Program-made: the position numbers and the translations under genes | From: Diadema setosum | Lineage: Eukaryota > Echinodermata > Echinoidea > Diadematoida > Diadematidae | DNA length: 64,000 nucleotides | NCBI RefSeq assembly: GCF_964275005.1 | Contig: NC_092688.1 | Location: forward strand, 25,658,934-25,722,933 | Direction: 5' to 3' | Part shown: piece by piece, positions 1 through 64,000 of the stretch | How positions within the stretch are numbered: the stretch's first letter is position 1 | Layout: each line of letters opens with the position of its first letter | The notes under the pieces: model-generated | The model's database searches: none | The model's input: the letters and a program-made list of their open reading frames with translations, nothing else | Told to the model about the DNA's origin: nothing

Positions 1-580
1 CCTATGTGATTCCCTAGCTCCGTCATGATGAATGGTTCAGAGATGATTTAGCCAAAATATAAGTTAACATTGGAAGGTTCGCTAGTGCGCACCTTCTCAT
101 TTTTCGGAATGAAAGAACCTTCGGACTTACAAATCTTATTTCATTTTCAGATTTAACAACCCTTCGGCGTAACAAACTGTAATTAATTTTCGGAATGTCA
201 AACCTTCGGAATAATGAACCTTATTTGATTTTCGGATTAGAGAACGTTCGGACTATTGAATCGTTTTCGTTTTCTGATCGACAAACCTTTGGACTCACGA
301 ACTTTATTTACGAATCTCATTACATGTTAGGATCAAGGAACCTTCAAAATACCGAATTTGATGTCCTTTTTAAGACCAACAAGCCTTCTGAATCACTCCA
401 CAAATGTTCGGATTAAGGAACCCCATTTTATTTTCAGAACACAAACATCTGGGTATGGGGATTTTGTGTTTTTCGGACCAACTAACATCCAGAATGGCGA
501 ATATCATCCATCGTATATATTCGTCGTTGTTGTGACGTATACGTCAAGACACAGTTCACAAAATGAGTGTAAAAGCATAT
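1..580. repeat. Degenerate minisatellite in the 3' flank of R1
   Basis: Imperfect iterations of about 20-25 bp built around TTCGGAnTAACGAACCTT cover the region just downstream of the R1 stop codon. The same repeat lies at the same place behind R2 and R3. On the minus strand it would form the 3' UTR. No coding potential is convincing; short reading frames across it are repeat shadows. Confidence 0.75.
303..308 (-). terminator. Putative polyadenylation signal of R1
   Basis: AATAAA on the minus strand, about 273 bases beyond the R1 stop. R2 and R3 carry the same hexamer 274 and 269 bases beyond their stops, inside otherwise variable repeats. Conserved spacing supports use; no cleavage data. Confidence 0.5.
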
Positions 581-1321
581 TTAGAGTTCTGGTTCACGAG
601 GAATACTCTCATATACTGTTGAATTGAAGTCATCTTCTCTTCTTGGGGAAATGTCGCTTTCGTACAAATCTATTTTTGAGGACGGAAAGTTGTTTTGGCT
701 CTCACAGCGACCATTGATGTTTTCATCAGTATGTGCTTCTAAAACGAGATAGCCATGTTCATCCACTTCATGCTCCACTCTTGGCGTGCTAGGATAGATA
801 GAAGCCGCATATAAAGGATCGTTCTGGGTCATCGCATAAGGGCCTAATTCGTCATTTCTTTCGACATTCCAGTAGGTAGGACAATTCTCCGGTTCTAAAG
901 TGGGTACAGTTTGGCTGGAAGCTGATGGAATTTCATGGTAAATTGGAAATTGCAAGCATGAGCTACTGGCAATGTCACTGGCCTCTATGGCATCTCGACT
1001 TGCTTCAGGTTGAAATCTAGTAACTCTGTGCAGACTGACATTGGAAAGGAGGTAGCCGTCTTCATCAACGTCTTCTTCCTCTTTATTAAAATGCCTTGAT
1101 TGAAGAAATACGACTTTCTTCTTCCCCTTCTTTTCTGAACCTGACATGTCCATGTACAGTGCTCTCGTGTTATCAGCTCCCGTATTTATACACTCAAAAA
1201 AGAGTTCACTCTCCTGGTGTATGACGTCATAAGAAGGACGTGATCTAGTTTCAGCTGAACTTTCAACACCTCTCCTGATGCTCATTCCAGGTTCAAGAGA
1301 CAGGTCCGGTGATATGTGACC
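581..1321 (-). CDS. R1 exon 11: cytoplasmic tyrosine-motif tail, terminal exon
   Basis: Opens after acceptor TCTGATAG and runs 247 codons to TAA. It is rich in acidic residues, Ser and Tyr, with no predicted fold. Tyrosine contexts in order: ALYMDM (YxxM, PI3K-type), DEDGYLLS (codons 1043-1066), IYHEIP, TYWNV, PYAMTQ, LYAASIY, DEHGYLVL (codons 740-763), DLYESDI, TVYESIP. The same tyrosines recur in R2 and R3, so they are probably functional docking sites. It ends REPEL. Confidence 0.85.
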   Translation of the reverse strand, partial: GHISPDLSLEPGMSIRRGVESSAETRSRPSYDVIHQESELFFECINTGADNTRALYMDMSGSEKKGKKKVVFLQSRHFNKEEEDVDEDGYLLSNVSLHRVTRFQPEASRDAIEASDIASSSCLQFPIYHEIPSASSQTVPTLEPENCPTYWNVERNDELGPYAMTQNDPLYAASIYPSTPRVEHEVDEHGYLVLEAHTDENINGRCESQNNFPSSKIDLYESDISPRREDDFNSTVYESIPREPEL

Positions 1322-4300
1322 CTATCAGAGAAAAGTCACACACAAAACCACCATGAAGTACATCTATCATCCTTTCCTGAAAATTATTTTTGCTTTAAAG
1401 TGAAATATTACTCATGAAGCTTTCATTGTCTAACATCATCAAAACAAGTTGGAATAGAACTTTAGAAAAAAAAAAGAGACTCTGAAGAACAGGACTTATT
1501 CTAGTGCACTGACATAAGTCAACTTGTGTCGATGATTGTGTGTGTGTCAGCGTTTAGAAATATAAGCCAACTACATTTTTTTTTTTTTTTTGGGGGGGTA
1601 TTGTCAGATAAACGTAGAACGGGGGGGGGGGGGACTCAGCTGCAATATTCTATTTCTGATTATGTCGAAGGCACTGCTGTCCGTAAAGTTTCTTAATAGT
1701 CACGATAGTATGCTTACACACTTTGAGGTGGAAAATTGAGATAAAGAACAAAAGTGGCTTGATGTACGATACCGCTTAAAACCACTACAGATTTCAGGAA
1801 ATGATTTCAAGCGCAGACCCATAATAGCAATGTATTATTGTAAGCGATTTCACATGCCTATTGGAAAAAAAGCTAAAGCCATGTGAATCTTTGGGGATTT
1901 TTTTTTAGTCCAAGTTAAGATTTCTTTTTTTCTTTTTTTCTTTTTTTTTTTGCCAGATATTACTCGATACTTTCTCATGTAAGTTCAGCTGCAGGGAGCA
2001 TTTTATATTCATTTACGTATGTTAGATGGACCACGAATTGGATTTATTCCAATCAATTGCACTACACGCTATATACATTACAAAAGAAAATGAATAAAAA
2101 AAAATTGAGGGAATTTTCCTGTCATATCTTCTTTCTCAAGCCTCCTCACCCCCGCACCCCATAGAAACACGCATACTTACAGCAAAATTCTCCCTTCTTA
2201 GATAAAACCTGTAACCTAAAAGACGTAATTTGTGTGTCATTACCGCTGCACGGTTCCCATACGTGTTCTGTGGATGAGCCGAGGCGCCTCCGTGATCTCT
2301 TGTGCCTGGAATATGAGTCGAAGTGTTTGGCGGATCCAGCTGCGACAGCTCTTCACTGGAGTGGACTTTCGACTTTTGACTTGAAGCTTGTCGACGCCTA
2401 TACGTATAACATAAAATGAATAAAGAAAGAAAATAATACTCTTTGAATGCATCCTGTCCAGCTGGAGAGAACGTTACTGTAAATTACAGCACAAATTGTT
2501 ACATTGTCCAAAAAAAAAAAAAGATTAATATTTTTCTATCCATTTTCTCATTCCTTTTCATAATCAAAGTGTGATATAAAATTCCTGTCCCTCTAACAAA
2601 ATCTAGCACAGTGAATAACAAACAGAATATACCAAAAAGATTGTTTTCTTTTCTTTCATTGTATCTAAAGTAGCACAAATGAGTCTAACTTTTGACAACA
2701 AAGTTTTGAGATTTTTTTTTCTACTGCGATTTCTATTTTTTTAAGAATGTCTAGTGTAGAAGGAAAAATTGCCGTTTTTTTTATGTTTTGAAACAGTGGC
2801 AGAATGCTGACTCAATACTAGGACTTCAACTGGGAGAAATATTCATCCCCTACTAAAAGTCTGTATTTACCCACGGCAGTTGTCTATCCACTCACACTTG
2901 CTTAACAGCCTCCAAACTTTCACATCATTTTGTTTTTCCTTGTTTTTTGTGTGTCGTCCGTATTTTTTTTTTTAACTGTGTATACATAGGCGGCTCCTTG
3001 TCTTTGTTTTGATGGTGGTTTTTGTACAATAACTTAAGTAGAATGTTGCATCAATGAACATTTTGGGCGACAATGGAATACACAATAAACACAATAAAAT
3101 GTCTGGCGACCAGAAACTCAAACATCTCACCCCCCCCCCCCCCAATATGTAAGAGAAATACAAATCAAACAAAGCAAATTTACTTCAACATTCATGTGCA
3201 TTCAGTATACACTCACTTCTGAATATGTTTTGATTGTTCAATGAGTCGCATACAATGACTTCACACCCTAGATTTACAAACTAATTTTGATAAAAATTCA
3301 CCTTTTCTGTTGATGTCTACACCAAGCGATGGACAGTATGCCAACCACAGCAAAAAAAACGAGAAGGGTTCCCAGGATGTACGTAATAATATTATAATTG
3401 TTCCCGATACTCTCAGGATCTGGAAGATAAAGCATTAAGTTAAGATATAATTCATTATATATTAAACATATTTAAGATATAAATATGTAACATATATTTA
3501 TTCCCTATGTCACATTTTATTTCGATACAATTACAAAAATGATGCTATTGTAATGTATAGTAAAACAGTTTTATTGCAATGAATTATAGATATATGTAAA
3601 CATACATAATATGAAAATATTTTGGATGGTAAAGTAGTTAAGTTTATTACATCAGACTCTGATATATAGACAGAGCGTTTAGACTTTCCAAAATATAGAA
3701 GGATAACTAGGGAAGAAAATATGGTCAATAATATAGGTTTTCCCGGCCAATTTTGCACTTTTGTCAGTCCAATTTCTAATTGCTAATTATTCAATTTAGC
3801 AAAATTTAGCATAGATGACATGTTTGGCATTTCGATTTCATGATCTCTTCATTCAAATTCATTTAGGAGTATCCAAATTACCTTTAGTCTCATTCTAATT
3901 AACATTTTTTTAAAATTGAAATTCGTAAAACCAACGCAATCTCGTTATTCGTTCATTCAATTTAGAATGACATAGTCACGTGATCACGGACATGCCCTAC
4001 TCGTCATTCGAATTCATATTTAGGCATCCAATCTAACATCTTTTGCAGTCAATTTAGCACGCATGTTTATGCTTTGGTTCTTTCTTTATTTTTTTTTCAA
4101 CATAGTTATTGTTTTGCAAGCGTCATTACATTTCATGTTTTCGTATTTATTTTAGAGATTTTGGCAACATTTTTTTTTTCTTCAATGTGCTTATTGAATC
4201 TTCCGGTCCGAAGAAAGTGCATGTGGTCACAACTTATCTGGCCGTTGAGAGCTTTATTCCGAGTGTGTCGGCCAGTTCTAGGAAGTCAAGGTTATGATCG

Positions 4301-5874
4301 TCAAATGTTCCTATAATTCCTTTTCTGTCTTCTTGAGAAATACGTCTGTATCTAACTTGTGTTGTCATGACTGTAAGAAGATGAAGTTAATCTGTAGTAT
4401 TGGTACGTGTAGGTCAGACATGTATGGAAGGAAAGGGGCGTTACAGAACAACAAACTCGAGTTATATAGGGTCAAAAATATGGTACTTTAACTGCTTAAC
4501 AGTTCGGGGATGAAACAAAAAGTCACATGGAATACGTGTTTAAATGTTCTCACCTTTAAAAAAAATAAAATAAAATGACGTTAATTTGAATGAACATGTT
4601 TGGAATTTGACTGCCAATGCGCGAAATTGAATGACTGAAATACCCTTTCTGCAAGTGCTGGAGAATTTGAATAACTGAAGACCACGTGCCAATTTGAATA
4701 CCCGTTTTACGAATTCGAAAAGTATATGTGCAAATCTCATTGATCGAAATGTTAGAAATGAACCTTTAATCAAATGGACTGACAAAGGTGCGAAATTGGC
4801 CTGGAAAACCTATAACTTTCTTCAGGCCCTTTACTCCACAGTATTACTCGGCCCTTTAGCACAATGATATGGATGCACTTTCATTGCACTTGTAACCCAT
4901 CCCCCCCCCCCCCCATTGAGCTTTTCTTTTTACAGGAAAATGCCTTTTCATTAGATGAACGGATATTTGCATTATGATTGTTACATCACCACCAAAATCT
5001 GATAATCGATGAATAAGAGTTTTCTTTTTAGCTCCCGTTGAAGAACAACGCATTGCGACATTTCTTCATTTCTTCATGGACGTTCTTGTTATTCTTGTAT
5101 CATAAGAATTAAACTATTCTGCACTATGAGACAGTAATAGTTTCAAAACTTGAATCCAGTATATTAATTCATGATGAATTCACTATGAACAAACGGTGAA
5201 GAACCACATCTTGTGTGTTTCCGTCAAAACCAGGTGGTGAAACAATAATGTTTAGGCAAGAGTAGCAAAGTAGTCCTAAATGTAATCATTGCGTATATGC
5301 AATTAATGCGTTGAGAGGTAAAAGTGGAAACACTAGAAACAAAAATATGTTTTACTGCGGGTCGAATCAATTACTAAACTCACTTGACTGAGACGGAGAC
5401 GTTTCAGTTGTCGCTCGCAATGACGTAATAGCTTGGTTAGTCTGCGTCTGCCCTGTGCATTGAGATAAACCCACCACAATCAATTGATGGTATACATGCT
5501 CATGATATAATGTCTGCAAAATACGTTCATAATAAATCTTTTAATCTGTCAAATGTCAGATTTTTGTACGCGGTGATAAAAGTATGAAAATTTGTAATGC
5601 ACGAACGCTCATAATGGAGATGTTGACTTTGCACAGGCCGCCGACCCCCCCCCTCCAAAAAAAAAAAAAAAAAAATAATAATAATAAATAAGTGGTCTCC
5701 CGAAACAAAAAATCAGGGGAAGAGGAATCAGAAATCCTGAACGCAAAAAAATAAAAATAAATAAATAAAAAAGTAATTTAAAACATTCCGCCAGGAGATT
5801 CTTCCCTCAAAGGGAAATATACACTACACAAACATTGACCCTTGACCCTTTGTGGCGCTGTCATCGCCCTATCA

Positions 5875-5912
<38 letters not shown>

Positions 5913-8900
5913 AACAAACACACACACAAACACACGCACACACACACTTCCACATGGCCCCTGCTGTATATTGAAATCATGCCACTGTCTAGACATTCTA
6001 TGTCGCAGAATCAATTGTAATACATGTAGTAAAAAAGGGGGGAAGTGATAGGCTTTGCGGACAACAGAAATTTGAGCAGCTAGTCGCCAGTATACAATCC
6101 ATGTCTGCGAACTTCATAACCACCATCTTTTTTGTTGGTGGTGATGTTTATTCCAAGGGCGTAGGGGTCTTTGAGCTGGCACTTTATGAATACTCCAAAC
6201 ATCAATTACTGTATAACATTGTGATAATTCTATCATAGCACATACGGTTTTGTTCATCGTATGTTACACTGTATAATTGCCAAATGTACTACATACCTAT
6301 AGACACGATAGAAGTGCTTTCTGTACTTTGTGTAGGCATTGTGCTGACATCTGGCCACTCTGTGTCTGTGAACAAACATTCCCATCCACAAAAGCAATGA
6401 CAAACTCATGTAAAGATCTTGTGTGATAGCAGACAAAAGATTTATCATAAAGCAAACTGAGGGGTACATGTGGTGTCGTAATCTTACGATATTAAATGGT
6501 AAAAATAGCAATCTCTTTGGTCGTTGTTGTATGTAGGTTTTCCCAGCCTATTTCGCACTTTGTCAGTCCATTTGATAGAAGGTTCGTTCAATTTAGCAAA
6601 AAAAAAAAGAAGAAAAAAAAAACCCTCGTTATCATACAGTCTGTCTTTCAAATTTGCAACTTGTGCGTCCAAATTAGTATTTCGATTAATGAAATTTGCA
6701 CATGTGGCTTTAGAATTCGTAAAAAGGTATTCATATTGGCAGGTACTCTACGTTCATTCAAATTCACCATCATTGGCCGAAAAGGGTATTTGATCGAGTC
6801 ATTCATTTTCGCGAATGAGCTATCAAATTCCAATTACATTCATTAAAATTTACTTCATGTTATTTCTTTTTAGAAAAGGTGAGAAAATCTAAACGTGTAT
6901 GTCAATGTACCTCTCTGTTTTCAAATTAAAGCAGTAAAGGTATCATATTTTTTTTTACCCAATATATTTAGAGTTTATTGTTCTGTAAGGCCCCTTTTCT
7001 TTCACACATGTCATTATAGGCCTACAAGTACCGGTACTATTTTTTTTTTTTTTTTTACAGTCATGACAGCACAAGTTACCATACAGACATATATCTCAAG
7101 AAGACAGAGAAAGAATTATAGAAACATGTGAGGATCATAATCTTGACTACCTAGAACTGGCCGACACATTCGGAATAAAGCACTTAACGGCCATATAAGT
7201 TGTGACCACATGCGCTATCTGCGGACTGTGAGATTCAATACGCACAATGAAATAAAAACTGTTGCCAAAATCTAGATACGAAAATATGAAATGTGATGAT
7301 GTTTACAAAATAATGGCTATGATGAAAGAACATAAAGAAGGAAGCGAGGCATAAACATGTCTGCTAAACTAACTGCAGAACATGTTACATAGGATGCCCT
7401 AAAATGAATTCGAATGAACGAGTGCAGCATGTACGTGATCACGTGACTGTATCATTCTAAACTGAATGAACGAATAGCAAAATGGTGCTTGTATTACGAA
7501 TTTCATTTGTTTGTTTTTTATTCACTTTCTTTCACAAAAGTGCTGATAAGATTAAGATAATTCGAATGATTCAAAATGAATATCACTGAAGAGATCATAA
7601 TATAAAAATACCGAGCATGTAATCTAGGCTAAATTTTGCTAAATTGAATGCAGCCATTAGGAATTGGACTGTAAGAAGTGCAAATTTGGCCGGTGAAACC
7701 TATATTTTCAAATTAAGAGGAAGGAAATATGCAGTGAGCATTTCAGAGCACGTATCATACTCATGAAGAAGATATACCGAGTATAAAATAGATTGATATT
7801 CCTCAATGAATTACTCCACGGGGAAACATTGTGTATAATTCCGAGAAATGGAAAATTTTGCTGGCAAGCATTGCCTCATGTCAATGCATTTGAATGACTT
7901 ATTTCAATTTTTCTCTTATCATGCTTATCAAATATGGCAGTACAGGTATTCCCATTGGTGCGTTCTATGTCATGTGGCGTGTTTTAGGTGAAGGCTCAAA
8001 TGGCACCACTCAGATGCCGATAACTCTCGGAAAGTATCAGGGGCGTCACCAGCTTTTTTTGAAGGGGGTGCCTTTTGACACTAAATGTAACGAGATTTTT
8101 TGGACAGACATTTGGAATATAGGAAGCTCTAAATCCCCAGACTATGTAGTGTTTTTTGAGGGAAACCAAGCGGGGAAAGGGCACCGGCGTAGCTAGGATT
8201 TCATTTTTTTTTTTTTGGGGGGGGGGGGATGTTAGCATGCGAGGGAGCCAGCAAGGGGGGGGGGGTGTGGAAGTGCCTGTTGTCCCCCCTCCTCCCACGG
8301 TGAGAACTTTTTGCATTTTGATGTTGTAAATGGTGCAATTTGATGCAGGTTTTTGTGTGTTTTTTATCGACTTGAAACAGTCCCACTTGTTTAAGGTAGC
8401 AGTACATTTTGATGGAAATTGTTGTTGAACAATGTGCCTATCATTTCAATAAATTTCTAATATTGATTCTTACACTGATGTCATGAACGCGACCGAGCGA
8501 GCCCGAGCAAGCGGAGCGAGGGTGAGGGTGTGGGAGGGTGTGGGAGGGGGCCAACCCCCTCCCTGCACGGTTAGAACTGAAATTGCATTTTGATGTTGTA
8601 AATGGTGCAATTTGATGCATGTTTTTGCTTGTTTTATCGACTTGAAACAGTCCCACTTGTTTAAGGTAGAAATATATTTTGATGTAGATTATTATTGAAC
8701 AATTTGCCTATAAAATAGTATCATCCAAATAAACTTCCTGTTTTGATATTTACACTGAATATCATGAACGCGGCCAGGCAAGAGCGAGCGGAGTGAGCGA
8801 GGGGGAGGATGTGGGAGGGAGTGTCCCCCTCCCACGGTGAGCACTTTTTTGCATTTTGATGTTGTAAATGGTGCAATTTGATGCAGGTTTTTTGCGTGTT

Positions 8901-11900
8901 TCATGGACTTGAAAAAGTCCCACTTGTTTAAGGTATCAGTACATTTTGAAGTAAATTGTTATTGAACAATTTGCCTATAAATGGTATCATTTAGATATAC
9001 TTCTAGTATTAATTCTTACACACTGATGTCATGAACGAGACCGAGCCCGAGCAAGCGAAGCGAGCAAGGGGGGAGGTTGTGGGAGAGATTTGTCCCCCCC
9101 CCCCCCCCCTATAAATGGATTATAGAATGCCGGTGTGAAACGACAAATTACTGGCAGCAACATCAGGAGAATTGCACGATTGAATGCAAGCGAGCTTGAA
9201 AATTTTGACATTTTTAACAGTTTAAAAAAAAATGCCGTTTGTAGCTATATTTTTCGGTTTAGAATTTAAGGGTGGGGGCACCGCACGCAACTGCTTGCAA
9301 TAAATGGCAGCAATATCAGGATAATGGCATAACAATAACATGTGTGCGAGCGGAGCGAGCGAGCTTAAAAATTATACATTTTACAGTCCAAAAACTGCCG
9401 TTTGTAGCCATATTTTTTTTCGCTTTGGAATTTAAGGGGTGGGGCGCACCGGACACAACTGCCCGCAATTACTGGCAGCAACATCAGGTGAATGGCATCA
9501 CGACTAAATGCGAGCTAGCGAAGAGAGCGAGCTTGAAAATGTTGACACATTACAGTCCAAAAACTGCCGTTTGTAGCTATATATTTCCCTTTCGAAATAA
9601 AGGAAGGGGGCGCACCGGACGCAAATGCTGGCAATTACTGGCAGCAATATCAGGAGAATGGCATAATTAAATGCGAGCGAGCCGAGCGAGCCGAGCGAGC
9701 GAGCTTGAAAATTTTGACATTTTATAGTCCAAAAACTGCCGTTTGTAGCTATATTTTTTTGCTTTCGAAATTAAGGGGGGGGGGGGCACCGGGCGCAACT
9801 GCTGGTAATTACTGGCAGCAATATCAGGAGAATGGCATAACAATTAAATGCGAGCGAGCTGGGAAATTTTGACATTTTACAGTCCCAAAACTGCCGTTTG
9901 TAGCTATATTTTTTTGCTTTCGAAATTAAGAGGGGGCACCGGGCGCAACTGTTGGTAATTACTGGCAGCAATATCAGGAGAATGGCGAAATTAAATGCGA
10001 GCGAGCGGAGCGAGCGAGCTTGAAAATTTTGACATTTTAGAATCCCAAAGTTGCCGTTTGTAGCTCAGTATATTTTTTCGCTTTGGAAATTAAGGGGTGG
10101 GGCACACCGGGCGTAACTGCTGGCAATTACTGGCAGCAACTTTAGGAGAATGGCATTACGACTAAATGCGAGCGAGCGGAACGAGCGAGCTTGAAAATTT
10201 TGACATTTTACAGTCCAAAAACTGCCGTTTGTAGCTATATTTTTTCGCTTTAGAAATTAAGGGGGGACGCCCGGTGCGCCCCCCCCCCCACGGATCCGCC
10301 ACTGTTAGTCAAGGGTGTCGGTTTATGTTCATGATTTGGGGAGGTTTGACCAGCGAGGTGGCGTCGACGTGACCAAGAGGGGGAAGGATGTCCAAAATCT
10401 GCACTTTAGAGCAACCCCTAATTGTGCTTGTTTGTTTGTGTGTGTGTATTATATACACCGTTGTACAAGGAAAAGTGAGAAATTAGCCCAGGTCAAGTCT
10501 TTTTATTGGCAATGCAAGACATTTTTATATAGACTAGTATGTAAAGCAACGCTGCAAAATCAATGATCTAGCTTTGATCAAACGAAGCGTAAGGTACAAA
10601 GGTGTACATTCTACATCACATTGCGCAACATTGCACCGACTCTTTTTGCCGTTCGGATGTTCTGAGTACACTACGCACACCCTGCTTATAAGCAGAATGC
10701 CAACCAGGAATCACGTTGAATCACAACCTTTTGTCGGCTCCGGGCTTTTTGAACAATGTTTCACACTATATAACTCTTGAATTATGGTTAAAAGAAATCA
10801 TAGAAAATATTTTATTTCTTGATCACCCTTTCATGTCGATTTCAAAAGCAGTTTACTAACCCTTGATTTACCATTTTGGCAAGTCTTTTTTTTTAAACCA
10901 GCGGATTGGGGGGGTCCCCCCCCCCCCGTGAGCCCCCTCTCCCCCCCCCCTTTTTTTTTTCTTTCAAAAGCAAGAAAATCTTCTCATTTATCAATTATTA
11001 ATTGTGGAGGCAAAATTATAATATGCTTGCTCCTCCAATATTTTTATGGGGGCAACTTTTTTCTGTCAAAAAAAAAAGGGTAAGAAGGAAATCTTCTCGT
11101 CTCTGGAATTATGGAGGGGGGTGGGCAAAATTATATACTTGCCCCTCCATTTTTTTTTTTTTTTTTTTTAAGGCTCGCACTTGGGCTGGCAATATGGATT
11201 GGTCAGAAGTAACGTGCATAGACCCGACATACTTGAAAGTAGCACACGTACATGCAAACTCGTACGTGCTCCGTACCGTACGGATGTACAGTACGGTTGA
11301 TAAATAGTAAACACTGTATAGAATACTAGTAGATATGATAAAATCATTTTTTTTTTTTTTTTTTTTTTAGGGGCTGAAGGGGGGGGGGCGCGTTCGCACC
11401 CAACGCAGTCCCCCCCCCCCCCCTGGTGACGCCAATGAGTATGCTTTAAAAAAAAAGTTACCAAAGAAAAAATATACAAAAAAAAATAGAATGTCATTTG
11501 CAGCTCTTCCCTTTCAGGTATAATGTACAATGCAGGTTTTTTTTTTTATATTTCTCTTACACTATTGCACTTAGCAGAGATTTTTTTTTTTTTATCATAA
11601 TCACTGATAATATACTGTCTAATGGATTTCTAATATAGGACAGGCCGTTGCATTACTTTCAACTGCTCGGCACGAAGGGACCGAAGCATTCCATACTGGG
11701 AAGTAAGTCGACCATCCCGGTTGTGTCACACACTGCAGAGTCGCACTCCCGTTGACGGCGTAATCTTTGTCACAGATGAGAGTTATCTTCGACCCGAAGC
11801 TCGTGATATCCGAGTCCCAACTTCCATTGGGCACAATCCCAGGATGATCACAAAAACCGACCGAGACTTTCAATGAAGGAGAGATGTATGGAAATCTCAT

Positions 11901-14900
11901 GAGCCATGAGGGGAAAACTTGAAATGATCATATCATTGCGATATGTTCCATAGATAAATCATTATGAAGAAAGATACTATGATTACATTTAAACAGATTC
12001 ACGTTTGTATCTCTTCTGGTAGGGTTCAGATACCTGTTTATCTGCAAAAATCAATTGACAAGCTGACTTGCACAAAACGTGAACATAATTATAAACATTG
12101 ATTGCATAAAATAAATAAAAATATATGAAGTTTAATTTGGTAACTGAAGGTGTGAGCCTGACAGAGCATATCGTGAGGATTACAGCTTATTAACAGTCAC
12201 TGACAAATGGCTGAATAATACTGTCGTCATTATTGTCACTGATGCTTGCAACACTTGTCTTATTTCATTCTCTAATGTTAGGTAATTTTGGCCCTGAATA
12301 CTCACGGCCAAATGAACGATGTCGGGTGTATTTAAAATGTGTCGCAAGAGGACATGTCCAATTGTGGGAAAAGTTTCCGCCAGAAATGATATGCGCGTAC
12401 GTTTTAGACTGAAAACAAATGCACAATCCTCGATGCATGAGAGCAACGCCATTGTCTTCGGGCTGTCTTCTACAGGTAGACATGCACTCGCTGTCCGAAT
12501 CAACGCCAAATCCGGTGTTAAATGCTGCTTGAGAGTTTAGTTGGTTGTCTTTGTAGCATCCAAGAAATCCAGGTTCTACGCAGTGACAGAATATTATGAT
12601 AATTTCAACCTTCCAATACCTGAAACTTTGAAGTGTACATTATTTCAAATTCATTTCCACAACAGCTAGTCACAAATCATCCCTGAAATGGCAGTTGAAA
12701 AGCCGTTTTTTTCTTCTTTTTTTTTTAATACAGGTCAACTATTTTACATCTGTAGCGCCTGAAAAAAAAATGTATATGTATAATGTGTGTGTGTGTGTGT
12801 GTGTATGTATGTGTGTGCGTTGATATCTAAATTTATGGCTGTTCACAGTGTCGAGTTGTATTCCACCATAGGCCTACACAATTAACGACTAAAAGAGCTC
12901 TAGTTCGCATACACCAAACACACTAATTCAGTACAGATATCAAAGATATCATTCATCAAAGATATCAATATGTTTGCGAACATCTGCTTTACGAATGATA
13001 ACGAAAATTAACATGTTTTCATTTGACATTTTGCATTTCTTACCTTGGCAATGGAGTCTAACAATCCTGTTTGAAGAACACACGGTAGTTGGCATTAAGC
13101 AGTCCATTAAACGCAGCGAATCTGTGCATCGATATTGTACAAATCGTTCATGAAATGGATAAAGTTTAATGCCGCATTTCCCATAAAAGTTTGATGCATA
13201 GATAACGGCTCTCGTGTTTAATGAATATTCATATAAAGAGAAAATAACTATGGTATAGTAACAAAACATAAAGAGAATTTCAGTAATGAATGCGTTTTTA
13301 TATTATAAGAGTTTCTGTGTAGAGAAAACGCATATTATTCTAACGAATGTTTTAGTGCTTCATCTATATCACTAAGCTCTGTAATGTAACGATGTCATTG
13401 GCAAGTATCATTGCTCATCGTTGTGTACGTGTACAGCAAGAAAACTGGCAGTATAGTTGAAAAACAGAAGAGAAAGAATAACATTAGGAATTTTGGAATG
13501 CCGTGATATTAAAAGTGTTGCACGTTAAGAAAACGAACCATGGAAATGGTAAAAGGCCTACCTCATTAACTTTAGTTTTCTAATATGTATTTCCATCGTT
13601 GAATATATTGCAAAGTTACCTTTGGACGCAAAATGTGCTTTCAGGCGATCAAGATTATTTGATGCGATACATGCTATTCTACCTGGGATGATAAATACAT
13701 ATGCATACACAAGTTCTGATCGGCATGCATATTATTCTGCAGTTACCTTTACGACACGACAGCACTTGAGTCTTGTTTAGTGTTGCTGTAGCGATTGCGG
13801 CCAAATTATGAAAAGTATACCCCTTTACCGCTGGGAAGCCGAGCTCTTCGCAGACCAATTCAGTAGCTTTGGTGGTAAATTCAGCATTGAATTCATCATA
13901 GCACACGTATTTATCTGACTCAGTAACCAATAGACCTTCAAGGGGAGAGGGTCCGTCAGCCAGCTTCACCGATGATATCCCTTGAAAATCAACGACCAAC
14001 GTTCGAAATTTTTGGGGGGTTAACAGATAATCTATAAGCAATCATTCACACCATAGCTCATTCAAAGTGAAGACGATTATTAGAATTATGGTCTAAATCC
14101 TTCTTCGAGTTATACATTGTGGTTTCCCCTTCACAGTTCCTCAATTAAAGGAACGGAAGAAGCAATGCGATTTATAACTTGTTTGTTTTTGTTGGCTTCT
14201 TTTATGTAGATGGCACTCTGCTTTAATTCTCTTCCCCAAACTGGGGAACAGTATGAAGAAAACTGAATAAACTGAGTCATCAATAGAATTCATGAATGCA
14301 ATTCATACGTGATCAATAATAACACCTATTATTCTAGATAATGTAGTGAATGTCGAGAAATCAATCTATCAACTAATAGTCAGTACGTGATGGCTTTCTG
14401 TTCATCCGGTATTGGAATAAACATATACACCAAAATGAGTACAATATACAGTACAATAATACATTATGACAGATACGGATATGGAATGATGGCTATTATG
14501 TGAATTTATTTTCACAACACTCATGGCCAAAGGTTAAGAATTGTTGGTGTGCTGGCATCTTAGACTCATCATCCTCTTCCTTATCGCCACTATCATAATC
14601 ATCATCAACATCATCGTCACCATCATAATCATCATCACCATCATCATCTTCATCAATGTTTTCATCATCATCACAATCATCATCATCATTATCATCACTA
14701 TCATCGTCGTCATCATTATGAATTATACCACAGAGGTGAGAGGAATATTATATGTATATCATATGTTTATATACAGTCATTATTTACGGGCCGGTTATGT
14801 CCATTTTGATTTTCCCCCTTTGTATTGTTAAATAAATATGTATATTTATAGGATTTATATTTTTGCATATGTATTTATCATTATGTATATTTTCCCGTTT

Positions 14901-17121
14901 TTTCTATAATATTGGATGTGAAATAATTATGATTATGCTGGGTGGATTTAATGCAATTTATTGGTAGTGAATTTCGGTAGATTCATATAATTGAACGAAT
15001 GATTAGAGCTACTTTTTTGTGTGAGTGTTTCTCAGGTTAAATGTATGCTGATATAAGTTCATTTTAGCGGGATTTTTTTCTTTTCGTCCTGAAACAGCTG
15101 TTCATGTATCATGTTTGTGTGTTAATGTACTTGTATACATGTATATATTTGTGTAACTGTTAATTGTGGTGTGATGGACCGGGTCCACTGTATTTCTTTC
15201 CTTGTACTTACCTGCCTGTGGGCAGGTAGTATCCTAGGAATATTTCTCACGTGCTTTAAGTTGCAAAGGAAATAAAGTATGTTATATACTCTTTCCTGTT
15301 TTGCATTTTGGGTTTTATTTCTTTTAAGATAATGGCCATGATATCTACCAAGGAAGTATTAAAAAAAAAAACTAAAATTTCAGATTTGCCGAACACCCCG
15401 CATTGAAATTGGCATCATGTATCTTCCAGGACAAATCAATGTCGCAAATTTCATTTCGTACATTTAATATTAGTGGGGGACAAACCAGTAATTTGGTGTT
15501 TAAGTCGCGTACAATACCTTTGTATATTTCCAATTAATAATGGTGTATCTAAACTGTTTTGTGTGTCATACACTGAATGTAGCTATGCAATGTTTGTGAT
15601 TCTCTTTTGATGCACTGTGTCGTGGAACTTTGTGTTTGAGCTTGAGAGTGGCTTATTTTGAGTAGTCACCGTGGAAGAATTGAAACTGTATATAAAAAAC
15701 AAACATACAAAGAAACAACCACGGGAAAAGAAACCTTACGCCCCCTGCAAAGGAAAGGACAAGACACCTTGCTTAAAAATGCAAAATCGCTACCGCCATG
15801 GGACCCAGAGCGGGGAAAAAAGAATTGCTGGTTCTCTCCCCTGGGCCATAACAATCCCATGAAATAATGTTGTCAATCATTGAATATTTGTATACATTTG
15901 TCATTCTGATACATATTATGGCTTCGATGAAAATGAGGTATATGATACGGCATTTAATTACTTTGTGTACTTTCATTTTACTTCCATGTGATGTCACTGT
16001 TTCATCGCGTCTTATAAGACTTGAATCTATGGTTTTTATTAATAATGTGTGTCAACGTGTGAGTACGTCCTCGCTGGATAGGTCTTCATGTTTCACTCTT
16101 TTAAAAACACGATGTCGGCCATTTTGAAATCAGTCGGCCTGCTTACTACTAGCGTCGACACAATCATACATTTTATGTCCTGTCGTTAAATGGAAACATC
16201 AGGTTCGGAGGGAAAAATCAGTGTAGGATTAACCAAAAGTCAGTGAACAGTTGTATTCATGGTGATAAAAGTGTAAACTGCACTTACCTTCGTAACACTC
16301 CACGGACATGTTGAATCTCACAGGGTAGATATATATACCATAACCGTAGCTTCGTCTCATGAGTGAGCGATAAAAAGGGAGAATACACTGAGTCTTTCAC
16401 TATCAGATTCCGAGTGTCCTTGTTTGCTATTTCATCAAGTCTTTCAAATCCCACCACAACATTATTGATTGATTTGAGGGTATAGAGGATTCTCCTTCCA
16501 CGAGGTGCCTGCAGAACCCAACTATCACCGTTGTCAACGCAGGATCTGTCACACGTTATCTCCTGTTCTAGTGGAATCTCCAAACAATTTAGACTGAAAT
16601 CTGCGTGATGATAAGGATCACAAAGAGAAGACGTAAATTTATGAATTATGAGAATAGTAATTAAGGGAACAATGAAACATTCCTCGAACAGTACTCGAAC
16701 TGTTTTCATGCTTGATTGACATGATTTAAAGCCCCAAATCATGTACTATTTCTTACTGAATATTTGGAACGAATTCGTCTTCACGGAGATCATAGCCCAA
16801 TAGTTAAGTCATATATTGCTTTTCTTTAAAAAGCGTAGCAGATAAAAATAATAAAAGTTAACTTAATATAACCGAATTACTTGTGGGAGTTGTTAGAAAC
16901 AGAGGTTCAAGCATATCTGATATAACATCCCATTCTCGTGTAACCAATGACATGCTACAAGAACTGAGAAAGAGAGAAGTGTGCGAGATATGTCAATGAT
17001 GGAAAGAAAATTGAAAGGTATACCTACATGTAATAGTTCCCAATGCTGAGGACTTCATAGAAGGATTGCAAAACATGAAATGAGCACAAATCCATACAAA
17101 GAATATCATTCTTTCCTCCAT
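581..17121 (-). CDS. Receptor R1: CUB-SRCR-WSC-Sushi single-pass protein with tyrosine-rich tail (11 exons)
   Basis: Predicted type I membrane receptor read from 17121 down to 581. Exons: 17028-17121, 16288-16600, 13747-13980, 13044-13121, 12306-12575, 11657-11866, 6297-6365, 5384-5452, 3302-3419, 2244-2397, 581-1321. Order: signal peptide, CUB-like, SRCR (two exons, 6 Cys), WSC-like, Sushi, two Ser/Thr-rich stalk exons, transmembrane helix, cytoplasmic tail. All junctions are AG/GT and phases agree except in exon 2, where a (TA)n tract leaves the exon one base over a multiple of three. If translated through it the product would be about 782 residues. The tail has DEDGYLLS and DEHGYLVL, which resemble hemITAMs (Syk docking in Dectin-1 and CLEC-2), plus YMDM. 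Ligand unknown. Function is inferred; R1 may be a pseudogene or the tract may be misassembled. Confidence 0.75.
1576..1633. repeat. Homopolymer T/G tracts in R1 intron 10
   Basis: A T-run followed by G-runs, including 13 consecutive G at 1621-1633. R2 has only short versions at the matching site. Length should be distrusted because such tracts assemble badly. Nothing else is recognisable in the intron 1322-2243. Confidence 0.8.
2244..2397 (-). CDS. R1 exon 10: juxtamembrane cytoplasmic segment
   Basis: Acceptor TATAG, donor GCG/GTAATG; enters in phase 2 and leaves in phase 0. It encodes about 51 residues rich in Ser and Gln, with a basic start (RRQ) after the membrane helix and NTYGNR near the end, a YxN context of the Grb2 SH2 type. 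R2 has TYENR and R3 AYENS at the same place. Confidence 0.8.
3302..3419 (-). CDS. R1 exon 9: transmembrane helix
   Basis: Acceptor CTTCCAG, donor AAAAG/GTGAAT; enters phase 1, leaves phase 2. After a short polar start it encodes a helix of about 23 hydrophobic residues (ITYILGTLLVFFAVVGIL...) followed by the basic stop-transfer WCRHQQK. Nearly identical to R2 exon 9a. Confidence 0.88.
3734..4812. mobile_element. Non-autonomous TIR element, TAGGTTTTCC family, copy 1
   Basis: Ends are inverted copies: TAGGTTTTCCCGGCCAATTT on the left, and on the right its inverse ending GGAAAACCTA. Flanked by TA on both sides. The matching R2 intron (about 28310) lacks it, giving an empty site. The interior is AT-rich with repeated AATTCATTC-type words and no transposase. 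Superfamily unassigned; the TA target is consistent with Tc1/mariner-like mobilisation. Confidence 0.75.
5384..5452 (-). CDS. R1 exon 8: Ser/Thr-rich stalk
   Basis: A 69-base symmetric phase 1-1 exon, acceptor ATGCACAG, donor TCAA/GTGAGT. It encodes about 23 residues rich in Thr, Ser and Gln, probably an O-glycosylated spacer. R3 has the equivalent at 54723-54785; R2 has deleted it. Confidence 0.75.
5877..5947. repeat. (CA)n microsatellite
   Basis: Interrupted CA run with CAAA variants in R1 intron 7. R2 keeps a shorter version at 28636-28676 but lacks the roughly 740 bases between the run and its other flank, the segment that carries exon 8. Confidence 0.9.
6297..6365 (-). CDS. R1 exon 7: Ser/Thr-rich stalk
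   Basis: A 69-base symmetric phase 1-1 exon, acceptor TTGTTCACAG, donor CTATAG/GTATGT. It encodes TEWPDVSTMPTQSTESTS and a few more residues: a short mucin-like spacer between Sushi domain and membrane. Conserved in R2 (28994-29058) and R3 (55381-55446). Confidence 0.75.
   Translation of the reverse strand, partial: TQSGQMSAQCLHKVQKALLSCL
6534..7702. mobile_element. Non-autonomous TIR element, TAGGTTTTCC family, copy 2
   Basis: Starts TAGGTTTTCCCAGCC and ends with the inverse GGTGAAACCTA; subterminal words such as TTTGTCAGTCCA and TGGACTGTAAG also match copy 1 in inverted order. It lies about 170 bases upstream (transcriptional sense) of exon 7. No transposase frame. The terminal duplication is eroded. 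Confidence 0.65.
8209..9110. repeat. Tandem repeat of about 270 bp, three copies
   Basis: The phrase GATGTTGTAAATGGTGCAAT recurs at about 8320, 8592 and 8858 with long matching flanks, including GAGCGAGCGAG-type words and G/C tracts. It lies in R1 intron 6. Non-coding. Despite the similar period it shows no sequence relation to the 271 bp units at 40166-47235. Confidence 0.75.
9111..10300. repeat. Tandem repeat of 150-174 bp, about seven copies
   Basis: CTGGCAGCAAYATCAGG recurs at about 9151, 9304, 9471, 9638, 9812, 9962 and 10130. Each unit has GCGAGCGGAGCGAGCGAGC, a block AAAACTGCCGTTTGTAGCTA, and a G-rich cap. Units diverge moderately, so the array is older than the array in spacer 2. Open frames here are repeat artefacts. 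Confidence 0.85.
10880..11445. repeat. Low-complexity G/C and T/A homopolymer cluster
   Basis: Alternating runs of G, C, T and A, with two similar blocks containing (A/G)GCAAAATTATA(A)TRCTTGC. Part of R1 intron 6; no gene seen. The short region 10300-10880 before it holds nothing recognisable. Confidence 0.7.
11657..11866 (-). CDS. R1 exon 6: Sushi (CCP) domain
   Basis: A 210-base symmetric phase 1-1 exon of 70 residues, acceptor ATTGAAAG, donor GAAA/GTAATG. Four Cys in Sushi order: GFCDHP, LICDKDY, LQCV, PSCRA, with the typical NGSW, FGS and FPVW positions. Sushi domains bind proteins in complement factors and many receptors. Several N-glycosylation sequons (NGS, NAS). Confidence 0.9.
12306..12575 (-). 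CDS. R1 exon 5: WSC-like domain
   Basis: A 270-base symmetric phase 1-1 exon of 90 residues, acceptor CTGCGTAG, donor GGCC/GTGAGT. It begins EPGFLGCYKDN and contains ECMSTCRRQ, LCICFQ and NFSHNWTC, the GCY...C..C...CxC pattern of WSC domains (putative carbohydrate binding). It shows 6 Cys, where many WSC domains have 8. Length is identical in all three paralogues. Confidence 0.82.
12785..12822. repeat. (GT)n microsatellite
   Basis: GT run with GTAT interruptions in R1 intron 4, between the second SRCR exon and the WSC exon. Confidence 0.85.
13044..13121 (-). CDS. R1 exon 4: C-terminal part of SRCR domain
   Basis: A 78-base symmetric phase 1-1 exon, acceptor GATGCACAG, donor CAAG/GTAAGA. It encodes SLRLMDCLM...VCSSNRIVRLHCQG, the final three Cys of the SRCR fold and the conserved VRLxC ending. 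Same length in all paralogues. Confidence 0.85.
13747..13980 (-). CDS. R1 exon 3: N-terminal part of SRCR domain
   Basis: A 234-base symmetric phase 1-1 exon, acceptor TTTTCAAG, donor AAAG/GTAACT. It starts GISSVKLADGPSPLEGLL and contains YVCYDEF, ELVCEELGFP and VLSCRK: SRCR signature with the first three Cys. With exon 4 there are six Cys over two exons, the pattern of group A SRCR domains. Confidence 0.88.
14569..14717. repeat. (TCA)n trinucleotide microsatellite
   Basis: About 150 bases of ATC/TCA repeats with ATA and GTC interruptions in R1 intron 2. Reading frames of Ile or Met runs here are artefacts. The rest of intron 2 (13981-16287) includes a block at 15180-15310 with ACCTGCCTGTGGGCAGGT that resembles a retroposon end, unassigned. 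Confidence 0.9.
16288..16600 (-). CDS. R1 exon 2: CUB-like domain, frame disturbed by a (TA)n tract
   Basis: Acceptor CACGCAG, donor GAAG/GTAAGT. It encodes FSLNCLEIPLEQEITCDRSC, then WVLQAPRGRRI, a pattern close to CUB domains (Trp-Ile/Leu-x-x-Pro-x-Gly core, four Cys counting the last in ECYEG). The exon is 313 bases although both borders are phase 1. The frame is lost at TGGTATATATATC; on the far side the paralogous VRFNMSVECYEG frame is intact. R2 has 306 bases and no break. Confidence 0.78.
17028..17121 (-). CDS. R1 exon 1: start codon and signal peptide
   Basis: Starts at ATG 17121 and encodes MEERMIFFVWICAHFMFC followed by a polar stretch: a short basic/acidic start and hydrophobic core typical of a signal peptide. 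Donor is placed at ACAT/GTAGGT because it aligns with R3 donor ACAG/GTATGT and gives the phase 1 needed by exon 2. Confidence 0.75.
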
Positions 17122-17683
17122 CGCAGAAAAAAGGGGAATCAAAGCACAGCCACTGCAGATAGCTCCGAAATACCAGCATGCTATTATTCGAAAGACTGAA
17201 AGTCGGTGTAATTTTCCCTTGAATCCCTTCAAGCAACCTGGAATAGAAATGAACAATAATTACTGTTGATGGTACTGAGCTGATTGGTGACGGTGGAGTA
17301 TTAAAAAGTCTGCGTGCGCATGATAGGAATACGTTAGAGCAGAATCTCATAAAGTTGTTCTGGGCTTTCAAGGAAGCGATACAGGAGGATCCACAGCATG
17401 CAAGCACTCGAGAATGCCAATCATTAGTTTCAGTGATATAACGCCCACGCTGTCGCTTGAGATATTATATTGTGTCATGTTCTTATCACAGAACTATTGT
17501 CATATTTCTGAGATAGTTATTGAAATTAATACTAAGTGCTTCCAGCAAGCTGAATGACTCCATGAAGAATGGTGATGGACTATAGATGCATATTTTGAAC
17601 ATGAAATATGTAAACCAAAGTGTAGACAAAACTCTTGAGGGTGGTAAACTACTTTCGACCCTTAACAAATTCACAAAGCCTTA

Positions 17684-17685
<2 letters not shown>
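17122..17685 (-). promoter_or_regulatory. Conserved 5' flank of R1
   Basis: This stretch matches the 5' flank of R2 (34753-35400) closely, including a minus-strand CGTCACCAATCAG block at about 17280-17292 with a CCAAT-type core. No strong TATA box is seen. Promoter role is inferred from position only; transcription might instead start farther upstream near 20495. Confidence 0.35.

Positions 17686-17718
<33 letters not shown>
17686..17718. repeat. (TC)n microsatellite
   Basis: Pure TC run upstream of R1; R2 has the counterpart at 35380-35450. Confidence 0.9.
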
Positions 17719-17722
<4 letters not shown>

Positions 17723-17873
17723 ATCTCTTTGGCATATGCATTTTAGATCATTTTAAATGTAAAATAGTATTGGGAAAGAAGCTAAAGCCGCCCGCTTTTT
17801 TTTTTCTTCTGTGAGTGCTGGATTCAAATCTAGATGATAAAGCTCTTTTACAATTGAGGGTTTGGAATATTAA

Positions 17874-18399
17874 AGGACAAGTCCACCTTCATGTGGATTG
17901 AGTGAATGCAGTAATATCAGTACATCAGTGAAAGTTTTGGGAAATTTGGACAGTCAGTTCAAAAGTTTTGAATTTTTAAAGTTTCTGCTCTGTCACTGCA
18001 GGATGAGAAGACTATTACAGCTTGTGATGACACATGTATAGAACAATATTAAGAAAATATGTAGACATTTCAACATATTTTCACTTTTCTCGCATTATCA
18101 AAAAAGCACTTGACCTGCCTCTTTCAGAAGGCAGGGGGATAATGATAGGTTTTCCCGCCTAACTGCCTAACTTCACCAGATTTGCATTCGATTTAAAAAT
18201 GTGATCATTCAAGTTCGAGTGAATTTTTGAATGATCACGGAAATCATGATTTAATCAATCAATCAATCAATCATAGTTTATTTCCAATCAACGAAAATCA
18301 AAACATAGTACAAAGTATACATGTCATGAAATGATATTGTTCAAACATTTGCAAAAGATTCATGTAGTATCCGAGATAAATTATATAACAACATATATT

Positions 18400-18451
<52 letters not shown>

Positions 18452-20137
18452 AATTAGGAGGAAAAATACATATGTACATAAATAGATTCGATTATGGAAA
18501 ATAGTGATCCACTAAAAAGCAAAGCTTGTGGGACGTGGATCTCTAGATGAATAATGAGTAAATAATATATCATTCGAGGGTTTTTTATAGCTATTATATC
18601 TGATATAGATTATTTAGTCATTTGTAAAGATATATATGTAGTTATATTGAGATACGCAGGTCGGGAAAAAATTAAGAATAGAATATCAATGCTAATGCCC
18701 GGACACTGTTCACTGAACCACGTATACCGGGAAAATATGACAAGGACAACACACTCGTACACACATCACCCACACACATATAAGACGCGAGACAGTACCG
18801 AGAGGAGAGAAGACGGTAACAATACAAGTCTACGAAGAACAAAAGACAGGAAAGGAAGAGGAGAGAAGAAAGAAGAGAGGTCTGCATACAGAACACGCCA
18901 AGTGCTGCGACATCAGGACAGGTGAAAGCTCAAGCATGAATTAAGTGAGTAGCTAGTTCATTTAATTTGATTTGATCAGCATACGATTCCATGAGGTTTC
19001 GCAAATAAACATGTAAAAAGGGCGTTAAAAGAAGAAAAAGGAATTCAAATTGACGATAAGGCAAACATTTACAACATATTGGCAGTCTTTTTTGATGTTT
19101 CTTATTATTCTTTGTAGTTACTCATCTATTTGAATATGCAAACTTAATGTGTCCTGAAATGGGACTTTTGCCTTGTAATAGCTGACATAGGGCCTATGAA
19201 AGCTCGTGTAACTCCTCTTTAAAACACATATTATGTACATTATATTCATACACGACTTTAACGCTGCTAGAAAAGAGTATATATGAATGTGTCGAATGCG
19301 GACAGAATTTACGGGCGAAGCTTTTGACAACTAGCAAGACTATATCAATGGCGAAACCCTTGGATGAAAAAGTTCTACAGCTGAGCCGACTGTGGCAACT
19401 TTTGATATGGACACGGGAAGATAGGAATGGAATAAAAATGTAAATTTGAATGCAGACAAAATTTTGAAATATACCCATTCCCTTATTGTCACATCGATAC
19501 TGTAAGGATGTAATTTGAAGGTGGAGGACAACATTATTCACATAATACAATAGACTAAAACTGAATAAATAAAACTTTGAAATTAAAATGTGACTTTATA
19601 CAGCAATCCAATATAAATATATTGCAGAGAGAAAAAAGAAAAGACTCGTACAAACGCATGGGAACTTCTTATGTTGATTGAATTTGAAATCTAAAGTGCG
19701 AAGTTGTATTCCTATAAATGAAATTGAAACTGGTATTTGAAACGAAATGAGGGTCTATCCAGCTGGAGCGAAATTGAAAACAAACTCTGAGGCGTTAGAT
19801 TGAATGAAATTCTCTCTAAATTGAATAAAATAAAATCTAAAAAGAATGACATGAAACGAAATTGAATGCTCATGATGAAAGAACTGAATGTTTAAAATGA
19901 AAGAATTATAATGAACCATGAGACACCTTATGTATTCCTTTGTACGGGTGCAAAAAAAAGTGGGGGGTCGAGCCCCCCACCCCACCCCCGTTTCGCCCTG
20001 CAGTAATGACTGCGCAGAAACTTCAAAAATTCATAACTTTTGAACGAATTGCCCGATTTCCCCAAACTTCACTGATGCTCTTTACTATTGTTGCATTCAC
20101 TCAGTTCTCATGCCTATTATGAAGGTGGACTTGTCCA
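17874..20137. mobile_element. TTAA-flanked MITE (GGACAAGTCC family), split by later insertions
   Basis: Left end AGGACAAGTCCACCTTCAT and right end ATGAAGGTGGACTTGTCCA are inverted copies; subterminal sequence continues to match inverted for over 100 bases. TTAA flanks both sides (17870-17873, 20138-20141), as for piggyBac-type targets. About 1.8 kb of unrelated DNA sits inside from about 18147, opening with a TAGGTTTTCC-like end and including an (ATCA)n-tailed block near 18250 that looks like a minus-strand retroposon end. No transposase. Confidence 0.75.
18403..18447. repeat. (TA)n microsatellite
   Basis: TA run inside the DNA that interrupts the MITE. Nothing else is recognised between 18450 and 19990 apart from an A/G-rich stretch at 18780-18890. 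Confidence 0.85.
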
Positions 20138-20398
20138 TTAAAGATGATCGCCAAAATTGACGCAAAAATAAAAGACGACTTGCTACATATTCTTTTAAAT
20201 TGGTGAAAAGGGAGAAACAAAAATGAACGATTTACTTTATCTCGAGTTAGCTTAACATGCATCTGGATGAAGCAACTTTTGCATCCTTGAGAATTATGAG
20301 ATATTCAAGGTTCAGAATAAATGATCCAGTTTGGTTTATGTTAAATAATTTTTATAATAATTATGTTGAATTTATGATGGTATAATATGGATACTCAC

Positions 20399-20495
20399 GC
20401 CCGTTCCGCCTCGATATGGAAAATCACTGCAGTGGTAGGCTCCTCCATGTACTTGTCTGCAGAACGGGTGACGTTTGCAGGAGATCTTTCCTGCT
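20399..20495 (-). other. Exon-like block Y1 upstream of R1
   Basis: Bounded on the minus strand by a good acceptor (CTATACTACAG) and a consensus donor (GGC/GTGAGT). One frame reads SCKRHPFCRQVHGG then AYHCSDFPYRGGTG. A copy upstream of R2 (37592-37670) keeps YHCRDFPYRGGT but has lost frame and donor. It could be a 5' untranslated exon of R1, part of a lost gene, or a relic. Domain not recognised. Confidence 0.4.
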
Positions 20496-20728
20496 CTGTA
20501 GTATAGAGTTATGTTAATACAACAGTATCTCTAATCTCTGCTCTGTCAATGTCGAGGAAGAAAAGGGCTCGAGTACACGTCATGAGACCTCTTCAGCTAA
20601 TCCCTACGCACGCGTAGGGAGAGTCCAGGCGTACAGGCATGTATCCCATACGATTTCCAAGGCTTTCAGGAAAATGACACGAGCAAGTACCTACACTGTC
20701 GGTCATCTTTCGATTCCTTTACCACTGA

Positions 20729-20738
20729 CACACACACA

Positions 20739-20772
<34 letters not shown>
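20729..20772. repeat. (CA)n microsatellite
   Basis: CA run in spacer 1; spacer 2 carries a TC/AC run at the matching site (38888-38942). Confidence 0.9.
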
Positions 20773-20778
<6 letters not shown>

Positions 20779-20906
20779 GATAAGCAGCACACAATTTATA
20801 AACTGGTATTATTGGTTTCTCAATCGGGCAACTAAAGTTATAGATTGTTCATTTCTATATCTGGCCAATTTTGAAATTTAAAAATCTTAGTGGCCCGCAA
20901 GCCAAT

Positions 20907-21120
<214 letters not shown>

Positions 21121-22615
21121 TCAATCAACAAGTGTGTCTACGCTTGTGTTTACATTTTGTATGACTATGAATGTATATAAAACATATTGAAGCACAAACA
21201 TGCCCTCATCATTTCAACTGATTTTTTTTTTACTTATCAACATAAGCGTATACACACAAGAGTGCTAGAATTCTTTTTCTTAACTGTCATGGTAGCAGAA
21301 CTAAAGTAAATGATGATGAGGAACACTTTTTGAAGTGATCTGGGAAAGCACAGCAGTTAAATCTGAGACACCCGATTCATTTTCTTAGGTTTATGATCAT
21401 TCAATGCTTTTATACGTATGGAGTAATTATAATTTTGTATAAAAAATGTTTGGGGTTTTCTTTTGATAAATTACTATCATCATTTCACATTCACTTTCAA
21501 CATGCCAGGGCTGGAAGTAGGAGATGATATTGAGACTAATATTCTTGCAGTGTGTGTCTTTGTATGTCACAAGTCATACGGTGTGATTTCAGAAGGGGCG
21601 TTTTCCCAAGCTGTAGAAAACTTATGACTACAGATGATTGCCCTCCTTCTGTCGATATATCAGGTCGAAGCGCGGGATGAACTACTCTTCCATACTCCAC
21701 CGAGTGTGAAGTGAATGTAAAAGTGTTACTGAAGTTCGTCGAAGCATATTGTATGTTGATATTTTTGGTCTTTCGTAAGCTGTCTATGTCCATGAAAACA
21801 AAAAAACAAAAATCCCACTCCTCGTTTTTTTTTTTCACTTTTATATCCTTGATCGGTAATAAATTCATAAATGTTGTTTGCCTCAAACATGCAGCTAATG
21901 AACGAAAGTTGCTCCCTATTCAGTATACTTTCATTGCACTGAACACACATGTGTTTAATGTATTATAACACTATAGTCAGCATCGAAATCTTTGGATTCT
22001 GAACGCGGAATTTCACTTCTTGCATATGATTCAGATTGAGTCGTTGACAAAAAGGTTAATGAAATGGTGATTTTGTTCCTCTTTAATTCAAATCAGTTGC
22101 TCCGGTATAGCTGTTAACTTTAACGGTCGGCGTTTGGAGTGATCGTATCCTTTAGCTTGAGTGTTTTAATCTAAATAAGATGCATTTTTAGGATGAAGGT
22201 AGAGCTGTGATCAAACTCTTTCAAGCCTTTTCCAGGATGTCTCCTCAGCAGTGAGTTCTTCAATGACGATGTTTACACTTTCACATCATAATACCACACA
22301 TTACATTAATCACGAAATAAGCGGCTAAGGGGGTTATGATTAAACGCATTTCCTCTCAGTTACAAAATTATCGATTCTCATGTTATTTGCCATCGTTGTG
22401 ATATACTCGAAACCACAAATTCCATAAAGGCGTAATAATCTTTCTATTCCACGATGGGCTTTCTCCTTCCCTTCCTCAGCAAATTGTAAATGAACAACAT
22501 CAGTCTTAAAACCCTACTGAATTTTCATTGTCTTCAACACCTTCAGTAGTAGCACTGCGGACACTGATTATCCTCGTTACAATGTAAATCAGTATTAATG
22601 ACCAGATTTTAATCT
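21121..22615. other. Spacer 1, middle part: no gene recognised
   Basis: The sequence aligns with 39180-40160 and 47250-47800 of spacer 2. A short minus-strand frame ending CDIQRHTLQEY (about 21541-21580) is conserved there, but so is the neighbouring non-coding DNA, so this does not prove coding. At about 22150 lies the empty counterpart of the insertion site used by the inverted array. Confidence 0.6.
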
Positions 22616-22812
22616 TTATTCCAAGTCCGAAATGTTAGCTCTGGATGTCTTTTGGTCATAAATGAAATGATGCCGGTTATGTCCTAGTAATACGAATTCT
22701 GCTACTGCGTTACACCATACTAGATTGCTTCCTATGTTTTCAAATTTATGAACGATTAACTCCTTACCATCCACTTGATAATTGAAGCACTTGTTTCCAA
22801 AAGGCGCTAAAT
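22616..22812 (-). CDS. Exon-like block X1: candidate terminal exon of unknown type
   Basis: Minus-strand acceptor TTTTTTCAATAG, then 65 codons in phase 1 ending TAA, with AATAAA overlapping the stop. It encodes KCFNYQVDGKELIVHKF, then LVWCNAVAEFVLLGH and IYDQKTSR. The copy at 47822-47968 differs by a three-residue in-frame change, which hints at selection on the frame. Phase 1 would fit splicing from any extracellular exon of R2 upstream, so it may be an alternative last exon of R2 or a relic of another gene. No family recognised. Confidence 0.4.
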
Positions 22813-23579
22813 CTATTGAAAAAATGATGGATTTAATGCCTTTTGAAAGCAAGCTCTTCAATTTATGATGATATCACATGATAAATCCCTACCTGAAATT
22901 ACTTTATACAATATCTCACTGAGATTATAAGAGTTATTAATTCTGTGTTACAGCAAACACTGAAACTGGGTAGGTTGATGTATCAAGCGTCAGTCGAAGG
23001 TCAATAGAAAAGCTCTCATAAGTGTTTGTTGCTTCCTTGTGCTATGTTCGTTCACTTGTTCACTAATGAATGAATGAAAATGCATTCGTTTATCAATGTA
23101 CTACGGTAACATTATACTCCAACACATTTGATCATGGTACATACACAAACGTTATGGTGCGAAACAGGTATCTTCATTGAGGTGTACACATAATGTACGT
23201 TTGCAGCGTCTCAACAAAACGCTCCACAGCACTTAAAAATGAACTTTCTCTTATACTTTAGTATTCAACTTATAGCAACGCAACACTATATGACATTTTT
23301 TTACAAAACGGAGTAAACGTCTGTCTCTAATAAAAATATTTTAAAGAATGAGTTTTGAATATGACAACACTGCTTTTTTCATCATTTTCATCAATGGATT
23401 ATGATAAACATTACAGGTTAAATTATTTTTGGTTTCCTTTGTATTTTTGACTCTGCACTTGAATTCAGCCTATTAAAGGTGAAAGTGGAATCTTTTAAGG
23501 CACTTTTAAAATTGGCATTTGTTCTCATACTTCCGGATTATATTGCATGGTTGTCATGCTTGTAATTAGGTTTATGAAG

Positions 23580-24157
23580 CCTATGGGATTCCCTAGCTCC
23601 GTCATGATGAGCATGGTTCAGAGATGATTTGGCCAAAATATAAGTCAATATTAGAAGGTTCGTCAGTGGGCACCTTCTCATTATTTTCGAAGAACCTTCG
23701 GACTTACAAACCTCATTTCATTTTCAGATTAACAAACCTTCGGCGTAACAAACTGTAATTAATTTTCGGAATAACAAACCTTTAGAATAACGAACCTTAT
23801 CTAATTTTCGGATTAGAGAACGTTCGAACTACTGAATCTTTTTCGTTTTCTGATCAACAAACCTTTGGACTTACGAACTTTATTTACGAATCTCATTACA
23901 TGTTAGGATCAACGAACCTTCAAAATACCGAATTTGATGTCCTTTTTAAAGACCAACAAGCCTTCTGAATCACTCCACAAATGTTCGGATTAAGGAACCC
24001 CATTTTATTTTCAGAATACAAACATCTGGGTATGGGGATTTTGTTTTTTTCGGACCAACTAACATCCAGAATGGCGAATATCATCCATCGTATATATTCG
24101 TCGTTGTTGTGACGTATACGTCAAGACACAGTTCATAAAATGAGTGTAAAAGCATAT
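23580..24157. repeat. Degenerate minisatellite in the 3' flank of R2
   Basis: Counterpart of 1-580 with the TTCGGA/AACGAACC words, nearly collinear with the R1 copy and differing mainly by small indels. Confidence 0.75.
23879..23884 (-). terminator. Putative polyadenylation signal of R2
   Basis: AATAAA on the minus strand, 274 bases beyond the R2 stop, at the position conserved in R1 and R3. Confidence 0.5.
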
Positions 24158-24973
24158 TTAGAGTTCTGGTTCACGAGGAATACTCTCATATACTGTTGAA
24201 TTGAAGTCATCTTCTCTTCTTGGGGAAATGTCGCTTTCGTACAAATCTCTTTTTGAGGACGGAAAGTTGTTTTGGCTCTCACAGCGACCATTGATGTTTT
24301 CATCAGTATGTGCTTCTAAAACGAGATAGCCATGTTCGTCCACCTCATGCTCCACTCTTGGCGTGCTAGGATAGATAGAAGCCGCATATAAAGGATCGTT
24401 CTGGGTCATCGCATAAGGGCCAAATTCGTCATTTCCTTCGATATTCCAGTAAGTAGGACAGTACTGCGGTTCTGGAATAGGCGTGGATTGGTCAGAAGCT
24501 GAGGGAATTTCATGGTATATTGACGATTGGACGTTTCCAGACTGACTAGTGTCACCTGCAGCTCTTGTGGGCTGATTAGATAATGCTGTGCCAACTGTGT
24601 TACCACTGGGTGAGACTCTGTTGATCTCACAAAGCTCTATCGTACCCCGACTTGCTTGAGGTTTAACTCTAGTAACTCTGTGCAGACTGACATTGGAAAG
24701 GAGGTAGCCGTCTTCATCAACGTCTCTTTCCTCTTCACTGATATGTCTGGATTGAAGAAATATGATATTCTTGTTCCCCTTCTTTCCTGAACCTGACATG
24801 TCCATGTATAGTGCTTTCGTGTTATCGGCTCCAGTATTCATACACTCAAAAAAGTGTTCACTATCCTGGTGTATGACGTCATGAAAAAGGAGTGATCTAG
24901 TTTCAGCTGAGCTTTCAACACCTCTCCTGCTGCTCATTTTAGGTTCACGAGACAGGTCCAGTGACATGCGACC
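24158..24973 (-). CDS. R2 exon 11: cytoplasmic tyrosine-motif tail
   Basis: 272 codons after acceptor TATGATAG. About 25 codons longer than R1 through a Ser/Gln/Thr-rich insert after the DEDGYLLS region. It keeps ALYMDM, DEDGYLLS, IYHEIP, TYWNI, PYAMTQ, LYAASIY, DEHGYLVL, DLYESDI and TVYESIP, and ends REPEL. Confidence 0.87.
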   Translation of the reverse strand, partial: GRMSLDLSREPKMSSRRGVESSAETRSLLFHDVIHQDSEHFFECMNTGADNTKALYMDMSGSGKKGNKNIIFLQSRHISEEERDVDEDGYLLSNVSLHRVTRVKPQASRGTIELCEINRVSPSGNTVGTALSNQPTRAAGDTSQSGNVQSSIYHEIPSASDQSTPIPEPQYCPTYWNIEGNDEFGPYAMTQNDPLYAASIYPSTPRVEHEVDEHGYLVLEAHTDENINGRCESQNNFPSSKRDLYESDISPRREDDFNSTVYESIPREPEL

Positions 24974-27900
24974 CTATCATACAAAAGTCACACACAAAAC
25001 CACCATGAAGCACATCTGTCATCCTTTCCTGAAAATTATTTTTTGCTTTAAAGTGAAATATTGCTCATGAAGCTTTCATTGTCCAACATTATCAAAACAA
25101 TTTGGAATAGAACTTTAGAGAAAAAAAAGAGACTCTGAAGAATAGGACCTATTCTAGTGCACCGAGTCAACTTGTGTTGATGACTGTGTGTGTGTCAGCA
25201 TTAGAAAATATAAGCCAACTACATTTTTTTGTATTGTCAGATAAACGTAGAACTTGGGGCACTCAGCTGCAATATTCTATTCCTGATTATGTGAAACTCA
25301 CTGCTGTCCGTAAAATGTTTTAATAGTCACGATAATGATAATAATAATACATACAATTTCTATAGCGCCGTTCTCCACAGACTTTGATTAAATGCTCAAG
25401 GCGATAGTATGCTTACACATTTTGAGGTGGAAAATTGAGATAACAAACAAAAGTGACTTGATGTACGATACTGCTTAAAACCACCACAACTTTCAAGAAA
25501 TGATTCCAAGCACAGACCCATAATATTAAGGTGTACCATTGTAAGAAAATGCTAGTCAACAAGTTGACCAGATACGCATTATTCGATTTTATATGCCTAT
25601 TAGAAAAAAAGCTAAAAGCCATGTGATTTTTTTTTTCTTGATTTTTCCTGTCATATTTTCTTTCTCAAGCCTCCTCACCCCCTCACCCCATAGAAACACT
25701 CATATTTACAGCAAAATTCGCCCTTCTTAAATAAAACCTGTTACCCAAAACACGTAATTTGTGTGTCATTACCGCTGCACGGTTCTCATACGTGTTCTCT
25801 GGATGAGCTGTGGCGGCTCTGTGATCTCCTGTGCCTTCAATATGAGTCGAAGTGTTTGGCGGATCCAGCTGTGACAGCTCTTCACTGGAGTGGACTTTCA
25901 ACTTTTGACTTGAAGCTTCTCGACGCCTATACGCATCAAACAGGATATGAATAAAGAAAGAAAACAATACTCGTAAAATGCATCCTTTTAAACTGGAGGG
26001 AACGTTACTGTAAATTACAGCACAAATAGTTACATTATTTTTGATAAATTACTAATATTTTTTCCATTTTCTCATTGCTTTTCATAATCAAAGTGTGATA
26101 CAAAATTACTGTCCCTCTAACATAATATAGCACAGTGAATTACAAACGAAATACCAAAAACATTTTTGTTCTTTTCTTTCGATGTATCTAAACTAGCGCA
26201 AATTAGTCTAACTTTTAACAGCAAAGTTTTGAGATGAGCTTTGAGAAAATTTCGCTGAATCTTACATTACATGTATAATCATGTCACCAAAAATCAGCAG
26301 AAGAGCGCAAGGGGTAGAACAAGTAATTCTAGCATAGATGTTTTCTCTGCTCTCTGACAATCATCTTTTTTTTTTATTATTGCGATTTCTATTTTTTTAA
26401 GAATGTCAAGTGTAGAAGGAATAATTGCGATTTTTCAAATGTTTTAAACAGTGGCAGAATGCTGATTCAATTCTAGGACTTCGACTGGGAGAAATAGTCA
26501 TCCCCTTCTTAAAGACTGAATTTACCAATGGCACTAGCCTAACCACTCACACTTGCTTAAAGGGATCGTACAGTTTTGGTTGAGACCTAATTTCAGGTTT
26601 CTAACATTTTTGGTGAGATAATGAGAAACTTCTTATGAAATATGAAAGAGCATGTAATTCCATGAGGAATTAACGTTTATTTGATGAAAATTGGTTTTGA
26701 AATGGATGAGATATCCAAAACAGAGCGATTCTAATAAAGTGTGGGACCCACCTTTTATTACGATCGCTTTTTTTCTTTACTTTGTTTTTGGATGTTTCAG
26801 TCATTTCAAACTCGATTTTCATTAATAAACTTTGATTTCCTCTTAAAATGGTATGCTCTGAACTATTTCATAAGTGTTTTCTTGGTATCTCGCAAAAAGT
26901 TAAAAGCCCAATTCTCATCTCCACCAATACTGTACCATCCCTTTAACAGCCTTCAAACTTCCACTTCTTCGGTTTTTGCTTGTTTTTTGTGTGTCGTCCG
27001 TATTTTTCCTTTAGTTTTTGACTGTGTATACATAGGCGGCTTCTTTCTTTGTTTTGGTGGTGGTTTTTGTACAATAAGTCAAAAAAAAAAATGCTGTATC
27101 AATGAAATATTTTGGTCGACAATTGAATACACATTAAACACAATAAAATGTCTTTTGAACATAAACTCGGGTTTTCGCTACAATAACTCCACCCACCAAC
27201 TATGTAAGAGGAATCCAAATCAGCAAAATTACTTCAACATTCATATGCATTCAATATACACTTACTTCTGAATATGCTTTGATTGTTATGTGAGTCGCAT
27301 ACAATGACTCACACCTCAGATCAACAATCTAGTTTTGACAAAAATTCACCTTTTCTGTTGATGCCTACACCAAGCGATGGACAGTATCCCAACCACAGCA
27401 AAAACAACGAGAAGGGTTCCCAGGATGTACGTAATAATATTATAATTTTTCTCGTAACTATTATGATCTGGAAGATAAAGCATTAAGTTCAAGTTTAATT
27501 TAGTTCAATTTATAATATTTAACACATCTAAAGATATAAATATATAATACTTATATATATTCCCAATGTCACATTTTATTTCGATACATTTACAAAAAAA
27601 AAAAGTATGATGTAATTACAATGTTTAATAATGTCTACACCAAGCGATGGACAGTATGCCAACCACAGCAAAAACAACGAGAATTGGTCCCAGGATGTAC
27701 ATAATATAATTTGTCTCCTGACTCTCAGGATCTGGAAGATAACGTATTAAAGTTATATTTAATTTCTAATTGCATTTATGTTTCCTGTATGACATTTCAC
27801 ATCTATACAATTACACACAAAAAAAGGAAAATTATGTACATATGTTTAATAAGCATTTATGTAAACATACATACATATATAAAACTTTTTTTGGATGGGC

Positions 27901-28640
27901 AAGTAGTAAAGTTTATTAAATCAGACTCTGATCTATAGGCAGAGCATTTAGACTTAAAAATCATAATCATTCTCGTAACTCTCAGGATCTGGAAGATAAA
28001 GCATTAAGTTCAAATTCAATTTATATTATCTAACATATTTAAGACGCAAATATATAATAACAATTATTCATATCTATTCCCATGTCACATTTTATTTCGA
28101 TACAATTACAATAGATATGATGTAATTATAATGTATGATAAAACATGTATATTGCAATGAATTATAAATATATGTAAACATATATAATATGAAAGCATTT
28201 TGGGTGGTAAAGCAGTAAAGTTTATTACATCAAACTCTGATATAAAAGCAGAGCGTTTAGACTTTCCAAAATTATAAAAGAATGACGGGGGAACAAAATA
28301 TGGTCAATAATTGCTTACTTTACTTCACAGTATTAATTGGCCATTTTGCACAGTTATATTGAAGCACTTTCATTGCACTTGTAATCCATTTTCCCTCATT
28401 GAGCTTATTTTTTTTTTTCTTCAGGAAAATGCCTTTTCATTAGATCAACAAATATTTGCATAATGATAGTTACATCACCACGAAAATCTGATAATCGATT
28501 AATAAGAGTTTTCTTTTCAGTTCCTTTTGAAGAATTGAGCATTGCAACATATCTTCATTTCTTCATGGACATTTTTTTATATTCTTGTATCATAAGAATT
28601 AAACTCTTCTTCAGTATGAGACATCACCCTGTCAAAAACA

Positions 28641-28678
<38 letters not shown>

Positions 28679-30510
28679 GCCCCTACACTGTATTGAAGTC
28701 ATACCATTGTCTTGTTATTGTATGTCGCAAAATAGTAAAAAAAAAAAAATGAAGTTATAAGCTTTGCAGACAACAGAAAGTCAAGCTAGTCGCCATTACT
28801 CTCGATGTCTGCGAACTTCACAATTACCATCTTTTTGTTGGTGGTAATGTTTATTCTAAGCGCATAGGGGCCTTTGAGCTGGTAGTTTATGAATATGCCG
28901 AATATGAATTACTGTTAACATTGTGATCATTTTATCCTTGCACATACGGTTTTGCTCATATGTTACACGGTATTTGCCAACTGTAGTACATACTCTCAGA
29001 AGTGTTTCTATACTTTGTGTAGGCATTGTGCTGTTATTGCCATCTTGCCACTCTGCGTCTGTGAACAAACATTCCCATTAAAAAAAAAAAACATGGACAA
29101 ACACACGAAAAGATGTTTTTGCACAGCAAAATAATTAATTTAGGAACTTCACGGAGTTAAAATATCGTCTATTAAAGTGTACTGGTGTGCGTGTGGTATA
29201 GTATGATACGCACGTCTGTTGTGGCATTTGCTCTTTTGATATACTTTCTAAGATACCAAATGAGTTGTTCAGAGCAAGTATCATACTCATAACATGACAG
29301 ACAGAGTAAAAAAAGGTGATCTCTCCGAATGAATCACTCAACCGGTAACAACACAATTGTGTCTATTCTGTCTTCTAACAAATTATGCTGGTGAGCATTT
29401 TCCCACACCAAAAAATTTAAATTGATTACTTTCATTTTTCTCCTGTCAGATGCGAAAGTACTGATTCCGAGTCCATAAAACACCTCTCATTGGTGCGCTC
29501 TATTCAGTGTCGAACACTTTTGAATGTTCGATGTTTGTTATCATCCGCACTCAGATGATAATATCTCTCATATCGTGTAAATTCACACAAAATAGTTAAA
29601 TCAAAATATTTGACAGCTCCTCCTCTTAGGAAGCCAAGGAAAATGCTCCCTCTCTCCCTCCCCCCCCCCCCTCTGTTTTCTCCCTCCCTCTCTCCCTCCC
29701 CCCCCCCCTCTGTTTTCTCCCTCCCTCTCTCCCCCTCTCTCTCTCTCTCTATCGCTCACTCGTTCTCTCTTGCACTGTTGTACAAAGCAGGGATTACGTA
29801 AGAGGATGATTAATGATAATATACTGTCAAATTGATTTTTAGGACAGGCCGCCTGCTTTACTTTCGACTGCTTGGCAAGAAGGGACTGAAGCGTTCCAAA
29901 CCGGGAAGTAAGTCGACCATCCAGGTTGTCTCACACACTGCAGTGCTGCACTCCCGTTGACGGCGTAACCTTTGTCACAGCTGAGAGTTATCTTCGACCC
30001 GAAGTTCGTGATATCAGAATCCCAACTTCCATTGGGCACAATCCCAGGATGATCACAAAATCCGACAGAGACTTTCAATAAAGGAGACATGTAGGGATTC
30101 TCGTGAACCATGGGGGAAAGGTTAAAGTAACCAATACCATCACGATATAAAGATATTATAGAGAGAGAGAACTAGTGAAGCAATATCATGGATGAAGATC
30201 ATGACACTAAATACATTTACAATCTATGACACCACTAGCAAATATAATGAATATGAAATCATAATGACTGCATACATTAATTTATTTCTGATTTTGAAGA
30301 GCAATACAGAGCATACGACTGGATGGCTTCCATAATGATTATTACTATTTCCGGGACCCTGTACCACCAGGGTGTCTGAAGTATCAGTTACTAATGAAAA
30401 GCATCGATGTACATTGATAAGTTTCGTTTAATATGCGGATGAACATGATTAAACATATAAGCCATTTCGTAATTCCACCTTTTTTTTCGTGTGTGTGTGT
30501 GTGTGTTTTG

Positions 30511-30541
<31 letters not shown>

Positions 30542-33500
30542 GGTTTTTTTTTTTTTGCTTTGCTTTTTTTTTTTTGAGGGCGCTGGTTTGTAGTGACCAA
30601 TCCACATGCAATTCAAATGCAAGGAACACATCCACCCGACAGCAACAAAGTGTTCATAAAAGCCTAGCGTTGGCAAAATGATTGAAAAAAAAAAAAAAAT
30701 CTGTGTTCAGGCATTCAATGCAAAACAGTGCATTGATGCTTCCCACTGGTCTCCTGCTGGTTTAGGCAAATACGTCCTTCTTCTTCTTCATTTTTAACAT
30801 GAATTCCAAAGAATTTTATGTCGGCAAGCCTATAATACATTATGTCTCTTGAGTGAAGTGCGTAACCAACTGAGAAAAAAAAAAGGGCATTTTCGAAATG
30901 TTCACATGACTTAATTACAAAAGGTATATTGTGAGAACTGCAGGTATTAACAAAAACAATAATACTGTCTTCATATTCATTGATGCTTACCTACGTGTTT
31001 CACACTCTAATGTCAAGAAATCTTTGCTTTTCGGATTACTCACGGTTAAATGAATGATGTCGGTTGGAGTCAACCTCTGTCGCAAGTGCACATGTCCAAT
31101 TGTGAGAAAAGTTTCCGACAGAAATGACCTGTGCATACGTTTCAGACTGAAAACAAATGCACACTCCTTGTTGCATGACAGCAACGCCATTGCTTTGGGG
31201 CTGTCCTCTACAGGTGGACATGCACTCGCCGTCCGAATCAACGCCAAGTACAACTTGGGATGCTGCTTGAAGGTTTAGATGGTTGCCTTTGTAGCATCCG
31301 AGAAATCCAGGTTCTATGGCAGTCATAGAAAATTATTATTTGAACGTGCCTATGTTTGTTTGTTTTTTTATAAAGAATTATTCCAGTTGCTCGTACCTCA
31401 AATTGTAGATATCTGATACTTTTCAACAACTACTGAAATGACACTTTTACAAGTCCATTATTATATGCATGTAACACATGGAAATAATCATGGCAATAAA
31501 ACTTATTCAGTTGACACCGGCATTTATCGTTGCTCTCAGTATCGAGTTTCATTTCGTCATGCACATCCATTATCAAACATGAAAAAAAAATGCATCTGTG
31601 TGCCGTAGAATCATACAAAGACATATGATAATAATATAATGTTCGCAAATTTCTGATTTCTGCATCTCTCACCTCGACAATGGAGTCTAACAATCCTGTT
31701 TGAGGAACACTGGGTTGTTGTCTTTAAGCAGTCCACTGTACTCAGAGAACCTGTGCATTGATATTGTGCAAAATATTTCATGAACTATTCTTAGGTTTTG
31801 AATGCTGCATTTCTCATGGAACTTTGAAACATAAAAAAAAAATCGCTGTCATTTTGATAAGTATGCATGCATAAGAAGAAAATAAGCTAGGGAGCAAAGA
31901 AACAGAATGAAATTATCATTTATGAAAATATATCTGGGCATCAAAGATTTTGCATGTACAGAAAGCAAATCTTTAAATATTCTAATGAAAGTTTGATTGC
32001 TGCGTCTATACCAATTAAGCTTGTAACAAATTTGTAATTTGTATTATTGCTCGTCATTTATATGTCAAGCAAAAAATGTAATATAGAAAAAAAAAACACC
32101 AATGAGATTAATATCAGTTATGCTATAATATCATGATATCAAAAGTGTTGCACGTACAGAAAACGAATTATGACAATGACAACACCTCACAAACTTTTGC
32201 TTACGAATTTCAATCTTTGAATACCTTGCAGATTTCACCGTCTGACGCAGACTACTACATGTAGTATGCTTGTCAACTATCAACTTCCCCTTTGTCTGTG
32301 ATGCGATGCATGCTATATTCTACATGAAATGGTACACGTACATTATGCACTCACAAGATTTTATCGGCATGGATAATGACAATCATGACAATTCTGCGAT
32401 TACCTTCACCACACGAGAGAACTAGAGTCTTGTCTCGTATTGCTGCAGTCCGATTGGCCAAAATAAACTGGCTTGTATACTCCTTTGCGGCCGGGAAGCC
32501 GAGCTCTTCGCAGACCAATTCAGCAGCTTCGGGGGTAAATTCATCATAGCAGACATATTTGTCTGATTCGATGACCAATAGGCCTTCAAGGGGAGAGGGT
32601 CCATCAACCAGCTTAACTGATGGTATCCCTTTAAAATTGATGTTCCAGAGAATAAAATCATTTGTGGTTGCTGCTAAACGAATAATTATGCAATCATTCA
32701 TTGTAGCTCATTCGAGGTAAAGATGATTTACGGATGATTGTTACGGAGGAATATCGAAGTGATAAAATCTGTATTCCATATCAGGCTATTCACCGAAGTT
32801 TCCCTTGAGGATAAAGTATATCAATTAGAACAGGAGAAACATTGCACTCTTCGTTTTTGTTTTTTTGGTTGTTGGTTGTTTTTGTTTGTTTTTTTTTTCG
32901 GGGGGTTGTTGCTGTTGTTGTTGTTTTCTTGAATTAACATCAACCTTGAAGCCATAAAACCCCTCCTACAATCGCGAAACGAATGTAAAAAATGATAATG
33001 ACCCGGTATTAGAGATACCAACGAAGTCTTGAAGGATTGTCAAATTCTTTGGACACATTGCACTGCTATTGCCATCGATTACATGTCTCTGCAAATTTCA
33101 TTTTGTACCATTTCAGGGATAAACAGTGCATTTTACAATCAACCGTTTACCTATACTGCTTTGTTGCATTGACAATATGGATTTTGATACAAAGGTTGCA
33201 AAATTTATATGCAAGTGGGGTTATTTCTGCAATGATTGTAAGTCTTCGTTGGTAGAAACTGCCGTTAAATTTGATGTTGAGTATGAATGTGGATTATTGT
33301 TAGTGGCCACTATGGAAGAACTGAACTGTATAAAAACAATAATTCCACAGTAGAAACGGTGGCCTTAAATCCCCTGCGAATGACCATATACAGGAACTTG
33401 GGTGGGGGATACAGATTGAGAATCCGTGATTCTAGCCCCTGAGCTACAACAATTATTATGATATTCTCTCGTCAATGGATAAAAACTTGTATAAACTTTG

Positions 33501-34752
33501 TATTGGTAAACCATCGTATTGATATCATGGCTTTAGATGAAAATGACGCAATTTTAGTTCTTTGATTTCTTTTCAATTATGTCTACGTTTTGAGACAGTC
33601 TCATACAGATACTATCGATGTTAGGACTTGGATTTTTGTGCAGGATACCTATTTTCTAGTCATAGTATCATCATTCTGTGCCAAAAGAATGCAATGTTTG
33701 CTTGTTTGCATGTAGCTATTACCGTTTCACCTTACAGTATACATGGTCTACTGTCTGTCACATGTGCGCTTTGAAATCACATGCATTTTTGACAATTAAA
33801 GTATACGCGCCGTCTACATGATCATAATCTGTTGCAATTCAAAAGAAAAAGTCAGGTTTAGGAGAACTGAAGGAAAATTATTGTTGCAGTTAATACAACA
33901 AGCACAGCTTCCCCAATTGTAGTATACACTTACCCTCGTAACACTCCACGGACAAGGTAAATTTCACGGGGGAGATATACCATAACCGTTGCTTCGTCTG
34001 ATGGGTTAGTGATAAAAAGGGAGAAGACTCCTTGTCTACCAATATCAGACTCCGAGAGGTCTTGTTTGCTATTTCATCAAGCCTTTCGAATCCCACCACA
34101 ACATTGATGGAATTGAGGGTGTAGAGGATTCTCCTTCCAGGGGGTGCCTGCAGAATCAAATTATCACGGTTGTCGACGCATGATTTGTCACACCATATCT
34201 CCAGTTCTAGTGGAATCCCCGAACAATTTAGACTGAAATCTGTATGATGATAAGGATCACAAAGAGTGCACGTAAATTAATGAATTATGAGAATAGCAAT
34301 AAAAGGAACAATGAAAAATTCCTCTAAGTATTCGAGCTGATGTCAGTTCTGTGACATGATTTAAAATGCCAAATCATGTACTATTTCTTGCCGAATTCTT
34401 GTAACGCATTCGTCTTCCTGGAGATCACATGTCAGTAGTTAAGTTATCAATCAATGTTCTTTCACAAACGCAGTAAATAAAAATGATAAAGGTTAACTTT
34501 ATTGAACCTATTACTTGTGGGATTTATTAGGACAAAAGTTCAAGCATATCTGACAGAACATTCCATTCTCGTGTAAACACTGACTTGCTACAAGAACTGA
34601 GAAAGAGAGAAATGTGCGAGATATGTCAATGATGGAAAGAAAATTGAAAGGTACCCACATGTATTAGTTCCAAGTGCTGAGGACTTCATAAAAGGATTGC
34701 TAAACAAGAAATGAGCAGAAATCCATACGAGGAATATCATTCTTTCCTCCAT
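24158..34752 (-). CDS. Receptor R2: CUB-SRCR-WSC-Sushi single-pass protein with tyrosine-rich tail
   Basis: Best preserved paralogue in its ectodomain. Exons: 34659-34752, 33934-34239, 32404-32628, 31673-31750, 31044-31313, 29862-30071, [28994-29058], 27350-27467, 25773-25926, 24158-24973. Skipping the bracketed exon 7, whose 65 bases break the frame, gives one open frame of 756 residues: signal peptide about 1-25, CUB-like 32-133, SRCR 134-234, WSC-like 235-324, Sushi 325-394, transmembrane about 400-425, tail 430-756. Stalk exon 8 is deleted. Two extra transmembrane-exon copies (27625-27731, 27954-27988) lie upstream of exon 9a. Tail motifs match R1 (YMDM, DEDGYLLS, DEHGYLVL, TVYESI). Likely a surface receptor signalling through phosphotyrosine, inferred from architecture. 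Confidence 0.8.
25334..25403. mobile_element. Short retroposon-tail-like insertion in R2 intron 10
   Basis: About 70 bases (ATAATAATAC, then TTTCTATAGCGCCGTT and AATGCTCAAGGCG) absent from the aligned R1 intron, where CACGATAGTATG is uninterrupted. GATA is present on both sides, consistent with a short target duplication. The TATAGCGC...CTCAAGGCG phrase resembles ends of small retroposons of marine invertebrates; family uncertain. Confidence 0.5.
25773..25926 (-). CDS. R2 exon 10: juxtamembrane cytoplasmic segment
   Basis: 154 bases, phase 2 to 0, donor GCG/GTAATG as in R1. It encodes RREASSQKLKVHSSEELSQ and ends near ENTYENRAA, where YENR is a Grb2-type YxN context. Confidence 0.82.
26561..26942. 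mobile_element. TTAA-flanked MITE (AGGGATNGTACAG family) with proven empty site
   Basis: Inverted ends: AGGGATCGTACAGTTTTGGT on the left and ACCAATACTGTACCATCCCT on the right. TTAA at 26557-26560 and 26943-26946. The aligned R1 intron reads ACTTGCTTAACAGCC at 2896-2910 with a single TTAA, an intact empty site. 382 bases, no coding capacity, piggyBac-type target preference. Confidence 0.9.
27350..27467 (-). CDS. R2 exon 9a: transmembrane helix leading into the tail
   Basis: Acceptor CTTCCAG, donor AAAAG/GTGAAT, phase 1 to 2. It encodes NSYEKNYN, then the helix ITYILGTLLVVFAVVGIL and the stop-transfer WCRHQQK. It is the only one of the three exon 9 versions with a usable donor. Confidence 0.85.
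27625..27731 (-). CDS. R2 exon 9b: duplicate transmembrane exon ending in a stop
   Basis: Same acceptor (ATCTTCCAG) and phase as 9a. It encodes PESQETNYIIMYILGPILVV, the rest of the helix and WCRHY, then TAA after 35 codons; the donor end of 9a is missing. An AATAAA (minus strand, 27575-27580) follows 45 bases on, though the same hexamer also exists in the R1 intron. If used, it would yield an anchored receptor without tail. Confidence 0.5.
27954..27988 (-). CDS. R2 exon 9c: truncated duplicate ending before the membrane helix
   Basis: Third copy of the acceptor (ATCTTCCAG) and exon start; encodes PESYENDYDF then TAA, 11 codons. AATAAA follows at 27912-27917 on the minus strand. If spliced after the Sushi exon it would give a secreted ectodomain. 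Could be only a by-product of a local tandem duplication of about 260 bp. Confidence 0.4.
28636..28676. repeat. (CA)n microsatellite at the edge of the exon 8 deletion
   Basis: Flanking words match R1 on both sides (CACTATGAGACA at about 5124 and CCTATCAAAAACACAC at about 5868), but the 740 bases between them in R1, with exon 8, are missing here. Confidence 0.85.
28994..29058 (-). CDS. R2 exon 7: stalk exon with a frame-breaking length
   Basis: Acceptor TTGTTCACAG, donor AGA/GTATGT. It encodes AEWQDGNNSTMPTQSIETLL. At 65 bases it enters phase 1 and leaves phase 0, so it cannot join exon 9a in frame, unlike its 69- and 66-base counterparts. It is probably skipped or non-functional. Confidence 0.5.
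29642..29757. repeat. Polypyrimidine tract with a 57-bp-scale duplication
   Basis: CTCCCTCTCTCCCTCC, C-runs and TCTGTTTT repeated twice, then CT repeats; almost no purines for more than 100 bases. Lies in R2 intron 6, just upstream of exon 6 in window coordinates. A mirror-repeat/triplex-prone tract. Confidence 0.85.
29862..30071 (-). CDS. R2 exon 6: Sushi (CCP) domain
   Basis: 210 bases, phase 1-1, acceptor ATTGAAAG, donor GAAA/GTAAAG. Four Cys: GFCDHP, LSCDKGY, LQCVRQ, PSCQA. Close to R1 exon 6. Confidence 0.9.
30489..30555. repeat. (GT)n and (TTTTG)n repeats
   Basis: GT run followed by six TTTTG pentamers and T-runs in R2 intron 5; reading frames of Lys/Thr here are artefacts. Confidence 0.9.
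31044..31313 (-). CDS. R2 exon 5: WSC-like domain
   Basis: 270 bases, phase 1-1, acceptor TGCCATAG, donor AACC/GTGAGT. It starts EPGFLGCYKGN, then ECMSTCRGQ, VCICFQSE, NFSHNWTC; six Cys as in R1. Confidence 0.83.
31673..31750 (-). CDS. R2 exon 4: C-terminal part of SRCR domain
   Basis: 78 bases, phase 1-1, acceptor AATGCACAG, donor CGAG/GTGAGA. Encodes SLSTVDCLKTTTQCSSN and RIVRLHCRG, the last three SRCR Cys. Confidence 0.86.
32404..32628 (-). CDS. R2 exon 3: N-terminal part of SRCR domain
   Basis: 225 bases, phase 1-1, acceptor TTTTAAAG, donor GAAG/GTAATC. Encodes GIPSVKLVDGPSPLEGLL, YVCYDEF, ELVCEELGFP and LSCGE. Ends in the same frame as exon 4. Confidence 0.88.
33934..34239 (-). CDS. 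R2 exon 2: CUB-like domain, in frame
   Basis: 306 bases, phase 1-1, acceptor CATACAG, donor GAGG/GTAAGT. Encodes FSLNCSGIPLELEIWCDKSC, LILQAPPGRRILYTL, then WYISPVKFTLSVECYEG. Four Cys. Unlike R1 and R3 it lacks the extra TATA in front of the last strand and reads through. Confidence 0.82.
34659..34752 (-). CDS. R2 exon 1: start codon and signal peptide
   Basis: ATG at 34752; encodes MEERMIFLVWISAHFLFSNP, a hydrophobic leader. Donor placed at ACAT/GTGGGT by alignment to R1 and R3; it is weaker than consensus but gives the needed phase 1. Confidence 0.72.
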
Positions 34753-35379
34753 CGCAAAAAAAAAAAAAAAAAATGGGGAAATCATAGCACAGCCACTGCA
34801 GATAACTCCGAAATAACAGCACGCTACGAAAGTCTGAAAGTCGGTGTAATGTTCCCTTCAATCCTTACATACAATAGAATACAATAGAAATACAATGGAA
34901 TAGATATGAGCAAAAAATATTGTTGATGGTACTGAGCTGATTGATGACGTTGGAGTATTAAAAAGTCTGAGTGCATGATAAGAATGCGTTCGAGCAGAAT
35001 CTCATAAAGTTGCCTGGGCTTTCAAGGAAGCGATACAGGAGGATCCACAGCATACAGCCACTCGAGAATGCCAATCATTAGTTTCAGTGATATAACGCCC
35101 ACGCTGTCGTTTTAGATATTGTATTGTGTCTTGTTATTATCACAGATCTATTGTCATATTTCTGTGATAGTTACTGAAATTAGTAAGATATACTTTTGGA
35201 CTACATTATTACTGGCTACAGAAAGTGCTTCCAGCAAGCTAAACGACTCCATACAGAATTGTGATGTACTATAGATGCATGTTTTGAACATGAAATATGT
35301 AAACCAAAGTGATAAACAAACCTCTTAAGCAAGGGTGGAAAACTACTTTCGACCAATAGTAAATTCACAAAGCATCGTC
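34753..35379 (-). promoter_or_regulatory. Conserved 5' flank of R2
   Basis: Aligns with 17122-17685 upstream of R1, including CGTCATCAATCAG on the minus strand where R1 has a CCAAT-type core. Promoter role inferred from position only. Confidence 0.3.
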
Positions 35380-35450
35380 TCCCCCTCTCTCTCTCTCTCT
35401 CCATCTCTCTCTCTCCTTTTCTTTTTCTCTCTCCCTCTTTTCATCTCTTT
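35380..35450. repeat. (CT)n microsatellite
   Basis: Counterpart of 17686-17718, longer and interrupted. Confidence 0.88.
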
Positions 35451-35607
35451 GGCTCCTGCAGCTGTCGTACACTTTAAATGATATAAAATGTATAGTAGTC
35501 TTAATGCAAGAAGCTGAATCCGCCCATATTTTTTTTTCATGAGTACTGGATTAAAACCTGATTGATTAAGCTTTTTTGTATGTAATTGAAGTCTTTGAGA
35601 TATTTAA

Positions 35608-37071
35608 GGACATGTCCATCCTCACATACATATGGATTGAGTGAATGCAACAATGTTAGCATCTCAGTAAAAGTTTTGGGAAAATCGGACAATCCTTCAA
35701 AAGTTATGAATTTTTGAATTTTCTGCGTAGTCATTGCTGAATGAGAAGACTACTACAGTGTATGATGTCACATGCGTAAAACAATATAAAGAATATATAA
35801 AGAGAATTTCACAAAATTCAGTTTTTTTTTTAAAAAGGGAACATTTCCCCGACTTGTCACTGACGTATGTTAAGTATGATATTATTCCCCGCCTTCTGAA
35901 AGAGGCAAGCCACGTGTGCTTTTATTATACGACAAAAGTGAAAATATGTTTGAATTTTCTTTACGTTTCTTTTATCATTCTACACACATGTGACATCTTT
36001 TGATCGTGCAGTGACTGAGCAAAACCTTCAGAAATTCATAACTTCTGAACGGATTGTCTGATTTTACTCATACTCCCTGATGGCTTCTACTGATATTGCT
36101 GCATTCACTTAATCCACACGTCTACACAAGAAAGCTGTAAAGACAATGCTGCTTTCTAGATATCAGTGATCTTATAATGTCATTGCAATTGTATCGTATG
36201 TGAAATTCCCTTGTTGAATTATCGCTGTTCAGAAGTTATTGCGTAATGTTATGTAACCGACCATGACCTGTAAGTGTTCACCTGTACCTCGGTGAGAAAA
36301 TACTTTGCTATGCTTTACTATTCAGTGATCCAGCCTGCATCCGCTCTGCATCCGCTCTGCATCCACTCTGCATCCGCTTTTTCTGCTATGCGTCCGTTTC
36401 GCAATTATCTCCGGTAACCCCTTCGGAGCTGTCATCCCCTTCCATCCGCTTTCATCCGCTAGGCTTCCGATGAACATCCGTTTAACATCCCCGCTACATA
36501 CTACCCACGTCCGTTCTATTTCCGTTCTGTTACCGCCAATTTTCGCCAATTTTGTTAATTTCTGGAGCGGATGAAAGCGGATGAAGCCATCCCCGAAATT
36601 TTGCTCGTCCGCTGTGTCCTTTCTGCATACGCTTTGTGTCCGTCGGCCAGTGGGACCGGGCCTTTACTTTGTGTATAGTGAAAGCAGACAGACCTCTCCT
36701 CTCTCCTTTCTCCTATCCTATCTCTATGCAAGTCATCCCTCCCCTTATTTTCCTATATGTTATGTATTATGTACGAGGGCTGCATGCAAATCAAGCAATG
36801 CTTAAGCTGTAGCCCTTCTGCATTATTCATTGCATCACTGATATGCTCTGTTGTACATTGTAAAGGCAATGAAGAAACTGTATTGCTGTACATTCTAAAG
36901 GTAATGAAGAAACTTACCTTGTTAGCACTTAATGTTTATGTATATCCATTTATATGTATGGTACCAACAATGTATATGATATATGTGTATGTATCTGCAT
37001 AAGCAATGATATAATGCAGGAACCAATAAATCAAATCAAATCAAATCAAATCTATGAAGGTGGACTTGTCC
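35608..37071. mobile_element. TTAA-flanked MITE (GGACAAGTCC family), second copy, with a nested insertion
   Basis: Left end GGACATGTCCATCC, right end GAAGGTGGACTTGTCC; TTAA at 35604-35607 and 37072-37075. Its interior matches the copy at 17874-20137. A separate insertion of about 0.9 kb (about 36130-37050) sits near its right end and terminates in an (AAATC)n tail, as retroposons do. Confidence 0.75.
36312..36670. repeat. CATCCGCT-rich fold-back segment
   Basis: Direct iterations of GCATCCGCTCT at about 36330-36375, then an exact 18-bp inverted pair, CATCCGCTTTCATCCGCT at 36443-36460 and its complement at 36566-36583. The segment ends near GTGGGACCGGGCC. It looks like a fold-back or TIR element fragment nested in the MITE. 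Family unknown. Confidence 0.6.
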
Positions 37072-37591
37072 TTAAGGATGGTCGCCAAAATTGCAGAGAA
37101 AAAGATCTGACGTTCTGTGAAAAGAGGGAAGCAAGAATTTCAGATTTACTTTATCTCGAGTTAGCTGACCTTAGGAATTATGAGATATTCAAGATGGCCG
37201 TCAAATACAGAAATTGCCTTATATTGTTTTGATAACAAGCAGTGAAAGTCAAAAGTTTGGATGATTTTAAACGTCATTGGAGGTGCAGAACACTTTGCTG
37301 GCTTAAATTCAATTAAAAAAAGATCAGAATCACCTACATTGACCTAGATGACACACATTAAGGTTCCCCAGATCCGTTCTGGGGTTTTCCCCGAGTTCTT
37401 AGATATGTAATCATTTTTGTTCTAATATTAGTGTAATAACTATGCGCGAAAATAGTAACGGATAAGCAAAGATGAATAAAAGTTAATAGAGGCGCCATTA
37501 TTGCCACTACTATAGAATGAATATACAATTTTTTCAATGTTTTTTTTAAATCTTTATCATAATTATGTTGAATTTATTCCATATACTTGGG

Positions 37592-37670
37592 CTCGTTCCC
37601 CCACGATATGGAAAATCACGACAGTGGTAGACTCTTCCACCTGACGTGATATTTGCAGATCTTTCCTGCT
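37592..37670 (-). pseudogene. Exon-like block Y2 upstream of R2, decayed
   Basis: Counterpart of 20399-20495. Acceptor CTCTACAG is kept and one frame still reads VYHCRDFPYRGGT, but a deletion shifts the frame and the donor GTGAGT has become CAAGTA. Probably a relic if Y1 is a real exon. Confidence 0.4.
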
Positions 37671-37813
37671 CTGTAGAGTTATGTGAATGCAGTAGTATCT
37701 CTGCTCTGTCAATGTCGCGGAGGAAAAGGGCTCGAGTACATGTCACGAGACCTCTTCAGCTAATCGGTCACTCCCTGCGCGTGCGTAGTTGTCCAATCGA
37801 AAGCGTACTAGTA

Positions 37814-38806
37814 CACTCAGCAAAAAAAAAGAAAGTAAACACTTTTTTAAGTTTATATTTTTCATAAACGTTTGGCTAAAGAGTATTATATACCATATGA
37901 AAGGTCATATAATTGGCTGTCAATCTGATAGGTTAATAAAAAGGGAAAATTCAGGCATGATTGAACATCTGTGCATTTCTCTCCCAAGGCACAAAAATAA
38001 AAATTGCAAAAATGTATAAGTTGTCATTCATGAGTAAATGCTCTTCCATACCGATTTTATAAGAATAAGAATAAAAGACAAATTAAACACAATAAAAAAC
38101 AAAAATTACGTTGCAAAAATAAACCTATGATCTCTATGATATTCCTTGAAGGCCACAAGATCAATAAAGGTTTAAAATAATGGAGGAAAATGAAGAATCT
38201 TCTGTCAAGTCCAAATTCAAGTGATATGAGAGAAGAAGAATATTAACAAAATGGTTGGAATTTGAATTGATTTCCCAAATTTGAAAAATTGTAAATAACA
38301 TTTACTTCGTGAACTTGTCTCATGAATTTTTAAATTACTCAATCAAAGAATGAAATAAGAAATTTTCTGATCATTTATACATTTTCGTGCCCTTACACCC
38401 TATTATTTGAGGTTTGAGCTGACAGAAGATTCGCAATCTCCTCATTTACTTTCCCACTTTACTTTTATTTGAGGTTATGAAGAGATAAAGAGAAGCAAAA
38501 CTTGTTTTAAAATTTCATTCATGTCTCTCATTGTGTTTAACTTCTTTTTTTTTTTTTGGTTATCATTGTCCTCTTGAAGGGCATTTGCAAATGAAAGAGA
38601 ACGTGTCAATTTTTGCAATTTTTTTATTTGCTTTGGAGGACAAAAACGAATGTGGTCACGCATGCGTAATATTTAAATTCATATTGACCGTATGGGTTGA
38701 TAGCCAATTAAATTACCTTTAATATGGTACATAAAACATTGATTTTCATCAAATGTTTCTATGAGAAATATAACCTCAAAAAAAGTGTTTACTTTTTTGT
38801 TGAGTG
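37814..38806. mobile_element. TA-flanked non-autonomous Tc1/mariner-like element
   Basis: Inverted ends: CACTCAGCAAAAAAAAAG then AAAGTAAACACTTTTTT on the left; AAAAAAAGTGTTTACTTTTT then TGTTGAGTG on the right. TA at 37812-37813 and 38807-38808. Spacer 1 lacks it between GCGTAC and TATCCCATACG (about 20630-20650). AT-rich interior, no transposase. Confidence 0.75.
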
Positions 38807-38887
38807 TATATCCCATACGATTTCCAAGGCTTTCAGGAAAGTGGCATTAAAGCGAGTACTTACATTGTCGATCATCTTTCGATTCAT

Positions 38888-38897
38888 TTACCACATA

Positions 38898-38942
<45 letters not shown>
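38888..38942. repeat. (TC)n(AC)n microsatellite
   Basis: Compound dinucleotide run in spacer 2. Confidence 0.9.
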
Positions 38943-38944
<2 letters not shown>

Positions 38945-39124
38945 CACAAATTTCCTAACAGGATACACTGTTTCCTCGATCGGGCAACTAAAGTTATAGA
39001 CTGTTTACTTCTGTACCTGGCCACCAAATTTTGAAATTTCAAGATCTTAGTGGCCCGCTAGGGCTATCAGACACACACAAAAAAAGTATATAGTGTCTAC
39101 CCAATACATATATAATTATATACA

Positions 39125-39170
39125 TGTGTGTGTGTGTGTGCGTGTGTGTATGTGTGTGTGTGTGTTTGTG
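39125..39170. repeat. (TG)n microsatellite
   Basis: TG run with CGTG and TATG interruptions, at the place of the long TA array in spacer 1. The rest of 39180-40150 aligns with 21180-22150 and shows no gene. Confidence 0.88.
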
Positions 39171-40153
39171 TTCACATTATGTATTAGTATACTTATGCAT
39201 ATTATGTAAAACATATTAAAGCACAACATACCCTCATTATTTCATATGATTTTTTTTTATTAAATGAACAGTAGCGTACACACAGGAGTGCTAGACATTT
39301 TTGTTGTTTTTTTTTTCTAACGTGTCATGGTTAACTCATTGCGCTTAAACAGGACTAAAGTAATACAGGTTGTATGATGAAGAACACTTTTTTGAAGTCC
39401 AAGATCCCCGATTCATTTTCTTAGGTTCATGATCATTCAATGCTTTTATACGGATGGAATACAATCTTTTGTCATAAATGTTGAGGATTTTCTTTTAAAA
39501 ATTACTATCATCATTTCACATTCAATTTCAACATGCAAGGCTAGAAGAAGAGATGACACTGAGACTAATATTCTTGCAGTGTATGTCTTTGTATGTCACA
39601 AGTCATGCGGTTTAATTTGACTTCAAAAGGAAACTTTTCTTAAGCTGTGAAAACTTACTAATGACTTGAAATGATTGCCCTCCCGCTGGATGAACTTGTG
39701 CAACTCTTCTTCCATACACCGAGAATGAATGTAAAAGTGTAACTGAAGTTCGACCAAGCATAATTATTGTTTGTTGGTATTTCTGGTCTTCGGTCAGCTG
39801 CCTATGTCCATGAAAAAATAAAAAATAATCCTCTCTCAAAATTTGTTTTCACTTTCATATCCTTGATCGCTAACAAATTTTTAAATGCTGTTTGCCTCAA
39901 ACGTGGAGTTAATGAACGGTAGATGCTCCCTATTCACCCCTATTCATCTACTTCCACTGCACTGAACATTTTAACTATTTTAGTCAGCATCGAAATCTTT
40001 TGATTCTGAACGCGGAATTTCACCTCTTGCACATGGATTAAATTGAGTCGTTAACAAAATGTTGATTTGATTCCTCTTTATTTCAAATCATTTGCTCCAG
40101 TATAGATGGTATAACTTTAAGGGTCGGCGTTTGGAGTGATCATATCCTTTTAC

Positions 40154-40165
40154 TTGTTTCTGTTT
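40154..40165. repeat. Left 12-bp direct repeat flanking the inverted array (target-site duplication)
   Basis: TTGTTTCTGTTT, identical to 47236-47247. The aligned spacer 1 site (about 22150) has only one similar stretch and no array, so the repeat is best read as a target-site duplication made when the array or its founder inserted. Confidence 0.8.
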
Positions 40166-43100
40166 TTCCAAATTCATGAATTTCTTCCGTCGAGATGTTT
40201 TTCATTGCAACTGATTGACAAATTGCCCTACATCGACGTATAAAATAAGCACTGAATTGATCAGTGTTTTTTAGTAGTAGCCATGATAAAAATCATGGGC
40301 GTACATACTCGAGCAGGATTCGAACCTACGACCTCCTGATCACCGGACAGGCGTCATCTCCACTAGACCACCGAGCTTTCGCCCGACAGCAAGTGTTGGT
40401 TCTAATCCTTATAGCATGCAGCGGGTACTGCTTTGTTATTCAAATTCATGAATTTCTTCCGTCGAGATGTTTTCATTGCAACTGATTGACAAATTGCCCT
40501 ACATCGACGTATAAAATAAGCACTGAATTGATCAGTGTTTTTTAGTAGTAGCCATGATAAAAATCATGGGCGTACATACTCGAGCAGGATTCGAACCTAC
40601 GACCTCCTGATCACCGGACAGGCGTCATCTCCACTAGACCACCGAGCTTTCGCCCGACAGCAAGTGTTGGTTCTAATCCTTATAGCATGCAGCGGGTACT
40701 GCTTTGTTATTCAAATTCATGAATTTCTTCCGTCGAGATGTTTTCATTGCAACTGATTGACAAATTGCCCTACATCGACGTATAAAATAAGCACTGAATT
40801 GATCAGTGTTTTTTAGTAGTAGCCATGATAAAAATCATGGGCGTACATACTCGAGCAGGATTCGAACCTACGACCTCCTGATCACCGGACAGGCGTCATC
40901 TCCACTAGACCACCGAGCTTTCGCCCGACAGCAAGTGTTGGTTCTAATCCTTATAGCATGCAGCGGGTACTGCTTTGTTATTCAAATTCATGAATTTCTT
41001 CCGTCGAGATGTTTTCATTGCAACTGATTGACAAATTGCCCTACATCGACGTATAAAATAAGCACTGAATTGATCAGTGTTTTTTAGTAGTAGCCATGAT
41101 AAAAATCATGGGCGTACATACTCGAGCAGGATTCGAACCTACGACCTCCTGATCACCGGACAGGCGTCATCTCCACTAGACCACCGAGCTTTCGCCCGAC
41201 AGCAAGTGTTGGTTCTAATCCTTATAGCATGCAGCGGGTACTGCTTTGTTATTCAAATTCATGAATTTCTTCCGTCGAGATGTTTTCATTGCAACTGATT
41301 GACAAATTGCCCTACATCGACGTATAAAATAAGCACTGAATTGATCAGTGTTTTTTAGTAGTAGCCATGATAAAAATCATGGGCGTACATACTCGAGCAG
41401 GATTCGAACCTACGACCTCCTGATCACCGGACAGGCGTCATCTCCACTAGACCACCGAGCTTTCGCCCGACAGCAAGTGTTGGTTCTAATCCTTATAGCA
41501 TGCAGCGGGTACTGCTTTGTTATTCAAATTCATGAATTTCTTCCGTCGAGATGTTTTCATTGCAACTGATTGACAAATTGCCCTACATCGACGTATAAAA
41601 TAAGCACTGAATTGATCAGTGTTTTTTAGTAGTAGCCATGATAAAAATCATGGGCGTACATACTCGAGCAGGATTCGAACCTACGACCTCCTGATCACCG
41701 GACAGGCGTCATCTCCACTAGACCACCGAGCTTTCGCCCGACAGCAAGTGTTGGTTCTAATCCTTATAGCATGCAGCGGGTACTGCTTTGTTATTCAAAT
41801 TCATGAATTTCTTCCGTCGAGATGTTTTCATTGCAACTGATTGACAAATTGCCCTACATCGACGTATAAAATAAGCACTGAATTGATCAGTGTTTTTTTA
41901 GTAGTAGCCATGATAAAAATCATGGGCGTACATACTCGAGCAGGATTCGAACCTACGACCTCCTGATCACCGGACAGGCGTCATCTCCACTAGACCACCG
42001 AGCTTTCGCCCGACAGCAAGTGTTGGTTCTAATCCTTATAGCATGCAGCGGGTACTGCTTTGTTATTCAAATTCATGAATTTCTTCCGTCGAGATGTTTT
42101 CATTGCAACTGATTGACAAATTGCCCTACATCGACGTATAAAATAAGCACTGAATTGATCAGTGTTTTTTAGTAGTAGCCATGATAAAAATCATGGGCGT
42201 ACATACTCGAGCAGGATTCGAACCTACGACCTCCTGATCACCGGACAGGCGTCATCTCCACTAGACCACCGAGCTTTCGCCCGACAGCAAGTGTTGGTTC
42301 TAATCCTTATAGCATGCAGCGGGTACTGCTTTGTTATTCAAATTCATGAATTTCTTCCGTCGAGATGTTTTCATTGCAACTGATTGACAAATTGCCCTAC
42401 ATCGACGTATAAAATAAGCACTGAATTGATCAGTGTTTTTTAGTAGTAGCCATGATAAAAATCATGGGCGTACATACTCGAGCAGGATTCGAACCTACGA
42501 CCTCCTGATCACCGGACAGGCGTCATCTCCACTAGACCACCGAGCTTTCGCCCGACAGCAAGTGTTGGTTCTAATCCTTATAGCATGCAGCGGGTACTGC
42601 TTTGTTATTCAAATTCATGAATTTCTTCCGTCGAGATGTTTTCATTGCAACTGATTGACAAATTGCCCTACATCGACGTATAAAATAAGCACTGAATTGA
42701 TCAGTGTTTTTTAGTAGTAGCCATGATAAAAATCATGGGCGTACATACTCGAGCAGGATTCGAACCTACGACCTCCTGATCACCGGACAGGCGTCATCTC
42801 CACTAGACCACCGAGCTTTCGCCCGACAGCAAGTGTTGGTTCTAATCCTTATAGCATGCAGCGGGTACTGCTTTGTTATTCAAATTCATGAATTTCTTCC
42901 GTCGAGATGTTTTCATTGCAACTGATTGACAAATTGCCCTACATCGACGTATAAAATAAGCACTGAATTGATCAGTGTTTTTTAGTAGTAGCCATGATAA
43001 AAATCATGGGCGTACATACTCGAGCAGGATTCGAACCTACGACCTCCTGATCACCGGACAGGCGTCATCTCCACTAGACCACCGAGCTTTCGCCCGACAG

Positions 43101-43707
43101 CAAGTGTTGGTTCTAATCCTTATAGCATGCAGCGGGTACTGCTTTGTTATTCAAATTCATGAATTTCTTCCGTCGAGATGTTTTCATTGCAACTGATTGA
43201 CAAATTGCCCTACATCGACGTATAAAATAAGCACTGAATTGATCAGTGTTTTTTTAGTAGTAGCCATGATAAAAATCATGGGCGTACATACTCGAGCAGG
43301 ATTCGAACCTACGACCTCCTGATCACCGGACAGGCGTCATCTCCACTAGACCACCGAGCTTTCGCCCGACAGCAAGTGTTGGTTCTAATCCTTATAGCAT
43401 GCAGCGGGTACTGCTTTGTTATTCAAATTCATGAATTTCTTCCGTCGAGATGTTTTCATTGCAACTGATTGACAAATTGCCCTACATCGACGTATAAAAT
43501 AAGCACTGAATTGATCAGTGTTTTTTAGTAGTAGCCATGATAAAAATCATGGGCGTACATACTCGAGCAGGATTCGAACCTACGACCTCCTGATCACCGG
43601 ACAGGCGTCATCTCCACTAGACCACCGAGCTTTCGCCCGACAGCAAGTGTTGGTTCTAATCCTTATAGCATGCAGCGGGTACTGCTTTGTTATTCAAATT
43701 CATGAAT
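40166..43707 (-). repeat. Left arm of giant inverted array: 13 units of 271 bp
   Basis: Thirteen head-to-tail units, each with ATTCATGAATTTCTTCCGTC, TTGCAACTGATTGAC, the hairpin CACTGAATTGATCAGTG, the hairpin CCATGATAAAAATCATGG, and a tRNA-like module on the minus strand. Units are almost identical; the clear differences are a 7-T instead of 6-T run in units 7 and 12 and small changes in the first partial unit. The 73-codon frame repeated here is the antisense of the tRNA-like module, not a gene. Confidence 0.93.
40306..40377 (-). tRNA. tRNA-like module (representative of 13 in the left arm), probable SINE-type pseudo-tRNA
   Basis: 72 nt with standard cloverleaf spacing: acceptor 7, D-arm, 7-nt anticodon loop, T-arm 5+7+5. 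A box TGGTCTAGTGG (rc of 40360-40370) and B box GGTTCGAATCC (rc of 40316-40326) match Pol III promoter consensus. Defects: A1-A72, T13-T22 and T31-T39 mismatches, and C33 instead of U33; formal anticodon GGT. A working tRNA is unlikely; a Pol III-transcribed tRNA-derived repeat is likely. Others follow every 271 bases. Confidence 0.6.
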
Positions 43708-43733
43708 GCAATGAAAACATCTCGACGGAAGAA
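43708..43733. other. 26-nt centre of the palindrome
   Basis: Spacer between the arms: ATTCATGAAT (43698-43707), 26 nt, then ATTCATGAAT again (43734-43743) followed by the complement of the left arm. The spacer is the start of a right-arm unit, so the inversion joined two units at the small palindrome ATTCATGAAT. Confidence 0.9.
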
Positions 43734-46700
43734 ATTCATGAATTTGAATAACAAAGCAGTACCCGCTGCATGCTATAAGGATTAGAACCAACACTTGCTG
43801 TCGGGCGAAAGCTCGGTGGTCTAGTGGAGATGACGCCTGTCCGGTGATCAGGAGGTCGTAGGTTCGAATCCTGCTCGAGTATGTACGCCCATGATTTTTA
43901 TCATGGCTACTACTAAAAAACACTGATCAATTCAGTGCTTATTTTATACGTCGATGTAGGGCAATTTGTCAATCAGTTGCAATGAAAACATCTCGACGGA
44001 AGAAATTCATGAATTTGAATAACAAAGCAGTACCCGCTGCATGCTATAAGGATTAGAACCAACACTTGCTGTCGGGCGAAAGCTCGGTGGTCTAGTGGAG
44101 ATGACGCCTGTCCGGTGATCAGGAGGTCGTAGGTTCGAATCCTGCTCGAGTATGTACGCCCATGATTTTTATCATGGCTACTACTAAAAAAACACTGATC
44201 AATTCAGTGCTTATTTTATACGTCGATGTAGGGCAATTTGTCAATCAGTTGCAATGAAAACATCTCGACGGAAGAAATTCATGAATTTGAATAACAAAGC
44301 AGTACCCGCTGCATGCTATAAGGATTAGAACCAACACTTGCTGTCGGGCGAAAGCTCGGTGGTCTAGTGGAGATGACGCCTGTCCGGTGATCAGGAGGTC
44401 GTAGGTTCGAATCCTGCTCGAGTATGTACGCCCATGATTTTTATCATGGCTACTACTAAAAAACACTGATCAATTCAGTGCTTATTTTATACGTCGATGT
44501 AGGGCAATTTGTCAATCAGTTGCAATGAAAACATCTCGACGGAAGAAATTCATGAATTTGAATAACAAAGCAGTACCCGCTGCATGCTATAAGGATTAGA
44601 ACCAACACTTGCTGTCGGGCGAAAGCTCGGTGGTCTAGTGGAGATGACGCCTGTCCGGTGATCAGGAGGTCGTAGGTTCGAATCCTGCTCGAGTATGTAC
44701 GCCCATGATTTTTATCATGGCTACTACTAAAAAACACTGATCAATTCAGTGCTTATTTTATACGTCGATGTAGGGCAATTTGTCAATCAGTTGCAATGAA
44801 AACATCTCGACGGAAGAAATTCATGAATTTGAATAACAAAGCAGTACCCGCTGCATGCTATAAGGATTAGAACCAACACTTGCTGTCGGGCGAAAGCTCG
44901 GTGGTCTAGTGGAGATGACGCCTGTCCGGTGATCAGGAGGTCGTAGGTTCGAATCCTGCTCGAGTATGTACGCCCATGATTTTTATCATGGCTACTACTA
45001 AAAAACACTGATCAATTCAGTGCTTATTTTATACGTCGATGTAGGGCAATTTGTCAATCAGTTGCAATGAAAACATCTCGACGGAAGAAATTCATGAATT
45101 TGAATAACAAAGCAGTACCCGCTGCATGCTATAAGGATTAGAACCAACACTTGCTGTCGGGCGAAAGCTCGGTGGTCTAGTGGAGATGACGCCTGTCCGG
45201 TGATCAGGAGGTCGTAGGTTCGAATCCTGCTCGAGTATGTACGCCCATGATTTTTATCATGGCTACTACTAAAAAACACTGATCAATTCAGTGCTTATTT
45301 TATACGTCGATGTAGGGCAATTTGTCAATCAGTTGCAATGAAAACATCTCGACGGAAGAAATTCATGAATTTGAATAACAAAGCAGTACCCGCTGCATGC
45401 TATAAGGATTAGAACCAACACTTGCTGTCGGGCGAAAGCTCGGTGGTCTAGTGGAGATGACGCCTGTCCGGTGATCAGGAGGTCGTAGGTTCGAATCCTG
45501 CTCGAGTATGTACGCCCATGATTTTTATCATGGCTACTACTAAAAAACACTGATCAATTCAGTGCTTATTTTATACGTCGATGTAGGGCAATTTGTCAAT
45601 CAGTTGCAATGAAAACATCTCGACGGAAGAAATTCATGAATTTGAATAACAAAGCAGTACCCGCTGCATGCTATAAGGATTAGAACCAACACTTGCTGTC
45701 GGGCGAAAGCTCGGTGGTCTAGTGGAGATGACGCCTGTCCGGTGATCAGGAGGTCGTAGGTTCGAATCCTGCTCGAGTATGTACGCCCATGATTTTTATC
45801 ATGGCTACTACTAAAAAACACTGATCAATTCAGTGCTTATTTTATACGTCGATGTAGGGCAATTTGTCAATCAGTTGCAATGAAAACATCTCGACGGAAG
45901 AAATTCATGAATTTGAATAACAAAGCAGTACCCGCTGCATGCTATAAGGATTAGAACCAACACTTGCTGTCGGGCGAAAGCTCGGTGGTCTAGTGGAGAT
46001 GACGCCTGTCCGGTGATCAGGAGGTCGTAGGTTCGAATCCTGCTCGAGTATGTACGCCCATGATTTTTATCATGGCTACTACTAAAAAACACTGATCAAT
46101 TCAGTGCTTATTTTATACGTCGATGTAGGGCAATTTGTCAATCAGTTGCAATGAAAACATCTCGACGGAAGAAATTCATGAATTTGAATAACAAAGCAGT
46201 ACCCGCTGCATGCTATAAGGATTAGAACCAACACTTGCTGTCGGGCGAAAGCTCGGTGGTCTAGTGGAGATGACGCCTGTCCGGTGATCAGGAGGTCGTA
46301 GGTTCGAATCCTGCTCGAGTATGTACGCCCATGATTTTTATCATGGCTACTACTAAAAAACACTGATCAATTCAGTGCTTATTTTATACGTCGATGTAGG
46401 GCAATTTGTCAATCAGTTGCAATGAAAACATCTCGACGGAAGAAATTCATGAATTTGAATAACAAAGCAGTACCCGCTGCATGCTATAAGGATTAGAACC
46501 AACACTTGCTGTCGGGCGAAAGCTCGGTGGTCTAGTGGAGATGACGCCTGTCCGGTGATCAGGAGGTCGTAGGTTCGAATCCTGCTCGAGTATGTACGCC
46601 CATGATTTTTATCATGGCTACTACTAAAAAACACTGATCAATTCAGTGCTTATTTTATACGTCGATGTAGGGCAATTTGTCAATCAGTTGCAATGAAAAC

Positions 46701-47235
46701 ATCTCGACGGAAGAAATTCATGAATTTGAATAACAAAGCAGTACCCGCTGCATGCTATAAGGATTAGAACCAACACTTGCTGTCGGGCGAAAGCTCGGTG
46801 GTCTAGTGGAGATGACGCCTGTCCGGTGATCAGGAGGTCGTAGGTTCGAATCCTGCTCGAGTATGTACGCCCATGATTTTTATCATGGCTACTACTAAAA
46901 AACACTGATCAATTCAGTGCTTATTTTATACGTCGATGTAGGGCAATTTGTCAATCAGTTGCAATGAAAACATCTCGACGGAAGAAATTCATGAATTTGA
47001 ATAACAAAGCAGTACCCGCTGCATGCTATAAGGATTAGAACCAACACTTGCTGTCGGGCGAAAGCTCGGTGGTCTAGTGGAGATGACGCCTGTCCGGTGA
47101 TCAGGAGGTCGTAGGTTCGAATCCTGCTCGAGTATGTACGCCCATGATTTTTATCATGGCTACTACTAAAAAACACTGATCAATTCAGTGCTTATTTTAT
47201 ACGTCGATGTAGGGCAATTTGTCAATCAGTTGCAA
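43734..47235 (+). repeat. Right arm of giant inverted array: 13 units of 271 bp
   Basis: Mirror image of 40205-43707. The second unit from the centre has a 7-A run, mirroring the 7-T run of left unit 12, while left unit 7's extra T has no mirror here. The arm stops at CAATCAGTTGCAA, 39 bases short of where the left arm starts, then the 12-bp direct repeat follows. Confidence 0.93.
47063..47134 (+). tRNA. tRNA-like module (representative of 13 in the right arm), probable SINE-type pseudo-tRNA
   Basis: Same 72-nt module on the plus strand. A box 47070-47080, B box 47114-47124. A T5 run about 16 bases downstream (GATTTTTATC) could end Pol III transcripts. An outer GGGCG/CGCCC pair brackets the module. 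Confidence 0.6.
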
Positions 47236-47247
47236 TTGTTTCTGTTT
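47236..47247. repeat. Right 12-bp direct repeat flanking the inverted array
   Basis: TTGTTTCTGTTT, exact match of 40154-40165. Spacer 2 then continues collinear with spacer 1 (ATGCATTTTTAGGAT at about 22180 and 47262). Confidence 0.8.
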
Positions 47248-47821
47248 GTTTACGTATTAAAATGCATTTTTAGGATAAACACACAGCCGTTATCAAACTC
47301 TTTCAACCCTTTTCCAGGATCTCTCCTTCTCAGCAATGAGCTCTTCAATGATGATGTTTACACTTTCACGTCATTTTTTCATACATACATTACATTCAGA
47401 CATACTACATTAATCATTAATAAGCAGCTATAAGCCAGTTCTAATTCATCGATTTCCTGTCGGTTACAAAATTATCAATTTTCAGGTTAATAACCATCGT
47501 GATATAATCGAACCCACAAGTTCCATAAAGTCGTGAAAATTTTCTTATTTTTCCACGATGGACTTTCTCCTTCCCTTCCTCAACAAATTGATTGTGAACA
47601 ACGAGATCAATTAAATAATGCTTCTTGTTAATCTTCTTTATATTGTACAATGGTAATACAATGTATTTTCAGTGTCTTTTATTGTACAATGGTGATACAA
47701 TGTATTTTCAGTGTCTTTGTGACCTTCAGAAGTAGCACTGTGGACATTAATTAACCGTCTTACAACATCTACTAATGCTTATTTATTACCAGCGTTGCTA
47801 TCATTATTCAAGTTCGAAATT

Positions 47822-47968
47822 TTAGCTCTGTCTGGATGTCCTTTGGACATAAATGTAATAGTGCCGGGTATTTTCTGATAACACGAATTCTGCTAGTGCA
47901 TAACACCAGACAATCAAGATTGTTATATTTTCGCTGTTTTCAATCTTATGAACGATGAATTCTTTACC
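47822..47968 (-). pseudogene. Exon-like block X2, 5' truncated counterpart of X1
   Basis: Reads GKEFIVHKIENSENIT, then LIVWCYALAEFVLSENTRHY and YVQRTSRQS before a stop. Compared with X1 (22616-22812) it has three extra residues in frame and a 4-base insertion near the end that brings an earlier stop. The upstream half with the acceptor does not align well. Confidence 0.4.
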
Positions 47969-47999
47969 CTCTATTTAATATGACAATATTACATGTGAA

Positions 48000-49170
48000 A
48001 TCCATACATGAATTTACTTTATACAATGTCCCATTGAGATTACCAGAGTTTTGAATATTGTGTATACAGCATAATTATACTGAAACTTGGCAGGTTGAAA
48101 GCATCCCTTGCAGGGCAAAGCTCTCAATAGGTTTTGTTGCTTTCTCTTGTCACCTATGTTCGTTCACTTGTTCACTTTCACCGTTATTGCGGTAATCTGA
48201 TATTATATTTAGGATAGTAAAAAGGAAAATCATTAAAAAGACCATTATTATAAAAATCGTATAACACATTTTACGTACTCATATGTATTTCTCAATACTT
48301 TTTTTTTTCTACTTTTACACAAAACTAGCTTCTTCAGTAATAGCAAGGCACTTGCGATGTCTGCTAAGTCCAGGCCTGGCACGAAGAACGAAATGCCAGA
48401 AACCATTTTTTATTTTAATTCATGAGCAACATATACGTGTGCCATCTACATTGATAGCACTGAAGTCTGATGACGTATCTACCTTAGATTGTATTATAGT
48501 TTTGTTTTTGTTTTTTAATTGGAAGGGCGGAAAATGAGACCATTTAAATGATGACATGTCCTAGTCTAAGCTAGAAACATGACGAAGTTTGTGCGTTCCC
48601 ATAATTTTGAATTGCATTCATTTACCAATGTACTTCGTTAATTATAATTTATAACCCAACACATCTGATCATCGTGCACACACAAACGTTATGGTCGGAA
48701 ACATGTATCGTCAATGAGGTATACAGATAGATCATGTGCCTTTGCAGCATATAGAGGAAACACTCCAAAACAATATCCGTTAATACAGTCTACAAACATG
48801 AATGTGATTTGTCCTGTCAAGTATCCCACTCTCTGCTATAAGTCCTATAAAAATGAAGTTTATCTTACATTCATCTTATAGTAACGCAACCAATATGAGC
48901 TTTCACAAAATGGAGTGAATATTATGTTACTAACAAGAATATTGAAAAAAATGAGTTTCGAATGACAATGATGGTTCATGAATAATTTTCATCAGTGGAT
49001 TATGATAAACATCACAGGCTCAATTATTTTGTTTTGCGTTCGTTCATAAATATTACTTCTGCTTTGCACTTGGATTCAATCTATTAAAGATGAAAATTTG
49101 AAGGCTCTCTTCAAATAGGCATTTGTTCTCACACTTCCGGGTTATACTGCATGGTTGTAATTAGGTTTAT
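48000..49170. other. Spacer 2 near R3: no gene recognised
   Basis: Mostly aligns with 22860-23570. A block at about 48180-48600 is absent from spacer 1 and holds no recognisable ends. Confidence 0.5.
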
Positions 49171-49691
49171 GAAGCTCAAATGGTTCCTTAATGCTCCATA
49201 CCGAGTAGTTCACAGATAATTTAGCTAAAATATAAGTTGATATATTGGAAGGTTCGTTAGTGCGCACCTTCTTATTATTTTCGGATTAACGAACCTTCGG
49301 AATAACAAACCTGATATCACTTTTGGATTAACGAATATCGAACTGTATTTCATTTTCAGATTGACGAACTTCCGGACGAACGAATTTTCTGATCAACAAA
49401 CCTCCGGAAATCTGAACTTTATTTAGTTTTCGGATAAACGAATCTTATTATATGTTAGGATTAACGAACCTTCGAAATATCGAATTTCATATCATTTTTA
49501 GCCCAACGAACCTTTTGAATTACTCCGCAAATTTTCAGATTAAGGAACCCTATTTAATTTTAAGAATAACAAACATGTAGTTATAGGGAATTTGTGTGTT
49601 ACGGAATAACAAACATCAGGAATAACGAACATTACCCATTGTATATTCTTCGTTATTGCGACCAGTTTGCAAAATAAGTATACAAGCATCT
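49171..49691. repeat. Degenerate minisatellite in the 3' flank of R3
   Basis: Third copy of the TTCGGATTAACGAACCTT-type repeat, more regular than in R1 and R2. Confidence 0.78.
49418..49423 (-). terminator. Putative polyadenylation signal of R3
   Basis: AATAAA on the minus strand, 269 bases beyond the R3 stop, matching R1 and R2. Confidence 0.5.
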
Positions 49692-50450
49692 TTAGAGTTC
49701 TGGTTCGCGTGCAGGAATACTCTCATACACTGTTGAATTGAAGTGATCTTCTGTACTTGGGGAAATTTCGCTTTCGTACAAATCTGTTTTTGTGGAAGAT
49801 AAGCTATTGTGGCTCTCACAACGATCAGTGACGTTTTCATCAGTATGTGCTTCTAAAACGAGATAGCCATGTTCATCCACCTCGTGCTCCACTCTTGGCG
49901 TGCTAGGATAGATAGAAGCTGCATAATAAGGATCGTTCTGGGTCATCGCATAAGAGCCAAATTTGTCATTTCCTTCGATATTCCAATAAGTAGGACAGTA
50001 CTGCGGTTCTGGAATAGGCGCGGTTTGGTCATAAGCTGTGAGAATTTCGTGGTAAATTGACGATTGACAGTTCCTAGATTGACTATTGTCATCTACAGAT
50101 CTGGACTGGGTAGCTGACACTTTGCTGATTTCTTTACCACACACTGACACACTTGCTTCAGGTTGAACTCTATTAACTCTGTGCAAACTGACATTGGTAA
50201 GGAGGTAGCCGTCTTCATCAACGTCTTCTTCCTCTTTATCAAAATGCTTTGAATGAAGAAATGTGACCTTCTTCTTCTCCTTATTTCCTGAACCTGACAT
50301 GTCCACGTACAGTGCTTTCGTGTTATCCGCTACATCATTATTACCACCCTGGTGTATGACGTCATGAGGACATGATCTAGTGTATGCTGAACCTCTCCCG
50401 CTCCTCTGTCTAGTTTCACGAGATTGGTCCGTTGAAGATGACATGTGATC
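49692..50450 (-). CDS. R3 exon 11: cytoplasmic tyrosine-motif tail
   Basis: 253 codons after acceptor TAATACAG. Tyrosines: ALYVDM, DEDGYLLT, IYHEIL, TYWNI, SYAMTQ, YYAASIY, DEHGYLVL, DLYESEI, TVYESIP; ends REPEL. Linkers between motifs have diverged more than the motifs. Confidence 0.87.
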   Translation of the reverse strand, partial: DHMSSSTDQSRETRQRSGRGSAYTRSCPHDVIHQGGNNDVADNTKALYVDMSGSGNKEKKKVTFLHSKHFDKEEEDVDEDGYLLTNVSLHRVNRVQPEASVSVCGKEISKVSATQSRSVDDNSQSRNCQSSIYHEILTAYDQTAPIPEPQYCPTYWNIEGNDKFGSYAMTQNDPYYAASIYPSTPRVEHEVDEHGYLVLEAHTDENVTDRCESHNSLSSTKTDLYESEISPSTEDHFNSTVYESIPAREPEL

Positions 50451-53400
50451 CTGTATTAGAAAACCCACAAAAAATCACCATGAGGCACATTTATATGAGC
50501 ATAGCTTCTGAAAAGGGAAATCTTATTACTCATCAAACTTACATGTTTCCTCATCATCGAAATACATGATTGGAAATCAAAACAAATAGGAATAATACTT
50601 TAGAGAAAAGAGGATCCGAAAAATACGGTATAGCCTAGTGCAATAAGTCAACTTAAGTCGACGATTGTGTGTGGACTAAGCTGACATTTAAAACTAAAAA
50701 GCAACTACAGGTACAGATTGTCAGTTAGAAGTACATCTCGGGGCACTCAGTTGCAATAGTTTAGCATGATCATATCAAAATATCAAAGGTACCGCTGACT
50801 GTAACATATAGTGGACTCCCGTTATAACGAAGTTCTCGGGAACGGCAGTTTTCTTTCATTATATCGAAATTTCGTTGTAACCAAACAATTAACCAATAAA
50901 AAACATAGAGTGGATAATGTTGCGGCGTTATTTTTGTCTTTCTTGTAACCAGAATGTTATTATAACCGTGTTCGTTGTCATTATAACGGGAGTGCACTGT
51001 AATCACCTACGTTTGCTCGATAAACTGAGATAAAAGGATTTACTCTCATTTCTAAAACCACAATCTGCGAACCCGAACTTGTGTGTCGCTAATTACCTCT
51101 GCTGAGTTCTCATACGCGTTCTCTCGGTGACCTATGTCTCCAAATTTGTTGCCCGGATGTTGGGGCAAAACCCGGCCTGCTGAATAAGTGTCGATACTGG
51201 TAGAGTGCAATGAAACAACTCTGTCTTTTGAGCCTGGAGTCGAAGTGTTTAGAGGATTCAGCTGCGACTGCTCTTCACTTGAGTTGACATTTGACTGACC
51301 CGAAGCCTCTGGACGCCTACATGTATTACATTGCGTAAAATAAAGAGGAAAATCGTTAAGAAGTGAATGCATACTGTCAAACTTGAGAAGGTGTAATTAT
51401 AGGCCGCTCAAAGGATAAAATAGAATTTAAAAAAAATGTTACTTCGTAACCATAAATTAGCTAGCACAGTTTAATACAAACAAAAAAAAACTCCCACCAA
51501 TATGGTTTTTTCAGTTGTTGTACATAAATAGGCAAAATTAGTTTGAACTTTTTGTAGCAAAGTTTAATGTGATGAAAATACCATCCAGATTCTTTTCTCT
51601 TTCTTTTTTTCTCTCTTTATCTCCAGTTTAGATTTGATTATTGTTATTATCATTATGCTACAAAACATCATCGGGAGAATACACCAAAACGTAAAACAGC
51701 TAATTCTAGCTGACATGTTTTCTCCTCTATTTTGATACCTTTGCGCTTTCATAAACCTGTCTTCTCAAATGTGTGTTTATTTATTGTTCACTGTTGTAAT
51801 CAATTGCTTGTGAGATTTGCGAATTAAGTAACACAATTATCGTTAAAATGACAGAATTACAAAATCAGACATTCTATTCTCGGCGACTTTTATCATGTTT
51901 TCGTGATGACTCTTTCCGCACTACAAATCTTGAAGATCTATACACAGAATCACTACATCTATGTGCATTTAACATTTGCATATTTCTAACTATGAATTAT
52001 TCAATGATTTTGCAGACCACTTTATGAATAAACCACCCCATCCCCTTTCCCCATATGATAGTTTGTATAAAAAGTCACCTTTTCTTTTGATGTTTCCACC
52101 AAGCCATAATCATTGAGAGTATGACAATCACGGCGAAAACAACACCGAGAAGGGTTCCCAGGATGTACGTAAAAAAATTCATCTCATAAAGTTCGGTATC
52201 TGGAAGATAAATGATTTAGTTATACTGTCGTCACATTGAAAGTCAATAGAGGAAGAATTTGCTCTAGTAGTTTTTCTCTTTCATGATGACTATAGTCAGA
52301 AATGAAGCCTCTATAATTAGATAAGACCATTATGAAGAGAAATAGTTCCATTCCATAACTTTGCAAGTTTTCTCACGTTGCTGAATTATCGCAGAATGAT
52401 AACAAAAAAGGAATTGTTTTTGCAGCTGACGCGTGACTGTTAAGACAGCATGAGATGGGAGACTTAAGAAAATCAGATTATTCGTGCGCGGTTTGAAGTG
52501 TTGTACTTGAATGTTCTCATGGAAGTTCACACACTTGACCGAAAGAGCATAATAGCGGATGGGGAATTATTACACAAATTCGTAAGCAGATTAGATCCTT
52601 AAGTGATTACTGTAGTAGGAATGTTTATCTCAACAGTCCCCAATTCCCTGATCTAGGCAGAGCATTCAGACTTTGACCAAAACTGTAAAAGAATAAGGGG
52701 ATCATTTAAAATGTTTTATAACTATTTACTTTGCATATATAGGCACACATAATGGAGCTTTTGCAAGAAATTGCGTATTTATTACACCAACACAAATGTG
52801 CTCTCTGACAGTAACAACACTACGAAGGCCTAATAAAGTCGCCTGACGTCAATATGTTTTCTTCAGTCCCTATTGAAGAAAAGCACATTACAACCTGCTC
52901 TTTCTTCACGGACATGGGGTATTCTCACTTTTGAATATGCATCACTTTTTCAGTATTTCTTTGCTTTATTGTCTGAGACTTTATTCTGGTAATGTGTTCA
53001 TTATTCGTACATTTGTGAAGTCAGCTCACAAAATTTCACTTAAAAAAAAGAACTACGGAAAAACGCTTGCAATATTCCGATGCTGTTCTATTATCAGACA
53101 TTTTTTTTTTTAGTTATCATAAAGCAGTAGCACTTTCATCCCTTGAGTTTAAATTGAAATAAAATTATGTCGTATTTATTGATAGTCACATGTGGATTGC
53201 TTTTGCCATAAAATATCTTGACAAACAGTTTACGCTGAAATGTAGAATAGCAGCAATAATGGTTCTGAAGTAACAAGAATTATCACTTAAGGTGATTAAT
53301 ACCCCCGCCCTTAGTGTTGCTTTATAGTATGTGATGTTATGAGGGCAATGACGTTAATACCAAGTTTGTGCATTTGTCGAATTGGAAACAGAACAATTTT

Positions 53401-56400
53401 AGTTTACTGTACAATTACAGAGTTGACACGGAGTATAAAACTTACAGCAAATGGAAACATGCTTTCCCCAAGCATCACTACACTTAAAGACCATCATACA
53501 CACCAAATTTGACCTTCATAGCTTCAATGGTTTATTTTGATACAAAAATGAGTGGTTACCATGGCAACACATTTTCCTTAAACTAAAACATTGGTGTCTT
53601 CCAAAACTACACTTCTAGATCATGATACATACTAAATTTGACTTTAATTGCTTGAATGATGGAAAAGTTATTCGATCTGCAAAGGTTTTGGTAAAATTGT
53701 GGTTACCATGGTAACGGTTTGTGTGACAAACACAAAAATTATGTGTTCCACATCTATACCTCAGGGCCATGATGCCTACCAAATTTGGTTTCAATTGTTT
53801 GAAAACTGTGGAAGAAGTTCACTCCACAGGATTAAAAAAAAATGCGGTTACCATAGCAACGCATTGTCCGATACAAATACAAAGGACGTTTTGCAAAACT
53901 AGACTTATAGAGCATCATACACACCAAATTTCACCTTCATGCGAGTAGTTTAAATGGTTCAATTTGATACAAAAATGAGTGGTTACCATGGCAACACATT
54001 TTTCTTATATTAACATATTGGTGTCTTGCATAACTACACCTCCCGATCATCATACATACTAAATTTGACCTTACTTGCTTGAATGATGTGGAAGTTATTC
54101 AATCCACAAGGTTTTGGTAAAATTATGGTTACCATGGCAACGCTCTGTTCGACTAAACACAAAAATTATGTGTTGCACATCTATGCCTCAAGGCCATAAT
54201 GCCTACCAAATTTGATTTCAATTGCTTCAAAACTGTGGAAGTTGTTCTCTCCACAAGTTTCGAAAAAAATGCGGTTACCATGGCAACGCTTTGTCAAGTA
54301 CAAACACAAAGAGTGTCTTGCATAACTACACCTATAGATCATCATAGATACCAATTTTGAAATTGATTACTTAAATACTATGGAAGTTATTCAATCCACA
54401 AGGTTTTGGTAAAATTATGGTTACCATGGCAACGCATTGTCCGACAAACACAAAAAAAAAACACGTCTTGCACATCTATACTTCAATATCATCATTTACC
54501 CTAAGTTTCATTTAAATTGCTTCAAAACTGTAGGACGAGTTCGCGACGCAAGATTTTGCAACAGACCGACCGACCGCCCGACCAACATCGCGGTGATTCC
54601 TATATACCCCCTTCACACTATGTGTGGCGGGGGTATAATTACTGTCAGTGGGAAGGGGGTAAATGCAGTAAAAACAAAAATGCACTTGCTTTGCGGGTTG
54701 AATCATTAATTACTATACTCACGTGACAAAGACGTTACAGTTGTCTCTCCAAATGACGTCAGAATTTGAGTTGTCTGTCTATGCCCTGTGCATTCCAAGT
54801 AAAACAAAGGCAATCTTGAAAGTTTACTAGTACAGGTCGATGGAAAATCTCCAAATCAGTTTGTACTTTTTGTGACAGCACTTTTCTGTGCGATATTACA
54901 GTTTTCACACTTTCCAGATCAACAAAACGTACATCCATATACAGAACAATTCTTTTATCTGTCAGATATCAGACTTATTTGCATGATAATCAAAGTACAA
55001 CAGTAACTGTCTGTAGTGTATGAGTCCTCACAAAGGAAGAGTCGACATTTTCTTGAATTCATGAGATTGTCTTTGTTTTCTAACATACCTCAAATTAACC
55101 GTCGCAGTCAAATGAAATAATTATTCGATAACGACGACTGAATTTCGAAGAAGATAAACACTTTTGTTTTATTAATATTTTCGATATTGGTTGACATTAT
55201 CTTTGATGTCATATTTGCTGTAGTTGTCACGGTTCTTCGAAAGCGCTTAGAGGCTGTGCTTCATGAGCATGCAATCATTATCTATTACTATTATCATAAT
55301 CATAATTTTCGGAACATTACACAAGAATTTTGTTCGTGCGGATAATATGATGCCCTGTAATTGCAAACCTTGGTACTTACCATTAGACGTGTTTTGTCTA
55401 CTTTGTGTGGGCTTTGTGCTGATGTTGCCATCTTCCCACTCATCGTCTGTGAACAAAAGATCCACGCACAAAAACAGTGACAATCACATAAAGCGAAATG
55501 GTCCAAAAGCGTGGCATAAAATGCCACTCAGAAACTTCATGGACTTAGACGCTGTCTTGTTGAAACGTATAATAATGAAAGTGCTGTAGTAATCTGTCAT
55601 GAACCACTTGTTAATGTTATAATACATTCCACTTTGTTTGTGTTCTTATAAAAGGCGGAAAAATATCCAGGGAGCATTTTTAAAAACTTGTCATTCTGAT
55701 AAACATAAAAGACCGAATTAAGACTGGCTCTCCCAAGATTTGTATATTAGCCAATAAGAATCTGTGCATTCCGAGTTGTATGATATTAAGTTGATAAATT
55801 TTGAATGATACAAACGCATTTCAGTTACTTAGTTTAATTGTTCCATCAGCTGTGGAAGTGCCAATTCAATGTCTTTACAATCATTTGTCATTGTTCCGCA
55901 CAATTCGATGGTAGATCAGTTTTAAATACTTCATTGGTTGTCAGAATTCAATCAATATCCTGATAGAGTCTAGGATGTACTTGCAAATCACACCGTTTGT
56001 TTCATTTCCGGCTTCACGGCAAGACGGTGTTGAAGTGTTCCAAACAGGGAAGTATGTCGACCGCCCTGATAGTCCCACACACTGCATTGTCGCATTCCCG
56101 TTCACAACGAACTCTTTTCCACAGGTGAGAGTTATCTTGGACCCGAAGCGTGTGATATTCGAGTTCCAAAAGCCATAAGGCACAATCCCCGGATGACTAC
56201 AAAACCCAACGGAGACTTTCAATGAATAAAGAAGGCAGGGATTGACGTGTCACAATCAATTATATAGTAATATGCAATCATAATAATAATAATCAAGGGA
56301 AATTTAGTGCAATATTTGTTTAATGTAGTATCATAAGTCTTTTATTTCATTTTCTTTGTCTATGTAATCTGTAACTGTCATTAAGTACTCTGGGTGTAAC

Positions 56401-57986
56401 TCTGAATCTGTATTTGTATATTTTTATGTATTCATCTCTACAAATGGGATCACATCTGTCTCAAGCCTTGGCTTTCTTTGTGCACTCCCCGGCACATTTT
56501 ACACTGTATATATTTCTGTTTTTATGATTATTAATGAAGCGAATTGAATTTGATTGAATTGAAACATATTTTTCTTACAACATATTCACTTGTTAGTCCC
56601 TTTGGCCGACGCAGCGATCAGAAAGACCAGCACACACACACGCACACACACACACACTTTAATTACACGTACAAGGAAAATGTTTGACTCAATCTTGTCT
56701 TTCTAAGCTATGTATAGAATCACTAAGAAATATGAATAACATAATTGTGCATATATATTTATAATTATATAACAGTCCCTGTAGTTTCTTTAATCTTAAT
56801 GTACGATGCCATCAGCGAAGATAATGAAAAATTAGGGATAAACAATTGATCAGTGAACACTTGTAAACTAGCAATATTATAGGACTCGTGTATTATCTGC
56901 CCAGAGTTTGGAATAACTTGTTATTTCAATCAAAAGCAACTACGTGCAACAAAATACATTTTATGCCATCATTAAGCACAAATTTGTTGTTGGTCGTTAA
57001 AGAAGTAGCAAATACAGTAGACACCGAAAAAAAAAATGAAGATCATTTTTAATAAGTTACAAACATTTCGAATGTGGACACTGCAGATTTTAACTATCAA
57101 GACCAACCTAGCACCGACTATGACTGGTGCTTTCCGTCATTCATTCTCTGTCAGTCTGTCAAAAAAAAAAAAAAAAAAAAAAACTTCTGATACTCACGGT
57201 TAAATGAATAAAATTGGTCGGATTCAAGCTGTGTGCTGAGAGGGCATGTCCAATTGTGGGAAAAGCTTTCGCCAGAAAGGGCGGTTGTATACACTTCCGA
57301 CCGGGAACATATGCATTCCTCTTGATACATGACAGGAACGATATTATTCACCGGGTGGTTCAGACAGGTAGATATACACTCTTCGTCCGAATGAACGCTA
57401 AATCCAAAGTTAGAAACGGCCCGAAATGCTCGATCGTTATCCTTGAAGCATCCGAGAAAGCCAGGTTCTACGCAGTTACAGAATATGATGATGAAAACCT
57501 CCTAGTGTGGCTCATTATCATACTAATCATTTTCTATTCAGGTGATAATGGCTTTAGATGATTAAGATAGAGATAGAAACATAAATAGTCAATGGACATG
57601 AAGAACTTAATCAATTAAAGGAACGGGAACTCATAAGGGATTTCGTAACTGCTGACACAATTCTAAGATTTTTGTTTTCTCACAATTTAAAAAATTACAT
57701 CAAAATTGCAAGTAACGTCAAATCCTTGAAGGAACCTCAAAATATGAGTACGTATGTGTAAATGTGTAAAGGCCTACATGATAACATGATAAATTGTGAA
57801 GTATCACAATATTATTTGCTGGGGGCCTTCGGACATGGTGGTTCGAGGGTCAATGGTACTTACGACCCCCCCCCCCCCCAAGTAATCTGCGGACGTTATC
57901 CTTTGGAAAGTCATGAATTTTGTTGTGATTTTTTTTTTCGATGGTTTTTTTTTCCTTTTCCTGAGACGGGCCAAAAATGTGTTATG

Positions 57987-58031
<45 letters not shown>

Positions 58032-61000
58032 CCCAACAAACATAAAACGTTGGTTTAAAGTCCTCTCCGTCTTCGTCTTTGATAATAACCGTTCAAAAAT
58101 GCTTTTTATTAGGTCCGCTAAGTCTGCGTCATTTTTAAACGTCCATAAAAGGTATTTATTTAGTCTTCTACTGGTTTCTATAATATCATGGACATTCATA
58201 CCAAATGCATAATTATGAATATTCCAGTGAGGAAAATATAAAATGTGAAAACTAGTGGGAGTGTATAAAAGACATTGAAATCTAAAGTATTTCTGCTGGG
58301 TGCAAACTTTTTAACCGTCTTGAGAATTGTACTTACGTTATTGCTCAGTTTTTTTACGCTTTCTGTGTTATGAAGAGGTATTTTCATATCTTAATAGGTC
58401 TAATTAAGGTTTGTGTGATTTAATTTTAGTAACCATGTCTTCACTCATTAAAACATTTTGCTGGTACATAAAAGAATGTGATAAAGATACATCAGCTAGG
58501 AATAGGATGTAATAGGTATGGTGGTAGGAACAGGTTAAAACAGGATTGATTATTACATGATAAATTTTAGGGTACACTTATCTGAGATTGTGCCTATATA
58601 ATCTCATAAGTAAGATGGTCACTACAACCTTTTTTTTTTCTTTTTTTTTTACCCAGATGGGCCCTTAGTGGAAACGTCAGCTGGGCTTCTTCAAAGGTTT
58701 GTAAAAGTTCTTACAAGGTTCTTACTAGTTTTTTCTAACCGTTTTTACAAAGTTTTCTAAGCGTTCTTAAAAGATTTTTTTTGAGCGTTCTCAAAACGTC
58801 TAAAGGTTTACTGCAGGTCCTTCGTCTGGAAAAAGAAAATTAATGAAAGGTTTTTATTGGTTTCTATAACGTTTAAAAACGTCTAATAAAACGTTTCATA
58901 AATGTCCAGAAAACATTATTCTTTTTCTTTTGCGAATCGTCCAAAGAACAAACTTTGAACGTTCTAAGAACGCTCAAAAAACGTCCGGTTGTTAGCGTGG
59001 TACACATATTCAGGGATCCTGTATACGGTGTGTCTCACCTCGGCATGTGAGTCTAACAAATGTGTTTGAAGAACATTCGGTGGTTGTCGATAAGCATTCA
59101 TCCAAACGAAGAGAACCTGTACATCGGTATCGAGGACAATCGAGTTATTCGATAGCAGTTTAAAGCTCACGATTTATTCAAATTAATGAAATTCTTGCGT
59201 CGAGTTGCTTTTATTACGACTGATTGACAAATTGCCTTACGTCGACGTAAATAAGCACTCAATAAGCAATCATTCATTCCGTAGTTCGATAAACTTCGAT
59301 GTATGGGACGATCTGTCAATCAGTTTCAAGAACTCACAATATTAGTAACAGTCATCTCTTGTCAGCACGAAATGACTCATTTAATGACAAATCTTAATGA
59401 TGTTAACAGTGATAACAGAAAAATACGGGAATTTTAAAAGAAAACAAGTCAATAATGAAAATAAATTGCACTATTCAACAAAAATATTGACTCATGAATT
59501 TACCATGTGTTTTTAATCGAAATAATCTTTTGATTATTCAGTGAGGTATTGTACACTCGAATACGCATGCAGTATTAATCTCATTGCCAAATTCTGTAGT
59601 CACCGTTTGAACACGATAGACGTTCAATCCTCCTCCCTGCTGCTGTATGATTACTGGTCAAAATCTGACCAAAGAACTCCTTTGCCGCTGGAAAGCCGAT
59701 CTCTTTGCAGACCAGTTTTGCAGTTGCGTTGGTAAATCCATCAAAGCAGACATAGCTGTCTGATCCGGTGACTAGTAGGCCGTCCAGGTGAGAGGGTCCG
59801 TCAATCAGCTTTACCGACGGTATTCCTTGCAAAATAATGAACAGTGGTTTTATGGTCTATTGCTTGTGATTATGTGTATAGCATTTGATGGAGTGTTCAA
59901 CTCAATCATGGTATGAGTGTAAACAGATTGTACTGAACATGTTGAATGAACGCTATAGTCTTGCAGGGTATTCGAGAACGGAGAATGATGATTACGCCTA
60001 TTCCAGTTACAGAAAGTCGTTGAATGAAAGTTTTGTTTGTTTGTTTGTTTATTTTTTGTTTACCCCTACCATGCCTACTTTGCCAAATATATTATTTACA
60101 TCAATTCATCAAAAGATTCGTCCATGTCAATTTTGTCTTGGATACATAATCAAGACCGCTGAAATTTACCCCGGGGAAGCTATGTGTGTAGCCTGACAAT
60201 GCCTATTGGGAAATGAAAAAACACAACAACGAATATTATAACTGTAATAGCTGAAGAGTATACTTTACGGTACACAGAATGCCAATTTGTCTTGATAGAT
60301 TATCAACACAAAGAAAGTCTTACAGAAAACTTTTTTGTTAGGTCTCTAGGTAATGTCTATACGTAATCTGTCAACAAAGGTATAATACAGCATTACTTCA
60401 TGCACAGGATGCGTTTTGTTAGTCATACTCTATTCTAACTGCATTCACTTTACGCAAAGTGGCAAATGGATACCCGAATATAAAAATGTTCCGCTTTTAC
60501 TCGACTTGAATTTTGTAAAACTTAAGATAATCAAGAGGTGGAGTCACTACAGTCCGTTTTATTTGTCGGAATTAGGCCTAAAAGTGATGAAATCGGCCTT
60601 CCAAGAGGGTGAACTTTTGAACATTTTCACACCACACAGCTCTAGTTTACACTTTTGCGTATATTTCTGGACACAATTTACTTTTATATTACACGTTTTA
60701 TCATAAAGGCGAAATCTTACTTCAGTAATTGAATGATAAGCAATAAATCACCAGCAATATTCTAGAGTCAAAATGAATCTTAAATGGGACTGCTCAGAAA
60801 GATTCAGGTTTAAACCTCTGACACGAAAGGCATAAACATGACACCATGCATTTGAAATGCTGTTGTGCATTTAGCCAGCAACCTCCTTGGTAAAACATTG
60901 AAAACAAACGTTTTCAAAGTCGTGAACAAAGGCTGCTTATGTGTATTAACCCGTTCCATACTGAATTGTGAAATGCCCATAGACTATTATACGCAGGCAA

Positions 61001-62748
61001 CCATGTTCCCGTTCATAACGGGTTGAAATGAATTGATTAATTGATTGATGAATTGATATGATTGATCTACATGGCAAACAATCAGTGATAATCATTATTC
61101 TCTCTACAATAGTTTTCACTGAAGTAGGTACAAATAGTATTGGTGTGTAAAGTCAAAATTTGTTAAGGAAAATCTTAAGAATGAGTGTGAATTTTGTTCA
61201 CGTAGCCACCAAGGAAGGACTTAAAAAGGTAGCTAACCACGACTATGAAGGTTTCAGACCCCCTTCAAAGGACCAAGCAGTTGTGATAAGGTGTCTTGCA
61301 TGCATAATAACACTACGAACCCGATCGAAGATTTCCAACATTCTTCAAGTACTTAATGCACCTAATATACATATTCCGAATATGCATTTCAGTATTACTT
61401 GTAATAATTAAGTAGCGAAAAAAAGACAAGCCATTATTTTGTCTATCGACCTGGTTCGGTTTTGGCGCTGTTTCTCATGTTAATATGCGCCTAATTCAGC
61501 CATAACTGCAAGCTACGGGATGCCTACATTTAGAAGATTTATGCACTGAAGTAGCAATGCACCTAACTCATTGCGTATAACCTATCGAATGATATTTTCT
61601 TCGTATTGTGGAATCCCACGAGTTACTACCGAAATGGAAATGTGTTTGGATCCCTAAAGTACGTCTATATTTTTGGACTATTTCTATGTCGTAGAGGTTT
61701 TTGAGCAAGTCTTTGATGAGTGAAAGTTCAATGTCATTCGTTAAGAGACAGAATTTGCATTTTTTTTTTTATGTAAACAGATGAAACACTAAAAAAAAAA
61801 AAAGTTTTCAGGAGTTGCTTGCTAGTTTTACATTCAATTGCAGCCGATCGCACCCTGTCACAACTACGTTTTCACTTTACCCTGCTATAACCATATTTAT
61901 CACGCTTGACATTAATGGTCAGATATATAATCATACACACACACACACACAAAGGAGAAAATCATGTTCCAAGAAAAGAATAAGAGAAAAAGAACGTAAT
62001 TTGCGATAGTAGTGAAAATCACATTACATTGATATTCACATTCATATACTTACGCAGATAACACTGTAACTACTTACCTCCATAACAAGTCACGTTGATC
62101 TTGAATTTAACTGGGTAGGTATATATACTGTATCAATAGCTTCACTCGATGGGTAAGAGATAAAGTGGAGGAAGGCTGGTTTTGACCGAGAATTAGGAAA
62201 GAAGTCTTCGTGTTTGATATTTCATCGATAATGTTGAATGCCGTCACTCTGTTGTTAATGGACTCCAGAGTAGAGAAAATTCGCCGTCCAAGAGGTGCCC
62301 GTAGAACCCAACTAGTACCGTTTACAACACAGCTTCTGTCACACGATATCTCGCGTTCCAATGGCTTTCCCGAACAATTCAAAGTGAAGTCTGCGCGAGA
62401 TTAAAAAGGGATGACATACATATCTTTTGTTTTGTTAAAAAGAGAGAAAAGCACCAAGACAAATATCTATAGGAATAAGGATATTCAGCAAAAGCTTTCA
62501 CAGAAAAAATCTACCCCACTATAGTGATACTTTCATCTGTTTAGAGGTCATAAGACACACAAAAAAAATGTAGTAGACCTAGTATATCTCAGTAAAATTG
62601 GAATGCTTTTAGTAATTTTAAAATTTTGGATAAAATGTGAGGTATACATACCTGTCGTTTGTAAATCTGGCGCTGTAGAATTCACGAAAGGACAGCAAAA
62701 GATGAAGCAGGCAAACCACAACGAACCGGACTGCGTTCTTCCTTCCAT
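49692..62748 (-). CDS. Receptor R3: CUB-SRCR-WSC-Sushi single-pass protein with tyrosine-rich tail (11 exons)
   Basis: Most diverged paralogue. Exons: 62652-62748, 62078-62390, 59604-59825, 59039-59116, 57198-57467, 55994-56215, 55381-55446, 54723-54785, 52079-52199, 51097-51316, 49692-50450. Domain order as in R1: signal peptide, CUB-like, SRCR over two exons, WSC-like, Sushi, two stalk exons, transmembrane helix, tail. Splice sites are all AG/GT and phases agree except exon 2, which like R1 is 313 bases and loses frame at a (TA)n tract. Read through, the product would be about 809 residues. The tail keeps DEDGYLLT, DEHGYLVL, ALYVDM, IYHEI and TVYESI despite divergence elsewhere, which argues for selection on these tyrosines. 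Probably a surface receptor of the same family; ligand unknown. Confidence 0.77.
50807..51001. mobile_element. pogo/Tigger-type MITE
   Basis: Inverted ends TATAGTGGACTCCCGTTATA and, on the right, the inverse of TACAGTGCACTCCCGTTATA; the inner halves also match (AACGAA / TTCGTT). Ends in TA, about 195 bases, no coding capacity. CAGTG...CCCGTTATAACG ends are typical of pogo/Tigger elements. Absent from the aligned R1 and R2 introns. Confidence 0.8.
51097..51316 (-). CDS. R3 exon 10: juxtamembrane cytoplasmic segment
   Basis: 220 bases, phase 2 to 0, acceptor CATGTAG, donor GAG/GTAATT. Longer than in R1/R2 by 66 bases, adding DRVVSLHSTSIDTYSAG. Ends REN-AYENSAE, keeping a YxN context. Confidence 0.8.
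52079..52199 (-). CDS. R3 exon 9: transmembrane helix
   Basis: 121 bases, phase 1 to 2, acceptor TATCTTCCAG, donor AAAAG/GTGACT. Helix FFTYILGTLLGVVFAVIVIL and following hydrophobics, then the basic WWKHQKK. Confidence 0.87.
53299..54636. mobile_element. TIR element ending in ATACCCCCGCC with an internal tandem array
   Basis: ATACCCCCGCC at 53299-53309 and its inverse GGCGGGGGTAT at 54626-54636. Near the right end ACCGACCGACCGCCCGACC and a terminal fold-back (ATACCCCC...GGGGGTAT, 54604-54636). The interior is a tandem repeat of about 146 bp. It lies in R3 intron 8 and is absent from R1 and R2. Family not assigned; target duplication unclear. Confidence 0.6.
53555..54433. promoter_or_regulatory. 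Array of seven RFX X-box-like palindromes
   Basis: GTTACCATGGCAAC or one-mismatch versions at 53555, 53702, 53847, 53982, 54128, 54274 and 54420, spaced 135-147 bases. The motif fits the RFX-family X-box (GTNRCC, short spacer, RGYAAC). Each is followed by a block with ACAAACACAAA and preceded by (T/A)CCACA(A/G)G. Regulatory use is only inferred; it may be a repeat constituent. Confidence 0.55.
54723..54785 (-). CDS. R3 exon 8: Ser/Thr-rich stalk
   Basis: 63 bases, phase 1-1, acceptor AATGCACAG, donor TCAC/GTGAGT. Encodes HRQTTQILTSFGETTVTSLS. Confidence 0.75.
55381..55446 (-). CDS. R3 exon 7: stalk
   Basis: 66 bases, phase 1-1, acceptor TTGTTCACAG, donor AATG/GTAAGT. Encodes DEWEDGNISTKPTQSRQNTS. 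Confidence 0.78.
55994..56215 (-). CDS. R3 exon 6: Sushi (CCP) domain
   Basis: 222 bases, phase 1-1, acceptor ATTGAAAG. Four Cys: GFCSHP, LTCGKEF, MQCVG, PSCREA. The donor used by R1/R2 (GAAA/GTAA) is lost; AACG/GTGTGA 12 bases farther keeps phase 1 and is my best choice. Confidence 0.82.
57198..57467 (-). CDS. R3 exon 5: WSC-like domain
   Basis: 270 bases, phase 1-1, acceptor TGCGTAG, donor AACC/GTGAGT. Starts EPGFLGCFKDN, then ECISTCLN, ECICSRSE, SFSHNWTCPLS. Confidence 0.82.
57988..58028. repeat. (TA)n microsatellite
   Basis: TA run in R3 intron 4. A minus-strand frame beyond it (about 58050-58199, MNVHDIIETSRRLNKYLLW) has no recognised family and no copy in R1 or R2. Confidence 0.85.
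58680..58990. repeat. Degenerate repeat of GTTCTTA/AACGTTT words
   Basis: Loosely repeated GTTCTTACAAGG, AAGCGTTCTTAAAAG, AACGTTTAAAAACGTC and AACGTTCTAAGAACG over 300 bases in R3 intron 4. Probably a decayed minisatellite or TIR element; ends not defined. Confidence 0.5.
59039..59116 (-). CDS. R3 exon 4: C-terminal part of SRCR domain
   Basis: 78 bases, phase 1-1, acceptor GATGTACAG, donor CGAG/GTGAGA. Encodes SLRLDECLSTTTECSSN and FVRLTCRG. Confidence 0.86.
59174..59330. repeat. Decayed relative of the 271-bp unit, without the tRNA-like module
   Basis: TTATTCAAATTAATGAA and GACTGATTGACAAATTGCC, then GTCGACGTAAATAAGCACT match the non-tRNA part of the spacer 2 unit; 59294-59330 carries part of it again inverted (GTCAATCAGTTTCAAG). 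So the unit, or its ends, pre-date the array and once formed a small fold-back element in R3 intron 3. Confidence 0.7.
59604..59825 (-). CDS. R3 exon 3: N-terminal part of SRCR domain
   Basis: 222 bases, phase 1-1, acceptor TTTGCAAG, donor AACG/GTGACT. Encodes GIPSVKLIDGPSHLDGLL, YVCFDGF, KLVCKEIGFP and RLSCSN. Confidence 0.88.
59826..62077. other. R3 intron 2: no gene recognised
   Basis: 2.25 kb. It contains a small inverted pair AACCCGTT (60948-60955) / AACGGGTT (61017-61024) followed by ATTGATTAATTGATTG, probably a remnant element, and a (CA)n run at about 61935-61952. Nothing coding is convincing. Confidence 0.5.
62078..62390 (-). CDS. R3 exon 2: CUB-like domain, frame disturbed by a (TA)n tract
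   Basis: 313 bases between phase 1 borders, acceptor CTCGCGCAG, donor GGAG/GTAAGT. Encodes FTLNCSGKPLEREISCDRSC and WVLRAPLGRRIFSTL. At CAGTATATATACC the frame is lost with a stop shortly after, while the other frame VKFKINVTCYGG keeps the last Cys. Same length anomaly as R1. Confidence 0.76.
62652..62748 (-). CDS. R3 exon 1: start codon and signal peptide
   Basis: ATG at 62748; MEGRTQSGSLWFACFIFCCP, hydrophobic leader, then PFVNSTAPDLQTT. Donor ACAG/GTATGT is consensus and fixes phase 1 for the family. Confidence 0.8.
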
Positions 62749-64000
62749 TGCGAAAAAGCAGTAGGGAAAATCGATATCTGACTATAGTAATTCTTTGACC
62801 AGTTCCAGCTCAACACAGAATACTAATACTCAAGCTAAGGTAGTCTAATTTACTCCATAATGAAGGTATACGCTATATTTGTTGCTCTGTTATCCCTTCC
62901 CTTTGTTGTAAAATGTAGAATTTAGCAGTTGCCACTTCTGGTGATTTTGTGCCTGCTGATGACATTGAAAAAGCAGAATCAGATTTGTTCATGTGAGGCT
63001 GCGCAACTGCACACGGCCACTCCCTGCGTTTATCTTTCGCCGTTGAATTGTGATGTATCTTCGTTTTCCAAGGCTTTCAAAGAAGTGGTGTGTTACGAAA
63101 TGCAGTAACCCTTGAAAGTGTCAATCAGATGTTCTCTTGGCAACATCGTCTCTCGATAGATGATTACTTACTTTAGTTTCTACTATCTTTTGTGGTTTCG
63201 GGGCAATGTAATGGTTTATGCCTTGCAACAATGCACGTCGTTGAGATATCGACAGTCTTCATATGATTGTATGTTACTAATATCATCGTGCCGGATGTTA
63301 GTTTTGAAGATCAAGTGTATACAATATTATGATCATGATAACTTGGAAACGCCTGGGATTTTACGGTGCTAATCTAAGAAGATACCTAGTCCCGACGTCA
63401 CCTCAGGGTGGTATGAAAAAAATTATGTTGTTGCATTGTCGCCCCTATATTACGGTCGAGTTTGTTTGGCAATTTTGATAACTGCAACTGTGAACATAAT
63501 CATTTCACATTTAGAAAGCCTTACCATCTGTTAGAGCATAATATAGAATAAATTCATTTCCTTAACTTTTCACTTGACGTGACATTGCGAGTGAGAGTGA
63601 AATTGTGTTTTATACGTTGTACCCTCAAGAGTAATGGCTTACAAGTAATTCGCTTTGATAACATCAAAAAATTTGAAATGATGTTAGTGTAAAAACTATG
63701 TAATGCAACCATTAAAGCTTTAGTCAAACTAACAAGAGCGCACTACATGAACACTTGGTCGAGGAAAATTATTGACACTATTGACCGCAAAACAAAGACC
63801 TTTGTAACGATATTCTTTATCTTTTTTCGTGTAACAAATGCACTTACAAAATTAGAAATTAGTATTAAAGTTTACATTGCCGTGTGTGCGTGCGTGTGTG
63901 TTTTTTTTTTGGTTTTTTTTTTGTTGCTGTTGTTGTTGAAGAAATCTGCTTTTTAATCACATTAACCAAAAGAATCAATGTTGATAAAGTACAGTGTATA
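62749..64000. promoter_or_regulatory. 5' flank of R3
   Basis: A block at about 63005-63090 (CCACTCCCTGCG, TTTTCCAAGGCTTTCA) matches sequence 3-4 kb upstream of R1 (about 20600-20690) and R2 (about 37765-38840). This may mark an ancestral upstream regulatory region now pushed away from R1 and R2 by insertions. No further gene is seen to the window end. Confidence 0.3.

Follow-up and report, generated by a model that had tools for sequence, protein, structure and literature searches.

Organization of the array in the 64-kb window

The window, which is the whole stretch of 64,000 nucleotides that was analysed, contains an array of 26 near-identical 271-bp units between positions 40154 and 47247. 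As assembled, 13 units lie on the minus strand and 13 on the plus strand, and TRF accordingly reported two 271-bp arrays (40161-43707 and 43707-47236). Among the complete units measured from core to core, 21 of 24 were identical with a length of 271 bp, while the other three (272 bp) had one additional A in a homopolymer. The window contains exactly two copies of TTGTTTCTGTTT (40154-40165 and 47236-47247) and none of its reverse complement. This confirms the preliminary description as to the number and orientation of the units and the exact 12-bp target duplication at both borders. The paralogous empty site proposed there could be verified in part: the two sides of the array have paralogues at 21371-22153 and 22176-22486 (78% identity) with no array between them, but this site has diverged and the single target copy is therefore recognizable only approximately. 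The features of the locus are as follows (A and B are the two outer end positions described below).

40154..40165, no strand: left target site duplication, 12 bp, TTGTTTCTGTTT, the sole other window copy being the right one
40166..43707, minus strand: left arm, 13 units, tRNA sense leftward, outer end = B end (unit position ~43-45)
43700..43712, no strand: central inverted join, unit position 26 versus 270, 1 nt common
43708..47235, plus strand: right arm, 13 units, tRNA sense rightward, outer end = A end (unit position ~4, ..CAATCAGTTGCAA)
47236..47247, no strand: right copy of the target site duplication, 12 bp
22154..22175, no strand: paralogous spacer without array, approximate empty site

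All five window ORFs of at least 150 aa lie outside the array, and a Pfam search of four of the window ORFs gave no match. As the array has no ORF for reverse transcriptase (RT) or GIY-YIG, it was rejected as an autonomous Penelope-like element (PLE).

The 271-bp unit carries a tRNA-like module

All unit positions are counted on the reference unit at 43708..43978, in which we identified the following features.

43708..43978, plus strand: reference 271-bp unit, position 0 = GCAATGAAAAC
43751..43751, plus strand: putative start site B, internal copy
43806..43816, plus strand: CGAAAGCTCGG, common to the resident PLE families A and D (noticed post hoc)
43809..43883, plus strand: tRNA-like sequence (1 of 26), Thr-GGT according to ARAGORN
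43817..43827, plus strand: TGGTCTAGTGG, fit to a Pol III A box
43861..43871, plus strand: GGTTCGAATCC, fit to a Pol III B box
43895..43899, plus strand: TTTTT in a small hairpin (fold prediction), ~12 nt past the tRNA
43949..43998, plus strand: predicted hairpin CGTCGA..TCGACG around start site A
43979..43983, plus strand: putative start site A, internal copy

ARAGORN and Rfam each detected 26 tRNA-like genes in the array, with an Rfam score of 42.8 bits per sequence against a gathering score of 29; ARAGORN counted the units as tRNA genes. A canonical tRNA has U33. In the anticodon arm CCTGTCCGGTGATCAGG the loop letter preceding GGT is C and not T, and on this ground a cluster of functional tRNA genes was rejected. 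TGGTCTAGTGG and GGTTCGAATCC correspond to the consensus of the Pol III A and B boxes, giving the unit the tRNA-related head of a tRNA-derived SINE. The TTTTT run might be a Pol III terminator. Of the six pairs in the predicted hairpin around site A, three were changed on both sides across four sequences. Since 28 of 500 shuffles did equally well, conservation of this hairpin is weak. A 24-mer of the unit had no exact match in viral contigs.

Insertions elsewhere in the genome share two fixed outer ends

First looks with two queries yielded 1614 and 1490 candidate places genome-wide. The loci studied comprise the window locus and 25 further insertions fetched from this one genome, which looks like that of a sea urchin. 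In 20 of these 26, two arms are present and both ends are visible; the remaining six are three single-armed loci without and one with a target duplication, one locus whose left end is lost and one that was incompletely fetched. Every one of the 20 complete two-armed insertions is flanked by a separate target duplication (10-15 bp; mode 12; 12 bp in 10/20), so that the search for further arrays with duplications of their own, as suggested in the preliminary description, was positive. The tRNA sense points outward on both arms in 22/22 fetched two-armed loci and in 10/10 loci assessed by coordinates only.

In all 20 two-armed insertions, one outer end lies at site A (~4) and the other at site B (~43), and neither A/A nor B/B pairs occurred among them. 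The mean positions are 4.5 and 42.5 (concentration 0.997 each), i.e. 38 nt apart. Independent ends would give this result with a probability of 0.5^20 = 1e-6. Such a strict rule suggests that A and B are partners in one event rather than alternatives.

The inner ends behave differently. All 40 are spread evenly over the unit (concentration 0.14) and show no clustering that could be a trace of a linear RNA 5′ end. The central join differs in each of the 20 insertions, and the pair found in the window (26 versus 270) is absent from the other 19. At four loci (L010, L016, L017 and L028) nearly equal unit positions are joined, which gives these centres the look of fold-backs. Arm lengths range from 0.17 to 15.9 units, and the two arms can be very unequal (4.94 versus 0.17 units at L010, 4.27 versus 0.63 at L060).

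At the B-end cut, position +1 is G in 13/20 loci (p=8e-6) and position +2 is T in 15/20 (p=7e-5), corresponding to a preference for TT|GTT. No poly(A) run was present at either outer end among the insertions listed. Young insertions consist of near-identical units with a modal period of 271, 269, 267 or 266 bp per locus, which is mostly common to both arms. In a comparison of arm consensus sequences, the partner arm was at least as close as any other locus for 21/28 arms (ties counted), while 7/28 arms were closer to another locus.

Resident Penelope-like elements and search for ribozymes

Recent PLEs with RT and GIY-YIG ORFs reside elsewhere in the same genome. Family A ends at two sites ~50 nt apart, and the two-armed loci whose ends are both visible have one of each (3/3); one family A locus (L065) is single-armed. 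Families A and F terminate in (AT)n runs, in contrast to the TT|GTT sites of the tRNA-bearing element, so that neither is established as its partner. A PLE with the end sequences of the unit was not found in this genome, and a comparison of the unit with 30 GIY-YIG loci revealed no homology at E<=0.01, with weak short matches only. The best sequence link between unit and PLEs is a short motif of the CGAAAGCTCGG type, recognized post hoc, which resembles the 3′ half of a PLE hammerhead. The summed score of the unit against four PLE ends was reached by 0/300 shuffles, in a post hoc comparison that is uneven by family (A 7/300, C 15/300, D 2/300, F 73/300): family F alone is not significant and C is borderline, and the motif is common to families A, C and D.

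An Rfam search at E<=10 of 901 bases with three tRNAs of the array detected only tRNA and no hammerhead or other ribozyme. For 20 PLE loci, the same threshold gave 118 matches, none of them a hammerhead and none at the gathering score. A search of the genome with Hammerhead_1 returned no matches, and the controls were equally without matches, which makes this search uninformative. A hammerhead of degenerate form could still be present in the unit.

A model for insertion and its alternatives

Probably, the array arose when a small non-autonomous retroelement carrying a tRNA-like module inserted once, mobilized by Penelope-type machinery. An endonuclease would make a staggered cut, preferentially at TT|GTT, leaving 12-nt 3′ overhangs, and both 3′ ends would serve as primers for reverse transcriptase on the unit RNA, with the start at A (~4) for one end and at B (~43) for the other. 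On a circular RNA, or a long multimer, each cDNA could run through the unit as many as about 16 times. Joining of the two tandem arms of cDNA would then occur at no fixed position, often with a few nucleotides in common, and filling of the overhangs would create the 12-bp duplication. The tRNA-like part would probably act as a Pol III promoter and might also be a signal for processing. The one-step insertion of a concatemer copied from circular or multimeric RNA had already been considered in the preliminary description and is strongly favoured. A circle is not required, because unprocessed RNA was the main substrate of a PLE protein in vitro (PMC11167929) and because no self-cleaving RNA was detected in the unit.

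A more specific version is tentative. The element might be a PLE-dependent SINE in which the tRNA-like module replaces the hammerhead as promoter and processing signal, and its RNA circle might be copied by a dimeric PLE enzyme, each RT subunit having its own site (A or B) and its own side of the cut. Every complete insertion would consequently be a two-sided rolling-circle concatemer. As part of this version, the PLE 'tail' could possibly be the distance between the start sites of the two RT subunits.

LINE-type twin priming on a multimeric SINE-like RNA, in which a LINE endonuclease nicks the target, copying begins at the 3′ end of the RNA and the inverted arm arises by internal priming from the second target strand, is an unlikely alternative. 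L1 twin priming produces inverted arms, target duplications of this size and joins with a short stretch of shared bases, and the 10-15 bp duplications, arms and joins seen here would be expected from it as well. It fixes only the 3′ end, however, and leaves the second start variable, whereas the insertions have two fixed starts 38 nt apart in 20/20 cases. Moreover, a poly(A) run is found at neither outer end in the insertions listed, and the preferred cut is TT|GTT and not TT|AA, where L1-type enzymes cut.

Still less probable is a DNA route, by which replication of a circular or hairpin DNA unit yields an inverted concatemer that a transposase or end joining then integrates. Rolling DNA replication can yield uniform tandem units in a palindromic layout, and the 4/20 fold-back-like centres would suit it. 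On the other hand, the outer ends are different positions of the same polarity and not mirror-image, the ~12-bp duplications vary somewhat in length, which is unusual for transposases, and the end rule is shared by resident PLE family A. An assembly artefact with collapsed or falsely mirrored repeats is very improbable: the equal 13+13 units in the window are suspicious when taken alone, but other loci have unequal arms, all centres are different and 20 loci carry their own target duplications. Amplification and inversion in place of a single tRNA-derived element, the other option raised in the preliminary description, has hardly any likelihood and is refuted as a general account: tandem arrays can grow through unequal exchange, but 20/20 insertions have their own duplication and the same two fixed outer positions with different central joins and arm lengths, including arms as short as 0.17, 0.54 and 0.58 units.

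Relationship to known elements

The preliminary description had stated that no standard element class has this form. This was too strong, since PLEs (PMC3846280, PMC11167929) and retrozymes (PMC7229834) share several of its features. For PLEs, an inverted layout, target duplications and start sites 30-40 nt apart have been described (PMC3846280, PMC11167929). In vitro, the Poseidon PLE protein of Anolis cuts and extends both strands and uses two adjacent internal start sites, the sequence between which forms the 30-40 bp 'tail' (PMC11167929). Inverted arms, a short target duplication, tandem repeats and two adjacent internal RT start sites are thus common to our element, Poseidon (PMC11167929) and, as far as described there, the Penelope families of Adineta vaga (PMC3846280). 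Arms and duplication were seen together in 20/26 loci and the start sites, A and B, in 20/20 two-armed insertions. In contrast to the strict one-A-one-B rule, start sites were equal on both strands in the Poseidon study (PMC11167929). Unlike PLEs, the unit has no RT or GIY-YIG coding sequence and no detectable hammerhead, contains a tRNA-like sequence and is repeated as a 271-bp monomer up to 16 times per arm.

Metazoan retrozymes are small tandem retroelements for which movement in the form of circular RNA has been proposed (PMC7229834). They likewise consist of small non-coding tandem units of 150-450 bp, a range that includes the unit of the array; PLEs are proposed as helpers, and target duplications, when present, exceed 4 bp (PMC7229834, PMC7761336). 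They are, however, defined by a type I hammerhead (PMC7229834, PMC7761336), which Rfam did not detect in the 271-bp unit, and a metazoan retrozyme in the strict sense was rejected. The word 'inverted' does not occur in the main text of PMC7229834. With tRNA-derived SINEs the element shares the tRNA head, the A- and B-box-like sequences, the lack of coding capacity and presumably movement in trans; it differs from them in that it is a concatemer whose two arms are opposed and whose two ends are fixed, lacks a poly(A) run and has apparently been inserted in the manner of a PLE. A tRNA-like Pol III promoter in a non-autonomous retroelement is also known from Helenus and other small-RNA-bearing LTR elements (PMC10886601). 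These have LTRs, a primer-binding site, a polypurine tract and 4-5 bp duplications, which the array does not, and a TRIM or Helenus element was rejected in view of the 10-15 bp duplication and the inverted arms. Short non-autonomous Penelope elements are mentioned in passing in one paper, and searches of limited depth on PLE-moved SINEs found no account of an inverted layout with a tRNA. We conclude that the element is a non-autonomous PLE-type concatemer with a tRNA, a SINE-like relative of retrozymes without a detectable hammerhead, whose PLE partner and RNA circle are both inferred.

How PLEs insert is still open, and the 2024 in vitro study describes the later steps as yet to be validated (PMC11167929). 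The arrays appear to be a rare natural record of the start of each strand, its extent, the joining point of the cDNAs and the position of the cut; because they are non-coding, repeated and recent, each insertion step is preserved in their sequence. If our interpretation is true, tRNA-bearing parasites would be driven not only by LINEs and LTR elements but also by Penelope elements. This would also account for mirror-image arrays of tRNA-like sequences, which may be entered as tRNA genes by annotation programs.

Two-armed arrays of a tRNA-containing unit

The array in the window represents a real retroelement, recurring and recent, whose SINE-like unit is inserted as a concatemer with two arms. 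TRF, ARAGORN and Rfam bore out the inverted array of 13 + 13 units claimed in the preliminary description, and the paralogous spacer lacking the array was likewise recovered by sequence comparison within the window. Unit positions are numbered from 43708 (GCAATGAAAAC) as 0; A (~4) and B (~43) denote the two outer-end positions, which are proposed to be starts of reverse transcription 38 nt apart.

Features of the window
40154-47247, 13 units minus, then 13 plus: tRNA-like unit array
21371-22486: stretch paralogous to the array flanks, without the array
59174-59263, minus: 90-bp relic of the unit, 85% identity, beginning at the B end and ending after one third of a unit
581-1285, 24158-24967 and 49692-50468, minus: three paralogous ORFs in a segmental repeat of roughly 23-26 kb

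An exact copy of TTGTTTCTGTTT lies at each array boundary, and these are its only two occurrences in the window. Of the complete core-to-core units (n = 24), 21 have the same 271-bp sequence and three carry one additional A. The three ORFs contain tyrosine motifs such as DGYLLSN, HGYLVLE and STVYESIP and may represent cytoplasmic tails from a family of tandem receptors. The only relatives found for ORF 24158-24967 were two Diadema antillarum proteins; one window-encoded protein shares 65% identity with a protein of this sea urchin, two from that species being the only matches, so the host is probably a similar urchin.

One search of the genome (912.7 Mb, 102 contigs; 38 of 1614 candidates scored) returned at least 298 matches, some of which were listed. 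Our sample comprised 26 loci, the window and 25 others fetched from the matches listed; the query set out from the B end of the window array, a choice that may enrich B-ended loci but not their pairing with A. Other arrays with their own target duplications, proposed earlier as a check, were found: 20 of the 26 loci have two arms, both ends visible and a target duplication. Its length was 12 bp in ten loci, 13 bp in five, 15 bp in two and 14, 11 and 10 bp in one each, where values above 12 may include letters common to the unit ends.

Other loci of the sample
L061: single arm, 13-bp target duplication
L015, L022, L063: single arm, no target duplication; the right end of L022 adjoins a poly(T) run
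L024: damaged insertion, left end lost at a poly(G) run, no target duplication
L062: left end beyond the fetched stretch

The tRNA sense pointed outward in all two-armed loci (22/22). The same strand order was evident in 10 further loci known by coordinates only (3 and 7 from two match lists); the other places in those lists have units on one strand only.

Outer ends, cut sites and central joins

Every complete two-armed insertion (20 of 20) pairs an outer end at A (..CAATCAGTTGCAA) with one at B (..ATTCATGAATTTGAA), at mean positions of 4.5 and 42.5 and with a concentration of 0.997 each, whereas the inner ends (n = 40) are scattered across the unit (0.14). If A and B were chosen independently at each end, 20 mixed pairs out of 20 would have a probability of 1e-6. 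Arm lengths ranged from 0.17 to 15.9 units and did not differ between A and B arms (Wilcoxon p = 0.57); partner arms of one insertion showed a moderate length correlation (Spearman 0.52, p = 0.02).

The target at the B-end cut reads TT|GTT, with T at -2 in 14, T at -1 in 14, G at +1 in 13, T at +2 in 15 and T at +3 in 14 of the 20 insertions (p = 8e-6 for G at +1 against flank composition). On the opposite strand, the pattern at the A-end cut is weaker (T at +2 15/20, G at +1 8/20), blurred because letters are common to target and unit. The two cuts are staggered by 12 nt with 3' overhangs, each adjoining the start of one arm, and in L023 and L060 the target 3' end also matches the RNA beside the start site. 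At the centres (n = 20), the arms have 1-18 letters in common in 13 insertions and 1-54 additional letters in seven; in four (L010, L016, L017, L028) near-equal unit positions are joined, giving a fold-back appearance.

The template and its history

Units within young loci are near-identical. The modal period is 271 in the window and L009, 269 in several loci, 267 in L021 and L028 and 266 in L023; in many loci some units deviate from it by one to a few bp, and in older loci such as L012 most units are distinct. For 21 of 28 arms, the consensus was matched by no other locus more closely than by the partner arm (ties counted), the seven failing arms being in L014, L018, L025 and L027. In L023, L016 and L026 both arms are identical and unlike other loci in the sample. 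This pattern fits repeated copying of one monomer, for instance from a circle; the same would be seen with a uniform multimer.

Sequences resembling an A and a B box in the tRNA-like part point to Pol III; however, a T5 run is located about 12 nt downstream of this part. In a weak test, pairing of a hairpin at site A was kept in 23 of 24 cells (four sequences, three double changes).

The consensus units of the window and L009 are identical; these are therefore recent insertions. L011 carries a decayed array belonging to this family (3344-4151, 68-73% identity), part of which (3655-4151) occurs at 20 places in the genome with 92-100% identity. This relative may be carried by another dispersed repeat. 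Together with the 90-bp relic in the window, it indicates that the unit family predates its recent burst.

Resident Penelope-like elements and the proposed insertion mechanism

The genome holds at least 51 GIY-YIG matches (150 of 247 candidates scored). Thirty loci were fetched and 17 translated; several combine GIY-YIG with a reverse transcriptase of the Penelope-like element (PLE) type, both recognised by their motifs. Within several families, copies share 96-99.7% identity. Recent family A copies (L030, L033, L034, L055-L058) adjoin (AT)n runs, most at 96-99.7% identity and L055 at about 90%; (AT)n forms the end of both family A and family F.

The 3' ends of family A occupy two sites separated by about 50 nt, and all three two-armed loci whose outer ends were both visible (L057, L064, L067) have one end of each kind and outward arms. 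A further locus, L065, has a single arm with its left boundary within the coding region. Family F (L066 1-6101 = C4:41436800-41442900; L041, L053) has a 961-aa frame. In L066 it shows two head-to-head tandem arms, a layout identical to that of the tRNA-unit arrays, the outer ends being outside view.

Among the resident PLE loci examined, none was seen to carry the end sequences of the unit. CGAAAGCTCGG is common to the unit and families A and D, at the putative PLE hammerhead position; no ribozyme was detected in the unit. The summed match of the unit to four PLE ends was reached by none of 300 shuffles, for segments picked after the motif was seen and for related families; the match to family F alone was not significant in the shuffle test.

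In published work on an Anolis PLE protein, both strands are cut and extended, two adjacent internal starts are the source of the 'tail', and the main in vitro substrate is unprocessed RNA (PMC11167929). The start site did not differ between strands in vitro (PMC11167929); the strict A/B pairing of the unit insertions exceeds that result. Rotifer Penelopes can have inverted pseudo-LTRs, one optionally with a 31-bp tail, and 8- to 10-bp duplications or none (PMC3846280). Both published accounts agree with the pattern seen here. The concatemer insertions are best explained by two-sided, Penelope-type target-primed reverse transcription, in which both sides of a staggered cut would prime synthesis and yield the two arms.
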